In this document: one piece after another, positions 1 to 64,000 of the stretch
How positions within the stretch are numbered: the stretch's first letter is position 1
Layout of the letters: the number at the start of each line of letters is the position of its first letter
Assembly: GCF_039962115.1 (NCBI RefSeq)
Contig: NZ_JAMPKJ010000018.1
Span: 1 to 64,000, forward strand
Source: Funiculus sociatus GB2-C1
GTDB lineage: Bacteria; Cyanobacteriota; Cyanobacteriia; Cyanobacteriales; FACHB-T130
Direction: 5' to 3'
DNA length: 64,000 bases
Notes under the pieces: generated by a model
What the model was told of the DNA's origin: nothing
The model's input: the letters and a program-made list of their open reading frames with translations, nothing else
Database searches by the model: none
Translations under genes and position numbers: made by a program

Positions 1-156
1 GATGAAATTATTGCTTACTTTGACAACCGAACTACGAGTGGTGTTGTTGAGGGTATTAACAATAAGCTCAAGTTGATTAAACGCTCTGCTTATGGGTTTA
101 GGAATTTTGAAAATTACCGAATTAGATGTTTACTTACTTGGCATTTTAATTATTGA
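1..156 (+). CDS. ISL3-family transposase, C-terminal fragment cut by the window edge
   Basis: The first 51 codons are open to a TGA and encode the end of a DDE transposase. The segment TTSGVVEGINNKLKLIKR, followed by SAYGFRNFENYR, is the highly conserved C-terminal block of ISL3-type (and related IS204/IS1001/IS1165) transposases, which contains the catalytic Glu of the DDE triad. The gene enters from the left edge, so its start, length and intactness cannot be judged. The stop is followed within about 26 bases by an ISL3-like terminal repeat, which supports this being the right end of the element. Confidence 0.85.
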   Translation, partial: DEIIAYFDNRTTSGVVEGINNKLKLIKRSAYGFRNFENYRIRCLLTWHFNY

Positions 157-182
157 ATTAGCATACTAAGTACTGAAGAGCC
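1..182 (+). mobile_element. Right end of an ISL3-like insertion sequence
   Basis: After the transposase stop, the sequence reads gcatactaagtactgaagag then cc. Its reverse complement begins GGCTCTTCAGTACTTAGTAT, the GGCTCTT start typical of ISL3-family terminal inverted repeats. I place the element end at about 182. The left end lies outside the window, so neither the partner repeat nor the target-site duplication can be checked. The next bases are candidates for the 8-bp duplication. Confidence 0.6.
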
Positions 183-310
183 ACATTTATTGACATGGGA
201 TAAAACAACCCTAGGTTATCAGATTATAAAGTGGCACATCAGCACTAGGCAAACCATCTCAATCAAAAGCAGGATTGAGAAAACACAAACGTATTCTCTG
301 GGGTCTACTG

Positions 311-3300
311 ATGTCTTCTCCACTTGACCGCCCCATTACCATTGAATTAACCGTCAAAGCTTCCCAGCCCGAATTATTAGAAGGGCTGGATATCTGGTTG
401 CGCTTAGGCTTGATTTCTCAGGTTCAAGTCAAGCGCTTGTCTACAAAATACCTTTCCTGTCCCATACCAGAACTGGAAATAACCACAGCCACACCTCAAG
501 AAACAGTATTTTCTAACCATCCATTTCATCAAGAATCGTCGGATTTAGTTCTACAAACAACTCAGAAGAAACCCCCCAACATTTTAGAGGGAATGTTGCA
601 GTCGCTAGTGGCAGAATTAAGCGTCCGCTGGCTGCTGTTTTTAGGTGTGTTTATGGTGGTAGTATCCTCCGGGGTACTAGCCGCCAGCCAATGGCAGAGA
701 TTTCCCGCTGCGGGACAGTATGCGGTTTTGTTGGGTTATACCTCAATTTTCTGGGGAGTTAGTTTTTGGGCGCGTCAGCAGCCTAATTTGCAATTAACAG
801 CGCAGACGTTACAAATTGTCACGTTGTTGCTGGTTCCTGTCAACTTTTGGGCGATGGATAGCTTCGGGTTGTGGCGCAATCCCGTGGATTGGATTGTAGT
901 AGCGATCGCAACCCTTATTCTCACATTTATCACCTTCCGGTTATTAAAAAATATCCCCCCGACTTCTGGTTTAGGAAGATTACAAAATTTACCCTTTTTA
1001 AATATTCTGGGACTGAGTTACCTGCACTGGGGTTGGAAATTTGCAGAATTTCCCCTCATTGCCGTTTATGCAGGAATGGTGTTAACAACCATTGCTACCG
1101 TTTATCAAATTCGTTACCGAAAATACCCGCAATCTGGAAGCCTGGGTCTAGACGAACAAAGCCCGTCTGCGCGGGCTATAGAAGAAAATAATAAACCTAG
1201 ATTCGCTATCATTTTACCAGCAGGATTAGTAATCTATGCCTTATTTTTGCTGCTGTTTCGGGCAATTTTTGTTGTCAATATCTCAATTACACAATTAGGT
1301 TTAGCCGTTGGAATTTGTGGTTGGTTGGTAGTATGGTTATCGCAACAAATGCCGCAACCAGCAAGAGAAAACAGGAAACAAGAAGATACCCAATTACCAA
1401 TTACAGATTACCAATTTCCCTTAGAAAATATTGGCGGAGTTTTAATATTGCTAGGCTGGGTAGTTTCGATAGGAACTGAGTTTCCTTGGCAAGCGACTGC
1501 TGTTAGCGGCTTAGGTCTATGGTTCTTTATCAGCCGCTTGCAACGGTTTGAAAAGCGTCAGGATTTGGCAGCAATTTTTGCAATTGGGTTACAGACAATT
1601 TGCTTGCTTTGGCTATTAATACCCACTTCGGTACAAGCGTGGGCGATCGCAACTGCTACTCAACTCACTGGTTCTCAAGACTCTCCGTGGGCGTTGTTGA
1701 GTCTGGCTTGGTTTCCCTACTTGATTTTGATGGTAGCAGTGAGTGCTCGCTTATATCGCATTAACAAACCCGATTTAGCCCTTTTTGGTGAACAGTTAGC
1801 ACTCAGTTTTGGGGCTTTACTAACTCTGTTGAGTTTGGCAAATCCAACATTGCGATCGCTAAATCTACTTTTGTCCACCATAACTCTCTTGGCTGTAACC
1901 CAGCGCCGTCCCATCAAAGTTAGTTTAGTTTATCTAACACATATTATCGGCTTGCTGACATTTTGCTCTTTCATTGACCGCTTTTTCCCCTCTTTAAGTC
2001 AAGAAATCTGGGCAAGCGTTTTGTTAGCTGTGATGGTAGCAGAATGGACGTTTAGCATTTTAGCTTCACACTCAACATTTTGGCAGCGGAGTGCATGGCA
2101 CCTTGGGTTAGGACTTGCCGCAATAAGTTATCAATTACTGTTACCAATTACTTCTTTATCCTGGGATAGCGACATCATTAGCCGCCAGCAATGGAACATT
2201 ATCTGGCTAGTTACACCCTTAGCCTTAACTGGAGTTGCCAAACAGGCTACTCAACCACAACGACAATTAGCTAGTTGGCTGAGTGTGACAGCTTTGGGAA
2301 TGGCACAAGTCCTAACCTTCACTTTACCAGGAGCCAGATTAATCAGTTTAGGCGTGGCAACTGGCTTGATGTTAGTAAATACGCGCTATTTGCGGCACCA
2401 AGCAGCAGCAATAATTACAATCGGGTTTGGCTTAAGTTTCGCCACAATGCTGCTATGGGAAGGCGTACCAGGAATAGCGCGACTCTCAGCACCCGGTTGG
2501 CTAATTGTAGGAGCGATCGCATCCCTTAGTTTATGGCTCTCTAGCAGCTGGTTGAATCGCCGTCACGGGACTTTAGCCGCCCTTTACGCAAAATCTGCGG
2601 ATAGTTGGGCGATCGCGCTGTGTAGCCTAGAAATGGTTTCGCTGACAGTTCACTCACTGTATGTTTACTGGGCGCTGGTTTCCCCATCTGTGAGTGTTCT
2701 AGTTGCCGTTGTTTTGACAATGGGCGCGATCGCTTATCGCAGTTACTTACAACCCAACAACTGGGCATTTTACGGGGTGGGGTGGTGTCTAGAATTGTTA
2801 ACTGCCGAGGCGTTGGGCTTTGTCGGGCGTTCGGTGATTAATTTAGCGATCGCCAACGTTGCTTTAGGTTTAATGACTCAGCTTTTAGGCGAAATTTGGC
2901 GACGGCGATCGCGACTGGAAATCCCCAGTAGCTGCCACATTTTGCCGCTATTGTACGGCGTACTGGGTGCTGTGTTACGCTGGGATACCTTTACCAGTTG
3001 GACAGGGTTATCTACACTAGCGATCGCCTTAATTGTGATTAGCGTAGGGCGACGGAAGCAAGAATTCAAACCCCTAGTCTACTTAGGATTAGTTGGAGTA
3101 TCAATTTCTGCATACGAACTCCTCTTCTACCAACTCCTACAAGCATCGGGAGGAGGCTTGGGCGATGGCTTAATTGCCATGTCCGCCCTCGGCACCAGCA
3201 TCATGTATGCTTATCGTGTCTTCTCTCCGTGGTTGATAAATTACTTACGCCTTACCGCCCAAGAACTGAAAGTTGTATCACATCTACACTGGGCTTGGAG

Positions 3301-4273
3301 TAGCGCCTTATTATTATCTGCCACTGCTACTCCCATTGAAATTAACCGCCTTCTAGGATTAGGCATTGGCTTATTTTTGATTAGGTATGCCATCTATCAG
3401 GGTAAGCGATCGCCCGTAGATCCCCCCTTACCAACTGTTGCTGGGCGGATCAGCACAGCAGAAACCTGGGTTTATTTGGGTTTATTACAAATCGCTGGCA
3501 TCCGAATTTTTTGGATTTATACAGCCATCGGACAGCTATGGGCAGGGCCATTACTTCCCTGGAAAGCCCCAATTTCCTGCATTTGGGCTTATCTTCTCTA
3601 CGCTTTACCTTGGGAAAGGTGGGGATGGCCCAAACGACCCTGGCAGCAAGCCGCATACATCCTACCCCTAATTATGCTCTGGGAAAGCAGATTAGACATT
3701 CCCCCAATTGGCTTACTAATCGTAGCCGCGTTTTATGTCTTACTCGCAAAGCTAACAAAGCAAATCCGGTTTACCTATCTGACTGCGGCATTACTTGATT
3801 GGGCTATTTTCCGGTGGTTTTTCGACCTACGACTCACCGATGCCCTCTGGTACATCACACCAATCGGATTATCCCTGCTTTATATTGCCCAAATCGATCC
3901 CAACCTGAAGTTGCCAACTCAAAGCCAAACTCGCCACAACCTCCGGTTACTGGGTACTGGCGTAATTTGTGTAGCGGCATTTTTGCTGCATCAAGAAACA
4001 GGGATACAGCCGGGAATTTTGAGTATAATCGCCATCTTTGCGGGATTAGCTTTGAGAGTGCGGGCTTTTCTTTACATTGGTACAGCAACTTTTTTACTGA
4101 CTGTTTTTTACCAGTTAGTAATTTTTATCTTCGACTATCCTTTTTTCAAATGGGTTATAGGCTTGCTAGTCGGCATCGCTTTTATCTCAATTGCTGCTAA
4201 CTTTGAAACCCGTCGCGTTCAGCTGAGTTCTCTGATGCGAAACTGGCTGGCAGAATTAGAACAATGGCAATAG
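311..4273 (+). CDS. Giant multi-pass membrane protein, about 1320 residues
   Basis: The first ~110 residues are soluble and look like a DUF2157-type N-terminus (LLEGLDIWLRLGLISQ followed by a short helical stretch). The rest is an almost unbroken run of hydrophobic helices, about 30 or more, joined by short loops. No enzyme motif is visible. Similar very long membrane proteins are widespread in cyanobacteria as hypotheticals. I favour ATG 311 (MSSPLDRP); a TTG 36 bases upstream is also in frame, and neither has a strong ribosome-binding site. The gene is single, with its own leader after the IS end. HIP1 octamers recur within the coding sequence. Function is unknown; polysaccharide or lipid handling in the envelope is only a guess. 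Confidence 0.85.
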   Translation: MSSPLDRPITIELTVKASQPELLEGLDIWLRLGLISQVQVKRLSTKYLSCPIPELEITTATPQETVFSNHPFHQESSDLVLQTTQKKPPNILEGMLQSLVAELSVRWLLFLGVFMVVVSSGVLAASQWQRFPAAGQYAVLLGYTSIFWGVSFWARQQPNLQLTAQTLQIVTLLLVPVNFWAMDSFGLWRNPVDWIVVAIATLILTFITFRLLKNIPPTSGLGRLQNLPFLNILGLSYLHWGWKFAEFPLIAVYAGMVLTTIATVYQIRYRKYPQSGSLGLDEQSPSARAIEENNKPRFAIILPAGLVIYALFLLLFRAIFVVNISITQLGLAVGICGWLVVWLSQQMPQPARENRKQEDTQLPITDYQFPLENIGGVLILLGWVVSIGTEFPWQATAVSGLGLWFFISRLQRFEKRQDLAAIFAIGLQTICLLWLLIPTSVQAWAIATATQLTGSQDSPWALLSLAWFPYLILMVAVSARLYRINKPDLALFGEQLALSFGALLTLLSLANPTLRSLNLLLSTITLLAVTQRRPIKVSLVYLTHIIGLLTFCSFIDRFFPSLSQEIWASVLLAVMVAEWTFSILASHSTFWQRSAWHLGLGLAAISYQLLLPITSLSWDSDIISRQQWNIIWLVTPLALTGVAKQATQPQRQLASWLSVTALGMAQVLTFTLPGARLISLGVATGLMLVNTRYLRHQAAAIITIGFGLSFATMLLWEGVPGIARLSAPGWLIVGAIASLSLWLSSSWLNRRHGTLAALYAKSADSWAIALCSLEMVSLTVHSLYVYWALVSPSVSVLVAVVLTMGAIAYRSYLQPNNWAFYGVGWCLELLTAEALGFVGRSVINLAIANVALGLMTQLLGEIWRRRSRLEIPSSCHILPLLYGVLGAVLRWDTFTSWTGLSTLAIALIVISVGRRKQEFKPLVYLGLVGVSISAYELLFYQLLQASGGGLGDGLIAMSALGTSIMYAYRVFSPWLINYLRLTAQELKVVSHLHWAWSSALLLSATATPIEINRLLGLGIGLFLIRYAIYQGKRSPVDPPLPTVAGRISTAETWVYLGLLQIAGIRIFWIYTAIGQLWAGPLLPWKAPISCIWAYLLYALPWERWGWPKRPWQQAAYILPLIMLWESRLDIPPIGLLIVAAFYVLLAKLTKQIRFTYLTAALLDWAIFRWFFDLRLTDALWYITPIGLSLLYIAQIDPNLKLPTQSQTRHNLRLLGTGVICVAAFLLHQETGIQPGILSIIAIFAGLALRVRAFLYIGTATFLLTVFYQLVIFIFDYPFFKWVIGLLVGIAFISIAANFETRRVQLSSLMRNWLAELEQWQ

Positions 4274-4680
4274 TTGCAACTCATTGCTGATAGTTGATGG
4301 TTCCAATACGGTTCGCTTAACGTTGCTTCCAACACAAACGATCCTCCTAAGCGCCAATACGTTTCACTCAAAGCTAAACATCCCAAACCTACTTAGTTAA
4401 CCAAGAAGCTTCAGCTTACTTTAGCTTCTCGGTGTGAAATTTATTTTCTCTTCTCCGTGAGTCAGTGGTATTGAATCCAGTTTTTCGATAATTGCATGGC
4501 ATAATGGAGTGCATTTGCTTGACTTATACGATTTCAACTTTAGATTTATCCGTTTCAGGAGTTAAATCGTCACTGAGAACAAGCGGCTGGATTGAGGCGC
4601 TGCCCTTTGCAGGGCGAGCGTAAAGCCTGCAATACCAGCAATGGTGAAAAAAGTTCAATCTTCAGGAGCGAGAGGCTATA
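4274..4680. other. Intergenic region upstream of purD
   Basis: This 407-base gap has no convincing ORF. It holds an imperfect inverted repeat around 4410-4435 (agaagct ... agcttct) that could end the upstream transcript but lacks a T tract. The last 25 bases contain the purD ribosome-binding site, aggagcgag. Confidence 0.5.
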
Positions 4681-5961
4681 GTGAAGGTTTTGGTGGTGGG
4701 CAATGGGGCTAGAGAACACGCCCTCGCATGGAAACTGCTGCAATCCCAAAGTATTCGGCAGGTGGTGTGTATTCCCGGTAACGGCGCTACAGCAGCTCTG
4801 GAGCGTTGCCAGAATCTCGCCTTGAGTGTTGATGATTTTGAGGGAATAGGACGATTTGCCCAGGTTCACAACATCTCTCTGGTGGTTGTGGGGCCAGAAG
4901 TGCCGCTGGCTTTAGGAATTACAAATTACCTCCAAAGCCAACACGTCAAAGTGTTTGGCCCTACGAAAGAGGGAGCGCAAATTGAAGCGAGTAAGTCTTG
5001 GGCAAAGGCTTTGATGGAGGAAGCGGGCATCCCGACGGCGAGATCGGCTGTTTTTACTGAGTTAGAGGCGGCAAAAGCTTATGTGACAGAACAGGGTGCG
5101 CCGATTGTTGTCAAGGCAGATGGGTTGGCAGCTGGCAAGGGTGTCACAGTTGCCGCAACTGTTGAGGAGGCAGTGGCGGCAATTCAGGATTTATTCCAGA
5201 GTAAGGTGAAGGCCGTTGTGATTGAAGAGTGTTTGACGGGGCAGGAAGTCTCCGTTTTAGCTCTCACGGATGGCTTGACGATTCGTCCTCTGCTCCCAGC
5301 GCAGGATCATAAACGGATTGGCGAGGGCGATACTGGGGCAAATACAGGCGGTATGGGAGCTTATTGTCCAGCTCCAATTATGACACCAGAGCTATCCAAA
5401 CGAGTGCAGCAGGAAATTCTGGAGCCAACGATCGCAGCGTTGAAAAAAAGGGGCATTGATTACCGGGGGGTTCTCTATGCTGGGTTGATGATTACCCCCG
5501 AAGGCGATCCGAAAGTTCTGGAATTCAACTGTCGTTTTGGCGATCCCGAAACTCAGGCAATCCTGCCTTTGTTAGAAACACCCTTAGAAGACTTGCTGCT
5601 TGCCTGTAGCCAACGGAAATTGGCTCAGCAGCCGCCGATTGCCTGGAAATCGGGAGTCGCCGCCTGCGTCGTGGTGGCGGCGGGTGGTTATCCCGAAACC
5701 TATAAAAAAGGTCAGGAAATTACTGGCATTGAGCAAGCTGAGGCAATGGGAGCCACTGTATTCCATGCTGGTACGAGTAGGCGACAGCAACAGGTGGTGA
5801 CAGATGGCGGTAGGGTGTTGGGCGTGACGGCAGTTGGGGAGAATTTTGATAATGCGATCGCTTTAGCCTACGCCGCTATCAATTGCATTCAGTTTGAGGG
5901 AATGTACTATCGCCGGGATATAGGCTATCGCGTCACTACAGCCAGCTCGACCAGGGAATAA
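4681..5961 (+). CDS. purD: Phosphoribosylamine-glycine ligase (GARS)
   Basis: Catalyses ATP-dependent joining of glycine to 5-phosphoribosylamine, step 2 of de novo purine synthesis, in the cytoplasm. The 426-residue length is standard. The N-terminus MKVLVVGNGAREHALAWKL is the PurD signature. An ATP-grasp core follows, with KADGLAAGKGV near residue 142, GEGDTGANTGGMGAY near 218 and LEFNCRFGDPETQ near 280, then the C-terminal beta domain. The start is GTG, preceded at suitable distance by aggagcgag. nblS follows in the same direction after a 198-base gap with a hairpin; this purD-nblS order is known from other cyanobacteria, but co-transcription cannot be told from sequence. Confidence 0.97.
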   Translation: MKVLVVGNGAREHALAWKLLQSQSIRQVVCIPGNGATAALERCQNLALSVDDFEGIGRFAQVHNISLVVVGPEVPLALGITNYLQSQHVKVFGPTKEGAQIEASKSWAKALMEEAGIPTARSAVFTELEAAKAYVTEQGAPIVVKADGLAAGKGVTVAATVEEAVAAIQDLFQSKVKAVVIEECLTGQEVSVLALTDGLTIRPLLPAQDHKRIGEGDTGANTGGMGAYCPAPIMTPELSKRVQQEILEPTIAALKKRGIDYRGVLYAGLMITPEGDPKVLEFNCRFGDPETQAILPLLETPLEDLLLACSQRKLAQQPPIAWKSGVAACVVVAAGGYPETYKKGQEITGIEQAEAMGATVFHAGTSRRQQQVVTDGGRVLGVTAVGENFDNAIALAYAAINCIQFEGMYYRRDIGYRVTTASSTRE

Positions 5962-6093
5962 AACCTAGAAGCTAGGGGAAGCGTGTAGAATTGTTTGTAA
6001 CTACCACACAGACGGGAAATTCCGCCTCTGTTTCTCCTAGTCTCAAGTCAATAAGGCTCGGATAGGTAGAGTAAAACAAAAAAATAAAAAGGC

Positions 6094-6126
6094 AAAATTA
6101 AAAATTCTAGAAAAATTTTTAATTTT
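6094..6126 (+). terminator. A/T-rich hairpin after purD
   Basis: Thirteen-base arms aaaattaaaaatt (6094-6106) and aatttttaatttt (6114-6126) are exact reverse complements around a 7-base loop. It could end purD transcription, although a long U run is missing. Similar A/T-rich intergenic inverted repeats are dispersed in cyanobacterial genomes, so it may simply be a repeat. Confidence 0.45.
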
Positions 6127-6159
6127 CGATTTTAAATTCATCTAGCCCCTAGCCCTACC

Positions 6160-8151
6160 TTGCTGGCTCTACTGAAAACCATTCGAGAAATCCTAGCTCA
6201 TTGGTGGTCGGAGTTTACCCTCCAGACCCGTCTGATGGCGGCTGCTACCTTAGTCGTCTCCTTGGTGATGAGCGGTCTGACCTTCTGGGCAGTGAATACG
6301 ATTCAGCAGGATGCCCGACTGAATGACACTCGCTTCGGGCGCGACTTGGGTCTGTTGCTGGCGGCTAATGTCACGCCTCAGATTGCGGAAAACAATCTGA
6401 CTGAGGTGGCTCGCTTTTCCCACCGCTTCTATAGCAGCACCTCCAGCGTCCGTTATATGATCTACGCTGACGCAGATGGCAAAATCTACTTCGGCATTCC
6501 TTTCTCTGAATCTGAGGTACAAAATTCCCTCACCATTCAGCGACGGATTCAACTCCCAGAGGATTACGCCGATAATTCCGAATTGCCAATGGTGCGGCAG
6601 CACATAACTCCTGATGGGGAAGTCACAGATGTTTTCGTTCCCCTGATGCACGACGGCAAACACTTGGGCGTTTTGGCAATTGGCATTAACGCCAATCCTA
6701 CAGTGGTTGCCTCTTCCCATCTGACCAGGGATGTGACGATTGCGGTTTTCATTTCCATCTGGGTGATGGTGATTTTAGGCGCTGTTATTAACGCCCTGAC
6801 AATTACTCAGCCAATTAGAGAACTTCTTGTTGGGGTAAAAAATATTGCCGCTGGTAACTTCAAGCAGCGAATCGACTTGCCGCAGGGAGGCGAACTCAAA
6901 GAACTGATTTACAGTTTCAATGAGATGGCAGAGCGACTGGAGCGTTATGAAGAGCAAAATATTGAGGAGCTAACGGCTGAAAAAGCCAAGTTAGAGACGC
7001 TGGTTTCTACTATCGCAGATGGAGCGGTGCTGCTAGACACCAATTTTCACGCGATATTAGTCAACTCGACAGCGCGACGCATTTTTGGTTGGGATGGCGT
7101 TAATGTAGTCGGAAGTAACGTTCTGCATTACCTCCCAGCACCCGTACAAGTGGAGCTGACGCGACCGCTGTATCAAATCGCTGCTGGTGAATGCGATAGC
7201 GCCGAGTTCCGAGTGACGCTGTGCCAGCCCGCAGACCGCACGGTTCGGATTCTCCTGACAACGGTTCTCGACCAGTATCGGGAGAGCATCAAGGGAATTG
7301 CGATGACGGTGCAAGATATTACTCGCGAGGTAGAACTGAACGAGGCAAAAAGCCAGTTTATAAGTAATGTCTCTCACGAGTTGAGAACGCCTCTTTTCAA
7401 CATCAAATCTTTTATTGAAACCCTCCACGAATACGGTGAAGATTTAAGCCACGAGGAGCGGCGGGAGTTCTTGGATACTGCCAATCGGGAAACAGACCGC
7501 CTGACTCGTCTGGTAAATGATGTGCTGGATTTATCGCGGCTGGAATCCCACAAGCGCTATCACTTTGATGCGGTAGACATTGCCCAAGCTGTGGAGCAAA
7601 CGCTGCGTACTTACCAGTTAAATGCCCGCGATAAAGAAATTGAACTGCTGCAAGAGATTCAAAAAGATTTGCCGGCCGTGTTGGGCAATTACGATTTGTT
7701 GCTGCAAATATTTGCCAATTTGGTCGGCAATGGGCTGAAGTTTACTCAGCCAGGCGGACGGGTGGCAATTCGCGTCTACCTGCTGGAGCCAAGAGTCACG
7801 AAAAGCGCGATCGCTTCCTCACATTCTCAAAATCGCCCCCAATTAGTACGAATTGAAGTCTCTGATACGGGAATTGGTATCGATCAAGAAGACCAACAGG
7901 CAATCTTCGATCGGTTTTTCCGGGTGGAAAATCGGGTTCATACCCTCGAAGGCACTGGACTGGGACTTTCTATTGTCAGAAATATTATTGAAAAGCATCA
8001 CACCACTGTACACTTGGTCAGTGAAGTTGGCGTAGGTACAACTTTTTGGTTTGATTTAGCTGTTTTTAAAGAAGCGACAACAGTTGAGTCCTTGCAACTA
8101 ATGGAAGGAACACAGGAGATAGAAACCACCGTGACTGCTGAAGTTGTCTAG
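6160..8151 (+). CDS. nblS: Sensor histidine kinase NblS (Hik33/DspA/Ycf26 family)
   Basis: Membrane sensor kinase that, in studied cyanobacteria, controls high-light, nutrient-stress and hli gene expression through RpaB-type regulators. Order of parts: TM helix about 28-48; periplasmic region 49-187; second TM about 190-215; HAMP about 216-270; PAS about 280-395; HisKA with phospho-acceptor His406 in SHELRTPLFNIK; HATPase with N box GNGLKFT near 522, DTGIGI, and GTGLGLSIV. The 663-residue length and the start MLALLKTIRE match the family. The start is TTG with no clear ribosome-binding site, so it rests on family similarity. Its stop overlaps by 4 bases the stop of the opposing zinc-ribbon gene. 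All catalytic motifs are intact. Confidence 0.95.
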   Translation: MLALLKTIREILAHWWSEFTLQTRLMAAATLVVSLVMSGLTFWAVNTIQQDARLNDTRFGRDLGLLLAANVTPQIAENNLTEVARFSHRFYSSTSSVRYMIYADADGKIYFGIPFSESEVQNSLTIQRRIQLPEDYADNSELPMVRQHITPDGEVTDVFVPLMHDGKHLGVLAIGINANPTVVASSHLTRDVTIAVFISIWVMVILGAVINALTITQPIRELLVGVKNIAAGNFKQRIDLPQGGELKELIYSFNEMAERLERYEEQNIEELTAEKAKLETLVSTIADGAVLLDTNFHAILVNSTARRIFGWDGVNVVGSNVLHYLPAPVQVELTRPLYQIAAGECDSAEFRVTLCQPADRTVRILLTTVLDQYRESIKGIAMTVQDITREVELNEAKSQFISNVSHELRTPLFNIKSFIETLHEYGEDLSHEERREFLDTANRETDRLTRLVNDVLDLSRLESHKRYHFDAVDIAQAVEQTLRTYQLNARDKEIELLQEIQKDLPAVLGNYDLLLQIFANLVGNGLKFTQPGGRVAIRVYLLEPRVTKSAIASSHSQNRPQLVRIEVSDTGIGIDQEDQQAIFDRFFRVENRVHTLEGTGLGLSIVRNIIEKHHTTVHLVSEVGVGTTFWFDLAVFKEATTVESLQLMEGTQEIETTVTAEVV

Positions 8152-8522
8152 CGTCTGCTGGTGGCATAGAAGGCTACCAATAAACTCACGACGATCAGAC
8201 CTGAGAACATAAGCAAACCCTGGTTGCGTTGGGACCAAAGCTGAAGCGAGTGCCGCCAGCCGAGTGCATAGCGCTTTGTGGTCGTTTTGTCAAGTTGTTG
8301 AGAGCGATCGCTATAAAGCGTACACTCTTTTGCATAAGGGCGCTTGGCAAAGGTACAAGTATCGTCTTCGTGGTAAGTGCAGGTGTCGCACAGATACTCT
8401 TCCCCAGTCGCTCGGTGTAAGGGTATGCCAGGATGACCGTAGGCTTTCAGCTCACAGCGACAATAGGGACAGGTAGTTGCTTCGGCTTTAATTAGTTGAT
8501 GGCACTTGGGACAAGTCGGCAT
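8148..8522 (-). CDS. Zinc-ribbon protein with C-terminal membrane anchor
   Basis: A 124-residue protein. The N-terminus carries paired CxxC motifs (CPKCHQLI and CPYCRCEL), a rubredoxin-like zinc ribbon. It is followed by a second Cys cluster (LCDTCTYHEDDTCTFAKRPY) and a single C-terminal TM helix (LLMFSGLIVVSLLVAFY). It is conserved in cyanobacteria with no known function. It converges on nblS with a 4-base stop-to-stop overlap. The zinc ribbon suggests binding of protein or nucleic acid at the cytoplasmic face of a membrane, but this is inference. Confidence 0.85.
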   Translation of the reverse strand: MPTCPKCHQLIKAEATTCPYCRCELKAYGHPGIPLHRATGEEYLCDTCTYHEDDTCTFAKRPYAKECTLYSDRSQQLDKTTTKRYALGWRHSLQLWSQRNQGLLMFSGLIVVSLLVAFYATSRR

Positions 8523-8672
8523 TTATCGCAACAAAGTTATTTTTAATCTAGAAAAAGACCAAATACTTTTGGGCTAGGGCTAGATCCCCCTAGGCTCCCT
8601 TAAAAAGAGCCATTGGGGTGATCTCCAAAGGCTGGACACCATCAACCGAAAAGTATTCCTCTAAATCCCAGT

Positions 8673-8981
8673 TTAAACTTGGGGAAACTTTCGGACTTGA
8701 TACTCCGCTGAATCAATAATGGGATAGCTATCTCCCATCGCTTGATCAAACTGCTCCTCAACCTGTTGCAAGCGTTCTGAGCTAATGGATTTCCAATTTT
8801 CGCGTGTCTCCCAGCGAATCACCAGAGTAAGCCCTGTTGGATCGTTAGGATTGAGCCAAACTTCTTTACCGAGAAACCCCGGACAGGTGGCGAGAAACGC
8901 CGTCCAGATTTCGGCATCCTTCTGGATGTATTTTTCCCGGATTTCGGGGGGGACTTCTATCTTCAGCCATTCGATAACCAT
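8673..8981 (-). CDS. ABM-like ferredoxin-fold protein, cyanobacterial conserved family
   Basis: The 102 residues begin MVIEWLKIEVPPEIREKYI and contain FLATCPGFLGKEVWLNP and LTLVIRWETRENWKSI. This is the layout of dimeric alpha-beta-barrel (antibiotic-biosynthesis-monooxygenase-like) proteins, and resembles the uncharacterised cyanobacterial family I know as TIGR03792. Members have no demonstrated reaction. It stands alone between the zinc-ribbon gene and the phasin-like gene. Confidence 0.8.
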   Translation of the reverse strand: MVIEWLKIEVPPEIREKYIQKDAEIWTAFLATCPGFLGKEVWLNPNDPTGLTLVIRWETRENWKSISSERLQQVEEQFDQAMGDSYPIIDSAEYQVRKFPQV

Positions 8982-9121
8982 TTGGGTCTTGCGATCGCTT
9001 CTTTGCGAGTATAAATAGCTTTGAATCTGCCTTATGTAATTTTGCCATCATCAAAGCGCGTCAGGTAGGCAGCAGTTGTCGAGAGAATGTCACAGAATAG
9101 AACTGTAGGCGGAAAATAGAC

Positions 9122-9137
9122 GAAACAACATTGTTTC
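9122..9137. promoter_or_regulatory. Dyad upstream of the phasin-like gene
   Basis: gaaacaa and ttgtttc are exact inverted halves separated by two bases, about 50 bases before the start codon. It could be an operator or a hairpin in the leader. There is no further support. Confidence 0.25.
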
Positions 9138-9188
9138 ATCGTCTAGGTTCAGCCGCTTTTTGAGAGCGACAGATGACAAGAAGGCACT

Positions 9189-9512
9189 ATGGATAATAAC
9201 AACTGGCTCAAGCAGCTACTGATGCTCGGTGTGGGTACGACATCTATGGCAGCAGAGAAAATTCGGGAAGTTAGCGATGAATGGGTTAAGGAAGGCAAGA
9301 TCAACCCTGAACAAGCCAAGGGGCTTGTGGATGATTTGATGCAGCAAATCAAGTCAGATCAGGGTAACTTGGAAGTACAGATGCAACGGCAGATGCGTAA
9401 TATGTTGCAGGATCTGGGAGTTCCCCGCCAGTCAGAAATGGATGAATTGCGGGGACGCATCGACAGGTTGGAACGTCAGGTGCGTGACATGGAAAATAAG
9501 CTCTGGCGGTGA
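9189..9512 (+). CDS. Phasin-like small coiled-coil protein
   Basis: A 107-residue charged helical protein: an N-terminal amphipathic segment (NNWLKQLLMLGVGTTSMAAE), a helix with KEGKINPEQAKGLVDDLMQQI, and a C-terminal coiled coil (ELRGRIDRLERQVRDMENKL). This matches the COG3937-type 'polyhydroxyalkanoate synthesis regulator phasin' group, common in cyanobacteria even without PHA genes. No PHA gene is nearby. A weak ribosome-binding site (aagaaggc) precedes the ATG. Confidence 0.8.
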   Translation: MDNNNWLKQLLMLGVGTTSMAAEKIREVSDEWVKEGKINPEQAKGLVDDLMQQIKSDQGNLEVQMQRQMRNMLQDLGVPRQSEMDELRGRIDRLERQVRDMENKLWR

Positions 9513-9549
9513 TAAAAGCTGATAGGATTTGAGAATCCAACGGGACAAT

Positions 9550-9777
9550 CGATTTTGGATTTTAGATTTTGGATTTTGATTGAATCTAAAATCAGTAGTG
9601 CTTCGTGCCTATACTATGGCATTGGCAGCAAAGGAAGTTCAAGCTTTGCAAGATCTAAAATTTTGTCGATTTTGGATTTTGGATTTTGGATTGAATCTAA
9701 AATCAATAGTGCTTCGTGCCTATACAATGCCATTGGCAGCAAAGGAAGTTCGACCTTTGCAAAATCTAAAATTTTGA
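9550..9777 (+). repeat. Tandem ~111-bp duplication with GATTTTGG microrepeats
   Basis: Two copies, about 9550-9666 and 9667-9777, share a block running from ttgaatctaaaatca through the common gcttcgtgcctata and ggcagcaaaggaagtt segments to atctaaaattttg. The shared block has a 111-base period; the copies differ at a few bases and in the number of 6-7-base attttgg units at the left. Open frames cross both copies only because of the repeat. The block sits directly before the FKBP gene and may carry its leader. Confidence 0.85.
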
Positions 9778-9803
9778 AGTCTTAAAGGTATGGAGGAAAC
9801 ATT

Positions 9804-10349
9804 TTGAGAGAGATTTTAATCAGCGTCGGGGTCATGTTTGCCTGCGTGTTGGTGATAATATTGGCTCAAGTTAGCAACTCTCCACAAGAGGCGATCGCTT
9901 CCGAGCTAAATTACTCCTCACCTACAGTTACACAAACCCCAAGCAATAACCCAGATGTTGACAGTACAAGGCTTATTACGATGAATACCAACCCAGAAAG
10001 TGACGAGAAGGTTACGACAACGCCCTCTGGCCTCAAGTATACGGAGTTAAAAGAAGGCGACGGTGCGACTCCAAAAACTGGTCAGACAGTCGTAGTGCAT
10101 TATACTGGCACTTTAGAGGATGGCACGAAGTTTGATAGTTCGCGCGATCGCAATCAACCCTTCTCCTTCAAACTCGGTGTCGGCCAGGTAATCAAAGGCT
10201 GGGATGAAGGACTCAGTACCATGAAAGTCGGTAGTCGTCGCCAGTTAATTATTCCCCCAGAATTGGGTTATGGATCTCGCGGTGCAGGTGGCGTGATTCC
10301 TCCCAATGCTACGCTGATTTTCGATGTAGAACTGCTAAAAATTAGCTAA
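9804..10349 (+). CDS. FKBP-type peptidyl-prolyl cis-trans isomerase, exported
   Basis: Accelerates proline isomerisation during folding, probably in the periplasm or thylakoid lumen. Residues 1-35 form a signal peptide or anchor ([16 protein letters not shown]). Residues 36-75 are a Ser/Thr/Pro-rich linker. The FKBP domain starts at [16 protein letters not shown] and includes [29 protein letters not shown], and [18 protein letters not shown], so the active-site aromatic and acidic residues are present. The start is TTG behind a good ribosome-binding site (ggaggaa). A clear terminator follows 13 bases after the stop. Confidence 0.93.
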
Positions 10350-10362
10350 ATAAATCTGACGG

Positions 10363-10392
10363 AACCCGGTTTCAAAGTAAACCGGGTTTTTG
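10363..10392 (+). terminator. Rho-independent terminator after the FKBP gene
   Basis: aacccggttt (10363-10372) pairs perfectly with aaaccgggtt (10379-10388) across a 6-base loop, and is followed by tttgctttg. Placed between the FKBP stop and the convergent end of dnaB. Confidence 0.85.
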
Positions 10393-10416
10393 CTTTGTAT
10401 ATACCAATTTATTGAA

Positions 10417-11769
10417 TCATCCCCGATTAGAAGAGGCGAGATTTCGGAAGCGGGTAAATTGCGGATCAAATAATAACTTGATGGTTCCCGTCGGGCCATT
10501 TCGATGTTTAGAAATAATTACCTCAGCAATACCTCGATCTGGTGTATCGGGTTGGTAATACTCTTCGCGATATAACATCATAATTAAATCCGCGTCCTGT
10601 TCGATCGACCCCGATTCTCTTAAATCAGACATCATTGGGCGTTTATTATTACGAGCTTCCACACCTCGACTCAGCTGGGATAAAGCGATAATTGGGACGC
10701 TGAGTTCGCGAGCTAAACCTTTGAGACTTCGGGTAATTTTTGACAGCTCTTGCACCCGATTGTCGCCGCCGCCTTCCATCAATTGCAAGTAATCCAGCAG
10801 AATTAATCCCAACTCGCCACGCTGTTCTGCTTGAAGACGACGAGCTTGCGATCGCATCTGCATCACAGTCATATTCGGCGTATCATCAATAAAAATTGGT
10901 ATCTCCGAAAGAGTGCCAAGGGCGCGACTCAAAGGTTCCCACTCAATTTGTGCAACTCGCCCAGCCCGCAAATGGTTACTTTCAATCTTAGCCTCACTAG
11001 CAAGCATCCGCTGCACCAGCTGTTCTTTCGACATTTCCAAGCTAAAAACAGCTACTGGCAACTTATGAAACTCAGCAATATTGCGAGCAATATTGAGGCA
11101 GATAGCTGTTTTTCCCATTGACGGTCTACCCGCCACGATAATCAGATCGGAACGCTGAAAGCCGCCAGTCATCGCGTCGAGGTCATAAAAGCCACAGGTA
11201 AGACCGGGTAGCGCTAGATCCTGATGGCGAGTTTCAATATCCTGAAATGTATTTATCAGCGTGTCGGAAATAGGAACCAGACCCTGCTGAGGACGATCTT
11301 GAGTCAGGCTGAAAACTTTCTGTTCCGCCTGGTCGAGGATAATTTCCAACTCCGTAGCCGTCTCGTAACCCAACTGAGCAATCTCGCCGCCTGCTTGGAT
11401 TAACTTACGGCGCAGGTACTTATCTATCACCAGCGCCGCGTACTGGTCGATGTTGACGGCTGAAACCGTGCGATCCACCAGTTGAGCTAACTTTGTTTGT
11501 CCGCCAACCTTCTCCAGCAAGCCTCTGTCATACAGCCAACTGGTAACGCTCATTAAGTCGGTCGGTTTACCTTGGCTGTGGAGGGTAAGGGCGGATCGGT
11601 AAATCTCTTTGTGAGCGATGAGAGAAAACGCCTCTGGCACAAGTAAGTCAGTTACTCGACCGATGGCTTCTGGGTCTAGCAAAATGCCCCCCAAGATGCT
11701 TTCTTCAGCGTCGAGGTTTTGGGGTGGAAGGCGATCGCTTGAAGAATGAAAATTCAGTTCGTGAGCCAT
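10417..11769 (-). CDS. dnaB: Replicative DNA helicase DnaB
   Basis: Hexameric 5'-3' helicase at the replication fork. The N-terminal domain begins LPPQNLDAEESILGGILLDPEAI. The RecA-like core has Walker A GRPSMGKTA near residue 215, SLEMSKEQLVQRML, the Walker B region LGLILLDYLQLM and SDLRESGSIEQDADLIMML. The 450-residue length is normal, and there is no intein, although cyanobacterial dnaB genes often carry one. rplI lies upstream on the same strand, the common rplI-dnaB order, but they are separated by about 167 bases containing two hairpins. Confidence 0.97.
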   Translation of the reverse strand: MAHELNFHSSSDRLPPQNLDAEESILGGILLDPEAIGRVTDLLVPEAFSLIAHKEIYRSALTLHSQGKPTDLMSVTSWLYDRGLLEKVGGQTKLAQLVDRTVSAVNIDQYAALVIDKYLRRKLIQAGGEIAQLGYETATELEIILDQAEQKVFSLTQDRPQQGLVPISDTLINTFQDIETRHQDLALPGLTCGFYDLDAMTGGFQRSDLIIVAGRPSMGKTAICLNIARNIAEFHKLPVAVFSLEMSKEQLVQRMLASEAKIESNHLRAGRVAQIEWEPLSRALGTLSEIPIFIDDTPNMTVMQMRSQARRLQAEQRGELGLILLDYLQLMEGGGDNRVQELSKITRSLKGLARELSVPIIALSQLSRGVEARNNKRPMMSDLRESGSIEQDADLIMMLYREEYYQPDTPDRGIAEVIISKHRNGPTGTIKLLFDPQFTRFRNLASSNRG

Positions 11770-11812
11770 AACAGAGGTCGTTTTAACAAGGAGCCGCCAC
11801 GACTATGATAAT

Positions 11813-11858
11813 GGGGGTTGAGTAGTCGCTGCGATCCGACACCCAACCCCCTTTTTTT
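11813..11858 (+). terminator. Strong hairpin with T tract, plus-strand orientation, between rplI and dnaB
   Basis: gggggttgagt (11813-11823) pairs with acccaaccccc (11841-11851) with one mismatch, and inside it gtcg pairs with cgac. Seven Ts follow at 11852-11858. Read on the plus strand this is a textbook terminator, yet both neighbours are on the minus strand. In the minus-strand transcript it would be a hairpin in the dnaB leader with no U tract. Confidence 0.6.
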
Positions 11859-11891
11859 GACTGAAAAAACTGCTTCTACCCACGCGGAAAC

Positions 11892-11930
11892 TGTAGAGAC
11901 GTTGTATGCAACGTCTTCAACGTCTCTGCA
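11892..11930. repeat. Dispersed palindromic repeat (GTAGAGACGTTG type)
   Basis: tgtagagacgttg and caacgtctctgca flank an inner perfect hairpin agacgttg-tatg-caacgtct. This gtagagacgtt...aacgtctc sequence is a familiar dispersed palindrome in filamentous cyanobacteria. It lies 7 bases after the rplI stop and could act as an mRNA end or stabiliser. Confidence 0.6.
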
Positions 11931-11936
11931 CTACGC

Positions 11937-12395
11937 TTAGCTAGCCACAACCTGAATTTGTACAACCGCTGTGATTTCCGGGTGTAATTTTATTTCTGCC
12001 TTGTAGGTGCCAGTCTCTCCGATATCGGGGAGGCTGATATTCCGCCGATCGACTTCCTTACCAGTGGCTTGTTGGATGGCTGTTGCCACTTCTGGAGCCG
12101 TGACAGTACCAAAGATGGCATTTTCTTCACCTACCTGCTTAGCAATGGTGAAGCTGCCCACAGCCTCTATAGCAGTCTTCAGCTCTGTAGCTACCTGCTT
12201 CTCTTCCAAAAGGCGCTGCCGCTCTTTTTCTCTACGCCGTTCGACTTGCTTGAGCAAGCCGGGAGTGGCAGGAACTCCCATTTTTTGGGGAATTAGGTAA
12301 TTGCGAGCATAACCGGGAGCGACTTCTACTAAATCGCCAGATTTTCCCAGTTTGCTGACATCTTGATTCAAAACTAATTGCACACGTTTCGCCAT
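11937..12395 (-). CDS. rplI: 50S ribosomal protein L9
   Basis: Structural protein of the large subunit, bound to 23S rRNA near the L1 stalk. The N-terminal domain [20 protein letters not shown] with [13 protein letters not shown] is diagnostic. A long connecting helix ([20 protein letters not shown]) follows, then the C-terminal domain ([16 protein letters not shown]). The 152-residue length is normal. Confidence 0.97.
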
Positions 12396-12488
12396 AGTCT
12401 TTTTTCTGCTACAGACAACAGAAGGAGTAATGATAAGCTAGAACACTCCATCTTACAAAAAGATAGTGAGCGATCGCAATCTTTTAAT

Positions 12489-13262
12489 CTAAAACCGATC
12501 CTTCATCCCGCGCAGCCTGGCAAAAGTCTGCACAGGGTCTAGACTTTTCACTGCTGATTGCAGCACAGGAGCGTCCCAGCGCAAAAATGGATTAGTGCGC
12601 TTTTCTATGCCAAGTTGGGATGGCACTGTCGCCTCAGAACGGCTACGGGCAGCTTTTACTTGAGTCCACCGGGCTTGCAACTCTGGGTTATCGCCATCTA
12701 CAGTTAAGGCAAATTCAAGATTTTTCAGGGTGTATTCATGGGCGCACCAAACTCGCGTGTTATCAGGTAAAGCCCGCAATTTGCCCAAGCTAGACACCAT
12801 CTGCGTTGGCGTGCCTTCAAACAGTCTGCCACAGCCTCCAGCAAAAAGGGTGTCGCCAGAGAATAATTCTCCCGGCTCTTCGGTTGTTGTTGGGGGAAAG
12901 TAGTAGGCGATGTGGGCGCGGGTATGCCCCGGAACAAAGAAAACTTCGCCGACTCTACCAGCAAATTCTACCCGTGAGCCTTCCTGTAAAAACACCTCTT
13001 GCCCCGGAATTCTACCTTTGTCCTCAGCACCTCCATACACGCAGACACCAGAAAAATGCTGCAAAAGCTGCTGGTTTCCGCCCACATGATCGCTATGATG
13101 GTGAGTATTAAAAATCGCTACCAACTCAGTGTCAATTTCTTCGAGGTGCCGCAGCACAGGCTGCGCTTGGGCTGGGTCTACCACTGCTGCTATTTTCTGA
13201 ATCGGATCGTGCAGCAAAAAAATGTAGTTGTCCGAAAGTGCCGGAATTCGTTGAACCTGCAT
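12489..13262 (-). CDS. gloB: Hydroxyacylglutathione hydrolase (glyoxalase II)
   Basis: Hydrolyses S-lactoylglutathione to lactate and glutathione, the second step of methylglyoxal detoxification. It is a metallo-beta-lactamase fold enzyme: the metal motif THHHSDH is at residues 53-59, followed by [31 protein letters not shown] and [11 protein letters not shown], the glyoxalase-II-specific C-terminal signature. 257 residues is the usual length. All metal ligands are seen. Confidence 0.95.
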
Positions 13263-13429
13263 TCAACACTCCTCTTGATGAGCAATTATCCCATCCTGGC
13301 ATAAAATTTATTATTTCTTTACATTATTCTTGCAGTAACTTTAGCTAAATGCCAACCAATATGAGGCAGATAGTCTTAAATAGACAATAAAGCGCTAAAT
13401 TGCCTTAAACCAGGAGTGACCAACCACCT

Positions 13430-13636
13430 ATGGCATGGACACGAGATCGTCAGCCAAAAGAGCAAATTCAGCACATGGTAGATCGCATCCTTTCATCTGG
13501 TCAACTCAGCCTCAACGAGCATCTTCAGCTGACAACTGCTATCCTCTCTGATTACAATGTTACCGACGGAGAACGTCGCCAAATTAATCGTATATTTGAC
13601 GAAATTCAGACAGGTCATCTAAAGTTTGTGGGCTAG
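13430..13636 (+). CDS. Small conserved cyanobacterial protein, 68 aa
   Basis: A charged helical protein with the segments QIQHMVDRILSSGQLS, LNEHLQLTTAILSDY and ERRQINRIFDEIQTG. I recognise it only as a type of short conserved hypothetical in cyanobacteria; no motif suggests a reaction. aggag precedes the ATG at a slightly long distance. The gene is single, followed by a hairpin. Confidence 0.75.
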   Translation: MAWTRDRQPKEQIQHMVDRILSSGQLSLNEHLQLTTAILSDYNVTDGERRQINRIFDEIQTGHLKFVG

Positions 13637-13660
13637 ACCTTCTTCAATCCTTTTCTTAGC

Positions 13661-13703
13661 AGCAGGGGATGAGGAAAAGACAACTAACCCCTGCTGGGTT
13701 GAT
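13661..13703 (+). terminator. Hairpin after the 68-aa gene
   Basis: agcagggg (13661-13668) pairs with cccctgct (13688-13695) across a 19-base loop, then gggttgatttcttt. Moderate, with a loose T-rich tail. Confidence 0.5.
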
Positions 13704-13878
13704 TTCTTTACGCTTGGCTCTTTCTGCCGTACACCCAATCCTACTTTTATGTTGATGTTCTAAATTCACTGATTATACTAATAAAGAATGAAGTCGGTTT
13801 CTAGAAAGCATTAACTTAGTTAGTTTTAACTAAACTGTACTATTACTATGTTCAACTATCTAAAATAACTTAAAATTT

Positions 13879-15090
13879 GTGGATTTACAGCAAGACAAAA
13901 AATTAAAGATTTCATTAGTTGTTAGCGACCTATCCGCTAGTGGGGCAGGAAGGTGGGGGGGGGCAGTCCGCACATTTTTGCTGTATGAAGCCTTAAAGAA
14001 ACTGAACCATGAAGTAAAAATTTTTGGCTTTGTTTTCGGTGATGAATCACCAGAAGTTTCTCAATCAAAGATTCCAATTGTTGCCATTCCATGCGCCTAT
14101 CACTCAGGCTTTATAAAAGCTGCTCAAAAACTTATCAAACAAATTGATGGAGATATTATATACGCCGTAAAGCTGAAACCTACAAGCTTTGGATTATCTA
14201 TCATCAAAAAGCTAACAGCTCGTCGTCCTGTTATTTTAGATATAGATGACTGGGAACTCAGTTGGCATGGCGGCGAACAATGGAAATATCGTCCCGGTTT
14301 AAAGCAATTTTATAGAGATACTTTGAAGCGTGATGGGGCATTAAGATATCCAGATCACCCTCTTTATTTAAAGTGGTTAGAAAGCTTGGTATTTTATGCA
14401 GATACCATTACATTACACACTCAATTCTTGAAAGAACGCTTTGGAGGTGTGTATTTACCGAATGGTAAAGATACTACTCTTTTCGATCCCAGCCAATTCG
14501 ATTCCGAGGCAAGTAGAATCCGTTATGGCCTCGCAGGCTACCGTATTTTAATGTTTCCTGGAGCGCCACGACCGTACAAAGGTCTTGAAGATGTCTTAGC
14601 GGCACTAGATGTGTTGAATCAGCCAGACCTTAGACTTGTAATTGTTGGGGGAAGTCCATACGATGCCTACGATAATCAATTGATGCAACAGTGGGGGCGT
14701 TGGATTATCAAACTACCAAAATACCCAGTTTTAGAAATGCCTGCTGTGGTAGCCGCCGCCCATATTGTGGTTGTTCCCCAACGAGATACCCCTGCCGCGC
14801 AGGCTCAGTTCCCGCTCAAACTAACAGATGGGATGGCAATGGCAAAGCCAATTCTGTCTACTTACGTTGGCGATATTCCAGAGATTTTAGGCGGCACAGG
14901 TTATCTAGTTACTCCAGAATCTCCGGAAGAAATTGCTGAAAAAATCCAATGGATATTCGAGCATTTAGATGAAGCAAATCAGCAGGGCATGAAAGCGAGG
15001 GAAAGATGTATAAATTACTATAGCACTGATACAATGGCAGCTATACTATCTGATGTGATTAAAAACTTGCAACTAGCTGGAAAAGTTTAA
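13879..15090 (+). CDS. GT4-family glycosyltransferase
   Basis: A GT-B fold retaining enzyme, likely adding a sugar to a surface glycan. N-terminal half: SLVVSDLSASGAGRWGGAVR, then VILDIDDWELSWHG. C-terminal nucleotide-sugar domain: MFPGAPRPYKGLEDVLAAL, LRLVIVGGSP, and QFPLKLTDGMAMAKPILST, a variant of the E-x7-E motif with Asp at the second acidic position, then DIPEILGGTGYLVTP. 403 residues. The start is GTG, with no strong ribosome-binding site, after an A/T-rich 240-base leader. It opens the glycan block. A broken copy of its own 3' end follows directly. Donor and acceptor cannot be told. Confidence 0.9.
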   Translation: MDLQQDKKLKISLVVSDLSASGAGRWGGAVRTFLLYEALKKLNHEVKIFGFVFGDESPEVSQSKIPIVAIPCAYHSGFIKAAQKLIKQIDGDIIYAVKLKPTSFGLSIIKKLTARRPVILDIDDWELSWHGGEQWKYRPGLKQFYRDTLKRDGALRYPDHPLYLKWLESLVFYADTITLHTQFLKERFGGVYLPNGKDTTLFDPSQFDSEASRIRYGLAGYRILMFPGAPRPYKGLEDVLAALDVLNQPDLRLVIVGGSPYDAYDNQLMQQWGRWIIKLPKYPVLEMPAVVAAAHIVVVPQRDTPAAQAQFPLKLTDGMAMAKPILSTYVGDIPEILGGTGYLVTPESPEEIAEKIQWIFEHLDEANQQGMKARERCINYYSTDTMAAILSDVIKNLQLAGKV

Positions 15091-15102
15091 ATTATTAATC
15101 AA

Positions 15103-15340
15103 GTGAGGCTTAAACCTGTTTTAGCTACACGAGTTGGAGATATTGCAGAAATTTTAGGTGGAACTGGTTATCTTGTCGAGCCGAGTTGCCCGAACCAAAT
15201 CGTCGAAAAGATCCAATGGATGTTCCACTATTTAGAAGAAGCTCAGGAGCAAGGAAAACGGGCAAGAGTAAAGATGTGTAGAATCTTACAGTATTGGTGC
15301 AATGGCAAGTATACTCTCACAGGTAATTGCCAATTTATAG
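15103..15340 (+). pseudogene. Frameshifted duplicate of the 3' end of the preceding GT4 gene
   Basis: From 15103 the frame reads KPVLATRVGDIAEILGG then TGYLVEP, matching KPILSTYVGDIPEILGG and TGYLVTP in the gene just upstream. Near 15270 the match moves to the +1 frame: RCVESYSIGAMASILSQVIA, ending in TAG at 15338-15340, aligns with RCINYYSTDTMAAILSDVIK. So one inserted base separates two halves of a GT4 C-terminus. No N-terminal domain precedes it. The most likely history is a duplication or recombination between GT4 genes that left about 80 codons, then decayed. Confidence 0.85.
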
Positions 15341-15480
15341 TCACTAAAGCTTGTTGAGTGTAAAAAGAACATCTGAATATACTTAACAATAATTTACAAA
15401 TTTGGGTTTTGGTCAGACGGTTAGAGAATAAATCAAGTGTCTCTTTTGATTACCAGTAACTTTGTAGCAGGAAGGGCTGT

Positions 15481-17493
15481 ATGTCTTCAAGTAAGCTACT
15501 CTTAAAATTTGCTCGCCGATATCCTGCTTGGATTGTCCTAACAATTATTTTGGGCTTTTCTGGGGGATTATTTAACGGGGTGAGTACAGCCCTAATTGCA
15601 CCTATAATTTTAAATTTTTTAGGTGAACAAATAGATTTAAAGAGTGGCCCGCCGATTCTTAAGTTTATTATGTCGCCCTTTGATGGAGTTCCTAGCGACT
15701 ATCGGCTGATAGTAATGGCAGGGGCTATTGTGCTAATCATTGTTTTGAAGAACCTTGCGACCTATGCTAGTTCGTTAGTATCGAGTTCTCTGTCGCGGGC
15801 CCTCACCTCCGATCTCCGCGAAGCAGGAGTGCAGATGTTGCTAGAGGTGGACTTAGATTTTTACTCCCAGGCAAAAGTCGGCGATCTGATTAATCGTTTG
15901 GGTGGAGAAGTCAGTCGGGCTGCTGGGGCAATTAGCACCGCGCTCAAATTGGTGATAACCGTAATTACGGTGTTGGTGTTTGTGGCTTTGCTGCTAGCTA
16001 TCTCCTGGCAACTGACGTTGGCTTCAACAGTTTTGCTGGCTGTAGTTGCGGTAGTCAATCAATACTCGATTTCCCGTGCTAAGTATTTTGGCAAGCAGCT
16101 CTCAGAGATGTCTAAAAGTTATTCTATCTCTTTACTAGAAGCACTTAGTGGGATTCGACTGGTTAAGGCAACAGGGAACGAACCCAGAGAGTATCAAAGA
16201 ATTCATGACTTAATTCGTGCTCGCGAAAAAGCTGATTTCCAATCTCAGGCAAACTCGGCGGCTATTGGCCCAGTTAGCGAGGTTACTGGTATTGTTGGTT
16301 TGATTGCGATCGTCTTTCTTGGGCGGACTTTCTTTGCTAATGAGATTGAATCCCTTTCGGCAGTGCTACTGACTTACTTATTGTTGCTTTTCCGGTTACT
16401 GCCCTTTATTACACAGTTAAATAGCGCACGGGGAGCTTTAGCCAATAGCGCTGCTAGTGTAGAGATAGCTAATGACTTCTTGCGCCGAGATAATAAGCCG
16501 TTCATGGGCAACGGTTCTGTAACTTACAAACCTTTGCAAGAAGGGATTCATTTCAATCAGATATCTTTTGGCTACCCTAGTCAGGCGGATATGGTACTAA
16601 AGGATGTTGATTTGTACCAGCCAAAGGGAACAACTTTGGCTTTGGTAGGGTCATCGGGTGCTGGGAAGTCAACTTTGGCTGACCTTTTACCGCGATTTTA
16701 TGACCCGACGATAGGGAGCATAACTATAGACGGAACTGACTTGCGTGAGTTCGACGTCAAGACTCTCCGAAGGGAAATGGGGATTGTTAGCCAGGATACG
16801 TTTCTGTTCAATACCACGGTTCGCAATAATATTGCTTATGCCCGACCAGATGCCACGGACGAAGAAGTTACCGCCGCAGCGAAACGAGCAAATGCTTATG
16901 AATTTATTATGGGATTGCCAAAAGGATTTGATACTCTCATAGGCGATCGCGGTGTTCTGCTCTCTGGAGGTCAACGCCAACGCCTTGCGATCGCTCGCGC
17001 TCTAGTGCAAGACCCAGATATCTTAATTCTTGATGAAGCAACAAGTGCGTTAGATACTGTTTCTGAACGCCTTGTACAAGCAGCAATCGAGGAGTTGAGC
17101 CGTTCGCGGACTACGATTGTGATTGCTCACCGCCTATCGACTGTGCAAAAAGCCAATCAAATTGCTGTGCTAGATAAAGGACGTGTCGTGGAAGTGGGGA
17201 CGCATGGAGAGCTTTTAAGTAAAGGCGGCTTCTATGCGCGTCTGTACGAAATGCAATTCTCTCAACAGCCTCAAGGTATATCCACCTACCATGAAGAAAT
17301 CCGTAATCGTCTTTCTTACGAAGCTCGTACCCGCCTTAACTCTATAATTGGTTCCCTGCGCTTACTGGCTGACGAACTAGTAGATACTCCCGAAGAGCAG
17401 AATGAATTACTTGAAGAATCTTATAGCTCAGCCATCAGCATTCTCAATACCATCGAGTTTTTTGAAAATAGCGCTAATCTGCCGCTTAAATAA
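15481..17493 (+). CDS. ABC exporter (fused TMD-NBD) with a HisKA-like C-terminal tail
   Basis: A half-transporter of the type-I exporter class, probably a homodimer in the cytoplasmic membrane exporting a lipid-linked or glycan substrate, given its neighbours. Residues 1-315 hold six TM helices. The NBD spans about 340-585 with Walker A GSSGAGKS (390-397), Q-loop IVSQDTFLFN, signature LSGGQRQR (about 494), Walker B ILILDEATSALD and H-loop IAHRLSTV. Residues 601-670 are extra: RLSYEARTRLNSIIGSLRLL followed by a second helix resembles the paired helices of a HisKA dimerisation domain, with Tyr-Glu-Ala where SHELRTPL would have its His. Good leader (gcaggaagggctgt). It lies between glycosyltransferase genes on the same strand. 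Confidence 0.93.
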   Translation: MSSSKLLLKFARRYPAWIVLTIILGFSGGLFNGVSTALIAPIILNFLGEQIDLKSGPPILKFIMSPFDGVPSDYRLIVMAGAIVLIIVLKNLATYASSLVSSSLSRALTSDLREAGVQMLLEVDLDFYSQAKVGDLINRLGGEVSRAAGAISTALKLVITVITVLVFVALLLAISWQLTLASTVLLAVVAVVNQYSISRAKYFGKQLSEMSKSYSISLLEALSGIRLVKATGNEPREYQRIHDLIRAREKADFQSQANSAAIGPVSEVTGIVGLIAIVFLGRTFFANEIESLSAVLLTYLLLLFRLLPFITQLNSARGALANSAASVEIANDFLRRDNKPFMGNGSVTYKPLQEGIHFNQISFGYPSQADMVLKDVDLYQPKGTTLALVGSSGAGKSTLADLLPRFYDPTIGSITIDGTDLREFDVKTLRREMGIVSQDTFLFNTTVRNNIAYARPDATDEEVTAAAKRANAYEFIMGLPKGFDTLIGDRGVLLSGGQRQRLAIARALVQDPDILILDEATSALDTVSERLVQAAIEELSRSRTTIVIAHRLSTVQKANQIAVLDKGRVVEVGTHGELLSKGGFYARLYEMQFSQQPQGISTYHEEIRNRLSYEARTRLNSIIGSLRLLADELVDTPEEQNELLEESYSSAISILNTIEFFENSANLPLK

Positions 17494-17537
17494 CAATGGC
17501 TTCCCTTTAATTTGAAGGAATAGTTTTTAAAGCGCCC

Positions 17538-18737
17538 ATGACCAAACACTATATATTCTTTACTAGAAATGTATTACCTCAACCGAACGTGGCTAGTTTG
17601 GTTTGGGCGGCTCATTCAGCAAATGCAGCCGCTAATCTAGGTTATTCAGCAGTTTTAGTTTATCCTTCTAAAGATATTAAGGTTCTCAATCCGGTAGATT
17701 TAATTTTTCCCTTTCGTCCTAGAACTCCTGAAAAAACACTGGTTGAATTTTATAATATTCAGGACAAACTGAAAGTTGCTCCCCTGCCCTTACCTTGGCC
17801 CGTTGATCGTTTTGGTGGGAAGTTAACAAGTTCAAGTACTATTATATGTAAATACTACTTTCCAATTCATATCCTGCCTCATACTAAAATTGTGCATACG
17901 AGAGATTGGAACTTTACAAAAGTAGCAATTCAGCATAAAGTTCCGGTGATCTATGAACATCACCACTATGATTCTAAGCAATTTGAACCGGAAATTGTGC
18001 ACAGTCCCTTCTTTCAGGTAGCTGTTACGCTTTCAGAAACAGTTCGGGAAAATATGATTCAACATGGAATGCCATCTGAGAAAATTATTAAGCTTCATAG
18101 TGGTCTTAATAATCTATTTTTAATCAGAAAACCTGAAGAAGCTGAGGCATGGCGTCAAAAACTTCTTGTTGAAGATCGTCACCATATAGTTGTTTATTCT
18201 GGAGGTTTATACCCGTTTAAGGGAGTTGATTTGCTCATTGATGTTGCTGAAAAATTGCCCCAAATTCAGTTTGCGCTTGCTGGCGGCACTGAACCACAGG
18301 TACAAGCCTATCAGCAGATGGCTAGAAAGAAACAGGTTAATAATGTTACCTTTCTCGGCTATCTACCCCAAAATCAGCTTGCTAGTTTACTTCAAGCAGC
18401 TGATATCTTAGCTCACCCTCATCGTTTTACTGAGGCTGCAACTTTTACATCTCCCCTGAAATTCTTTGACTACATAGCATCTGGCACCCCGATTGCTGCA
18501 ACTGAAATTCCACCTTTAATAGAATTCAAATCTTCTAATATTATTGCTGGCTGGTGTGAACCAGATAACCCACTCAAATTTGCCGAATGTCTTAAGCAAG
18601 TTCTGGAAACCTATCCAAGACGTACAGAAGGGTATACAAAAAATATTGAATTTGCCCATCAGTTTTCCTGTGAGAATAGAATTGCCAAAATAATGAATTA
18701 TGTTGATGATTCTATGCGTCCCCTTTTATTTGCTTAA
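17538..18737 (+). CDS. GT4-family glycosyltransferase
   Basis: 399 residues with the GT4 C-terminal domain: VVYSGGLYPFKGVDLLIDVA, FALAGGTEPQVQAY, NNVTFLGYLPQNQLASLLQA and FTSPLKFFDYIASGTPIAAT, where the usual E-x7-E first Glu is replaced. The N-terminal half has IYEHHHYDSKQFEPEI and VTLSETVRENMIQHGMPSEK. It sits 44 bases after the ABC exporter in the same direction, so co-transcription is plausible. Donor and product are unknown. Confidence 0.88.
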   Translation: MTKHYIFFTRNVLPQPNVASLVWAAHSANAAANLGYSAVLVYPSKDIKVLNPVDLIFPFRPRTPEKTLVEFYNIQDKLKVAPLPLPWPVDRFGGKLTSSSTIICKYYFPIHILPHTKIVHTRDWNFTKVAIQHKVPVIYEHHHYDSKQFEPEIVHSPFFQVAVTLSETVRENMIQHGMPSEKIIKLHSGLNNLFLIRKPEEAEAWRQKLLVEDRHHIVVYSGGLYPFKGVDLLIDVAEKLPQIQFALAGGTEPQVQAYQQMARKKQVNNVTFLGYLPQNQLASLLQAADILAHPHRFTEAATFTSPLKFFDYIASGTPIAATEIPPLIEFKSSNIIAGWCEPDNPLKFAECLKQVLETYPRRTEGYTKNIEFAHQFSCENRIAKIMNYVDDSMRPLLFA

Positions 18738-18819
18738 CTTCCTAAAGGGAAATATAGTAGGAAAGTGCCACCTGTAAGTTTTGCGAAATTCATAGCTAAA
18801 TAGTTAATCGAGTTGAGAT

Positions 18820-19779
18820 ATGGAAAGAAAAATTATCGGGATGTTGAGTGGATATCCAGGTTTGAATCAAAGCGATTGGTTATGGCAACAAACCCCAGGT
18901 TCCTTTGGGGCTTGGGGTGATATTCAAATGCTTGCACAAGCACCAAACCCAGATTTTATGCTACTTTACAACTTTGCTGGCTTTCCCCAGCTTCCTCAGA
19001 AAACAAAATGGTTTTTCAAACAACGACAGCAACAAAGTCGTTATGACCAACAGATGCAAGAATTGCAAGCTAAACTTCGTGGTGTTCCTAAAGAGCGAAT
19101 TATCTCTCTGTGGCGGGAACCACCTTTAAACCCGCAAAGAAATCTCATCTGTTATCAAAAGTCAGAGCCTTATTGTGGATATATTTCGAGTCCCGATGAT
19201 GCTGCGCCGAACTCAGAATATATGCCTGCTATTTGGTATCACCAAAATTCGTTTCGGGAATTGAACGAGATGAAACCTCCAGAAAAGGTGAAGATTTGCA
19301 GTTGGATAACTTCTGGCATCAGCCGTTCAGCTAATCATCGTAAGCGTTTAGAGTTTATGAAACTTCTGAAATCTAGTGAAGTCAAGTTTGATCTGTACGG
19401 CCGAGACTTGCCAGATTGGGCTAATGGGCAGGGAGTTGTTAATAACAAATGGTATGTTATGGCTCCCTACTACTACAACCTGGCGATCGAAAATTATGCT
19501 GAAAATGATTGGTATGTAAGTGAAAAACTTTGGGATTGTTTGTTAGCTTGGTGTTTGCCAATTTATTATGGTGGATCAGCAGCGGATAAATTATTACCGC
19601 CTGGTAGCTTTATTAGACTTCCCAGCCTTGATGAAAAAGGATTAGAAGTAATCAAAGAAATAACTTCTACGCCTGATTATTGGTATGCAGCTAGAGATGC
19701 GATCGCTGAGGCGAGGCAGATTATTCTCCATAAACTAAACTTGCTTGAATGGCTTTCAAACTTTGTTAAAAAGTTTTGA
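18820..19779 (+). CDS. GT10-family (alpha-1,3/1,4-fucosyltransferase-like) glycosyltransferase
   Basis: The key region, residues 217-250, reads YYYNLAIENYAENDWYVSEK followed by LWDCLLAWCLPIYYGG. This is the conserved F-x-L-x-F-E-N-S...D-Y-V-T-E-K-L motif of GT10 enzymes that transfer fucose from GDP-fucose. The upstream segments KICSWITSGIS and FDLYGRD also fit. 319 residues is shorter than Helicobacter FucT but normal for bacterial GT10-like proteins. No GDP-fucose synthesis genes are in the window. Same strand as the two GT4 genes and the exporter. Confidence 0.85.
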   Translation: MERKIIGMLSGYPGLNQSDWLWQQTPGSFGAWGDIQMLAQAPNPDFMLLYNFAGFPQLPQKTKWFFKQRQQQSRYDQQMQELQAKLRGVPKERIISLWREPPLNPQRNLICYQKSEPYCGYISSPDDAAPNSEYMPAIWYHQNSFRELNEMKPPEKVKICSWITSGISRSANHRKRLEFMKLLKSSEVKFDLYGRDLPDWANGQGVVNNKWYVMAPYYYNLAIENYAENDWYVSEKLWDCLLAWCLPIYYGGSAADKLLPPGSFIRLPSLDEKGLEVIKEITSTPDYWYAARDAIAEARQIILHKLNLLEWLSNFVKKF

Positions 19780-19807
19780 GTTTGTCTAAGGGAAATCTCA
19801 GCTATCT

Positions 19808-20782
19808 TCAGACTTTTTGGCGTTTATTCAGAAATCTGTAATATAGAAATATGTCCCGGTAAGGCACGCTTCTTAGCTGCCACTTAAACAGCTTGTCTGC
19901 TAAGTACAACAGCAGCTCGTTGTAAGGAATATTTCTTTTTTTCCACTGGCACAGCTTTTCTAATCGTTCATTTTTAATGCCCATGTAATGTAAGTAAGTT
20001 AATTCCTTGCTGCCATCGTACAAAATTTTGTCTTTTTCTTCAAAATGTTTTGAGGTTATGCAAACACCTGTGTTGTATGCTGATTCTTCATCTAATGTAA
20101 AATTATAGAGTCTGAAGTTCTTTTTCAACGTCATATAATTGAGTACCATTTGTTCGCTCAACCAATGACCAAAAATCTTGACATCGCCATTTGAAAGTTC
20201 TTGTAAGAAATAATCCAAATCCTCTTTGCTGATTAACCCTTGTTTAGACGCCCAGAAACCACTACAGTGAAACCGAAGAGATAAAGCATCCTCGGAGTCA
20301 TAAATTGTCTGAAAAATCTTATAATATTTATTTACATCTTTTCTTCTCAAAGAGCTGATTCTTTGGAAGTCATGGACAACAAAATCATATTGATCTAGCT
20401 TAGAAAAGACATGATCGAGAGGCTGAAATAATAAGGTATCGCAATCTATAAAAACGAATTTTTTAAAATCACCATCAAATGCACAATACTTTCGGCTATG
20501 GGGAACCTTCTGAGTATCTTTGGTTGTTAATCCTTGGTGCGGATATTGATAATAAATTTCATAAAACTGAGAAACGAAGCTATCCCATTTTTTTAAGGAA
20601 TCTTGATTTTCAAACAAAAAAACATTTTTTCTTTGATGAATTTCTTGTTTGACTAAATCAATATTTTCATTATATGGAATTACGCAGACTGCTACGTCAC
20701 CACAATTAGCCTCTATACTATTGAGCAAAGCGACTAGCTGATCGTAAACCTTATCATTAGCTAGGGTGTATATTCCTTCCAC
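19808..20782 (-). CDS. GT8-like glycosyltransferase (Npun_R2821-type), divergent copy
   Basis: One of four paralogues in this block. It carries GIYTLANDKVYDQLVALLNS, the DxD metal motif in FVFIDCDTLLFQPLD, CSGFWASKQG, KHFEEKDKILYDGSKE plus LTYLHYMG, and PYRDIFLYYRFL. A longer TTG start at 20836 is open, but GTG 20782 puts the conserved GIYTLAND at the N-terminus as in its paralogues, and has gagga five bases upstream. It is oriented opposite to the other three. Its C-terminus is extended (repeated LLLYLADKLFKW insert before PYRDIF). Base use is A/T-richer than the core genes. Substrate unknown. Confidence 0.82.
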   Translation of the reverse strand: MEGIYTLANDKVYDQLVALLNSIEANCGDVAVCVIPYNENIDLVKQEIHQRKNVFLFENQDSLKKWDSFVSQFYEIYYQYPHQGLTTKDTQKVPHSRKYCAFDGDFKKFVFIDCDTLLFQPLDHVFSKLDQYDFVVHDFQRISSLRRKDVNKYYKIFQTIYDSEDALSLRFHCSGFWASKQGLISKEDLDYFLQELSNGDVKIFGHWLSEQMVLNYMTLKKNFRLYNFTLDEESAYNTGVCITSKHFEEKDKILYDGSKELTYLHYMGIKNERLEKLCQWKKRNIPYNELLLYLADKLFKWQLRSVPYRDIFLYYRFLNKRQKV

Positions 20783-21195
20783 GATCGTCCTCAGTTTTTT
20801 TCTAAAAATTGACTTATATCCGTTGAGTAGAGACAAGTATACCGTTTACATTAAATAGCTGCCGGTATACTTTCTCTCTACTTTTAGCATAGCACTCGTC
20901 CCCTTGCCCTGAGACTGATAAATTGATTAAAATTGAATAAAGATTTAGCGAAGCCTGGACATTTTATCTTATTTTAAGTATCCTTATGTTATTATACATT
21001 AGGGTACCTGTATTTAGTATAATTGGGGAACTTCATCAGTTGGAATAAACTGTTTCCAGCGACTGCATCTCCCTTCAAAGCTAGGTAACTGCTCAGGACT
21101 CTTTCTTAAATTTAAAGACAGAAGTTACAATAGGCAACTCTTCGCAAGGTTGCTAACTGAGGTTTTGAAAATTCCAGGAAATTATACATCATTTT
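20783..21195. other. Divergent intergenic region between GT8-like genes
   Basis: 413 A/T-rich bases separating two head-to-head paralogues. No ORF or strong hairpin was seen. It should contain both promoters; I could not assign -10/-35 boxes with confidence. Confidence 0.4.
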
Positions 21196-22167
21196 ATGAA
21201 TGGCATTTGCACCCTTGGTAATGACAAGGTATACGACCAGTTGGTGGCTTTGCTCAACAGTATTGAAGTGATATCCGGACTAGAGACTCCTGTCTGTGTA
21301 TATCCCTTTGATGATCAAACAGAGAGGATTGCATCTGAAATAGCGAACCGACCCAACGTCTTTATTTACGACGATCGAGAGTCAATCGAGCGCTGGGATC
21401 AGTTTATGCTGAATGCTGCCCCTGATCGTTTAAATCCGAACAAACGGCTTTATGGCGCTCATCGGCGATTTTGTGGTTTTGATGGACCATTTGAGAAGTT
21501 TGTTTACATGGATGCTGATACCCTGTTGATGAACTCACTGAACCCTATCTTTAAGCAATTGGAACGAGTTGATTGGGTGGTTTATGATTTTCAATTTTTA
21601 GATGCTACCAAAGTTTACAATATAAAGTCACCAAAGCTGTTTCAAGTGTTTGAGAAAAAGCGAGTTGATTCGGAAATATTTTGTTCTGGATTCTATGGAG
21701 CTAAGCAGGGACTCTTTCAGCAAGAGCAACGAGATTGGCTGATATCTAAATTGAGAGAAGGGGAAGGCGAAATCCTGTATTCGGGTGCTGGGGAACAGCC
21801 ACTGATAAACTATATGGTAATGAGATCGCAACTTTCCTCTTGTAATTTGGCTCAACATTTACCAGAAAGTGAAAGAACGGGGTGTAGTGCAACTTCCAAG
21901 CATTTTCAAGAACAAGATCGCATATTGTACGACAAGGGGAATCGTCTCACTTACATTCACTATATTGGGGTTCAGCCTAAAACTATTGAGAGTGTATGTG
22001 CTGGAGAAAATATTGAATTTCCCTATCGTGACTTGTTTTTACACTACCGCTACCTCCACGAACCAGAGAAGCGTCCAGTTTTTACAAGCCCTGGAAAACC
22101 GCACGATTATACACCGCCCCCAAGTGTTTTAAAAAGAGTTTTGAGAAAGTTGAAATTAACTCGTTGA
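21196..22167 (+). CDS. GT8-like glycosyltransferase, paralogue 2
   Basis: 323 residues starting MNGICTLGNDKVYDQLVALL. DxD is in VYMDADTLLMNSLNPIF; then FCSGFYGAKQGLF, KHFQEQDRILYDKGNRLTYI, HYIG, and PYRDLFLHYRYL. The fold suggested is GT-A, GT8-like, with UDP-sugar and manganese bound at DxD. The first ATG leaves the conserved motif at the exact N-terminus. Nine bases separate it from paralogue 3, so 2-3-4 are very likely one transcript. Confidence 0.85.
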   Translation: MNGICTLGNDKVYDQLVALLNSIEVISGLETPVCVYPFDDQTERIASEIANRPNVFIYDDRESIERWDQFMLNAAPDRLNPNKRLYGAHRRFCGFDGPFEKFVYMDADTLLMNSLNPIFKQLERVDWVVYDFQFLDATKVYNIKSPKLFQVFEKKRVDSEIFCSGFYGAKQGLFQQEQRDWLISKLREGEGEILYSGAGEQPLINYMVMRSQLSSCNLAQHLPESERTGCSATSKHFQEQDRILYDKGNRLTYIHYIGVQPKTIESVCAGENIEFPYRDLFLHYRYLHEPEKRPVFTSPGKPHDYTPPPSVLKRVLRKLKLTR

Positions 22168-22176
22168 GGAATAGGT

Positions 22177-23067
22177 ATGAGTCGGGGAATTTATATAGTT
22201 GCTAATGACCGCGTGTACGATAATGCGATCGCGCTCCTTAATAGTATTCGTTCTTACGATCCCGAAGTACCCGTTTTTCTCATTCCATTTAATGAAGAAT
22301 ATCAGAAAGTCGCCGATACTCTCAACAAATTACACAATGTTCAGCTTTTTCCTAACTTAGAGTTTATAGATCAATTTACCAAAAAAATTGGAGAGATATT
22401 TGATCGGGATTTTTTAGCCTTACCGAATAAAATGCGTAAATTAGCGGTATGGTTCGGCCCGTTAGATGAATTTCTTTATATTGATACTGATATTATCGTA
22501 TTCAATAAGATTTCAGATGTCTTAAATAAGCTATCTGAAGTAGGTTTTATCTGTTGCGATTATCATCATGCTAACGAAGGCTTGCGGAACATATTTTCCC
22601 CCTATGTGAAAGAACACAACATCTTCACTGAAGCGGAACTTCAAGACGTTTTTAATAGTGGTCTTTGGGCTTCTAAAAAGGGAGCAATTACAGAACAGCA
22701 GATGGATGAAATACTACGCGAGTGTGCAACCCACCGCGAGTATTTCGACTTTACTCAAGGAGTAACAGACCAGCCAATTCTCAACTACATGGTGCTTAAG
22801 CTTATTCCCAAACGTTACAATATTGTTAAAACTCCAGAAGGAGAACCTGGTAGTTGGGCTGGTTCTAAACACTTTCAGGAGAAAGACCACGTCCTTTACG
22901 ATCAGGGTAAACGTCTAATATATCTCCATTGGGCAGGTACACCGCTTAAACCGGGGGGCGCATACTGGGACTTATGGGAACATTATCGCTACCTTAAAGA
23001 AGATAAGCCTTCATGGCTGCAAAAATTGGTAAGTCGCCTATTTTCTGCTACTACTACCCGTACTTAG
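22177..23067 (+). CDS. GT8-like glycosyltransferase, paralogue 3 (most divergent)
   Basis: 296 residues starting MSRGIYIVANDRVYDNAIAL. DxD is in LYIDTDIIVFNKISDVLN; then FNSGLWASKKGAI, DQPILNYMVLK, KHFQEKDHVLYDQGKRLIYL, HWAGTPLKPGGAYWDLWEHY. It lacks the PYxDxFLHYR ending of its sisters and has WDLWEHYRYL instead, so its acceptor may differ. The ribosome-binding site gaggaataggt precedes the ATG. Spacing to the next paralogue is 16 bases. Confidence 0.85.
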   Translation: MSRGIYIVANDRVYDNAIALLNSIRSYDPEVPVFLIPFNEEYQKVADTLNKLHNVQLFPNLEFIDQFTKKIGEIFDRDFLALPNKMRKLAVWFGPLDEFLYIDTDIIVFNKISDVLNKLSEVGFICCDYHHANEGLRNIFSPYVKEHNIFTEAELQDVFNSGLWASKKGAITEQQMDEILRECATHREYFDFTQGVTDQPILNYMVLKLIPKRYNIVKTPEGEPGSWAGSKHFQEKDHVLYDQGKRLIYLHWAGTPLKPGGAYWDLWEHYRYLKEDKPSWLQKLVSRLFSATTTRT

Positions 23068-23083
23068 GGCTAGGAGAATTTTT

Positions 23084-24091
23084 ATGGTTAATGGTATTTA
23101 TACACTAGCTAATGATGTGGTCTACGACCAGTTAGTAGCACTGCTGAACAGTATTGAAGTCAATGTCAGCCCAAATATCCCAGTTTGTATCATTCCCTAC
23201 GACTCTAAATTAGATAAAATTCGTGCCGAGGTAGCAACGAGAGATAACGTTACCTTGTTTGAGGATGCTGACGCGATCGCTTACTGGGAAAACTTTGCCG
23301 ATCAAGCTTGGAATGCCCATCAAAACGCTCAAAAAGTTTGGCAGGAAAGAGGCTTGCCAGTAAATTATCGTTTAGCAAGACACCGGAGACTTTGCTGCTT
23401 TGATGGGCCTTTTGATAAATTTATCTATTTTGATGCAGACACCCTAGCAATGAAATCTCTTGATGAGGTTTATCAAAAGCTAGATGAGTACGATTGGGTG
23501 ACAAATGATTTTCAATATAAGTCGAATCTGCATTATGTTTTTGAGCCGCAAGAAGAGACACTAATAAAAATTTTTAATCCTGAAAAATTGAAATCTCACA
23601 TTTTCTGTTCTGGTTGGTTTGCTTCTAAAAAAAATGTTTTTGATCGGGAAAGAATCGAAAATTTGTTGGGCAAACTCAAGGCGGGCGAAGCTGATGTAAT
23701 GTCCTTGCGCTGTATTGACCAACCACTACTAAACTACATGGTCTTACGCAGTGACATTCCTTACTATAATTTCGCCTATCATAATCCAGAGGAGACAACT
23801 GGTAGTCATTGGTCGTCGAAGTTTGAAGTAGTAAATCAAGTATTTTACGACAAAGGGCAACCGCTTACTTATCTGCACTATATGAGTATATCGTCGTCGA
23901 AATTTGCTCGACTGTGTGCAGGTGAAGATGTGGATATTCCCTATCAAGATGTGTTTCTGCATTACCGATTTTTAAAATCCCCTGAGCAACGTCCTCAGCG
24001 ACTTGTTCGCCCAAATTGGATAGTTCGCGCTCAAAGAGCTACCAACAGGTTTATTAATAAAAAAATTCGTAATGTTAAACACAAGTTTTGA
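23084..24091 (+). CDS. GT8-like glycosyltransferase, paralogue 4
   Basis: 335 residues starting MVNGIYTLANDVVYDQLVAL. DxD is in IYFDADTLAMKSLDEVY; then FCSGWFASKKNVF, DQPLLNYMVLR, VFYDKGQPLTYLHYM and PYQDVFLHYRFL. The C-terminal 35 residues are basic (ATNRFINKKIRNVKHK), which could hold the enzyme at the membrane. Good ribosome-binding site (ctaggagaattt). It is the last gene of the array; a hairpin repeat follows. Confidence 0.85.
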   Translation: MVNGIYTLANDVVYDQLVALLNSIEVNVSPNIPVCIIPYDSKLDKIRAEVATRDNVTLFEDADAIAYWENFADQAWNAHQNAQKVWQERGLPVNYRLARHRRLCCFDGPFDKFIYFDADTLAMKSLDEVYQKLDEYDWVTNDFQYKSNLHYVFEPQEETLIKIFNPEKLKSHIFCSGWFASKKNVFDRERIENLLGKLKAGEADVMSLRCIDQPLLNYMVLRSDIPYYNFAYHNPEETTGSHWSSKFEVVNQVFYDKGQPLTYLHYMSISSSKFARLCAGEDVDIPYQDVFLHYRFLKSPEQRPQRLVRPNWIVRAQRATNRFINKKIRNVKHKF

Positions 24092-24120
24092 AAACCTAAT
24101 CCAATTTAGGCAAAATATAT

Positions 24121-24160
24121 GGCGATTAAAAATCGCGGCTACATTAATAAAGTTGTAGCC
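24121..24160. repeat. Double hairpin after the GT8-like array
   Basis: gcgatt ... aatcgc (24122-24136) and ggctaca ... tgtagcc (24137-24143 with 24154-24160) are adjacent inverted repeats without T tracts. They lie between convergent genes and may mark the mRNA end or be a dispersed repeat. Confidence 0.45.
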
Positions 24161-24252
24161 CTAAACTTGTAGTATGACGGCAATGTGCTGCTCCCGTTTT
24201 GCATACTAAAAATCTCATTGATAGCAACTAAAGCTGTCAAAAACATAAGGTT

Positions 24253-24879
24253 TTAGTCTTCACTCTCCCATGCCGCTTGAAAAAAGTCTCGTTCGCACAA
24301 CATAGCATAGCGATAAGTTGATGTTACAGATGCTGTGGCGCTGGCGTAGCGGTTAACTAGCTTTTCCAGCTTTTCAGCCAGATGGTCAAATTCTTGGCTG
24401 CTGTAAGTGCGAATCCAGTCAGAGTATCGATGGTCTGGAATCCCCTTTTGAGCGAGTTGCTGACCTAAGAAAAGATAAAGACGCATACAGGGTGCCATTG
24501 CCACAGCGATCGCGCCAATATTAGAACCCCAAGCTGTAGCTAGCAGAAAATCAGTATAACGGCGCGTCGCGGCTCCCGGTTCTACTGCCGCTAAGTCTAC
24601 TCCCCACTCTCGCGCATATCCTTGATGCAGGCGAAGCTCATCCAAAACACCGCCTGCGAGGGTGTGGAAGATGTTAAATGCCTCAGAGTCGGGAGCCTTA
24701 GCTGCGGCGATGCTATAGGCACGGGCAAAAGCTTCTAAGAAAAAAGCATCTTGCCCCACGTAGTAGGCAAATCGCTCTTGAGGCAGCGTACCGTCAGCAA
24801 TGCCCTGAACAAAGGAATGCTTAAGGCAGGCTTGCGCTAAATCTTGATTAGTCTGCCACAAGTCGCTGGATAAGGTCAT
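24253..24879 (-). CDS. tenA: TenA-family protein (thiaminase II / aminopyrimidine aminohydrolase)
   Basis: TenA enzymes recover the HMP pyrimidine of thiamin by hydrolysing thiamin breakdown products. Visible family features: SDLWQTNQDLAQACLKHSFV, RFAYYVGQDAFFLEAFARAY, an APCMRLYLFLG segment with the Cys expected in the active site, and the C-terminal EFDHLAEKLEKLVNR with FFQAAW. The start is ATG 24879, as homologues begin close to this helix; a TTG at 24930 would add 17 unlikely residues. No TPP riboswitch was recognised upstream. Confidence 0.9.
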   Translation of the reverse strand: MTLSSDLWQTNQDLAQACLKHSFVQGIADGTLPQERFAYYVGQDAFFLEAFARAYSIAAAKAPDSEAFNIFHTLAGGVLDELRLHQGYAREWGVDLAAVEPGAATRRYTDFLLATAWGSNIGAIAVAMAPCMRLYLFLGQQLAQKGIPDHRYSDWIRTYSSQEFDHLAEKLEKLVNRYASATASVTSTYRYAMLCERDFFQAAWESED

Positions 24880-24933
24880 AAACTGCTTTGAGAATATTGG
24901 GTGGGCGGATGCCCCTAGCCTACCCCACAAGAC

Positions 24934-25698
24934 TTACAAAAGCATTTGCAGTAGTAGCGAACCAATCCCTCCCAGGAAGTTCATCAGATTTCCACCGCCG
25001 CTACCTGGTTGTTTCGGAGGTGTAGTAATCTCTTTAATGAAAAGTTGGGCGGTTTGGTAGCCTTGCATATTCCCCTGGACTGTAAAAATTTCTGCGGCCC
25101 TTTGGGAATCCAGCACCGCCCCTTGGCGATCGCCTGCTTGGTAACGAGCTACTCCACGAGCAAAATAGGCGGCAGCAAACTGAGGTTTAAGAGCTAGAGC
25201 CTGATTGAAATGAGCGATCGCTCCTCCTTGATCCCCTTTCTGGCCTTCTACCACGCCCCAAGTATAGAATTCCTCAGCTGTGGCTGCGTAGTTGGGGATA
25301 CCTATAGCAGCCTGAAAGTTAGCACCGTTGACATTGGCACTAACCATACTTGCATTAACTAAATAACTTTCTCTCAGGTCAGCGCCAGTTAGGTTAGCAC
25401 CAGTCAAGTTAGCACCAGCCAAGTTAACACCAAACAATGAAGCGCCGCTGAGGTTGGCACCAGCCAGGTTAGCACCAGTCAAGTTAGCACGACTTAGGTT
25501 GGCACGGCTCAAGTCAGCGCCACTCAGATTTGCTCCCGACAGGTCAGCTAAAGCAAAACCTGCTCCACTCAAATTACACTGCGGACATTGTTTAGTTGCC
25601 AACAGCTGCCTGAGATGTTGCACATCTTCAGCTATTGCGGGAACTGCTAGGGAAATTGTTGCCAATAATGCTGCTGTTGCGGCGATTTGGGGTTTCAT
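24934..25698 (-). CDS. Exported pentapeptide-repeat and TPR protein
   Basis: 254 residues. Signal peptide 1-23 (AALLATISLAVPAIAED). A CPQC pair near 38-41 is followed by about 17 A(N/D)LSG-type pentapeptides to about residue 130, which form a right-handed quadrilateral beta-helix. Two TPR-like repeats (GGAIAHFNQALALKPQFAAA, ARGVARYQAGDRQGAVLDSQ) follow, and a Gly-rich hydrophobic end. Common in cyanobacteria, and probably a periplasmic or lumenal scaffold; partner unknown. tenA follows it on the same strand. Confidence 0.88.
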   Translation of the reverse strand: MKPQIAATAALLATISLAVPAIAEDVQHLRQLLATKQCPQCNLSGAGFALADLSGANLSGADLSRANLSRANLTGANLAGANLSGASLFGVNLAGANLTGANLTGADLRESYLVNASMVSANVNGANFQAAIGIPNYAATAEEFYTWGVVEGQKGDQGGAIAHFNQALALKPQFAAAYFARGVARYQAGDRQGAVLDSQRAAEIFTVQGNMQGYQTAQLFIKEITTPPKQPGSGGGNLMNFLGGIGSLLLQMLL

Positions 25699-25761
25699 AT
25701 CGAGTCGTACAGCCGTAACGCTCTATTTTCCCCAGCATAAACCATTAAGGAATTCTCTGCT

Positions 25762-25956
25762 TTATCGTGCAGAATTATATCGCTCGGCACTTTCGGGAGC
25801 CTGATTATTAGCCAGAGGCAAAAGACTGACAATTTGATCTGCGGTTTCTTGCAAGTTGATTTTTGAATAGGTCAGGGGAGCATTTGACCAGCTGTGTCCT
25901 AAAAACAGGTTGAGCGAAAATGTCAGTGTGGCGGCTACCATAAATTTTTCCAACAT
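25762..25956 (-). CDS. Small exported protein, 64 aa
   Basis: The N-terminus MLEKFMVAATLTFSLNLFLG is a plausible signal peptide or anchor. The rest (TYSKINLQETADQIVSLLPL) has no recognised motif. A strong purine-rich site (ggggag) lies six bases before the ATG, which supports translation. Confidence 0.55.
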   Translation of the reverse strand: MLEKFMVAATLTFSLNLFLGHSWSNAPLTYSKINLQETADQIVSLLPLANNQAPESAERYNSAR

Positions 25957-26199
25957 TTCAATCTCCCCTTCCCCTCACCAGATGATTTACGGTATGTAAA
26001 TCTGTATTACTAATATGGTTAATTTATTTTTAAGCTTGGGTGATCGAAACCTAGAAAAAAACGTGACAGTCTTCTTCCTTAGGAGTGATTTTGGTCACTG
26101 ACACCAGAAATAGTATTTACAGAGGCGATCGCTAATAGCAAAATGAACCGGGGAAAAAGTGCGATCGCGCTCAAAAACTATTTTTGGTTACGTCCGTAC

Positions 26200-27315
26200 T
26201 TACTTAACAACTGAACGTTGGCGTTGTCGCCGCCAAGCAGGGAATAAAGCGCCTAACGTCAATAAACCAGCCGTCGTAGCAGGTTCTGGGACTGAAATAT
26301 TAAGCGGTTGCGAAGTGTAAGCTATACCGATAGGACGCAATAACTTATTACTGGTGGGTACAAAAATAGAACCATTATTACCCGGTGAGGGTAAGGGTTC
26401 TCCTGTAACTCCGTCATAACGAAGGATGGTGCCAAAGTTAGTATTTATGTCAAAGCCTACAGTGTAGAGAATATCATCAACGCCAAAGGTCAAGTTACCG
26501 ATGAAATTGCTACTCGGAACTGTCTCGGTGTAATTGGTTGATAAAACATCAATCTGCATCCCTGTGTTCAAGTCGTAACGTCTGATGTCGTTAGCGAAAT
26601 CACTGACAAAGAGATCGCTATTAGAACCAAAAGCTAATCCCAGCAAACTAACAAAGCCAAGACTGTCTGGTGATGGTGTTGGCTGTTCGATAAACACCGT
26701 AGAAGTTTTTGTTTTCAGATCAAACCGCAGCACTTGACTGGGGAGTCCCGAAAAAGTGGGATTGCCGTTAACAGCAATACTACCCTGAGTAGTGACATAG
26801 AGGCTGCCATCAGAACCGAAAAGTAAGCCGTTCGGCCCGTTTAATCCGCCTGCTTGACCATTTCCAGAGGCGAAAACATCAATAAAATCTCCCGTTTTTC
26901 CGTCATAACGGAGGATTTGGTCACTGAGGAAACTACTGACGTAGAGATAACCATCGGGGCCAAACGCATTACCATAAGGACGAAATAAGCCGCCGCCAGA
27001 GGCGAAAACATCAATAAATTTCCCCGTCTTTCCGTTGTAGCGAAGGATGGCAGAAGTTTCTGGGGTGTTTCCACTAGAGACGTAAAAGTTGTCGTCAGGG
27101 CCGAAGTTCAAGTCATCTGGTGCAATTAATCCACCCGTACCAGGAGTGATGAAATCTCCAAGATATGCTCCACTCTGTTCGTCAAACAGCAGTACGTTGT
27201 TACCTGTGGTATTGCCGACTAATATAGCTGCATTGGCAGAAGATAGACCCAAAGAAAAGGTAGTGAAAGCACTGAGAACCAGTGAAACTTTAAGGACAGC
27301 AAGCTTTTCGTGCAT
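26200..27315 (-). CDS. PEP-CTERM protein with NHL/SMP-30-like beta-propeller
   Basis: A secreted protein with signal peptide (LKVSLVLSAFTTFSLGLSSA), about six repeats of the type ILRYNGKTGKFIDVF and LYVSSFLSDQILRYDG forming a propeller, and a C-terminal sorting signal: VPEPATTAGLLTLGALFPAW followed by RRQRQR. PEP-CTERM tails are cut by exosortase during export and linked to extracellular polysaccharide production. I chose ATG 27315; a GTG four codons upstream is open. No exosortase gene is in the window. Confidence 0.9.
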   Translation of the reverse strand: MHEKLAVLKVSLVLSAFTTFSLGLSSANAAILVGNTTGNNVLLFDEQSGAYLGDFITPGTGGLIAPDDLNFGPDDNFYVSSGNTPETSAILRYNGKTGKFIDVFASGGGLFRPYGNAFGPDGYLYVSSFLSDQILRYDGKTGDFIDVFASGNGQAGGLNGPNGLLFGSDGSLYVTTQGSIAVNGNPTFSGLPSQVLRFDLKTKTSTVFIEQPTPSPDSLGFVSLLGLAFGSNSDLFVSDFANDIRRYDLNTGMQIDVLSTNYTETVPSSNFIGNLTFGVDDILYTVGFDINTNFGTILRYDGVTGEPLPSPGNNGSIFVPTSNKLLRPIGIAYTSQPLNISVPEPATTAGLLTLGALFPAWRRQRQRSVVK

Positions 27316-27533
27316 GGATATGTACACTTTTTTATGATTTATTACAAATAATTTCTACAATATCGGGAAATTACCAGTATAAAAAGTTTTTTCTATACAA
27401 ATGATGTTTAAGTACAAACCGAACCAAATTCAGAGGAAGCATAAAGACGTAAGCGTATCGCGACCATCCATAAGAGAGCGATCGCATTTGGGTTATGTTA
27501 TGACTACACTTACACTGAGTTAAAAATTTGGCT

Positions 27534-27968
27534 ATGCGTCAGTTATTACCCGTATTACCCGCGCTTGTAGGTGTAGCAACTCTAATCAGTTTAGGCACCA
27601 CCGCCCCAGCAATGGCAGATGCAACAACTGATGTAACAGGCGTACACATAGCTCAACGCCCTAACTGTAACAATCCTCAAACTCAAGCAGAAATGAACGC
27701 TTGTGCTGGGTTGTCTTATCAAGCCGCTGACAGAAGGCTCAACCAAGTTTACCAGCGACTCCTGCCAAAGTTGACAAGCTCCCGCCGCCAGAAACTGATT
27801 ACTGCACAACAGACATGGATCAAGTTTCGAGATAGCAGTTGTGCTTTTGAGAGAAGTGAAGTTGAGGGGGGAACAATGGAACCGATGATTTACAGTGGAT
27901 GTCTTGCAGAGACGACAAGACAGCGTACAGCACAATTAGAAAGTTATCTTGCTGATACAAATAAGTAA
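27534..27968 (+). CDS. LprI-like (DUF1311) exported protein
   Basis: The signal peptide is in the first 28 residues (ALVGVATLISLGTTAPAMAD). The mature part has the lysozyme-inhibitor-LprI signature: CNNPQTQAEMNACAGLSYQA, ADRRLNQVYQRLL, LITAQQTWIKFRDSSCAFE, and C near the end, the four Cys expected for two disulfides. The family is periplasmic, with lysozyme inhibition shown for some members. ATG 27534 is preferred over TTG 27528. Confidence 0.88.
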   Translation: MRQLLPVLPALVGVATLISLGTTAPAMADATTDVTGVHIAQRPNCNNPQTQAEMNACAGLSYQAADRRLNQVYQRLLPKLTSSRRQKLITAQQTWIKFRDSSCAFERSEVEGGTMEPMIYSGCLAETTRQRTAQLESYLADTNK

Positions 27969-28116
27969 ATTGAGAGTGCGATCGCACTACTTAAATGAAA
28001 TAGTGAAGAATGCGATCGCTGCATTCCAACTCAACCTCTGCAACTGGATATATTCTGCTTTGTATCAAAGAAATAACCCTAGCTCCTACGAGGGTTGAGG
28101 ACTACTGGATTTGCAA

Positions 28117-28323
28117 TTACCAAGGCGAATTGCAAATTGCATCCCCATCTGGAGAGTATGGATCAACACGACATTGCAGTTCGCGGATAGTCATCCTCAA
28201 ACTAGAGTTTTCTGCTTCCAGGTAATTTACTTGAGCTTCAAGCTCTTCAATCTGATTCATACAGCAGTATAGCTGGGTAACTACATCAAGTTCTTGTTGT
28301 GGAAGCAGCAAGATATAAATCAT
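28117..28323 (-). CDS. Small coiled-coil hypothetical protein
   Basis: The central segment QIEELEAQVNYLEAENSSLR is a clear heptad coiled coil. The ends are unremarkable (QCRVDPYSPDGDA). A gaggtgg ribosome-binding site precedes ATG 28323; a longer ORF from 28365 has none. No family recognised. Confidence 0.45.
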   Translation of the reverse strand: MIYILLLPQQELDVVTQLYCCMNQIEELEAQVNYLEAENSSLRMTIRELQCRVDPYSPDGDAICNSPW

Positions 28324-28419
28324 GAAAAAGTCCACCTCAGTAAGGTTTAGGGCTGACTTTTCCAAAATAGGTTTTCTTTCCTGGCGGTAGATGAAACTTG
28401 ATCCTGATGTGAACTTTTG

Positions 28420-29277
28420 TTAAATTTCGGGGTAGACTCCACCCTTTTTAGAAGCGTAAACCACTTTCCCTTTTTTCCATTGAAATCCACGAAGTTCGCG
28501 GCTAGCAGTGGTGGCTAACTTTAAGCAATTGCTTAAGGATTGCTTAAAGTTAATTAATTTATTCTTTAATAATGGAGCATTAACTGCTGCTAATTCGCCT
28601 ACAAAGAGAGTCATATCTAGCCATGAAAAATCAAGATTGTGTCTACCAAGCTTGCTTATTAACTTTTGGGATTTTACCGAATTGAAGTGAGAATTAATTT
28701 CATCATAAGTTTCTTCTTCCAAAATTTTGCTTAATTGCTTAGTTGCTTCTCTCCATTTTTTAGTGGTAACAACGTAGTAGTCTTTCCGACACCATAAGAA
28801 TCTACCGTCTATTTCTTCTACTAAAGTTTCTTTAAATAGCTCATAGGCAGATTTAAAAGGATACTCTTGACGAGAAAACAATTTAATATTTCTATGCCAT
28901 AGCTGAATCACTGTTTTAGGCTGTGATTCAGCAAAGCTTAAAAGATGTTGCGGCTCAGAATTTCCTTTTCTAACATACTTTTCAACCGATTCGATAAACT
29001 CCCACTGAGCTTTGTAACGATTGGCTGTCAAATTTATCAAATCGTGATTATGTTGTGAAATTTCTTTTCTATCTCTAGCCTCAGCAATGGGATCGCCCTG
29101 TTTGGTGATAAATTTTGCTTTCCAGCATTCAGCAATTAGGAGCTGGGTATTTCTTGATTCATGCCATTCACTAAGTTGGTCATCTGTCATCAGATCGGGC
29201 TGTAGCAGGTAATCGCTGGGCAAACTAGCGATAAGTTGGGCGATTTGCTCCAACATTTCATTCTCTTTTAAGCTCAT
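28420..29277 (-). CDS. Orphan hypothetical protein, 285 aa
   Basis: Mostly helical and charged, without signal peptide or TM helix. Tryptophan-rich patches appear in the middle (VIQLWHRNIKLFSRQEY, FLWCRKDYYVVTTKKW). The basic C-terminus ends in WKKGKVVYASKKGG. I do not recognise a family. ATG 29277 has ggag eight bases upstream. Low G+C relative to neighbours and position next to decayed DNA suggest acquired material. Confidence 0.6.
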   Translation of the reverse strand: MSLKENEMLEQIAQLIASLPSDYLLQPDLMTDDQLSEWHESRNTQLLIAECWKAKFITKQGDPIAEARDRKEISQHNHDLINLTANRYKAQWEFIESVEKYVRKGNSEPQHLLSFAESQPKTVIQLWHRNIKLFSRQEYPFKSAYELFKETLVEEIDGRFLWCRKDYYVVTTKKWREATKQLSKILEEETYDEINSHFNSVKSQKLISKLGRHNLDFSWLDMTLFVGELAAVNAPLLKNKLINFKQSLSNCLKLATTASRELRGFQWKKGKVVYASKKGGVYPEI

Positions 29278-29485
29278 TGTCAAACTCCAGGCTATTTAGG
29301 AAAGTCAAGCCACTCACATATAACGTATTAGAGGCAGTTGTGGCGAGCGCTCATTTTAAATAATTGTATTTGCTTCAAAAACCTATACGGCTCTAACCCA
29401 ATCAGGCCGTTTATACCAGTTTTGGTGATGGAAATCGTAGGAAAGATTTAAGTTACTGGCGCTGAATATCCGTTCTGGTCGATAG

Positions 29486-29683
29486 TTGGGGGGACAAGAG
29501 GTAAAGCTTAACAGTTGGGATGGCAAATCGTGAAACTCTTTAGGCAAACCCGGTTCTCCGAATTTTCACTGGGTAAATCGTACATTGTTGGTAGAGTTTC
29601 CCTTGGAGCAAGAGGCGGATTGGTTTGCTCAACGGGGTACTTTAGCCGAAAAATTGAGAGCATTACTAACAATCGTTAAGTAG
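29486..29683 (+). pseudogene. Unrecognised ORF remnant
   Basis: One frame reads GGQEVKLNSWDGKS, a stop, then a clean run ending in FPLEQEADWFAQRGTLAEKL and RALLTIVK before TAG. The amphipathic, codon-like end looks like the C-terminus of a former protein, but I cannot name the family. Confidence 0.35.
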
Positions 29684-29740
29684 AGCCTACTGTTTTTACT
29701 GTATCGGGTCATCGCACAAGCCTATAGAAGTCATGCCAGC

Positions 29741-29787
29741 GGTAGTCTAGATGAGGTGACTTTATTTGCTGTATTCAGGCGATCGCT
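29741..29787 (+). repeat. 47-bp direct repeat, copy 1
   Basis: Begins ggtagtctagatgaggtgac and ends ggcgatcgct. Identical to 29924-29970 except for one base (gtattc versus gtgttc). About 14 further bases to the left are also similar between copies. Confidence 0.9.
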
Positions 29788-29923
29788 CTGTCAATTATGC
29801 TGTCACTGCCAGACCTAAATCAGCGATGACTGCCTCGCTTCCAGCATCAGGGAGAATTCATATTACTTAACTTATATTGAGAGCGTTGGCATCAAATTCC
29901 AGGCTTATTACAGTCACGCCTGA

Positions 29924-29970
29924 GGTAGTCTAGATGAGGTGACTTTATTTGCTGTGTTCAGGCGATCGCT
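29924..29970 (+). repeat. 47-bp direct repeat, copy 2, abutting hemC
   Basis: The second copy lies 183 bases from the first and ends three bases before the hemC ATG, so it supplies the whole proximal leader, including a possible ribosome-binding site (gaggtgac). Confidence 0.9.
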
Positions 29971-29972
29971 AT

Positions 29973-30944
29973 ATGTCCCCTACAGTTTCCAGTCCTACCC
30001 GTACCATCCGCATCGGTTCTCGTAAAAGCCAACTCGCACTCGTCCAGACTTACTGGGTGCAAGCACAACTCCAGAAACACTTTCCAGATTGCACCTTTGA
30101 AGTCCACACAATGGCGACTCAAGGTGACAAAATTCTAGATGTTGCCTTAGCCAAGATTGGTGATAAGGGACTATTTACCAAAGAACTCGAAGTGGGAATG
30201 CTCAACCACGAGACAGACTTTGCGGTACATTCCCTGAAAGATTTGCCTACCAACTTGCCAGAAGGGTTGGTTTTAGGATGCGTCAGCGAACGGGAAAATC
30301 CGGCTGATGCCCTCGTGGTGCATGAAAAGCACAAAGATAAGCAACTCGACACCCTGCCTGAAGGTGCTGTAGTGGGAACATCTTCCCTACGGCGGCTGGC
30401 ACAGCTGCGCCACCACTATCCTCACCTATCGTTTAAAGATATCCGGGGCAACCTGAATACTAGGTTGGCAAAACTGGATACTGGCGAGTACGACGCAATT
30501 ATTTTAGCTGTGGCTGGGTTGCAACGGCTGGATATGAGCGATCGCATCCATCAAGTCATACCTGCTGAAATTTCTCTTCACGCCGTTGGACAAGGCGCTT
30601 TAGGCATTGAATGCCGCGAGGGTGACACCGAAATTCTGGATCTACTCAAAGCACTAGAGCATAAACCCACTGCTCAACGCTGCTACGCTGAAAGAGCCTT
30701 TCTCCGGACATTAGAGGGCGGTTGTCAAGTACCAATCGGGGTTAATACTCAGATTGACGGCGATACGCTCACCTTAACGGGGATGGTTGCCAGCCTGGAC
30801 GGCAAGCGAATGATTAAAGATACCCTTAGCGGTGCTGCTAGCGATGCCGAACAACTAGGGATTCAACTTGCCCATCTGTTACGGGAACAGGGAGCTTCTG
30901 CAATTTTAGAAGAGATTTTTACTGAAGTTGGGCGCGGTCATTAA
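29973..30944 (+). CDS. hemC: Hydroxymethylbilane synthase (porphobilinogen deaminase)
   Basis: Polymerises four porphobilinogens to hydroxymethylbilane in heme and chlorophyll synthesis. [19 protein letters not shown] at the N-terminus, [52 protein letters not shown] and the cofactor-binding Cys251 in [10 protein letters not shown] are all present. ATG 29973 gives the usual N-terminus; an upstream TTG within the direct repeat is open but unlikely. glgA follows on the same strand after 91 bases. Confidence 0.96.
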
Positions 30945-31035
30945 TCCAAAATCCCAAATCAAAGATCCAAAATTGGGTAGCCGATCCCCAGACTCGGTAT
31001 GATGTAACAAAATATTTCAGGAAACGCGAGCAATC

Positions 31036-32457
31036 ATGCGAATTCTGTTTGTTGCAGCTGAAGCAGCCCCCATCGCCAAAGTTGGTGGGATGGGCGATGT
31101 AGTTGGTGCCTTACCAAAAATTCTGCGAAAAATGGGGCATGATGTGCGAATATTCATGCCCTACTACGGTATGTTGCCCGACAAAATGGAGATCCCCAAA
31201 GATCCTATCTGGTCGGGTTCTGCCATGTTCCAGTCTTTCGACGTTTACGAAAGCGTTCTGCCTGGAACCGATGTGCCGCTTTATCTATTTGGCCATCCTG
31301 CCTTCCTGCCCCGCCGCATTTATTCTGGGGAAGATGAAGACTGGCGGTTCACCCTGTTTGCCAACGGTGCAGCAGAGTTTTGCTGGAACTATTGGAAACC
31401 GCAAATTATCCATTGCCACGATTGGCACACTGGCATGATTCCAGTGTGGATGCACCAAGATCCCGATATCACCAGTGTCTTCACCATTCACAACTTGGCT
31501 TATCAAGGGCCGTGGCGCTGGTATTTAGAAAAAATTACCTGGTGTCCCTGGTATATGCAGGGTCACAACACGATGGCAGCAGCGGTGCAGTTTGCTAACA
31601 AGGTGAACACCGTTTCTCCCACCTATGCCCAGCAGATCCAAACTGCGGCGTATGGCGAAACTTTGGAAGGCTTACTGTCTTTCATCAGTGGTAAGTTATC
31701 CGGCATTGTCAACGGCATCGACACCGAGGTTTATGACCCCGCCACTGATAAATACATCGCACAGACTTTCACCATCGATACCCTTGACAAACGCCAAGCT
31801 AACAAGATTGCACTGCAAGAAGAAGTCGGCTTAGAAGTTAACAAAAATGCCTTTTTAATTGGCATGGTAACGCGACTGGTGGAGCAGAAGGGCATCGATC
31901 TGGTGATTCAGATGCTCGATCGGTTCATGTCGTATACTGACGCTCAGTTTGTGCTGCTGGGTACGGGCGATCGCTACTATGAAACCCAAATGTGGCAGAT
32001 GGCATCTCGTTTCCCAGGTCGCATGGCAAACTACTTACTCTATAACGATGCCCTCGCGCGACGCATCTACGCTGGCTCAGATGCCTTCCTGATGCCCAGC
32101 CGCTTCGAGCCTTGCGGCATTAGCCAAATGTTATCTATGCGTTACGGTTGCGTACCGATTGTGCGGCGCACTGGTGGCTTAGTCGATACGGTTTCATTCC
32201 ACGACCCAATGCAACACGCTGGCACTGGTTACTGCTTCGATCGCTACGAACCCCTAGACCTCTATACCTGCATGGTACGAGCTTGGGAAGGCTTCCGCTT
32301 CAAACCTCAGTGGCAGGAGTTGCAGAAGCGGGGAATGCAGATGGACTTCAGTTGGGATACGTCCGCCAAGGAGTATGTCAAACTATACAACTCCATGTAC
32401 GGCATCACCGAGGAGCCATCGGGCTCGCAGAAACAGCCTGAGTTAGTAAATACGTAG
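31036..32457 (+). CDS. glgA: Glycogen synthase (ADP-glucose type)
   Basis: GT5 enzyme that extends alpha-1,4-glucan from ADP-glucose. [20 protein letters not shown] carries the KVGGMGDV motif; also [48 protein letters not shown] and [19 protein letters not shown]. 473 residues is normal. A strong terminator follows. A relic of this gene's 3' end occurs 2.2 kb downstream at 34590-34660. Confidence 0.96.
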
Positions 32458-32480
32458 TCACCAAAAGCACGCATGATAAA

Positions 32481-32505
32481 AACCCCCTACTCTAGGGGGT
32501 TTTTT
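32481..32505 (+). terminator. Rho-independent terminator after glgA
   Basis: aacccccta pairs with tagggggtt across a 3-base loop, followed by a run of Ts. It lies 23 bases after the glgA stop. Confidence 0.92.
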
Positions 32506-33021
32506 GTTGGGAATGTAGCGATCGCGATCCCCAACCCTGTCAAAGTGGGTGACAAAGCCTTGAAAACCTTGCGAGCGCATAGGATGCACTCTTTGTCACA
32601 GTAACGCACCAGCCCGAAAATCCAGCCATAAGCTAAGGTTATCCCTCATAATTCTTGATTTAGGGGCAATAAAAAGCGCTACAAGCACCATACTTTTTGG
32701 GGTTACAGCTGGTTCGAGCTGGACAGCGATCGCTTATATATATTATTTATATGAACTACAGTTTACGCACTCTTGCTTAGATTCTGTGTAACATTTTTTC
32801 AAACGCAAGCGGTGACTACAGAAACAGCCTAAAAATAAAGCCAGTTTTTATTGAAATTCATCGTTTCTTCCGAAAGTATGACAGTAGAATCGCGGATCTC
32901 AATAGGTATTAACTACAGCTAGGATTTAGCAGACCGATTTTATGAAGTTCTTATGAAGCTTCATAAAACCGCCCAGCAGAGTCATGTCTAGCTTTCTTGT
33001 TCTTTTCCGAAGAGGAAAAAA
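32506..33021. other. Leader region of the first beta-helix gene
   Basis: About 515 bases without an ORF. The last ~170 bases are closely similar to the region before the second beta-helix gene, and even earlier parts align loosely (ctacagttt and following), so this is part of a duplicated unit. Confidence 0.6.
32941..32965. promoter_or_regulatory. Palindromic element before beta-helix gene 1
   Basis: tatgaag (32941-32947) is followed by the perfect 14-base palindrome tatgaagcttcata (32952-32965). The same arrangement precedes the second copy. Preservation in a leader that otherwise differs suggests an operator or hairpin with a role. Confidence 0.5.
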
Positions 33022-34395
33022 ATGTCTAAAATACAGTCTTCTGGATCGCGACTGCTGTTGATTCTTGCCGCCCCCGTTATTAGCCTCGGACTTGCAAAAC
33101 CAGGACTAGCTATAACCACCTACTACGTTGCAACCAATGGTAGTGATAGCAATTCTGGGAGCCAAAACAGTCCATTTGCCACCATCACCCACGCAGCTAC
33201 CAAGGCAGACCCAGGCGATACGGTATATGTCCGAGGAGGCACCTACAGGTTTTCTCAAGAACAATACATCGGCAGCGTCGGCACCTCCAGCAATCCGATA
33301 AGCTACCAATCTTATCCAGGGGAGAAAGTAATCCTAGATGGCTCTCGAACACCAAGCAACACCAACATAGTGAACGTAGCTGGCAGCCATAACATCTTCA
33401 AGGGCTTTGAACTAGACAACGCTAAATTTGTCGGAATTGTCTCCTGGGGTGGCAAGAATATCCAAATCCTCAACAACGTCATTCAGGACTCTCACCGGAA
33501 CGCTATCTTTGTCGGTTACGACAAAAATATGACCACCGCCTCAAACATCCAGATCAAAAACAACACCGTATACTCAAATTGCCTAGTTAATAAGAGCCGT
33601 AACACAGATGGTGGATGGCCGCAAGCTATCGGCAGCAGTATGGCGAGTAACATAACCATCAGCAATAACCATGTGTATGAGAACTATGGTGAGGGAATCG
33701 GCATTGTTCTCACCGACGGCGGTGTTGCCTCTGGTAATAAGGTGCATGACAACTACAGCGTGAATCTGTACCTGGATAACGCCACTGATATCACAGTAGA
33801 GCGAAACCTCATTTACACCACCAACAATACGGAATTTTACCGTTACGGTAAACCAGCTAGCGGGATTCAGGCAGCTAATGAACCTTATGGATCTTCCAAT
33901 CCAGTCAAGGACATCACAATCCGCAACAATATTGTCATCGGGGGCATTACAGGCTTCGCTTACTATTCAAGCTATGGCAACGGCGGGGGCATGAAAAACT
34001 TTGTCATTGCCAACAACACGTTTTACAAAGCGGGGCGAGCCATGCTTCTCATCGAAGATGATAAAGGGCATAAGAGTAATCTAATTGCCAACAACATTTT
34101 CTACCAAACTGGCGATGGCGAGATGACGGAAATGTCAGACAAAACTAAATCGACATTTCAGAATAATGCTTGGTTCGGTGGCAGTGCGGGTGTTGCTGCG
34201 GGTAGCGGCGACGTGAACGCAAACCCGATGTTACTAAATCTGGGTTCTCTGGTGGCAAGTGACTACCAGTTAAAAGTCGGTTCGCCATTAATTGAGGCTG
34301 GTACTAAGCTTAGTGAAGTCCCTAATGATTATGCGGGATCGAGCCGACCCCTAGGGCAAAAGCATGACATTGGGGCTTACGAATTTTTTAAGTAG
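33022..34395 (+). CDS. Secreted right-handed beta-helix protein, copy 1
   Basis: 457 residues. Signal peptide about 1-30 (LLLILAAPVISLGLAKPGLA). The DUF1565-like start TTYYVATNGSDSNSGSQNSP with DPGDTVYVRGGTY is typical of secreted polysaccharide-active or surface beta-helix proteins. The middle is a series of parallel beta-helix (PbH1) turns such as NIQILNNVIQDSHRNAIFVG and NITISNNHVYENYGEGIG. The end, SPLIEAGTKLSEVPNDYAG plus DIGAYEF, is a 'choice-of-anchor Q' type terminus. May bind or cleave a glycan; no catalytic residues can be assigned. Ribosome-binding site gaagaggaa. Its tandem paralogue is at 35123-36496. Confidence 0.9.
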   Translation: MSKIQSSGSRLLLILAAPVISLGLAKPGLAITTYYVATNGSDSNSGSQNSPFATITHAATKADPGDTVYVRGGTYRFSQEQYIGSVGTSSNPISYQSYPGEKVILDGSRTPSNTNIVNVAGSHNIFKGFELDNAKFVGIVSWGGKNIQILNNVIQDSHRNAIFVGYDKNMTTASNIQIKNNTVYSNCLVNKSRNTDGGWPQAIGSSMASNITISNNHVYENYGEGIGIVLTDGGVASGNKVHDNYSVNLYLDNATDITVERNLIYTTNNTEFYRYGKPASGIQAANEPYGSSNPVKDITIRNNIVIGGITGFAYYSSYGNGGGMKNFVIANNTFYKAGRAMLLIEDDKGHKSNLIANNIFYQTGDGEMTEMSDKTKSTFQNNAWFGGSAGVAAGSGDVNANPMLLNLGSLVASDYQLKVGSPLIEAGTKLSEVPNDYAGSSRPLGQKHDIGAYEFFK

Positions 34396-34405
34396 ACAAG
34401 AATAA

Positions 34406-34505
34406 TTTTTTAATGCAAACGATGCAGAAGTAATCGCTCTCAATGTGCAAAAAGATTTCTCTGCATATTCAGAAGGTTTACGAAAGCGCTCTTTGCATTA
34501 AAAAA
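34406..34505. repeat. 14-bp inverted repeat 72 bp apart after beta-helix gene 1
   Basis: ttttttaatgcaaa (34406-34419) and tttgcattaaaaaa (34492-34505) are exact reverse complements. A related sequence follows the second copy (taacgcagaggatgcagaag), which shows that the duplication includes the 3' flank. Confidence 0.7.
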
Positions 34506-34589
34506 TCCGGCTGGGGAGTGGAGTCAGGTAGCTTTTTATCTACTCCTAAAAACTTGTGCTGCTAGAAGCGATCGCTACTACAAAAGCTG

Positions 34590-34660
34590 GAATAAGTCCG
34601 CCAAGGAGTGCATCGAACTATACAACTCCCATTAGGCATCAGCGAGGGGCCACAGAAGGT
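34590..34660 (+). pseudogene. Relic of the glgA 3' end
   Basis: aagtccgccaaggagtgcat and the following actatacaactcc match the glgA end (gtccgccaaggagtatgtc, actatacaactcc), and translate as KSAKECIELYNS against [12 protein letters not shown]. The frame then stops. It marks the left part of a duplicated segment that ran from the glgA end through the beta-helix gene. Confidence 0.8.
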
Positions 34661-35122
34661 TTTAAAATCTTGCGATCGCTGAGAATCCTCTTTTTGTGAG
34701 TTTTATGCACCCGAAAAGTGACTTCACCATGATTTGAACCAATTGTCAATAGTTGGCAATTTGGTAAAAATAACGAGTGCTAAAACGCTTAAATTCTCTG
34801 GGATTACACCTTGATAGGGGTGAAGCTGCGATCGCTTACCTGCGTTTTTTATCGCCTACAGTTTGAGGCATCTTTGTCAACTTCTAAGAAATTATTTTTC
34901 TAATGTAAGTTGCAACTACAAAAAGACACTGGGAATCAAAGCGAGTTTGTACTGAAGTTCATCATTTCTTTAAAAAGCATGACCGTGAAATTGCGGATCT
35001 CAAGCGCTATTAATGACAGCTAGGATTTAGCAAATCGGTTTTATGAAGTTCTTATGAAGCTTCATAAACACGCACAGCAGATTCATGTCTAGCTTTCTTG
35101 TTGTTTTCCGAAAAGGAAAAAA
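34661..35122. other. Leader region of the second beta-helix gene
   Basis: About 460 bases without an ORF. The last ~170 bases match the leader of copy 1. No independent terminator was recognised. Confidence 0.55.
35042..35066. promoter_or_regulatory. Palindromic element before beta-helix gene 2
   Basis: tatgaag (35042-35048) then tatgaagcttcata (35053-35066), in the same arrangement and at the same distance from the start codon (about 57 bases) as in copy 1. Confidence 0.5.
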
Positions 35123-36496
35123 ATGTCTCAAATTAAGTCTTCTGGATCGCGTCTGCTGTTAACTCTTACTGTCTCCATTGTTAGTCTCGGACTTGCAAAA
35201 CCAGGACTAGCTATTACCACCTACTACGTTGCAACCAATGGTAGTAATAATAATCTTGGAAGTCAGAACAGCCCCTTTGCCACCATCACCCACGCAGCTA
35301 CCAAGGCAAAGCCAGGCGACACAGTATATGTTCGGGGAGGCACCTACACTTTTTCTAACGAACAATACATCGGCAGCATCGGCACCTCCAGTGCGCCAAT
35401 TAGTTACCAATCCTATCCAGGTGAGAAAGCAATCTTAGATAGCACTCGAACTCCAAGCAACAGCAACCTGGTGAATGTAGCTGGCACATACAACATTTTT
35501 AAAGGCTTTGAACTCAAAAACGCCAAATCTATAGGCATTGTGTCATGGGGTGGAAAGAACATCCAAATTCTCAACAACGTCATTTACAACTCCTACAAAA
35601 ACGGTATTTTTGTCGGTTTCGACAGAGATATGACCACAGCATCAAACATCCGGATCATTGGCAACACCGTTTACTCAAATTGCCTGGTAAATAAAAGCCG
35701 CAACCTTACTGGTGGATGGCCCCAAGGGATAGGCAGCACTATGGCAAGCAACATAACCATCAGCAACAACCACGTGTATCAGAACTATGGCGAGGGAATC
35801 GACTTTGTTCTCACCAACGGCGGTGTTGCCTCTGGTAATAATGTACATGACAACTACAGTGTGAATCTGTACCTGGACAACGCCAGCAACATTACAGTAG
35901 AACGCAATCGTATTTACACCACCAACAACACAAATTTCTTCCGAGACGGTAAACCTGCCAGTGGTATTCAAGCAGCTAATGAATACTATGGATTTTCCAA
36001 CCCGATCAACAACATCAAAATCCGCAACAACATTGTCATTGGGGGGAATACAGGCTTTGCCTATTTTTCAAATTATGGGAGAGGCGGAGGCTTGAAAAAC
36101 TTTGTCATTGCTAACAACACATTTTACAAAGCAACACGAGCTATTCTCCTAATCCATAATGATTCTGGGCATACAAATAACCTAATTGCCAACAACATTT
36201 TCTATCAAACTGGCGGCGTTGCGATGACAGAAATTCCAGCCAAAACTGGATTAGCATTTCGGAATAATGCTTGGTACGGTGGTAGTGCTGGTATTGCTGG
36301 GGGTACTGGCGATATCACCGCGAATCCGCTGCTTGTTAATCTGGGAACTACGGTAGCAACTGACTACAAGCTGAAGCTTGGTTCACCAGCAATTGAAGCG
36401 GGTACTACGCTTACTCAAGTCACCAATGATTATGCAGGATCGAGCCGACCTCTAGGGCTGAAGTATGACATTGGGGCTTACGAATTTTTCAAGTAG
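35123..36496 (+). CDS. Secreted right-handed beta-helix protein, copy 2
   Basis: The same 457-residue length and domain order as copy 1: signal peptide, TTYYVATNGSNNNLGSQNSP, PbH1 turns (NIQILNNVIYNSYKNGIFVG) and a 'choice-of-anchor Q'-like end (SPAIEAGTTLTQVTNDYAG). The two differ by scattered substitutions and no frameshift, so both seem to be under selection. Differences cluster in exposed turns (for example EGIGIVLTDGG versus EGIDFVLTNGG), which could mean altered ligand binding. Ribosome-binding site gaaaaggaa. Confidence 0.9.
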   Translation: MSQIKSSGSRLLLTLTVSIVSLGLAKPGLAITTYYVATNGSNNNLGSQNSPFATITHAATKAKPGDTVYVRGGTYTFSNEQYIGSIGTSSAPISYQSYPGEKAILDSTRTPSNSNLVNVAGTYNIFKGFELKNAKSIGIVSWGGKNIQILNNVIYNSYKNGIFVGFDRDMTTASNIRIIGNTVYSNCLVNKSRNLTGGWPQGIGSTMASNITISNNHVYQNYGEGIDFVLTNGGVASGNNVHDNYSVNLYLDNASNITVERNRIYTTNNTNFFRDGKPASGIQAANEYYGFSNPINNIKIRNNIVIGGNTGFAYFSNYGRGGGLKNFVIANNTFYKATRAILLIHNDSGHTNNLIANNIFYQTGGVAMTEIPAKTGLAFRNNAWYGGSAGIAGGTGDITANPLLVNLGTTVATDYKLKLGSPAIEAGTTLTQVTNDYAGSSRPLGLKYDIGAYEFFK

Positions 36497-36748
36497 AAAA
36501 GAGCGTCTTAACGCAGAGGATGCAGAAGTAATTGCAAAGGACAAAAGAGTAACTATAACTCTTTGCATACCTTTGCACTTCCTGCGCGGATATTTGCATT
36601 AAAACAATTCCCTGTATTGGGATTCTGCGAAATAGAAATTTATTTCTTCTGGCAGATTTATTGGGCAATTTCCGGTAAATATTAACCAAGTTAGAAAGGT
36701 TAATTAGACTGTTGTTTGCCGTCGAGAAACCGTTAACTATTTCTAGGC

Positions 36749-37543
36749 ATGAAAAAACAAAGAGTTTTCCTTATTCTGCTTTTTTCTCTGTTTTTAGCCG
36801 TTTCCATATTTAGTGGAACAGTTTCGGCAAAGGGTTCAAAAACCAGAAGCGTTCGCAACATTCCCGGCTGGACTATGACATTTAACGATGAGTTCAACTC
36901 CGGTACCCTCGATAAATCAAAATACGTCCGATACTGGGGTAAACCAAGTACAGGAGGGGCGGTTTCGTGGTGGAATGGAGACTCAGCACTCATCGTACAA
37001 GACGGATATTTGCGCCTCAAAATTGCCAAAGAAAACGTAACCAAAAATGGAATTCTGTATCCTTACACTGCTGGGGGTTTTACCCAACTAACAGCACAAA
37101 CCTACGGACGTTGGGTAGTCAGGGCGCGTATGCCTCAAGGTGCAGGCACTCAAGGCTACATTTCTCTGTGGCGGAAGGACTTTAAATGGCCCCCAGAAAT
37201 CGACTTTGCTGAAGTCAGGGGAAGCTTGCCAAACGAAAACATCTTTACGCAGCATTATTCAGCATCAGGTAAACACAAGACTGAAGTTTCTAAGCTTTAT
37301 GAATCAGACTACACCAACAAGTTTCACGAGTACACGGTGATTTGGGAACCCGGAAAATTGACATGGCTTGTCGATGGTGTGCAAAAGTTTACTACCACAC
37401 AAAAGTTTCCGGCTTTTCCAATGGTGCTGTCAGTGGGGGATCTTGTCGGTGACTGCGGCAGCTTTTCAGGATGTCCTCAAACAACGAATGTGTTCCCGAC
37501 TTACTTGGATATTGACTATATCCGCATCTATAAAAAGGCGTGA
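36749..37543 (+). CDS. Secreted GH16-family glycoside hydrolase
   Basis: Signal peptide 1-27 (ILLFSLFLAVSIFSGTVSA). The catalytic domain begins GWTMTFNDEFNSGTLDKSK. The active-site motif E-I-D-F-A-E gives nucleophile Glu150, Asp152 and acid/base Glu155; then HEYTVIWEPGKLTWLVDGV and the ending YLDIDYIRIYKKA are typical. The family cleaves beta-1,3 and beta-1,3-1,4 glucans, agar, carrageenan or xyloglucan; which one cannot be told. It lies directly after the beta-helix pair, so a shared extracellular glycan target is plausible. Confidence 0.92.
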   Translation: MKKQRVFLILLFSLFLAVSIFSGTVSAKGSKTRSVRNIPGWTMTFNDEFNSGTLDKSKYVRYWGKPSTGGAVSWWNGDSALIVQDGYLRLKIAKENVTKNGILYPYTAGGFTQLTAQTYGRWVVRARMPQGAGTQGYISLWRKDFKWPPEIDFAEVRGSLPNENIFTQHYSASGKHKTEVSKLYESDYTNKFHEYTVIWEPGKLTWLVDGVQKFTTTQKFPAFPMVLSVGDLVGDCGSFSGCPQTTNVFPTYLDIDYIRIYKKA

Positions 37544-37615
37544 GATGCTTCTTAGGTGTGTGGGATTGGTAATGGGTAATGGGTAATAGGTAAAGTAGCT
37601 CTGAATACCCATTAC

Positions 37616-38602
37616 CTAGAATCTATTAACAGCTACTGGACGAAGGTAAGGTTGTGGATCTTGTGCCACCCAGCCTAAATTAGAGTTGTAGCGCAACTCA
37701 AAATGCAGATGGGGTTTGTCTAAATCAGGGAGTCCTGTGGAACCAACTGTTCCCAGGACATCTCCCTGGTTAACTTTTTCGCCAAGACTTACATCAATTG
37801 TGGCAAGGTGGGCATAACGGGTTTGACGACCTCCGGAATGATTAATGACTACTAAATTTCCGTAATTTCCGCGATCGCCAGCAAAGGCTACAGTCCCCGG
37901 ATCTACTGCCAGTACAGGTGTCCCAGTTTCGGCTAACAAATCTATACCGCTATGAAAAGCGACTTCATTGCTAACAGGATTTATCTGCCAGCCATAACCA
38001 AGCGCGATCGCTGCCGTTGTGGGTAAGGGATACTGGGCTAGTTTCCGGTTATTACGTCCAGCGAGACTTGGAGGCGACCAATTTACCCCAGGTACAAATA
38101 CAACTCTAGGATTTTTCTGGCAACCGTTCACCTCATATAGTACATCCGCCCGGATTCGGTAGGTTTTGGCTACATCTTCCCAAGTTTTCCCGGTAGGAAC
38201 TTGGACGCGAATGCCATTGTAGGGAGGAATCAAAATTTCTGCCCCTACTGGTGCTTTGCCTCGTCGTAAAGACGGGTTCATTCCCATGAGGGTAGCAGAG
38301 ATGAGATTGTATTTACTGGCAATGCTTTGCAGAGTTTCACCAGCGACAACTGTATGACGAGTCACGCGATCTAGGGCTGGCTTTGGGCAAAGTGATTCAG
38401 TTATCCCTGGTGTTCCCTGGATTGACGGGGGGGGTGCAGGGAAAATCTCATCAGCGACAGCTGAATTTTCCGACATTGCTAGAACAAGGCAAAAAGCCAT
38501 TCCTACGAAGGTAGGCATCTTGCCCATCCTAGAATTTGGAAGGGAAACAGGAAAAAAAAACCGGAATTTTTGCCTGTCACTTGTTGCCTGTTGCCTATTC
38601 AT
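37616..38602 (-). CDS. LysM and M23 peptidase-domain protein
   Basis: A periplasmic peptidoglycan-acting protein. Signal peptide near 27-52 (MPTFVGMAFCLVLAM). The LysM domain is at about 80-130 (RHTVVAGETLQSIASKYNLI), a second weaker LysM-like segment follows (GKTWEDVAKTYRIRADVLYE), and the M23 domain is at about 215-315, with HSGIDL and HLHFEL carrying zinc ligands. The ORF start overlaps hom by 4 bases (ATGA type), but the first ~25 residues are encoded by a dispersed repeat, so ATG 38527 or 38518 is a likely real start. Confidence 0.9.
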   Translation of the reverse strand: MNRQQATSDRQKFRFFFPVSLPNSRMGKMPTFVGMAFCLVLAMSENSAVADEIFPAPPPSIQGTPGITESLCPKPALDRVTRHTVVAGETLQSIASKYNLISATLMGMNPSLRRGKAPVGAEILIPPYNGIRVQVPTGKTWEDVAKTYRIRADVLYEVNGCQKNPRVVFVPGVNWSPPSLAGRNNRKLAQYPLPTTAAIALGYGWQINPVSNEVAFHSGIDLLAETGTPVLAVDPGTVAFAGDRGNYGNLVVINHSGGRQTRYAHLATIDVSLGEKVNQGDVLGTVGSTGLPDLDKPHLHFELRYNSNLGWVAQDPQPYLRPVAVNRF

Positions 38603-39903
38603 AAAACTCGTAAAATGCTGGGAATACTGTCTATGGTATCCAGGGTACGAATTTCATTCAGGGCTTGTCTAAAATTTCCTTCTCGGACATCGTGAGTAAC
38701 GACGACAATTTCGGCAAGTTCGTTATGAATGCCAGTCTGGACAACGGATTCGAGGCTAACATTGTGGTTGCCGAAACTTGTTCCCAATTTGCCAATTACC
38801 CCTGGACGATCCAAGGTCAGAAACCGGGCGTAAAACCGCGTTACTAGCTCATCTATCGGCGCGATCGCGCAATAATCTTGATGGGAACAACTTAATAGTG
38901 GATGAAGCATCTGCGCGTTGGGAGTGCTTTTCAAAACGGCGGCAATATTTAAAATATCCGACACAACGGCGCTGGCAGTGGGGCCAGAACCCGCACCCCG
39001 TCCGTAAAACATTACTTGCCCAATCGGTTCGCCTTCTACGAGGATAGCGTTGTAGACACCACTGATACTGGCGAGGGGATGCGTCTTAGGGACAAGGGTG
39101 GGATGAACTCTTACTGACAGAGGGGATTGCTTTGATTCTTCCTCCAGTCCCCGTTTTGCGATCGCTAGTAATTTAATTACAAACCCTAATTTTTCTGCGT
39201 AAGCAATATCTGCTGCACTTACCTTAGAAATTCCCTCACAGTAGACCTCTGGCAGTTTAATCCGTCCCCCAAACGCCAAGGAAGCCAGAATCGCTATCTT
39301 ATCGGCGGCATCTAAACCGTCTACATCAGCAGTTGGATCGGCTTCGGCGTAACCTAGTTGCTGGGCATCTGCCAAAATATGGCCAAATTCTCCCCCCTCA
39401 GTTTGCATCCGGCTGAGAATGTAGTTAGTTGTGCCGTTAACAATGCCTGTGACCGAGTGAATTCGGTTGACACCTAGCGCCTGCTTCAGGGGTTGAATCA
39501 CCGGGATGCCGCCGCCTACAGCTGCCTCTAGCATCACATAAACACCCGCCTGATTAGCAGCGGTATAAATTTCATCTCCGTATCGGGAAATTACTGCTTT
39601 ATTAGCAGTGACTACGTGCTTACCACTGGTGATCGCTTTTAATATTAGCGATCGCGCTGGTTCCAATCCCCCAATTACCTCCACCACAATATCAATATTT
39701 GGATCGCTGACTATACTCTCTAAATCCGTTGTCAGGAGGGCTTCTGGCAGTTGTACAGGTCGGGGTTTGTCAAGCGATCGCACTCCCACTCGATAAATCT
39801 CTATCTCAGAAAGCAGCGGATGACGCGATCGCGGATCTAGCAAAATCTCCGCCGTACCCATGCCGACTGTCCCCAGTCCTAATAAACCAATTTTGAACGT
39901 CAC
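38599..39903 (-). CDS. hom: Homoserine dehydrogenase
   Basis: Reduces aspartate-semialdehyde to homoserine, the branch to threonine, methionine and isoleucine. NAD(P)-binding IGLLGLGTVGMGTAEILLD, then TANKAVISRYG, AAVGGGIPVIQPLKQAL, GIVNGTTNYILSRM, YAEADPTADVDGLDAADKIA, and a C-terminal ACT domain (RPGVIGKLGTSFGNHNVSLE) for feedback by threonine. 434 residues is standard. It diverges from the TPM gene. Confidence 0.96.
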   Translation of the reverse strand: MTFKIGLLGLGTVGMGTAEILLDPRSRHPLLSEIEIYRVGVRSLDKPRPVQLPEALLTTDLESIVSDPNIDIVVEVIGGLEPARSLILKAITSGKHVVTANKAVISRYGDEIYTAANQAGVYVMLEAAVGGGIPVIQPLKQALGVNRIHSVTGIVNGTTNYILSRMQTEGGEFGHILADAQQLGYAEADPTADVDGLDAADKIAILASLAFGGRIKLPEVYCEGISKVSAADIAYAEKLGFVIKLLAIAKRGLEEESKQSPLSVRVHPTLVPKTHPLASISGVYNAILVEGEPIGQVMFYGRGAGSGPTASAVVSDILNIAAVLKSTPNAQMLHPLLSCSHQDYCAIAPIDELVTRFYARFLTLDRPGVIGKLGTSFGNHNVSLESVVQTGIHNELAEIVVVTHDVREGNFRQALNEIRTLDTIDSIPSILRVL

Positions 39904-40026
39904 AGCTCTTTAAACTCAAATTTATCTCATATATAGCCTACAAGCGTTCATCAACATTCTGGAATATTGCTCGCGAAAAATGTGGTTTATATCCCCTAGG
40001 TGCCTTCTTGCCAAGCCAGCAAAAAT

Positions 40027-41379
40027 ATGCTTAAACAGATGGGTTGGTCTAGTTTACTGATTTTGACGGTTGCTAGTGTGCCAGCAGTTAGCCAAAGTCT
40101 AACTGTGCAGGATGTTCCCAATCCCCGCCGGACTTATGGCGGCTGGGTTACAGATGCCGCCAATATGCTGAGTCCTGAGACTGAAACAAAAATTAATTCT
40201 CTCATTTCCCAGCTAGAAGCCCAAAATGGTACTGAATTAGCTGTTGTCACAGTGGCGCAGACTCAGCCCCAAAAGACTCCTAAAGCATTTGCCACTGCTT
40301 TGTTTAATAACTGGGGTATTGGCAAAAAAGACCAGAATAACGGGGTGCTGCTGTTAATTTCTCAAAGCGATCGCCGAGTCGAAATTGAAACCGGGTATGG
40401 CGTTGAGTCAATTCTGCCTGATGCGCGGGTAAGCAATATCATCCAGCAAGAAATTACACCCCGCTTTAAAACGGGCGACTTTAATGGCGGCACAATGGCT
40501 GGAACGCAAGCGTTAGTTGTAGCTTTAAAGGCTTATCAACCGCAAATTGTTTCTGCCGATCGTAATTTTTTGGTTGAAATTGTCGGTTTTGTGGTGATAG
40601 GCGGGATAATTTTCCTTGTCGTGCTGGCAATCCTCCGTAGTCTGGTTCGCTGGTTCAACCGTCCGGTGTTAATGGAACCGACAGGGCGATCGCGTAGTTC
40701 CAATCTTTGGGGTTGCTCTCAAAACGTAGCTTGTTCGGTTTGCTCTCAACTGATGCAAAAACTAGACTCAACTGTAGTGCTACCTTACCTGAGTCAAGCC
40801 GAGCAAGTTGCCCAAAACCTTGGTAGCGTTAAATTTGAAGGTTGGCAATGTTCCAATTGTTATCCGGATCTAACCGGATCGGGAATCCATATTCGCGGCT
40901 ATATTACGGTTTTTAACCGATTCAGCAATTGTCCCACTTGTCAAGAACTAACTGTCGAACGTAGCGATCGCATTCTGCAATCTGCCACCATCCACAGTCA
41001 ACGCATCCGCCAAGTTACTCAACGATGTCACTGCTGTTCTTATTCCTGGGAAACTGAGGAGACAATTCCTTGTGTATCTCCCCCTCCTGTCACCACTCAG
41101 ACGATGAGCGCCAGCACGTCCACTGCTTGCACATCAAGTACCGAAAGCTACAGCGGCTGGAGTTCTGGTAGCAACAGTGACACTACCAGCAGTATTAGTT
41201 CCGACACTAGCAGCAGTAGCTGGAGTTCAGGCACCAACAGTGACACTACCAGCAGTATTAGTTCCGACACTAGCAGCAGTAGCTGGAGTTCAGATGTCAG
41301 TAGTTATAGCACTGACTGTAGCAGCAGCGATTTTGGCGGCGGCAGTAGTGGCGGCGGCGGTGGCGGTGGCGACTGGTAG
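40027..41379 (+). CDS. TPM-domain membrane protein with Cys-rich region and Ser-rich repeats
   Basis: Signal peptide (GWSSLLILTVASVPAVSQS), TPM domain about 25-170 (WVTDAANMLSPETETKINSL, NNWGIGKKDQNNGVLLLIS, VEIETGYGVESILPDARVS), TM helix about 178-206, then a cytoplasmic region with several CxxC pairs (VCSQLM, CSNCYPD, CPTCQEL, CHCCSYS) like zinc ribbons. Last comes a Ser/Thr-rich tail built of 21-residue repeats and a poly-Gly end, GGGSSGGGGGGGDW. TPM proteins have been linked to photosystem II repair (TLP18.3) and phosphatase activity. A GTG at 40000 is also in frame; ATG 40027 gives the cleaner signal peptide. Confidence 0.88.
   Translation: MLKQMGWSSLLILTVASVPAVSQSLTVQDVPNPRRTYGGWVTDAANMLSPETETKINSLISQLEAQNGTELAVVTVAQTQPQKTPKAFATALFNNWGIGKKDQNNGVLLLISQSDRRVEIETGYGVESILPDARVSNIIQQEITPRFKTGDFNGGTMAGTQALVVALKAYQPQIVSADRNFLVEIVGFVVIGGIIFLVVLAILRSLVRWFNRPVLMEPTGRSRSSNLWGCSQNVACSVCSQLMQKLDSTVVLPYLSQAEQVAQNLGSVKFEGWQCSNCYPDLTGSGIHIRGYITVFNRFSNCPTCQELTVERSDRILQSATIHSQRIRQVTQRCHCCSYSWETEETIPCVSPPPVTTQTMSASTSTACTSSTESYSGWSSGSNSDTTSSISSDTSSSSWSSGTNSDTTSSISSDTSSSSWSSDVSSYSTDCSSSDFGGGSSGGGGGGGDW
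41155..41300 (+). repeat. 63-bp in-frame tandem repeat in the TPM gene
   Basis: Copies at 41155-41217 and 41218-41280 and a partial third from 41281 encode the unit SWSSGTNSDTTSSISSDTSS with minor changes. The second halves of the first two copies are nearly identical, which suggests recent expansion. Confidence 0.9.
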
Positions 41380-41389
41380 CCGCAGGTAA

Positions 41390-41941
41390 TTAACGCCGGA
41401 AGGGGCCTGGATTGAGCAAGTTTACTTCACTAATTTTGATGATGTAGGGGTGAAACTTACTTTTGTCGTAGGAACCCACCCAAATTCCATAAGTACCAGG
41501 TTGCCATTGTCCAGCAAGCCCAGGATTTTTCCCTTGATACTCATCGTTGCACCAACTGCCACCAGGGCCTTTGATGACTATGGTTGTGTCTTCGGGGCTT
41601 TGGACTTCGATTGCTAGATAGTTAAAAAACGAAGTCAGAACCACTGTATGGTCAGGCTTTTCGTCTGTAAAACCAACACAAGGCCCAGTGGCGGTTTCTT
41701 GGCGACCAGCGATTTTTGCTGCTGACACTTCACCGCCGCTAATGCCGCGAATGGTCAGGGGGTCAGGAGAAAACCTGGGGCCAAGGGTGACATTCTCGAA
41801 TATGGGGGGAGATTGTACTGACTGGGCTTGCACTTTGGAAAGGCTAATTAGCCCAAGTGTTATCAGGGCTAAGCTGGTAAAGGTTGCCCTGACAGGCTTT
41901 CCTAGTAATCGTTCCCTTAGATTGGGTACGGGTTTGTACAT
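41390..41941 (-). CDS. Exported hypothetical protein
   Basis: Signal peptide (ATFTSLALITLGLISLSKVQ, then AQS). The mature part contains TIRGISGGEVSAAKIAGRQE, CVGFTDEKPDHTVVLTSFFN and GQWQPGTYGIWVGSYDKSKF, resembling cyanobacterial secreted proteins with a beta-sandwich like bacterial pre-peptidase domains. Two Cys could form a disulfide. ORF is open to 42022; ATG 41941 has a purine-rich leader and leaves the signal peptide nearer the start. Convergent with the TPM gene, 10 bases apart. Confidence 0.75.
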   Translation of the reverse strand: MYKPVPNLRERLLGKPVRATFTSLALITLGLISLSKVQAQSVQSPPIFENVTLGPRFSPDPLTIRGISGGEVSAAKIAGRQETATGPCVGFTDEKPDHTVVLTSFFNYLAIEVQSPEDTTIVIKGPGGSWCNDEYQGKNPGLAGQWQPGTYGIWVGSYDKSKFHPYIIKISEVNLLNPGPFRR

Positions 41942-42079
41942 CCTCACTACTCTACCAAAGGCACCTTGGTTATTAGACTTATTCATAAATTGGTGTAGTA
42001 TTTTAGCGGGACGGGGTTTCAATACCTATTAAGGATTGAAATTAGCAGTGACGCGCCTCTCCCAGACTGAGTTCCGCAG

Positions 42080-42144
42080 AAAAAGGCAAAAGATTAAAGA
42101 AAAAAGGCAAAAAACAATTTCTTTCTGTTGCCTTTTGCCTTTTT
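42080..42144 (-). terminator. Hairpin after gltX
   Basis: aaaaaggcaaaag (42080-42092) and cttttgccttttt (42132-42144) are exact inverted arms. In the minus-strand transcript the second arm ends in a U-rich run, directly after the gltX stop. The arms are also a common dispersed repeat motif. Confidence 0.55.
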
Positions 42145-42149
42145 ACTTT

Positions 42150-43589
42150 TTACTTTTCCAGCGCTTGGTTTAAGCGCAACTTATCCAGTCCCCGTTGATT
42201 CAATATCGCCCAAGATTCCATCAGGTCGGGGCCGTGAAGTTCTCCGGTAAGGGCGGCTCTGAGACTTCGCATCACTAACCCTTTCTTCAGGTTTTTCTCT
42301 TTTGTCACCTGTTTGATGATGTCTTGAGCTACCTCTACGCTTAGAGATTGATGATTTTCTAAGGCATTCAGAATCCCAGAAAAAGCGGTATCACTGCCTT
42401 CTTGCTGTAATTGGGTTAGTGCTTCTTCGCTGTAAGCTACGGTTTGGCTAAAGAAAATTCGACTCATCTCGACTGCATCTTGCAACCGAACCAAACTTGC
42501 TCCCAACAGGGAAGTCAGCTTTTCTAGCCAAGGGCGATCGCTTACCGGATCGAATTCATACCCCGCTTCTTGCCAATAGGGAATCAACTGCTCTAACAGC
42601 TCATCCACTGGCATTTTGTGCAGATACTGACTGTTGAGCCAATTCAGCTTATCCCAGTCAAACTTCGCCCCAGCCTTGTTGACGCGCTCAAAGCTAAACT
42701 CTTTAGCCGCTTCTTCCAGGGTAAAGATTTCCTTAGTCGAGTCTGGCGCTGTCCATCCCAGCAACGTCATGTAATTGACTAAAGCGGGAGCCGTGTAGCC
42801 CATCTTTTTGAAGTCGAAAATGGAAGTCACTCCATCTCGTTTAGACAATTTTTGACCGGTTTGATTCAAAATCAAAGGCGTGTGGGCAAATTCCGGTACA
42901 GTCGTTCCCAGCGCTTCATATAGCAAAATCTGTTTGGCTGTATTGGCGATATGATCTTCGCCTCGGATGACATGGGTGATTTGCATATCAATGTCATCCA
43001 CCACTACTGCCAAATTGTAAAGCGGCTGACCAATAGGATTATCTGACGCACGCGCAATCACCATGTCGCCGCCAAGATCGCTGGCTTTCCAGCTCACTCT
43101 TCCCCGCACCAGGTCATTCCAGGCAATTTCTCTGTCATCATCTATTTTGAAGCGAATCACCGGGCGGCGACCTTCTGCTTCATAGGCAGTTTGCTGCTCT
43201 GGTGTCAGGTTGCGGTGGCGGTTGTCGTAGCGGGGAGCTTCTTTTCTTGCTTTCTGAGCTTCCCTCATTTCCTCCAGTTCGCCTTCGCTGGTATAACAGC
43301 GATAGGCAAAGCCTTTATCTAGCAAGGTTTGAATGGCTTGCCGATAGAGATCGAGGCGCTTTGATTGAAATAGTGGCCCTTCATCCCAATTGAGCCCCAG
43401 CCAGCTCAAACCATCAAGGATGTTCTGAGTATATTCGGGGCGCGATCGCATTTCATCTGTGTCTTCGATTCGCAGAATGAATTTGCCACCATGATGTCGA
43501 GCAAACAGCCAGTTAAATACAGCCGTTCTCGCCGTACCAATGTGTAAATTTCCAGTAGGACTTGGTGCAATCCGAACTCTAACGGTCAC
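42150..43589 (-). CDS. gltX: Glutamyl-tRNA synthetase
   Basis: Charges tRNA-Glu, for protein synthesis and as the precursor of tetrapyrroles. HIGH-type motif [13 protein letters not shown] at residues 9-21, [40 protein letters not shown] and the KMSKS counterpart KLSKRDG. 479 residues is normal. Start GTG ([11 protein letters not shown]). The tRNA-Asp gene lies 86 bases upstream on the same strand. Confidence 0.97.
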
Positions 43590-43639
43590 AGCTTACTTCT
43601 CTTGTTATCTTTCTATATCTGTTCTACCTAATAATAGGC

Positions 43640-43674
43640 GTAGGGGTGGGTTTCTTTGCCCACCCCTACTTTTT
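43640..43674 (+). repeat. GTAGGGGTGGG hairpin between gltX and tRNA-Asp
   Basis: gtaggggtggg (43640-43650) and cccacccctac (43659-43669) are exact inverted arms with an 8-base loop, followed by five Ts on the plus strand. It is a familiar cyanobacterial dispersed hairpin. On the minus strand it lies just after the tRNA 3' end and may help define it. Confidence 0.7.
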
Positions 43675-43675
43675 A

Positions 43676-43749
43676 CGGGACTGACGGGGCTCGAACCCGC
43701 AACTTCCGCCGTGACAGGGCGGTGCTCTAACCAATTGAACTACAGTCCC
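43676..43749 (-). tRNA. tRNA-Asp (GTC)
   Basis: Read on the minus strand: acceptor arm GGGACUG pairing with CAGUCCC, D arm with AGUUCAAUUGGUUAGAGCA, anticodon stem CCGCC-CUGUCAC-GGCGG with anticodon GUC, T arm GCGGGUUCGAGCCCCGU, and discriminator G, as expected for Asp. 74 nt, CCA not encoded. Confidence 0.95.
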
Positions 43750-43860
43750 TTATTTGGCTCCGTTTTTCAAGCCAGAATCTATTATTGCAACTCTAAACAA
43801 GTTTGTCAATAGGCTTAAAAAAGAATTTTTAAGCAGCAGTCCAGAACCCTTCCCAAACCC

Positions 43861-43880
43861 CGTCCCCGCCGGCGGGGACG
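43861..43880. repeat. 20-bp perfect G+C palindrome
   Basis: cgtccccgccggcggggacg is fully self-complementary and much more G+C rich than its surroundings. It lies 47 bases beyond the end of the phytase-like gene. No T tract on either side, so a dispersed repeat is more likely than a terminator. Confidence 0.7.
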
Positions 43881-43927
43881 AGGCTTTAAGAAGGAACAAA
43901 GGCTCTCTTTTCGCTAGCAGGGAGGGT

Positions 43928-45157
43928 TTACGAGCTGTGGACGCGGCGCTTGAGTTGGAGTCCTACAAGTGCGAGAAAAGCAAAAGATGCGATCGCGCTC
44001 GGTTCCGGAACTGCACGAGGTGATGTGGTCTTGACACCAAAAGCTAGGATCTGAGTGAACTGAGTATCGCTAAAGTTGTTGTCGCTGACCACAATCAACG
44101 ACTTTCGCCCATCTGCCAAATCTGGGCCAAAGGTCAGACCTTCAATATTATCTAAAGTCAATTTTAATTCCGAGAAATCAAGCAACAGCTCTTTCTTTGC
44201 AGTTTTGATAGTCTTAATGTCAATCTGGCTGAGGCTGTTAATGTTGCTGATGTCAGTAGCTTTTTCTAAAGATACCTCAAACAGCTTAATAGTATTTCCC
44301 ACTCCTACCGAGAAAGACCGTTCTAAACTGAGGAATGTATTATCATCAACAGCTAGTAAATCAACTAATCCATTAGTTTTAAAATCTGTAGCCGGAATCG
44401 GTGCTGCTGCCACGGACTCGGTTACATATAAAAATTCTGCTACTGGCTTTCCTGCGCTCAGGTCGTACTTTAAAATCCGGGAAGGGCTGCTAATATTAAT
44501 GTCAGCGGCGGCACCATCCTGAAACAGAGCATTCTCTGTAGCTGTAAACAAGTATTTTTGATTTGGTGTCAGCGTCAGGCTTTCAAAAGCTAAATTGTTG
44601 CGAATACCACTACTTTTATCGGCGGTGGGAAAGAACTTTTCAGGAACAGGTAAAGCCTTTAATTGCTGTCCAGATAAGGAAAACTCGTTAACGAAAGGAT
44701 TGATTAATTGATTGGCATCTCCTTCAGAAGAAATAAACACAGTTCCATTGCTAGTAAGGGCTATACCTTCTGGATCGAGACTTAAAGCAGGAAAAGGCTG
44801 ATTATTTTGATTTAACAGGGAAGTAACTTCTAAAGGAGTTACTTCCCCCTGTTTCAAAACCCCGTCACTGATATCGATCTGGAGCGTGTAGAACCTAGCC
44901 GGATTAAACTGACTGCGGTCATCGGAAATACTGTAATAAACATTTTTAGTCGGATCATAGGTAATTCCCGATAACCCTCCCAGTTGTGTTTCCTGAAAAA
45001 AGGTTTGAGTGGGAAAGGTCGATTGTCCTAAAAAATCTACTCCTGTAATCGTAACTGCCCCAGAGGGATGCGCTGCGATTATGGCAGTGGTGAATCCACC
45101 GACTAAACCTAGAGAAATTTTTCTTAATGGCTTCAAAAATCTGGTAATTTTCTGCAT
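43928..45157 (-). CDS. Phytase-like esterase-domain PEP-CTERM protein
   Basis: A secreted protein of the PF13449 'esterase-like activity of phytase' type: GGLSGITYDPTKNVYYSISD with DRSQ, LDPEGIALTSNGTVFISSEG, NNLAFESLTLTPNQKYLFTA and NIEGLTFGPDLADGRKSLIV plus VSDNN, which form a beta-propeller. The C-terminal sorting signal is VPEPSAIASFAFLALVGLQL followed by KRR. Signal peptide near the start (ISLGLVGGFTTAIIAAHPSG). ATG 45157 preferred to 45208. The second PEP-CTERM protein in the window. Confidence 0.9.
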   Translation of the reverse strand: MQKITRFLKPLRKISLGLVGGFTTAIIAAHPSGAVTITGVDFLGQSTFPTQTFFQETQLGGLSGITYDPTKNVYYSISDDRSQFNPARFYTLQIDISDGVLKQGEVTPLEVTSLLNQNNQPFPALSLDPEGIALTSNGTVFISSEGDANQLINPFVNEFSLSGQQLKALPVPEKFFPTADKSSGIRNNLAFESLTLTPNQKYLFTATENALFQDGAAADINISSPSRILKYDLSAGKPVAEFLYVTESVAAAPIPATDFKTNGLVDLLAVDDNTFLSLERSFSVGVGNTIKLFEVSLEKATDISNINSLSQIDIKTIKTAKKELLLDFSELKLTLDNIEGLTFGPDLADGRKSLIVVSDNNFSDTQFTQILAFGVKTTSPRAVPEPSAIASFAFLALVGLQLKRRVHSS

Positions 45158-45310
45158 GACAGTATGGTGAAAATGTGTTAAGCAAATCACACAGTACCTT
45201 ATCAACATAAAGATAAGATTTTCTTAAGAAGAGGTTATTGAAGAGACAGCTATACCAAATCTTTAACTTTATAAGGATTTTGTAAAGGAGTAGGATGGGC
45301 AATACCTACT

Positions 45311-46810
45311 CTACAAATCCTGCAAAAAGTTTACCAGCCAATCTTTAAGGTGATGGGTGGCGCGGCAATCATCTTCGTTGTAGCGAATAATGGTATCAAG
45401 GAAAGTGCGATCGCCTGTTTTCAACCATTGGTCATACCAATATATTGACAACTGTCCATTAGCTCCCGGATCGCGCCACTCAAAGCCTAGCCAATGGGCA
45501 ATTGGTTTGAGGGCGTAACTTTCCACAGGCATTGTTACCGTAGTTGTTACCCACAGATGGGTGTCAACAAAGCGGGACAAAATAGTTTCTCTCACCTCTC
45601 GCGGCGTGTTGTAGCACTTAGCCAGCCGCTTGACGGTCAGGACTTCGTAATCGCAGAAATGGAAAATGGGGGCTTGAGGATAAGCTGTCACCAAATCTAA
45701 AAATTGTTGCCAGATTAAGCCTTCCGAAGCTGGTTGTTCTGCTACAAAGGGATGAAACATTTCAGTTTTGGCTTGGCGATCAACAACCAAGACTCCTAGC
45801 AGATAATCAAGATCCAGCCCCGGCTCTGCCTCAATATCAAAATACAATTCTATGGGGGAAGCGAGTAAATCTTTGGGGATAGTAAACTGTTGGGCGGAAC
45901 TTGTCAAAGGCATTGCTTGATTTGCGATCGCGCATTGGGCTTGGCAAATCAACAATTGTGCCGCCTCCTCCCCCAAAACAGGCTCTAACTCAGTAAAATC
46001 AGCATTAGCCAGCAACTCTACACTCGTTAGTCCAAGCGATCGCAAATACTGGTAGCGGCTAGGCGTAACACCCGCAAGTAAAGAGATGTGCTGTTGAGAT
46101 TTCGCCACGCCATAGCACTCGTTCAACCAAGGACAAAGATTGCACCGATGACGAGAAATAAACACCTCTGGCTCTTGCTCTTGAAGCAGCATTTCGATAC
46201 ATTCAAGGCAAACCGACTGCATCTGAGGCAGGCATTTACTCAAATTTACCGTAAAGTGAGGGTTTGGGCGACGCAACATTAACCAAGCTTGACTCGGCAA
46301 AACTCCCTGCATAGTTGCCAGTAGCAAAGCGTGATAAGCAGCGACAATTTGATATTCTTGCTTAGGACGCTTACCCAGATGAATGTCAGTGGGGACGTAA
46401 ATCCAATCTCCAAAGATAGACTGTCCTGGTTGTTTAACCAACAAATCGGGACGACTTATTAGAGAAATTCCCGGCGGTAATTGGTCATTGGTTTCCGCCG
46501 TTGTCTCGACAAAATACTCCTGTGCTTCCCCAAAATCTGCCAGCAGCACTCCTCGGTAAATTAGTTCAACGCCTTGTTGCATCAATACCTTAGTGGCATT
46601 TGCACCTGCGTCCCAATCTCCGTAAGGAAAATTTGGTTTATGATAAGTTCGTCCTGCCAGAATAGTTTGCTGTAGAGCATACCGATCCTGTTGCAGTTTG
46701 GCACGAAAATCATTCTGAAAATCCTGTTTGATAGGATCTCCGTATACATCTAAAAAAGCTCGGCGACTACAGCGTTGGTAGTGCCGCAGCATCTCAACAG
46801 TTAGCAGCAT
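45311..46810 (-). CDS. TM0106-family RecB-like nuclease
   Basis: 499 residues. The N-terminal PD-(D/E)xK RecB-like domain includes LRHYQRCSRRAFLDVYGDP and a C-terminal Cys cluster (CNLCPWLNECYG, with a Cys upstream) that probably binds an iron-sulfur cluster. Residues about 310-499 form an RNase H-like (YprB type) domain: YFDIEAEPGLDLDYLLGVLV, FHFCDYEVLTVKRL, FVDTHLWV and YNEDDCRATHHLKDWL, with acidic catalytic residues. Single gene; role unknown, perhaps in DNA repair. Confidence 0.88.
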   Translation of the reverse strand: MLLTVEMLRHYQRCSRRAFLDVYGDPIKQDFQNDFRAKLQQDRYALQQTILAGRTYHKPNFPYGDWDAGANATKVLMQQGVELIYRGVLLADFGEAQEYFVETTAETNDQLPPGISLISRPDLLVKQPGQSIFGDWIYVPTDIHLGKRPKQEYQIVAAYHALLLATMQGVLPSQAWLMLRRPNPHFTVNLSKCLPQMQSVCLECIEMLLQEQEPEVFISRHRCNLCPWLNECYGVAKSQQHISLLAGVTPSRYQYLRSLGLTSVELLANADFTELEPVLGEEAAQLLICQAQCAIANQAMPLTSSAQQFTIPKDLLASPIELYFDIEAEPGLDLDYLLGVLVVDRQAKTEMFHPFVAEQPASEGLIWQQFLDLVTAYPQAPIFHFCDYEVLTVKRLAKCYNTPREVRETILSRFVDTHLWVTTTVTMPVESYALKPIAHWLGFEWRDPGANGQLSIYWYDQWLKTGDRTFLDTIIRYNEDDCRATHHLKDWLVNFLQDL

Positions 46811-47083
46811 AACTTCAAGCTAACAGAGATTAAGGTAGCTGCGTTTCCTAACACAACTTTTTTATCCCAAAAATAGTAGATTGATGACAACCCAATACTT
46901 TGCCGTCCTTACTACTGGTCTTTTCTCCCTTGTCCTTAGCGTCTAAAGCGCTAACGCGCATGGCTAACGCTAATGCGGTTCTTTTTTTTTAATCTGAGCT
47001 TATCTAGCCAGAAAAGTACAGAATGAAACAACCCTACCTTAAAAGGTGGATAACTCTATAAAGTTATATAGTGACGCAAACTC

Positions 47084-48277
47084 ATGTCCAATTTACAGAA
47101 AACCAAGGACTCGCTGGAGAGTCATCGCCAGCAATTTCCAGCTTTGGCGAATAAAGCGTATTTCAATTATGGCGGTCAAGGCCCGATGCCCCAAGCGGCT
47201 TTGGATGCAATTTACCAGTCGTATGAATACGTGCAGCGTTCGGGGCCATTTTCGACAGAGGTCAACGCTTGGGTTATAAAGGAGGCGAATGAAACCAGAA
47301 GCGCGATCGCCAAATCCCTCAACGTTCCGCCGGAAACTATTACTCTAACTGAAGATGTCACCGTAGGCTGCAATATCGCCTTGTGGGGTATCGACTGGCA
47401 AACAGGCGATCGCTTACTGATTTCTGACTGCGAACACCCAGGCATTATCGCAACTGTACAGGAACTTCAGCGGCGTTTTGGCATCGAAGTTGACTGCTGT
47501 CCCCTAATGGCGACGTTGAACGAAGGCGATCCAGTAGCAGCGATTACCGATCATCTGCACCCGAAAACCAAAATGGTAGTGCTGAGTCATCTTCTGTGGA
47601 ACACCGGACAAGTCTTACCGCTGGCTGAAATTGCTGAGGCGGTACGCCAGCATTCCAATAATCATCAGCCTGTAAGAATTTTGGTAGATGCGGCTCAATC
47701 TGTAGGTTCTTTGCCACTAAATTTAACAGAATTAGCTGTTGACTTTTATGCCTTCACTGGTCACAAATGGTGGTGTGGGCCAGAAGGCGTTGGCGGTCTT
47801 TACGTGCGACCGGAAGCCTTAGAAAGCTTAAATCCTACCTTTATTGGTTGGCGCAGCATTGTTATCAGTAAATCTCTACCCTACAGTTGGCAACCGGACG
47901 GGCGAAGATATGAAGTAGCAACATCCGCCTATCCACTTTACGCTGGCTTAAGGGCAGCGATCGCGCTGCATCAGCAATGGGGAACTCCAGAGGAATGTTA
48001 TCAACAAATCCGAGATTTGAGTAAATATATCTGGCAACGTTTAGCTGAAATTCCCACCATCAAATGTCTGCGAAATGCACCACCAGAATCAGGTCTTGTC
48101 TCCTTCAAACTTACAGACAAACCAAACCATCAAAAGTTAGTAGAATTTTTGGAAACACAAGGCATACTTGTGAGGACAATCAACAATCCAGACTGCGTTC
48201 GCGCCTGCGTTCACTATTTCACCATCCCTGGAGAAATTGATCGCTTAGTTGAAACAATTCAAGAATTTGATGGCTAA
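47084..48277 (+). CDS. L-cysteine/cystine C-S lyase (C-DES type), PLP enzyme
   Basis: Closely like Synechocystis C-DES, which splits cystine to pyruvate, ammonia and cysteine persulfide and can feed iron-sulfur cluster assembly. AYFNYGGQGPMPQAALDAIY, VSHLLWNTGQVLPLAE-type segment, LVDAAQSVGSLPLNL, and the PLP Lys228 in FTGHKWWCGPEGVGGLY; then YEVATSAYPLYAGLRAA and PDCVRACVHYF. NifS/SufS-type active-site Cys loop is not evident, in line with a lyase. 397 residues. Confidence 0.9.
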   Translation: MSNLQKTKDSLESHRQQFPALANKAYFNYGGQGPMPQAALDAIYQSYEYVQRSGPFSTEVNAWVIKEANETRSAIAKSLNVPPETITLTEDVTVGCNIALWGIDWQTGDRLLISDCEHPGIIATVQELQRRFGIEVDCCPLMATLNEGDPVAAITDHLHPKTKMVVLSHLLWNTGQVLPLAEIAEAVRQHSNNHQPVRILVDAAQSVGSLPLNLTELAVDFYAFTGHKWWCGPEGVGGLYVRPEALESLNPTFIGWRSIVISKSLPYSWQPDGRRYEVATSAYPLYAGLRAAIALHQQWGTPEECYQQIRDLSKYIWQRLAEIPTIKCLRNAPPESGLVSFKLTDKPNHQKLVEFLETQGILVRTINNPDCVRACVHYFTIPGEIDRLVETIQEFDG

Positions 48278-48445
48278 TAGCTAATGATCAATTTCCAGTC
48301 TGTACTTAATCATTAGCAGCCCTAAACCATTTATGAAATCTTCCGTCTTTCTTCTTTCTTTTCCTAAGCGCAAAGCGCTGGCTCCGCCAACGTGGTGCAT
48401 TAATTTTTACAATTACTGCATGGATTGCCATATTAGCCATTCCCA

Positions 48446-49528
48446 ATGACCCATCCAATTTTATACGTAGCGATCACGAATCACGGCTTCGGTCATGCAG
48501 TCCGGGCGGCATCCGTCGCAGCGGAAGTACAAAAACTGTATCCCGAAATTTTGCTAATTCTAGTAACAACAGCACCGCGCTGGTTGCTAGAATCTTACAT
48601 TACAGGAGATTTCATCCATCGCCCTCGCGCTTTTGATATTGGGGTTGTGCAAGCTGATAGTTTCGCGATGGACAAAGCCACAACTTTGGAAAAATTGCGA
48701 GAGATTCGCGCCCAAGAAAAATCTATAATTGCTGGAGAAGTAAGTTTTATTCGCCAAAATCGAGTAGGTTTAATTTTGGCAGATATTCCCCCTCTAGCAG
48801 CATCAATTGGGAAAGCTGCGGGAATTCCTTGTTGGATGCTGAGTAATTTTGGCTGGGATTTTATTTATCGGGCGTGGGGAGGGGAATTTCTGGAAATTGC
48901 TGATTGGATTAGCGAATGTTATCGAGGATGCGATCGCTTATTTCGTTTACCCTTCCACGAACCCATGAGTGCTTTTGGCAATATTACAGATGTTGGCTTA
49001 ACCGGAGGTAATCCCCGCCACAATCCCGACGAACTGCGAGCTAAATTTGGAATTACAGCACCAAAAGAGCAAACCATCTTACTGACTTTCGGCGGCTTAG
49101 GTTTGCAAGAAATTCCCTATGACAACTTGCAGCAGTTTCGCGATTGGCAATTCGTCACCTTTGACCGAAATTCGCCCGATTTCCCTAATTTAGTCAAAAT
49201 TAAAGACCAGTCTTACCGCCCAGTAGATTTTATGCCCCTGTCTGGGCGAGTGGTTTCCAAGCCAGGATATAGCACCTTTGCCGAAGCTTTGCGGCTAGGA
49301 GTACCCCTGGTGACGTTAACACGAGAGGGCTTTGCAGAAGCGCCATTGTTACTTGAAGGTATTCAAAATCATGCGTATCATCAAATTCTGAAACCTGCTG
49401 AGTTTTTCCAGAGTAACTGGGAGTTTCTGCGTCAACCTTTGCTTACACCCCGCCAGTCTCAGATGGTAGCAACGGATGGAACGGAAGCGATCGCGCAGAC
49501 CATCGTCAGCTATTTCCAAAATCGTTAA
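48446..49528 (+). CDS. MurG/GT28-like glycosyltransferase
   Basis: 360 residues, GT-B fold. N-terminus ITNHGFGHAVRAASVAAEVQ matches the glycine-rich GHxxR loop of MurG-like enzymes; the C-terminal half has TILLTFGGLGLQEIPYDNLQ, VDFMPLSGRVVSKPGYSTFA and EALRLGVPLVTLTREGF, a nucleotide-sugar site. Not MurG itself. yjbQ follows after 14 bases. Substrate unknown. Confidence 0.82.
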   Translation: MTHPILYVAITNHGFGHAVRAASVAAEVQKLYPEILLILVTTAPRWLLESYITGDFIHRPRAFDIGVVQADSFAMDKATTLEKLREIRAQEKSIIAGEVSFIRQNRVGLILADIPPLAASIGKAAGIPCWMLSNFGWDFIYRAWGGEFLEIADWISECYRGCDRLFRLPFHEPMSAFGNITDVGLTGGNPRHNPDELRAKFGITAPKEQTILLTFGGLGLQEIPYDNLQQFRDWQFVTFDRNSPDFPNLVKIKDQSYRPVDFMPLSGRVVSKPGYSTFAEALRLGVPLVTLTREGFAEAPLLLEGIQNHAYHQILKPAEFFQSNWEFLRQPLLTPRQSQMVATDGTEAIAQTIVSYFQNR

Positions 49529-49542
49529 TACTTTTTCCCGCT

Positions 49543-49959
49543 ATGAAGCAATACCAACAACTGCTTAAATTTCAAACCCCCGGCAAATCTTTGCACAAAA
49601 TAACGCCCAAAATTCAAGCTATTGTCGCCGATTCGGGCGTACAAACTGGACTTTGCACCCTATTTTTACTTCATACCTCAGCTAGTCTAGTCATTCAAGA
49701 AAATGCCGATCCAGATGTTCTCAAAGATTTAGAAAATTTCCTCTCCAAACTCGTCCCGGAAAACAGCCACTACTTCCACAGCACTGAAGGGCCAGACGAT
49801 ATGCCAGCTCATATCCGCACGGCGCTGACTCATACTTCTGAAAACATCCCCATTGCCAGAGGAAAATTACTGCTAGGAACGTGGCAGGGAATTTATATTT
49901 GGGAACATCGACAGCGCAGCCAATATAGAGAGTTGGTTGTTCATATAAACGGTGACTAA
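49543..49959 (+). CDS. YjbQ family protein (UPF0047)
   Basis: 138 residues with LCTLFLLHTSASLVIQENAD, HIRTALTHTSENIPI and GTWQGIYIWEHRQRSQYREL, the conserved core of the YjbQ family. Some members complement thiamin-phosphate synthase deficiency weakly; the real reaction is unsettled. His residues in the core likely bind metal. Convergent with wecG-like gene, 8 bases apart. Confidence 0.92.
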   Translation: MKQYQQLLKFQTPGKSLHKITPKIQAIVADSGVQTGLCTLFLLHTSASLVIQENADPDVLKDLENFLSKLVPENSHYFHSTEGPDDMPAHIRTALTHTSENIPIARGKLLLGTWQGIYIWEHRQRSQYRELVVHINGD

Positions 49960-49967
49960 TAATTTTT

Positions 49968-50864
49968 TTAAAGTCGGCGATCTATCGCTTGCTCCGGGCG
50001 TTCAATAGTGCCACTTTCTACAGTTAATTCCTCGTCAATAGGTAGTAATTTTACAAGCTGTAAAGCCAGGAGAATCAGATAGAGAGGATTGAGCAATAAA
50101 TAGCGTTTCCAGAGGCGTTTTGGTTCCTTACAAAGACGGAACAGCCATTCTAAACTAGCCCATTGCATCCAAGCTGGAGCTTCTGGAATGTTGCCTGAAT
50201 GAAAATCAAAAGCAGCACCCACAGCAATTATGGGACACTTTAGCTGATAGCGATGCTCAAAAGTCCATGCTTCCTGGCGAGGACAACCCAAGGAAACAAA
50301 AACAATTCCTGCCCCAGATTTGCGGATTTCTTCGGTGTATGCGGCATCTTCTTCTGGTGTCAAAGGACGGAAAGGAGGGGAAATAACACCAGCAATTATT
50401 AATTCAGGAAATTTTTGTTTAAGCTTAATTTGCAGACTCTCCAAAACTGTTTCTTTGGAGCCATATAGAAAAATACTGATTCCTTTAGCAGCAGCTTGTT
50501 CGCAAATTTGCAACATCAGCTCTGGCCCTCGAACTCTGTCTGCGAGTACCTCTTCGTCACTATTACGAAGAAGATTTAGCGCCCAGCGCACAGGTTGACC
50601 ATCAGGAGTAACAAGGGTAAAACGCTTCAGCTGTTCCCCATAACCATCGGGATCTAGATAAGCGGAGGTAATGCTATGGACATTAGTGGCTGCTACTGTA
50701 CAAGATTGATTTAATTGGGCGCTTTGAATAATAAAATCTGTGCTTTCTTTATAGTTAGTCCGGCTAACGCCAATTCCCAATACATTAGTCTTACTTGGAG
50801 GTGAAATAAAAGTGCGGATGTTCATCTTCGTCTTGAAATTATAGATATTTTTCATGGCAATCAT
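49968..50864 (-). CDS. WecG/TagA/CpsF-family glycosyltransferase (GT26)
   Basis: Adds a ManNAc-type or similar sugar to a lipid-linked precursor at the inner membrane. VLGIGVSRTNYKEST, FTLVTPDGQPVRWALNLL, ADRVRGPELMLQICEQAAAK, IFLYGSKETVLESLQIKLK, GAGIVFVSLGCPRQEAW, GVGAAFDFHSG-like IAVGAAFDFHSGNIPEAP and WLFRLCKEPKRLWKRYL are diagnostic. ATG 50864 has agaggtg six bases upstream. Envelope or exopolysaccharide role is expected; no other EPS genes are adjacent. Confidence 0.93.
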   Translation of the reverse strand: MIAMKNIYNFKTKMNIRTFISPPSKTNVLGIGVSRTNYKESTDFIIQSAQLNQSCTVAATNVHSITSAYLDPDGYGEQLKRFTLVTPDGQPVRWALNLLRNSDEEVLADRVRGPELMLQICEQAAAKGISIFLYGSKETVLESLQIKLKQKFPELIIAGVISPPFRPLTPEEDAAYTEEIRKSGAGIVFVSLGCPRQEAWTFEHRYQLKCPIIAVGAAFDFHSGNIPEAPAWMQWASLEWLFRLCKEPKRLWKRYLLLNPLYLILLALQLVKLLPIDEELTVESGTIERPEQAIDRRL

Positions 50865-51208
50865 AATTCACCTCTGGTATTTAATGTTTTGCTTACTGCA
50901 ACGTGAGTGATATCTAATATTTTTGAATTTTGATAGGTCTATTATCCTCGATATAATTGGGTAAGTAATCCAGCCGCTTTTGCTATGGCAGGAACTAATT
51001 TCCAGTGTTTATTAATTCATCGTTACTATATATAAATTATTAGCTATACCTTTCTCATTTACATCGGCAAAATTGCTGAAATTAGCACTGTTAAACGAAT
51101 TGCCGATATAAAATTCTACCTTTAGAAAAAAGCCAGATAACATTACCTGAATTTTGTATTGTTTTGGTAAAAAAACTTTACTTTTAGTGCGCTACGCGCT
51201 GCGTGTAG
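50865..51208. other. Divergent intergenic region
   Basis: 344 A/T-rich bases between the GT26 gene and the small 74-aa gene. No ORF or strong hairpin seen. Its right end carries a gcgctacgcgctgcg motif like other dispersed GCGC-rich repeats in the window. Confidence 0.4.
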
Positions 51209-51433
51209 ATGAGCGAACAACCTAACTTAGGACGGTATATCCGCCAAGCAACAGCGATCGCCTACGCAGAGGCTTCTAGCCAAGTAGAAAAATTAAAAAT
51301 TAGATTACACCCTCTTCGCAGACAAGTTTACGCGAGATGGCAGAGGCAAGATATGCGTGAAATCACTGAATCTGTCCAGAAGCGATCGCAAAGATTCAGT
51401 GATGCTCCCCACGCATTCGAGGATGGATTTTAG
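51209..51433 (+). CDS. Small basic hypothetical protein, 74 aa
   Basis: Segments NLGRYIRQATAIAYAEASSQ and RRQVYARWQRQDMREITESV are helical and basic. No family recognised. The leader is a dispersed GCGC repeat with no ribosome-binding site, so the start or even the gene is uncertain. Confidence 0.5.
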   Translation: MSEQPNLGRYIRQATAIAYAEASSQVEKLKIRLHPLRRQVYARWQRQDMREITESVQKRSQRFSDAPHAFEDGF

Positions 51434-51760
51434 GCAGGATGATAGCAGGCAGTTTAACAAAAGCTTTTTTAGTCCGGATCGGCATTTTGGCTTAGCGATC
51501 GCTGCCCCTGGTAATGAACTGCATCGATCTCATGCCGTTTCTACATCAGGTGTTGTCCAAAGGTAGTTGCTCCTCTACCCTGAGGAGTAGAGAACAAAAA
51601 ACTCCAATCGCAAGTCTTTATTGAGTGAACCTAGACATCAAAATTTCTCAAGCTATCCACAACTCTTATCCGGTAACAGCAGATTGACAGTTGTAGATAC
51701 AGGACAGACAGTAAGCTTCACTTTTTTGGAAAAAAGGATTTATAACACAGGAGCAGTATC
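51434..51760. other. Intergenic region before the nitrogenase-C-like gene
   Basis: 327 bases with no convincing gene. An imperfect inverted repeat (ctctaccctgaggagtagag, 51572-51591) is visible. A good ribosome-binding site (caggag) is at its right end. Confidence 0.4.
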
Positions 51761-52135
51761 ATGAATGTATCTGAGTATACAGTAAGAAATATTAGTCTGG
51801 CAAGCTGGGTTTCGATTCCGCAACAAGAAGTTACCGTCAACGCAGCCCCCAAAGCGAAAGCAACTGCCAAGAAGCCTTTTGAACCCCTCAAACCATTACG
51901 CCAGTGGATGGATAACTTACAAGTGCGCGACGCAAAGCTTGCTCATCGCCTCTGCAAAATGATTCCCGCCCAGTGTCCGTTTGAGCGCGATGTCAAATTA
52001 TTCAGTAAAGTTCTGTTCCACATTCCACCCATGTGTAAGCTAAACCCGCTTTATGATGAAGTAGTGGGTCTGCGTTTCCGGGCGCTGTGCTATCTGGCAG
52101 ATGAGTGTGGAGAAGATATCGCCGCATACTGCTAA
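51761..52135 (+). CDS. Stand-alone Mo-dependent nitrogenase C-terminal domain protein
   Basis: 124 residues, of which 45-124 match the PF06967 type: LRQWMDNLQVRDAKLAHRLC, KMIPAQCPFERDVKLFSKVL, HIPPMCKLNPLYDEVVGLRF and LADECGEDIAAYC. The name comes from fusion to nitrogenase-related proteins, but the isolated domain is common in cyanobacteria, including those that do not fix nitrogen. Conserved Cys and acidic residues hint at metal binding. No nif genes nearby. Strong ribosome-binding site. Confidence 0.88.
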   Translation: MNVSEYTVRNISLASWVSIPQQEVTVNAAPKAKATAKKPFEPLKPLRQWMDNLQVRDAKLAHRLCKMIPAQCPFERDVKLFSKVLFHIPPMCKLNPLYDEVVGLRFRALCYLADECGEDIAAYC

Positions 52136-52189
52136 GATTTCATGGGACTGGAAAAAGGCACCATTGGATGTGCATAGTGACTGGATATC

Positions 52190-52960
52190 ATGGCTATCAT
52201 TGCCCTGAGAGGCTGGTATCTCCAAGAGTATGAGCCGATCAAAGAATTAGAGAAACGTCCCCACGATCTGCGGCTGAGCAAGAATAGCTTGCTGAAGTCG
52301 GGACTACGAGCAGATTTTTTAGACGACAGCCAGGATGTAAAAGGCTCAGAGTGGTTTAAGCGCTACCTAGAAGGAGAAACGGTCGAGTTTTATATCGAAG
52401 GTAGTGGCGGCTATACAATCTCTAACATTGACCTAACGAGCCACGAGATTTATTTCACCAAACAAGCGGTGATGGCGAATTTGGAACCAACGATCTTCCT
52501 GTGCCATCAAACCGAATATACGGCATCTAGCGTTGCCCTGCGCGAGGGACTGGTTGATGCCCTGGAGACATTAAACACGCGATCGCGTCTACCTTTGACA
52601 CTGGAAGAATCTGGTCGTCCCACGGGCGTCCCACATCGGCTCAGCAACACCCAGATGCGAAAAATCCGCAAATGTCTGCTATTTGTTGCCGATGGGACAC
52701 CAGTGGCTGGCATTTCCAGGGAAGAGACGACCTTGTTAATTCCCAGCCCCAATGTTTGTGTAGAAATTGGTTACGCCTTGCAAAGCAAGCGTTCCGAACA
52801 ACTTTTGTTAGCTCAAATGGAGCGAAATGACCTATCAGGGGAGTTTCCTTTTGACTTTCCCAACCATCAACAACTGTTATTCACCACAGCTTCAGAACTA
52901 CGTCAAACTTTGCCCCCACTGCTGGAAACCCTGCTGCATCGGTTTAATTTGTTTTCCTAG
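52190..52960 (+). CDS. Hypothetical protein with a TIR-like/nucleotide-binding C-terminal region
   Basis: 256 residues. The N-terminal part (LRLSKNSLLKSGLRADFLDD, VEFYIEGSGGYTISNIDL) resembles nothing I can name. The C-terminal part has a helix-rich region, then LLIPSPNVCVEIGYALQSKR and LLAQMERNDLSGEFPFDF, which resembles NPNVxxExGYAL and PFD motifs in TIR-like and nucleoside-deoxyribosyltransferase-like proteins of defence systems. The call rests on this short match only. It lies 54 bases after the nitrogenase-C gene. Confidence 0.6.
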   Translation: MAIIALRGWYLQEYEPIKELEKRPHDLRLSKNSLLKSGLRADFLDDSQDVKGSEWFKRYLEGETVEFYIEGSGGYTISNIDLTSHEIYFTKQAVMANLEPTIFLCHQTEYTASSVALREGLVDALETLNTRSRLPLTLEESGRPTGVPHRLSNTQMRKIRKCLLFVADGTPVAGISREETTLLIPSPNVCVEIGYALQSKRSEQLLLAQMERNDLSGEFPFDFPNHQQLLFTTASELRQTLPPLLETLLHRFNLFS

Positions 52961-53145
52961 TAGTAGTTCTTTGTCTCGCTACTAGGGGTCGCCTCCCAGC
53001 CTCGCTCTTTAGGCTTGTGCTTAGAAGAAGAGTCGAGACATAAGCCTCAATAAGCTCTTTCTGAGAACTTCCGTAGAAATCAGGTGTAATTTTCGACCGT
53101 TCTCGGCACATAATAATCAGGATGGATTGAAAATCGATCGACCAT

Positions 53146-53406
53146 ATGCCGAGAACTCCCACCGAATACGCCGTATACCTAATGATGGAAGGCGGTCATA
53201 AAGCTGAAGTGCGTTTTGCAACTATTCAAGAGTTTCAAAAATGGTACAGCGGCGAACTGATGCCCAAAGCCTCTTCAACAGACTTCATCAGCGTGCCGAT
53301 AAAAAATGTCCAGGGTGAATACATGGTCGTGCGTCCGGTCAGCATTCGGGCAATCCGGGTGGAACCTGTCTTCGCCGGAAGTGTCGATAGAAGTGACTAC
53401 GAATAA
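53146..53406 (+). CDS. Small conserved cyanobacterial protein, 86 aa
   Basis: RTPTEYAVYLMMEGGHKAEV, RFATIQEFQKWYSGEL and NVQGEYMVVRPVSIRAIRVE suggest a small mixed alpha-beta fold. No family function known to me. The gene for MltA follows after 27 bases in the same direction, so they may be co-transcribed. Confidence 0.75.
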   Translation: MPRTPTEYAVYLMMEGGHKAEVRFATIQEFQKWYSGELMPKASSTDFISVPIKNVQGEYMVVRPVSIRAIRVEPVFAGSVDRSDYE

Positions 53407-53433
53407 CTATCGATTTCCCTTTTGGTGTAAGTA

Positions 53434-54627
53434 ATGAGAAAGACATTTGCTTTGCTTTCCCTGAGTTTTGGTATGGCTATGGGAAGCGTCAGTTTGCCTG
53501 TCTTGGCTAATGTTCCCTCCCTCCCCCTGCGCCCGATAAACGCAAACTTGCTGAATCTCACCTGTTGTCGGTCAGATGCGCTGGGGTTGGATGACCAACT
53601 GTGGGGAAGGAACGGGAAAGCAGGAGACAAAAAGGCGCTCATCGCCTCTCTTGACAACAGTCTGCGCTATCTACAGACAAACGATGCAGCTGTTGCTTAC
53701 CAGAAGTATCCGGTTCCGGGAATTACGCTTTCTCGTGTCCGCCGCTCATTGGTACGCTTTCGTCAGCTGGTTATCAATTCCCGAAACCCCGCCGAATTGC
53801 AAGCTGCTGTGAAGCGCGAGTTCGTCTTATACCAGTCTGTAGGCAAGGACGATAAAGGTAACGTCCAATACACCGCTTACTACGAACCAACCTACACAGC
53901 TAGTCGCCAGCAGACGGCAGAGTATCGCTATCCTATTTATGGGATGCCGTCGAACTTCCAGTCTTGGCCCAAACCGCACCCTACACGGGCTGAACTGGAA
54001 GGGGAAGATGGTTTGTTAGGGGCGAAAAGCCCACTAAGAGGGCTGGAAATAGCTTGGCTAAGCGATCGCTTAGAAGCATTCTTGGTGCAAATCCAAGGCT
54101 CTGCTCAACTCCAGATGACCGATGGCACCATAATGACTGTGGGTTATGCGGGGGGAACTGATTATCCTTATACCAGTGTGGGGAAAGAACTAGCCAAAGA
54201 TGGCAAACTGCCTCTATCAGGTTTAACCTTACCTGTGCTGATCAAGTATTTCCAGCAAAATCCCCTGGAAATGAGTAACTATATCCCGCGCAATAGTCGC
54301 TTTGTCTTCTTCCGGGAAACCAACGGTGCGCCAGCGATGGGAAGCATTGGGGTGCCAGTAACAGCGGAGCGTTCAATAGCTACAGATAAGTCTCTCATGC
54401 CACCGGGAGCCTTAGCGCTAATTCATACGCGAGTTCCCTACTTTAATAGTCAAGGTCAGATTGAGCAGCGCCTAGTGAGTCGCTATGTACTTGACCAGGA
54501 TAAAGGAAGTGCAATTCTAACTCCAGGTCGAGTAGATTATTTTATTGGTACTGGAAAAAAAGCAGGCGATCGCGCTGGTGTTACCGGCGGCAATGGGCAA
54601 CTATATTACTTACTGCTTAAACAGTAA
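53434..54627 (+). CDS. mltA: Murein lytic transglycosylase A
   Basis: Cleaves the glycan strands of peptidoglycan with 1,6-anhydro product. Signal peptide 1-25 (LSLSFGMAMGSVSLPVLANV). MltA domain with VQYTAYYEPTYTASRQQ and WLSDRLEAFLVQIQGSAQLQ; the 3D domain end DQDKGSAILTPGRVDYFIGT, then GKKAGDRAGVTGGNG, carries the conserved catalytic Asp in VDYF. 397 residues, no lipobox Cys seen at the start, unlike the E. coli lipoprotein. Confidence 0.93.
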   Translation: MRKTFALLSLSFGMAMGSVSLPVLANVPSLPLRPINANLLNLTCCRSDALGLDDQLWGRNGKAGDKKALIASLDNSLRYLQTNDAAVAYQKYPVPGITLSRVRRSLVRFRQLVINSRNPAELQAAVKREFVLYQSVGKDDKGNVQYTAYYEPTYTASRQQTAEYRYPIYGMPSNFQSWPKPHPTRAELEGEDGLLGAKSPLRGLEIAWLSDRLEAFLVQIQGSAQLQMTDGTIMTVGYAGGTDYPYTSVGKELAKDGKLPLSGLTLPVLIKYFQQNPLEMSNYIPRNSRFVFFRETNGAPAMGSIGVPVTAERSIATDKSLMPPGALALIHTRVPYFNSQGQIEQRLVSRYVLDQDKGSAILTPGRVDYFIGTGKKAGDRAGVTGGNGQLYYLLLKQ

Positions 54628-54670
54628 GTAGATTGGGTCGAGCAATAGCGAAACCCAACAAGCGGATGAT

Positions 54671-54703
54671 TAAGGTTGGGTTTCACTCAACAACCCAACC
54701 TTA
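54671..54703. repeat. aaggttgggtt hairpin after mltA
   Basis: taaggttgggtt and aacccaacctta are exact 12-base inverted arms with a 9-base loop. Related aacccaacct sequences occur at 59188-59320, so this is a dispersed repeat. It may end mltA transcription. Confidence 0.7.
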
Positions 54704-54739
54704 AATATGGCTTTATTTTTGCCTTTTGCCTTTCGATTT

Positions 54740-55624
54740 TTAGTAGGGTGGTTCACCATACTCAAATTCATCATCGTGGTAAACAAAAGAACTGGCAACA
54801 CCCGCCATTTCCATCTTGGAAGTTTCCGCTTTCGGCTTTTCCTTCCCGAACTCTTCGTACTCTTCAAAAGTCTTACAAATAATCGCCGACTCCTCAGAAC
54901 TAGAAGCAATCAGATAATCAGTTAAAGTTTTCGCTGTGGGATGCTCATAATCTACCGTACTAGCTACCAAAGCCGTATTTGAACCACTACCCCTTTCTTC
55001 CATCTCAATCAAGGGACAAAAAACGCCGTGAGCGTGAAATAGCGCCCCTTTCGGTGTTAGAGGTTGTTTGCGGTACTCAGCATAAGCCTTTTCCAATTCC
55101 CCAATAAATCCGCCTACTACTTGACCTTGCTTAATGTCACAGTAAGATTTGCTGAAGCTAGCACCAGCAACACCATTCAATGTTAATTGTAGTGGCGATT
55201 GATGGAGGAAATTTTTGTTTTCACCCACTAAAAAAATCAGGTGACGAGTGAAGGTCTTAAACTTTAGCTTATCTGCCAAGAAAGCGTCGTAGTTATCTTT
55301 TAGAGTACCTAGTTTTGCTCCACTTTCCCGATCTTTAACAGATAATGGCCCCCGTCGTACTATAACTATGCGTGGGGTGGTCGTGATTAATAGCGTTTCG
55401 ACTCCGGTACTAAATTCATGCTGTACTTGCTGCCAATTTGCATCTGGAGTAAAGCCCACGGCGTTAGCATTATCCAGCTTAATTGCCAATCCGTGAGGTT
55501 GAATCCCACTTTTGCTGTACCGAGGATTGATCATCTGGCACCAAGGCAGCACTTGAGAAGGGGGGGCGTTGAACTTGTCGTCGTCGAAGTCGAAATTCGC
55601 AGATGCGTTCATTGTCTTAGGCAT
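54740..55624 (-). CDS. DUF5895-type conserved cyanobacterial protein
   Basis: About 294 residues from ATG 55624 (MPKTMNASANFDFDDDKFNA). Conserved-looking segments are LPWCQMINPRYSKSGIQPHG, ETLLITTTPRIVIVRRGPLS, HLIFLVGENKNFLHQSPLQL and ALFHAHGVFCPLIEMEERG. The acidic C-terminus ends DDEFEYGEPPY. It resembles proteins carried on cyanobacterial chromosomes and plasmids; function unknown. The longer ORF to 55792 would add a Cys/His-rich stretch without support. Confidence 0.75.
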   Translation of the reverse strand: MPKTMNASANFDFDDDKFNAPPSQVLPWCQMINPRYSKSGIQPHGLAIKLDNANAVGFTPDANWQQVQHEFSTGVETLLITTTPRIVIVRRGPLSVKDRESGAKLGTLKDNYDAFLADKLKFKTFTRHLIFLVGENKNFLHQSPLQLTLNGVAGASFSKSYCDIKQGQVVGGFIGELEKAYAEYRKQPLTPKGALFHAHGVFCPLIEMEERGSGSNTALVASTVDYEHPTAKTLTDYLIASSSEESAIICKTFEEYEEFGKEKPKAETSKMEMAGVASSFVYHDDEFEYGEPPY

Positions 55625-55799
55625 CGAAGTCTTGTGCTGATCAAGTTTACAAGTCGGTGAAATGTGATGGTGGGCCAAAGGCCACTTCAGGAATTGGCAA
55701 TATAGCACAATTCTCTGGCACTTAAAGTAGACGATTCGATGGTAGCGCGGCGGGAGCTGCACGCCAACTTTGAGCCTCAACCGATGGCACAATACTCCT

Positions 55800-56120
55800 A
55801 TGATTGACCACCATCACCTGTTGAAAGAACTCCTCTCCACCTTTTTATCAGAATTTGTGGATCTGTTTTTGCCGATGTCACAGCACACTTAAATCGTGAC
55901 TCCCGGATTCTCCTGACTCCGGAAGTGTTTACAGATGCCACTTTTGGGGAGTAATACGAAGCTGATTTAGTTTTGCCAGCCCAATTTAGAGAGCAACAGT
56001 CTCTTTTTATCATTCATGTGGAACACCAGGGGCGTTAGGAAACGGATTTTAACAAGCGAATGTTCCGCTAATTCTTCCGACTGTACACGCCCTGCCTATA
56101 GCCGTACTCAGTCGATTGCA
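55800..56120 (+). pseudogene. Decayed Rpn/PD-(D/E)xK transposase-like nuclease gene
   Basis: ATG at 55800 begins MIDHHHLLKELLSTFLSEFV then DLFLP. One frameshift later the frame reads DVTAHLNRDSRILLTPEVFT, DATFGE, stop, YEADLVLPAQFREQQSLFII, HVEHQGR, stop, ETDFNKRMFR, stop, FFRLYTPCL. This is the N-terminal part of the Rpn/DUF4351 family of putative nucleases, common in cyanobacteria. At least one frameshift and three stops make it non-functional. Confidence 0.85.
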
Positions 56121-56409
56121 TGGGGGGATTGCCCTCCCTGCTACAGGAAGCGTTACAGTTTAACTCTTCGGGAAGCTTGACGCGATCGCTTCTTTCTCCC
56201 AATCGCGATCGCACCCATACTCCCAAAAAATTATTTTTCCTGAACATAATTACTTTTCCCAATGTATAGTATCATTTACTACAGATATTTTTGCCAAAAT
56301 GTCTTATATATGGCCAGGTTAAACGTGACGTGACAGCAAAGAAGAGTTAATATTTACTATCCTTTACAAAAGATATTGATAAAACGTGAGTTTTATCAAA
56401 ATCTACAAC

Positions 56410-58347
56410 ATGGAAGCATCATTTGAAATTACCCTGCAAATGGTTTTAACCGTTATTGCAGGAATCAGCGCCCAGGTTATAGCCGAATATCTCCAGGTTC
56501 CCAGCATCGTCTTTTTGTTGCTATTTGGTATTTTACTGGGGCCAGACGGATTGAGCGTGCTACACCCTAACCAGCTAGGAACTGGTTTAGAAGTCATGGT
56601 TGCCCTCTGTGTAGCAATCATTCTCTTTGAAGGCGGGCTTAACCTGGAACTCAAAGAAATGGGTAAAGTTTCCGGTAGCCTGCGAAATCTGGTGACACTG
56701 GGGACGCTTATAACGCTGCTTGGCGGAGGCATGGCGGCTCACTGGTTGGGTGAATTTCCCTGGCCTATTGCCTTTCTCTACGCATCTCTGGTGGTGGTAA
56801 CGGGGCCAACAGTAATCAGTCCCCTGCTCAAACAGGTGCAAGTAGACCGACAGGTGGCAACGCTTTTGGAGGGAGAAGGCGTTTTAATTGACCCAGTTGG
56901 GGCAATCCTTGCGGTCGTCGTGCTAGACACCATTGTGAACGCGGATACTGATCCGCTGGAAGCTTTCATCGGTCTTATTGTGCGCGTAGGCATCGGCGGC
57001 GGTATCGGCGTTGCTGGTGGTTGGTTGCTGGGTTTGATTCTCAAACGCGCCAAGTTTCTTTCCGAAGACTTGAAAAACCTGGTAGTTCTGGCTGGGTTGT
57101 GGGGTTTGTTTGGTCTGGCGCAGACAATCCGCAGCGAGTCGGGATTGATGGCAACAGTTATGGCGGGAATTGTCCTGGGTGCTGCCTCTATCCCAGAGGA
57201 GCGCCTGTTACGGCGCTTTAAAGGACAATTAACCATCTTCAGCGTCTCGGTATTGTTTATTCTCCTGTCTGCTGACTTGTCCATTGCCAGCGTGTTTGCC
57301 CTAGGGTGGGGCAGCTTGTTCACCGTGTTGGCGCTAATGTTTATCGTGCGCCCGATTAACATCGGCTTGTGTACGTTGAATAGTGGACTGAATTGGCGAC
57401 AAAAGTTATTTTTATGCTGGATTGCTCCCAGAGGAATTGTTTCTGCATCTGTTGCGTCCTTGTTTGCCATTTTTCTGACACAGTATGGCATCAATGGCGG
57501 CGATTCCATCAAGGCGCTGGTTTTCCTCACTATTATAATGACCGTATTTTTCCAAGGGCTGACGGCGCGTTGGGTTGCCGCCTGGTTGCGAATTAACCCC
57601 CAGAACGCAACTGGGGCTGTAATTATTGGTTGTAGTCCCTTAAGCCGCCTGATTGCTCGTCTATTTCAAGAGCGAGGAGAATCTGTGGTGCTGATTGATA
57701 CAGACCCCGAAGCTTGCAAAATTGCGGAACAGGAAAATCTGCGGGTGTTCTTGAGCAGCGGTTTGGATATGGAAGTTCTGGAAGAGGCGGGACTGGCTTC
57801 TATGGGAACTTTCGTGGCGATGACGAATAATGGGGAGGTTAATTTAGTGTTGGCGCAACGAGCAGCAGAAGAGTTTCGTCCGCCTCGCGTTTTGGCAGTC
57901 TTCCCGCAAGCCAATATGGCGACTAATAATACAAAGGTTCACCAAGCTTTTATTCCTCAGCTGTCGGTAAAGAATTGGAATCAGTACCTTAACGAAGGGC
58001 AGGTGAAGTTAGGTAAAACGACGCTTAGAGAAGATGGGTTGGCTTTTCAACAAGCTCATCTACAAGCCTTAATTCGTGCTGGGGAGCTAGTACCATTATT
58101 GTTTGAGAGAGAGCAGCTTTTCCAGGTGGTGCCAGCAGCAGAAGAGTGGCAGCCTGGAGATCAGATTATTTATCTGCTGCATGACCCTAGACCTAAACTG
58201 TTGAAGCGGTTATCGGGTGGGAGTCCCTCTTCTCGTCTGGCCTTGGAGAAGTTGCCAGAAGTGGAGGAAGTGCCGATTTCTGCGGTGGGTGTTGGTGTGG
58301 GGGAACTCAAGGTTGAGAATGCTGTACAGCCTCCTGTTTCTGGATAA
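56410..58347 (+). CDS. CPA-type Na+(K+)/H+ antiporter with TrkA-N domain
   Basis: About 645 residues. N-terminal ~390 residues: a dozen TM helices with the family segments VPSIVFLLLFGILLGPDGL, LFEGGLNLELKEMGK, TGPTVISPLLKQV, LEGEGVLIDPVGAILAVVV (with the acidic ion-binding Asp) and WIAPRGIVSASVASLFAIF. Residues about 400-520 are a TrkA-N Rossmann domain (AVIIGCSPLSRLIARLFQER), which usually senses NAD(H) or a similar ligand. The start could also be GTG 56386; ATG 56410 preferred. Confidence 0.92.
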   Translation: MEASFEITLQMVLTVIAGISAQVIAEYLQVPSIVFLLLFGILLGPDGLSVLHPNQLGTGLEVMVALCVAIILFEGGLNLELKEMGKVSGSLRNLVTLGTLITLLGGGMAAHWLGEFPWPIAFLYASLVVVTGPTVISPLLKQVQVDRQVATLLEGEGVLIDPVGAILAVVVLDTIVNADTDPLEAFIGLIVRVGIGGGIGVAGGWLLGLILKRAKFLSEDLKNLVVLAGLWGLFGLAQTIRSESGLMATVMAGIVLGAASIPEERLLRRFKGQLTIFSVSVLFILLSADLSIASVFALGWGSLFTVLALMFIVRPINIGLCTLNSGLNWRQKLFLCWIAPRGIVSASVASLFAIFLTQYGINGGDSIKALVFLTIIMTVFFQGLTARWVAAWLRINPQNATGAVIIGCSPLSRLIARLFQERGESVVLIDTDPEACKIAEQENLRVFLSSGLDMEVLEEAGLASMGTFVAMTNNGEVNLVLAQRAAEEFRPPRVLAVFPQANMATNNTKVHQAFIPQLSVKNWNQYLNEGQVKLGKTTLREDGLAFQQAHLQALIRAGELVPLLFEREQLFQVVPAAEEWQPGDQIIYLLHDPRPKLLKRLSGGSPSSRLALEKLPEVEEVPISAVGVGVGELKVENAVQPPVSG

Positions 58348-58390
58348 AGACGAGAGACGAAGCAAGGCTGAGCCTCGTAACGAGCATTTT

Positions 58391-59077
58391 TTAATTTTTG
58401 TTGGTAAGAGTTAGGGAGTTTGAATCAATTTCTGCTTGAGTTAAATCTGGCTCTGAGGTTGAAGATATGGCTTTTAATTCCATTTGAAGCCGCGCTTGCT
58501 GTCTTTCCTGCACCAGTAGTGCGCCGAGATGGGTGATGGCGATCGCGATCGCGCTCACAGATAAAATGTAGCTGTGTATTGTATATAGATGTTCCACGGT
58601 TGCTGTGTTTATCGCGCCGCCGCCAGTAAGGATGTCTCGCAACTGGGAACCAATAAAAGGAATCGCTTCGATGGTTTGCAATTCGATGCTTAAACGCCAG
58701 TAGCCTAGCTGACTCCAATCGAGTATCATAGCTGTCCATGCCAGCGCGATCGCATTTAAAGTAAAGAAAATTACGCTAATCCACCCAGTTAACCAGCTAT
58801 TTGTAAATTTCCTCCCTAGAAACATCACTACTATTTCGATTAGGGAGACTACAATTAGCCCATTTCCAGCAATATCGTGAACGTCGCGAATTAGCGAACC
58901 ATTGGGAACTTCAGTCGCAATATTCTTTAAAGATTCGTAAGCGCCTCCCGCAGACGGTTCGTAGTAAAAAGCCAACAAAATACCCGTAAAAGCTGCACTC
59001 AAGCTTAATGTAAGAATAGAGACTGCCAGGATTGTCGCCAGCCGCCGGAAAATGAATTCATACTTCTCGGTATTCAT
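58391..59077 (-). CDS. Cytochrome b6-like membrane protein with an altered heme ligand
   Basis: 228 residues, four TM helices, aligning by eye to cytochrome b6: AFYYEPSAGGAYESLKNIAT; then SLIRDVHDIAGNGLIVVSLI plus E, where the first His is kept but the residue 14 further, normally His, is Glu; DWSQLGYWRLSIELQTIEAI, matching PWDQIGYW of b6; and LYTIHSYILSVSAIAIAITH with both helix-D His residues. So three of four heme ligands remain. Not the photosynthetic petB. It diverges from the dispersed-repeat region upstream. Confidence 0.8.
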   Translation of the reverse strand: MNTEKYEFIFRRLATILAVSILTLSLSAAFTGILLAFYYEPSAGGAYESLKNIATEVPNGSLIRDVHDIAGNGLIVVSLIEIVVMFLGRKFTNSWLTGWISVIFFTLNAIALAWTAMILDWSQLGYWRLSIELQTIEAIPFIGSQLRDILTGGGAINTATVEHLYTIHSYILSVSAIAIAITHLGALLVQERQQARLQMELKAISSTSEPDLTQAEIDSNSLTLTNKN

Positions 59078-59358
59078 CGTTAAATTTACTTTTCTTAACT
59101 AAAACTTTACATTTAGTAATATATTAACGATGGCATTGAGGGAAGTAATTGTTCTAAGTGCGTATATCTTCAGACAGAGTTTGAACAAGAGTGAGTTTAG
59201 GTTGGCCCTTGGAAGGAAACCCAACCCAATAAGTAAGTGGGATTAATTATTTGTAGGATGGGTTAGCGATCGCGTAACCCATGCAGATGTTAGGTTTCCT
59301 ACGTCAACCCAACCTAGAAACTTTAATCTTCGAGAAAATGGGTTTCTCAAAACTGGCA
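59078..59358. other. Repeat-rich intergenic region
   Basis: 281 bases between the b6-like gene and the lipase gene. From 59188 it holds several aacccaacct and ggttggg fragments in both orientations, related to the hairpin at 54671-54703. No gene supported. Confidence 0.5.
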
Positions 59359-60057
59359 TCATGCCAAATACGACACCCAAGCCTTGAAAGGCTCTGGCGA
59401 ACCGTACCAAATGCCGGGGGTTCTGGGAGAATGTTTCACACCTTCAATTACCAGATTGGTTGCTCCCTCTAGATGAGCAGCTTCAATCGGGGTAATCCCG
59501 TCTCCCCAGCTGTTACCAACTCCGCAAGTTAATTTATAACTGCTGTATGCTAGCCACTGGCCCGGACGCCTTGCACCGTAGATGGACTTACCAGCGACAC
59601 AGACATAACGAACCTTTGGGTAAAAGGCTCCCGGATAGTTGATTTTGACAAAATCTAGATTTTTTTTAGTCCAGCGTTCGCCACTGATATGAGGCGTTCC
59701 TAATGTTACCAAAGTGGCAACATTGGGGTGAGCGTGCCAAAGTCCAGCGTCATCGGTGACATCTTTGTGAATCGAGTAAGGTGTTTCTCCCAGATAGATG
59801 CGGGAAATCCAGCCGCCTGCTGAGTGACCGATTAGGTTAATCTGAGAAACGTTGTATTGCTGCAACATTTGTTTTACCGTGTGGTCGAGTTGCCGCAAAA
59901 TGGGAATCATCGACCGGCCTCCCACAGTGGGGAACCAATCCCGACCGCGCAAGGGGACTGTGACGGCGGGAAAACCCAGCTGTTGTAAAGATTGTTCTAG
60001 TTGACGGTAGGCGATCGCGCCTTCCAAATATCCGGGCAAAATGACTGTAGGCAACAC
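59359..60057 (-). CDS. Alpha/beta-hydrolase (lipase/esterase type)
   Basis: The core LPTVILPGYLEGAIAYRQLE has the oxyanion-loop region; the nucleophile elbow is GHSAGGW; DDAGLWHAHPNVATLVTLGT and a His in VIEGVKHSPRTPGIWYGSPE complete the catalytic machinery. I chose GTG 60057, which begins right at LPTVILPG. The ORF is open to 60348, but that part lies antisense to cobI and does not look like protein. A TTG at 60093 is another option. Predicted cytoplasmic. Confidence 0.87.
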   Translation of the reverse strand: MLPTVILPGYLEGAIAYRQLEQSLQQLGFPAVTVPLRGRDWFPTVGGRSMIPILRQLDHTVKQMLQQYNVSQINLIGHSAGGWISRIYLGETPYSIHKDVTDDAGLWHAHPNVATLVTLGTPHISGERWTKKNLDFVKINYPGAFYPKVRYVCVAGKSIYGARRPGQWLAYSSYKLTCGVGNSWGDGITPIEAAHLEGATNLVIEGVKHSPRTPGIWYGSPEPFKAWVSYLA

Positions 60058-60087
60058 GATTTTAAATTTGGGATTGTAAATTCTATT

Positions 60088-60807
60088 GTGCAACCAGGCA
60101 TACTCTACGGTATTGGCATTGGCCCCGGCGACCCTGAATTGATTACTGTTAAAGGACTCGGTATTCTGAAACGAGTGCCGATAGTTGCTTTTCCCGCAGG
60201 CGTACAAGGTAAGCCAGGAATGGCTCAGCAGATGGTGGCACAATGGCTCAATTCCAGCCAAGTGCAGCTGGCTTTGAGTTTTCCTTACGTGCAGGATAAT
60301 GACATTTTGACCCAGGCTTGGCAAGCAGCTGCCGAACGAGTTTGGCAATATTTAGAATTAGGCCAAGATGTCGCCTTTGTCTCGGAAGGCGATGTGAGTT
60401 TCTACAGCACGTTTACCTATTTGGCACAGGCGCTGCAACAACTGCATCCGCAAGTCGTGGTGCAGACTATTCCGGGAATTTGTTCGCCAATGGCGGCGGC
60501 GGCAGTTTTGGGCATTCCTTTGACGATTCGCGCTCAACGCTTAGTTGTGTTACCAGCGCTCTACACTGTAGGAGAGTTGGAAGCGGTGCTTGATTGGGCA
60601 GATGTGGTGGTGTTGATGAAGGTGAGTTCGGTTTACGAGCAGGTTTGGAAAGTGTTGCAGCAGCGCGGTTTGCTGGAGCAAGCTTATGTGGTGGAACGAG
60701 CAACTTTACCGGATCAGGTGGTTTATGCGGGGTTAAGACTTCGCCCTAATTTGAAGTTACCCTACTTTTCGGTGTTAATTGTCCAAGTCACTAAATCACC
60801 TAATTGA
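60088..60807 (+). CDS. cobI: Precorrin-2 C20-methyltransferase
   Basis: SAM-dependent enzyme of cobalamin synthesis. YGIGIGPGDPELITVKGL, VIVALMKVSS-type segment VVVLMKVSSVYEQVWKVL, FVSEGDVSFYSTFTYLAQAL and PGICSPMAAAAVLGIPL are typical of the CobA/CobI tetrapyrrole methylase fold. GTG 60088 gives a normal N-terminus. The start lies only about 30 bases from the divergent lipase start. No other cob genes in the window. Confidence 0.92.
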   Translation: MQPGILYGIGIGPGDPELITVKGLGILKRVPIVAFPAGVQGKPGMAQQMVAQWLNSSQVQLALSFPYVQDNDILTQAWQAAAERVWQYLELGQDVAFVSEGDVSFYSTFTYLAQALQQLHPQVVVQTIPGICSPMAAAAVLGIPLTIRAQRLVVLPALYTVGELEAVLDWADVVVLMKVSSVYEQVWKVLQQRGLLEQAYVVERATLPDQVVYAGLRLRPNLKLPYFSVLIVQVTKSPN

Positions 60808-61039
60808 AGGCAACTGGCAACTTCTGAGCATTGGCTGCGGTCTTTCCTAAAGAGCCAGAAAATAAAATTAAGATTTCAGGTACCCTGGACTTTAAACATT
60901 GAGATTCAAATTCAAAATCTGAAACTAATATAAAAAGCGTGTGCATCTTTACGAGCGCGATCGCCTGCTATATAAGCGCGAATCATTTGACCTGATTCCC
61001 AGCCTATCCCATCGCTGAGGAGTGTAAAAAAAACCTGCT

Positions 61040-62680
61040 ATGTCCCATCTATCATTCATTAAAGACCTGCCTGGAAAGGTTTCTCAACCGCCTGTGATTG
61101 CCGCCTTGGCTTCCTTGGGCCTTCACGGACTATTGGCATACACTCTGCCCAGTTTATCTGCATCGTCTAAGCCGGAGGAGCAGAAGCCGCGAGGAACTGT
61201 CAAAGTAGTGCAGTTAACTCCGGCAGAACAAAGCCGTATCCCGCAACTGGCACCGCCGCCTGTAGCGCTGCCTCTTCCTAACCCAACCCAGATGTTCCCG
61301 CCTTTGCCGCCGCCGTCATCTGACGCGCTGCCGCCTATCCCTAATATTCCCAATTATCCATCGCTGGCTGACGCTTTGCCGCCGCCTAGTGTAACAATTC
61401 CGTCTGATATTTTGCGGATACCGGGCGCGCCGCCTCAGATAAGAACAAGGGGAGATTCTTTCAAAATTTCAGCGGCTCCCTCCGGTGTACCTCGTTATAC
61501 ACCGCCAGATCCCCGGAAGTTTGACTGGCGCGATCGCATTCGTCAGTCTGAAAGACTGCCCTCTGGTGTCCAGTCTGAGAAGTTCGACATTTCCAAGCTT
61601 CCGCCACCTCCTTTTTCCCAGCCACAACCTTCTACTACTACTGAGGCACAATCTTCTCCTAATCCCGAACCACAATTTTCTCCTAATCCCGAACCACAGT
61701 TTTCTCCTAATCCCGAACAACGTTCTGCTACTACTGAGCCACAATTTTCTCCTAATCCCCAACCACCTTCTTCTGCTACTACTGAACCACAACCTCCTGC
61801 TACTCCTGAACAACGGACATCCCCGCAAGAGCTAGCGCAGGCGCGGGTATCGCAACTGCTGGCAGATCAACGACAGCGACGACAAGATTTTAAAGAAGAT
61901 GAAATCAGCTCCAGTGATAACGACGGAAAAATAAAAGGCGCTCGTTGGTTGACAGAACGAGGAAAACGTAATTGGCAAGAGATGACAATCGTTGCCAGCT
62001 ATCCTAAAGATGCCTGCTTCATGCAGCGTGAAGGCACTGCTAAGGTTGCAGCTTTGGCGGATTCTAATGGAAACCCAATCGGACAGCCGGATCTACTTCA
62101 GAGTTCAGGCGATCGCATCTTGAATAAAAAAGCCCAGGAGGTTGTTAAGAACTATAAATTTCAACCAACGGGTGAAGAACAAGCTTACATGGTGGGTGTG
62201 AAGTTTGACTACAACAAGGAAAGTTGTCCCCAGGTGAGTGCTGCGCCACGCGATCGCACTTCTACAAGAACTCCAGAATCCTCAAAACCGCAAGCTTCAC
62301 CCAAACCGGAAGCATCAACAAAACCAGAAACTTCTACTAAACCAGAAACCGAAGCCAAACCTGAAGAGTTAAGCAGACCCAACGAGTCGCGCAAACCGGA
62401 AGCTTCTCCTAAACCGGAAACTTCTACTAAACCGGAAGCTTCTCCCAAGCCGGAAGCCGAAACAAAACCGGAAACTTCCACTAAACCGGAAGCTTCTCCC
62501 AAGCCGGAAGCCGAAACAAAACCGGAAACTTCTACTAAACCGGAAACTTCTACTAGACCGGAAGCTTCTCCCAAGCCGGAAGCTTCTCCCAAGCCAGAAG
62601 AGTCGCCTAAACCGGAAGCTTCTCCCAAACCGGAAGAGTCGTTTAAACCGGAAGAGTCGCCAACTCCAACGGAGAATTAA
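61040..62680 (+). CDS. TonB-like protein with Pro-rich stalk and long C-terminal Lys-Pro-Glu tail
   Basis: N-terminal TM anchor (PVIAALASLGLHGLLAYTLP), a Pro-rich periplasmic stretch to about residue 290, with repeats of FSPNPEPQ type, and a TonB-C-like domain at about 315-395 (MTIVASYPKDACFMQREGTA, LNKKAQEVVKNYKFQPTGEE). Residues about 414-546 add tandem KPEASPKPE / KPETSTKPE units after the domain that usually ends TonB. 546 residues. TonB links cytoplasmic-membrane energy to outer-membrane uptake; no ExbB/D gene is adjacent. Confidence 0.8.
   Translation: MSHLSFIKDLPGKVSQPPVIAALASLGLHGLLAYTLPSLSASSKPEEQKPRGTVKVVQLTPAEQSRIPQLAPPPVALPLPNPTQMFPPLPPPSSDALPPIPNIPNYPSLADALPPPSVTIPSDILRIPGAPPQIRTRGDSFKISAAPSGVPRYTPPDPRKFDWRDRIRQSERLPSGVQSEKFDISKLPPPPFSQPQPSTTTEAQSSPNPEPQFSPNPEPQFSPNPEQRSATTEPQFSPNPQPPSSATTEPQPPATPEQRTSPQELAQARVSQLLADQRQRRQDFKEDEISSSDNDGKIKGARWLTERGKRNWQEMTIVASYPKDACFMQREGTAKVAALADSNGNPIGQPDLLQSSGDRILNKKAQEVVKNYKFQPTGEEQAYMVGVKFDYNKESCPQVSAAPRDRTSTRTPESSKPQASPKPEASTKPETSTKPETEAKPEELSRPNESRKPEASPKPETSTKPEASPKPEAETKPETSTKPEASPKPEAETKPETSTKPETSTRPEASPKPEASPKPEESPKPEASPKPEESFKPEESPTPTEN
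62281..62676 (+). repeat. KPE-coding tandem repeat region
   Basis: Imperfect 12- to 15-base units (aaaccggaagcttct and variants) in higher-order blocks of about 27-66 bases, all in frame with the TonB-like gene. Prone to slippage, so length may vary between strains. Confidence 0.85.
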
Positions 62681-62755
62681 AAGAATCAGGGGTTAAGCAT
62701 TTATTTAAGAGCGACATACAGCATAATAAACCCTTGAACTTTTGCAACTTCCTCT

Positions 62756-63784
62756 ATGGCTTTGGATGCTTCATTTATGCCTCAGCTGAAGTCTTCAGCT
62801 AAGCGATTGTTCGATTTGTTGGATAAATTTACCCAGGCGCGAGTGCTGGTGGTTGGTGATTTAACTTTGGATGAATTTCTTACCGGACAGGTAGAAAGAA
62901 TTTCCAGAGAAGCCCCAGTATTAATTCTCCGCCACGAAAACACCCGGCAAGTGCCTGGAGGTGGAGCCAATGCTGTCTATAATTTGGCGAAGCTAGGGGC
63001 GCAGGTGAAGGTGGCTGGACTGGTGGGGAAGGATGACCAAGGACAGGCGCTGCGTCAGATTTTTGAGACGGCTGGAATTGATACGAGTGGAATGTTACTC
63101 GATCCCCCGCGTCCAACGGTAACTAAAACGCGGATTTCTGGTCATGCGCGACAGTCGGTGACTCAACAGATTGTAAGAGTTGACCGAAAATCCGATGAGT
63201 TACCTGATCCAGATTTACAGATCCAGCTTGCTGAGTATATCCGGCAACAACTGGAAACGGTGGATGCTGTGGTTTGCTCGGATTATGGGGATGGCGTGTT
63301 CACCCAGCCTGTAATTGAGGCGGCGTTGTGTCATCGGCAAACGATTGTGGATGCCCAAGTAAGTCTCCAAAGATACCAAGGGGCAACGCTGTTTACACCT
63401 AATTTGCCGGAGGCTGAGCAGGCGGTGGGATATGCGATCGCTTCTCCCTCAGCCGTCGCCCAAGCTGGGCGCGACCTCCTTAACTTGACACAGGCGCAGC
63501 AAATGCTGATTACTCGCGGTGAGGAGGGAATGAGCCTTTTTGACAGCGATGGAACACAGCAGCACATACCAGCTTTTAACCGTACCGATGTATTTGATGT
63601 TACTGGTGCTGGTGATACGGTGGTGGCGGCGCTGACGTTGGGTTTAGTTTGTGGGGCCTCTTTTTGGGAGGCGGCGGTTTTGGGAAATTTGGCGGCGAGT
63701 ATTGTGGTGCGTCAGTTTGGGACGGCGACGACAAGCCCGGAGGAGATGAAGGCGGCTTTGTTGGGGTTGTTGGAGGAGGAGTAA
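62756..63784 (+). CDS. PfkB-type sugar kinase, HldE domain-1 (heptose-7-phosphate kinase-like)
   Basis: 342 residues. VLVVGDLTLDEFLTGQVERI, SREAPVLILRHENTRQVPGG plus GANAVYNLAKLG, TKTRISGHARQSVTQQIVRV and the catalytic DVTGAGDTVVAALTLGL match the first domain of HldE/RfaE, which phosphorylates heptose-7-phosphate. The nucleotidyltransferase domain is missing, as in split versions. Substrate may be a different sugar phosphate. Next to an acetyltransferase gene, which fits envelope sugar metabolism. Confidence 0.88.
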   Translation: MALDASFMPQLKSSAKRLFDLLDKFTQARVLVVGDLTLDEFLTGQVERISREAPVLILRHENTRQVPGGGANAVYNLAKLGAQVKVAGLVGKDDQGQALRQIFETAGIDTSGMLLDPPRPTVTKTRISGHARQSVTQQIVRVDRKSDELPDPDLQIQLAEYIRQQLETVDAVVCSDYGDGVFTQPVIEAALCHRQTIVDAQVSLQRYQGATLFTPNLPEAEQAVGYAIASPSAVAQAGRDLLNLTQAQQMLITRGEEGMSLFDSDGTQQHIPAFNRTDVFDVTGAGDTVVAALTLGLVCGASFWEAAVLGNLAASIVVRQFGTATTSPEEMKAALLGLLEEE

Positions 63785-63836
63785 ACCAACAAGAGAGGGA
63801 AGAGTTTAGAGGAGGGTTGGTGGGTTTTGCTGGGGT

Positions 63837-63998
63837 TTAGAGGAAGTGAAGGTCTTGGGGCCAGTTGTCGGGATTTGTGTAAAGTAAATCTATGTTGGCG
63901 GTTATCTTCTGAATATCCCAGTCCCACCATCGTAATTCTAAGAGACGCGCTATAGTTTCGGGTTTGAATCGATAACGGATAACTTTGGCTGGGTTGCC
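63837..63998 (-). CDS. Hexapeptide-repeat O-acetyltransferase (CatB-related), C-terminal end
   Basis: The minus strand from the right edge is open for 53 codons to TAA at 63837-63839: GNPAKVIRYRFKPETIARLL, ELRWWDWDIQKITANIDLLY, then TNPDNWPQDLHFL. This GNPAKVIRxRF...WWDWD ending is diagnostic of CatB/VatD-like acetyltransferases. The gene continues beyond the window. Convergent with the sugar kinase. Confidence 0.88.
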   Translation of the reverse strand, partial: GNPAKVIRYRFKPETIARLLELRWWDWDIQKITANIDLLYTNPDNWPQDLHFL

Positions 63999-64000
63999 AA

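Follow-up and report, generated by a model that had tools for sequence, protein, structure and literature searches.

In respiration and photosynthesis few proteins are as conserved as cytochrome b, whose four ligand His residues are usually treated as fixed. PMC10715153 describes a 'deranged' cytochrome b in the bc1 complex of Acidiphilium and Acidocella: the gene is retained, the His ligands of heme bH are lost, and a structural role is proposed for the protein. In an algal b6 mutant devoid of a bH ligand (Malnoe et al. 2011, as cited in PMC10715153 and PMC7174583), b6 can persist without the n-side heme. A literature search found no account of the cyanobacterial b6-like family analyzed below, which is not proof of absence.

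The b6-like gene (Table 1) is located in the window, that is, the whole 64,000-nucleotide stretch of DNA under study. Its product matches the Pfam family PF00033 (Cytochrome_B, N-terminal domain) at 85.6 bits against a cut-off of 27.2, and aligns without gaps to the b6 chain 1vf5_A (query residues 21-183 to b6 residues 40-202, E 4.6e-22). The AlphaFold2 model of the protein (pLDDT 87.7, pTM 0.77) shows four long helices together with an amphipathic cd segment. The top Foldseek match of this model is cytochrome b6 4h0l_A (E 2.7e-9), and the top ten matches are all b6, with TM scores on the query of 0.68-0.72; VIA matched the model to 2e74_A with Z 20.2 (2.7 A over 188 residues), and its first nine matches are b6 with Z 16.9-20.2. 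In both lists the b6 entries are followed by cytochrome b of bc1. Judged by this model, the protein is a predicted member of the cytochrome b6 fold. The promoter scan, with one promoter-like site against 3.0 in shuffled sequences and five terminator-like sites against 2.3 (sd 1.8), yielded nothing above the shuffles.

Table 1. Coordinates of the b6-like gene, its ligand-position codons and the genes discussed with it.
Feature	Coordinates	Strand	Description
b6-like CDS	58391..59077	minus	228 aa from ATG; ORF and translation
His67 codon (CAC)	58877..58879	minus	b6 His86, p-side heme ligand, helix B
Glu81 codon (GAA)	58835..58837	minus	b6 His100 position, n-side heme ligand
His168 codon (CAC)	58574..58576	minus	b6 His187, p-side heme ligand, helix D
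His183 codon (CAT)	58529..58531	minus	b6 His202, n-side heme ligand, helix D
hydA	59359..60057	minus	lipase-like alpha/beta hydrolase; directly upstream of b6-like; candidate partner
Na+/H+ exchanger gene	56386..58347	plus	convergent neighbor; PF00999, 187.8 bits
Second b6-like gene	L002 1432-2073		contig C39
Hydrolase gene overlapping the second b6-like gene	L002 450-1457		contig C39

Three PF00033 matches were found in the genome: petB beside petD on contig C3, the window protein, and a second similar copy. The single PF00032 (PetD) match adjoins the true petB. Since a separate petB and the sole petD lie elsewhere in the genome, the window gene is not PetB, and the proposal of the first-pass annotation that it encodes a b6 paralogue is supported. 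The window protein shares 24-30% identity with the PetB proteins of its genome and of related ones, and the family is distinct by profile as well: on profile A2, which was built from 13 rows including the window protein (whose own score is thus high by construction), family ORFs score 310-376 bits vs 111-123 bits for complete PetB. The PetB comparison set comprised 18 rows, of which 17 are complete; the 18th is one piece of a broken family copy (L017, 1471-2084) split between two frames, and the pieces of this copy score 171 and 116 bits on A2. The best NCBIfam profile is that of ExtP (NF040969), a b-type cytochrome of selenite/tellurite reduction operons, yet its score of 106.6 bits is far below the cut-off of 290 bits.

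The 143 loci collected for the family gave 126 ORFs, of which 111 are unique and 110 have a letter at position 81. The family occurs in many cyanobacteria: within the phylum, a member scoring at least 311 bits is present in 32 of 386 genomes. The named relatives, the best 80 of 203 confirmed, are all cyanobacterial loci with approximately 29 genus labels, and the closest among the matches listed is from Trichocoleus sp. FACHB-40 (96% identical). Among viral sequences, eight pattern matches were obtained and none was confirmed. Plasmid-borne relatives were rejected: all 41 records are less than 60% identical, and the four inspected are full-length cytochromes b of 369-486 aa. Three of the four have an annotated iron-sulfur or Rieske gene next to them; the neighbor of the other is a hypothetical protein. 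Membership in an anti-phage system was likewise rejected, as PADLOC gave no match for either the b6-like protein or the hydA product.

Helix B of the window protein (LIRDVHDIAGNGLIVVSLIEIV) contains His67 and, exactly 14 residues later, Glu81, whereas helix D (EHLYTIHSYILSVSAIAIAITHLG) holds both His168 and His183, as the first-pass annotation had read the ORF. A constant offset of 19 to b6 equates residues 67, 81, 168 and 183 with b6 positions 86, 100, 187 and 202, the four established heme ligands of cytochrome b6. A diheme cytochrome b or PetB has His at all four of these positions, and the window protein has Glu at position 100. All 17 complete PetB rows have His at the equivalent of b6 His100, as do four of four cytochromes b from Bacteroidota, Alphaproteobacteria, Deinococcota and Actinomycetota (a small alignment with a gap in helix A, hence rows 16 and 18 were left out). 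In the family, position 81 is occupied by Gln in 95 of the 111 unique members, Glu in 13 and Asp in 2, with one gap in the broken copy and His in none; the second copy in the genome also has Glu. This contrast with PetB goes beyond chance. The family sequences examined contained neither another His at the ligand site nor a homolog with His there. Glu is not fixed among the homologs, the point on which the first-pass annotation had wanted an alignment; by the alignment, Glu81 is a lineage state, Gln the common residue, and the ligand His lost in all members examined. With Glu, Gln or Asp facing His183, bis-His ligation of the n-side heme is excluded.

The other three positions are mostly retained: His67 in 108 members (Tyr in 2, one gap), His168 in 103 (Asn in 8) and His183 in 106 (Asn in 5), and all three residues are kept together in 111 of the 126 family ORFs. 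The replacements have a restricted distribution. All three His are present in 44 of 44 rows outside a Nostocales clade of 74 rows, and within this clade Asn168 occurs in 8 rows, Asn183 in 5 and Tyr67 in 2, at least one of these being found in 14 rows. We counted changes on a protein tree of 118 family rows, from which seven duplicates, the broken copy and the ligand columns had been removed, and on a DNA tree. Both trees were quick ones (SH-aLRT only), and in the protein tree 47 of the 112 inner branches are open, so the counts are approximate: the fewest changes are 6 for His168, 3 for His183 and 2 for His67 on the protein tree, and 7, 3 and 2, respectively, on the DNA tree. Thus, of the first-pass expectation that one heme should be lost or differently coordinated, the absence of a bis-His n-side heme (bn/bH) stands, but not the limitation to one heme, since Nostocales also replace ligands of the other.

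Among 42 columns that are near-invariant outside the clade, His168 ties with Ala176 for the most changes inside it, and 24 never change there, including Trp99, Trp114, Trp121, Trp127, Arg128 and Glu132. The genes are under purifying selection: median pairwise dN/dS, computed for the 951 pairs of moderate distance among 2701, is 0.165 for ligand-intact pairs (581), 0.179 for pairs with one broken member (322) and 0.179 where both are broken (48). As the values of the broken copies are near those of the intact ones, the broken copies are still selected. Because ligands are replaced in parts of Nostocales, the role of the protein there should not rest on electron transfer.

Sequence constraint is distributed unevenly. 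At a threshold of 98% or more in 110 unique members, 34 columns are conserved, 25 of 116 in the p-side half and 9 of 67 in the n-side half (22% vs 13%; mean entropies 0.81 vs 0.89), the halves being drawn by us. Eleven of these columns are in the 38-residue cd loop, seven in the 21-residue ab loop and none in helix D. The n-side half of helix C has 5 of 13 columns at this level and the lowest mean entropy (0.54), and no part of the protein varies more than the half of helix D near His183 (0 of 17, mean entropy 1.30). The modest p-side excess in the alignment points to a p-side function but is not proof of one.

The reading that we favor, at about even probability, is a stand-alone b6 paralogue that has lost the n-side heme, keeps at most one bis-His heme, and has a binding or structural role with no trans-membrane electron relay. 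This reading has the following components: (i) the n-side (stroma/cytosol-side) heme would have been lost from a four-helix b6 paralogue, (ii) at most one bis-His heme b would remain on the p-side (lumen/periplasm), between His67 and His168, a heme that most lineages would bind and that parts of Nostocales perhaps lack, (iii) the protein would work via conserved p-side loop residues, namely the invariant Arg128 and Glu132 together with Trp121 and Trp127, and (iv) as a membrane protein it may bind quinone, pigment or lipid, have a structural role, or hold a partner. A single p-side heme provides no electron relay across the membrane. Without PetD the quinol-oxidation site of b6f is incomplete, and in a protein with no PetD of its own the Q cycle should not run. 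Diversion of electrons across the membrane by the b6-like protein, one of the roles suggested in the first-pass annotation, is therefore unlikely, given one heme or none, no own PetD, and no Rieske gene among the neighbors scanned with Pfam.

The surroundings of both heme sites are altered; in cytochrome b the Gly and Arg residues concerned pack on the hemes or face their propionates. At the p-side heme, b6 Gly51 is always kept in the family, Gly135 is Ala in 107 of 111 members, none of the 111 has Arg87, and only 29 retain Arg83. Because the p-side site is altered at Gly135, Arg87 and Arg83, the presence of even one heme is uncertain. Next to the n-side heme, every one of the 110 members with a letter at b6 Gly37 has Ser or Ala instead, and Gly121 is Val in the window protein and still Gly in 97 of 111. 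Cys35, which belongs to the extra c-type heme and is found in 17 of 17 complete PetB, is Ile in the window protein and absent from the family.

The same residues bear on the possibility that the n-side heme is kept and is five-coordinate via His183, with Glu or Gln on the distal side, in a high-spin gas-binding (O2/NO) or peroxidase-like sensor or oxidase. On the distal side of gas-binding hemes Gln and Glu are usual, and in cytochrome bd Glu can serve as a heme ligand. Together with this precedent, the retention of His183 in all but five members despite the loss of its partner, and that of Gly121, would suit an open heme; yet the half of helix D that carries His183 is the least constrained part of the protein, Gly37 is replaced throughout, and His183 itself was lost three times in Nostocales, and we consider such a heme unlikely.

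The favored reading leaves room for a partner, and the candidate is the product of hydA. The start of this gene was set by alignment with relatives, the mechanical ORF extending to 60348. A gap of 281 bp separates it from the b6-like gene in the window. Its product matches Abhydrolase_1 and PGAP1 (Pfam) and has a GHSAGG motif, with Asp186 and His209 invariant in nine sequences. The lipase matches of its model (best E 1.7e-4, TM on query 0.35) are weak because of the low confidence of the model (pLDDT 67.7). Among the named loci (the best 80 of 203), hydA is located within 500 bp upstream of the b6-like gene on the same strand in 58, comprising 44 of 48 Nostocales loci and 14 others, one of them unplaced and the rest from Chroococcidiopsidales, Leptolyngbyales, Chroococcales and Coleofasciculales; 21 have no adjacent hydA, and for two of the 21 the available upstream sequence is too short. 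In 16 listed loci without hydA, no common alternative partner stood out. In the phylum sample, a strong hydA match (at least 276 bits) was found in 59 genomes, in some of them with a stop or in two pieces (G311), and a match of any strength in 90. Strong matches are present in 28 of the 32 genomes with a b6-like gene, nearby in 24, and four of the 32 have no counted hydA; with hydA alone in 31 genomes, its distribution is wider than that of the b6-like gene. These counts disregard relatedness among the genomes. In one genome (G366), hydA is interrupted by stops and matches as three pieces, whereas the b6-like gene next to it is free of stops.

The linkage suggests a function in thylakoid lipid or pigment turnover. 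No signal sequence was seen by eye in the hydA product, so it should sit on the n-side and not near the p-side loops of the b6-like protein. The link to hydA in the favored reading is weakened by this placement, by the hydA-only genomes, and by the b6-like loci without hydA. The second b6-like gene of the genome shares approximately 25 bases with the beginning of another alpha/beta hydrolase gene, different from hydA; this other hydrolase is also beside the b6-like gene in Trichocoleus sp. FACHB-40 (L045) and is approximately 2 kb away in L037 and L038.

Several other genes recur near the family. Of the 80 named loci, 48 have the Na+/H+ exchanger gene on the opposite strand at a distance of no more than 500 bp, and 35-41 have psbV, petE (plastocyanin) and petJ (cytochrome c6) on the same strand, approximately 3-5 kb upstream (e.g., L066, L096, L054). 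The linkage to the exchanger, psbV, petE and petJ is probably synteny only. A gene for a CrtW-like beta-carotene ketolase abuts the b6-like gene in two related genomes (L013, 705-2145; L015, 1501-2991), with match scores of 267-272 bits, below the cut-off of 350; one of these two genomes (G022) has no hydA match.

Elsewhere in the window, two nearby genes at 33022-34395 and 35123-36496 encode 457-aa proteins that are identical at 358 of 458 translated positions (stop included) without gaps; both have a secretion-type N-terminus and are possibly beta-helix proteins. A gene at 61040-62680 encodes a proline-rich protein that ends in a long stretch of KPE-type repeats forming its C-terminal part, and an open frame of 139 aa (62209-62628) lies antisense to it.

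The ketolase neighbor and the nature of the ligand replacements raise a further explanation, in which the four-helix bundle binds a Mg-tetrapyrrole (chlorophyll) or a carotenoid instead of heme and the adjacent hydrolase or ketolase acts on the pigment. More generally, the b6 fold would have been turned to a different cofactor, be it chlorophyll, some other tetrapyrrole or a ketocarotenoid, with ligands suited to Mg rather than Fe and neighbors acting on pigment or thylakoid lipid. We regard both the specific and the general form as quite improbable. Gln, Glu, Asn, Asp and His are known chlorophyll ligands, and the replacements seen at the four ligand positions are Gln, Glu, Asp, Asn and Tyr. 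Nine of the 11 His replacements are to Asn (6 + 3 Asn and 2 Tyr among the protein-tree changes); 9 or more would have p ~3e-7 under the crude null that all one-base changes of a His codon are equally likely. The failure to keep Arg83 and Arg87 would also fit a pigment without free propionates. Against this, the ketolase neighbor is confined to one clade of two rows (L013 and L015), the weak matches of hydA are to lipases, and pheophytinases are likely absent from cyanobacteria according to PMC5853334.

Even less credit can be given to an alternative PetB isoform that replaces PetB in b6f under some condition. The predicted fold is the same, the size is similar, and psbV, petE or petJ are located upstream in roughly half of the named loci, but the protein has neither His100 nor Cys35 of b6, lacks approximately 19 N-terminal residues of PetB, shows low identity to it, and has lost further ligands in Nostocales, with no second petD in the genome. 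A b6f isoform with its own PetD was rejected, there being only one PetD in the genome. Finally, repeated ligand loss and the one clearly broken copy might be taken for decay of a functionless duplicate, but this has very little probability given the low dN/dS, on which a pseudogene was rejected, the 34 highly conserved columns and the spread over some 29 genus labels.

The stand-alone binding or structural paralogue is thus the reading we retain, and several observations are in tension with it. The retention of all three remaining His in most family ORFs is odd if the heme is little used. The conservation of Gly121, the well-conserved n-side half of helix C, and the modest size of the p-side bias also count against it, as judged from the alignment.

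A Pfam match alone would label the family members ordinary cytochrome b. The family offers a ready-made natural series in which to study the capabilities of the b6 fold once its hemes are gone. Compared with PetB of b6f, it shares the four-helix fold, the TG, WxQxGYW and LxxH motifs, and three of the four ligand His. Unlike PetB, it has (i) Glu, Gln or Asp for His100, (ii) no Cys35, (iii) replacements of Gly37 and Gly135, (iv) a shorter N-terminus, (v) no PetD of its own, (vi) His for b6 Arg182 in 105 of 111 members, and (vii) the invariant Arg128 and Glu132, plus Trp114, which are absent from PetB. The fold and the Pfam family are known, and loss of bH ligands is known from the bc1 complex of acidophilic Acetobacteraceae, as described in PMC10715153. 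As in the 'deranged' cytochrome b of Acidiphilium and Acidocella, the gene is kept though bH ligation is lost; the loss there concerns the cytochrome b of a bc1 complex encoded in a pet operon, whereas the members of the present family are separate, short paralogues that accompany an intact PetB, and some of them have also lost p-side ligands. The mutant of Malnoe et al. (2011), as cited, is a laboratory variant of PetB inside b6f, unlike the natural paralogue described here. What is new is a conserved short b6 paralogue in which one ligand is lost in every member examined and the others are lost repeatedly.
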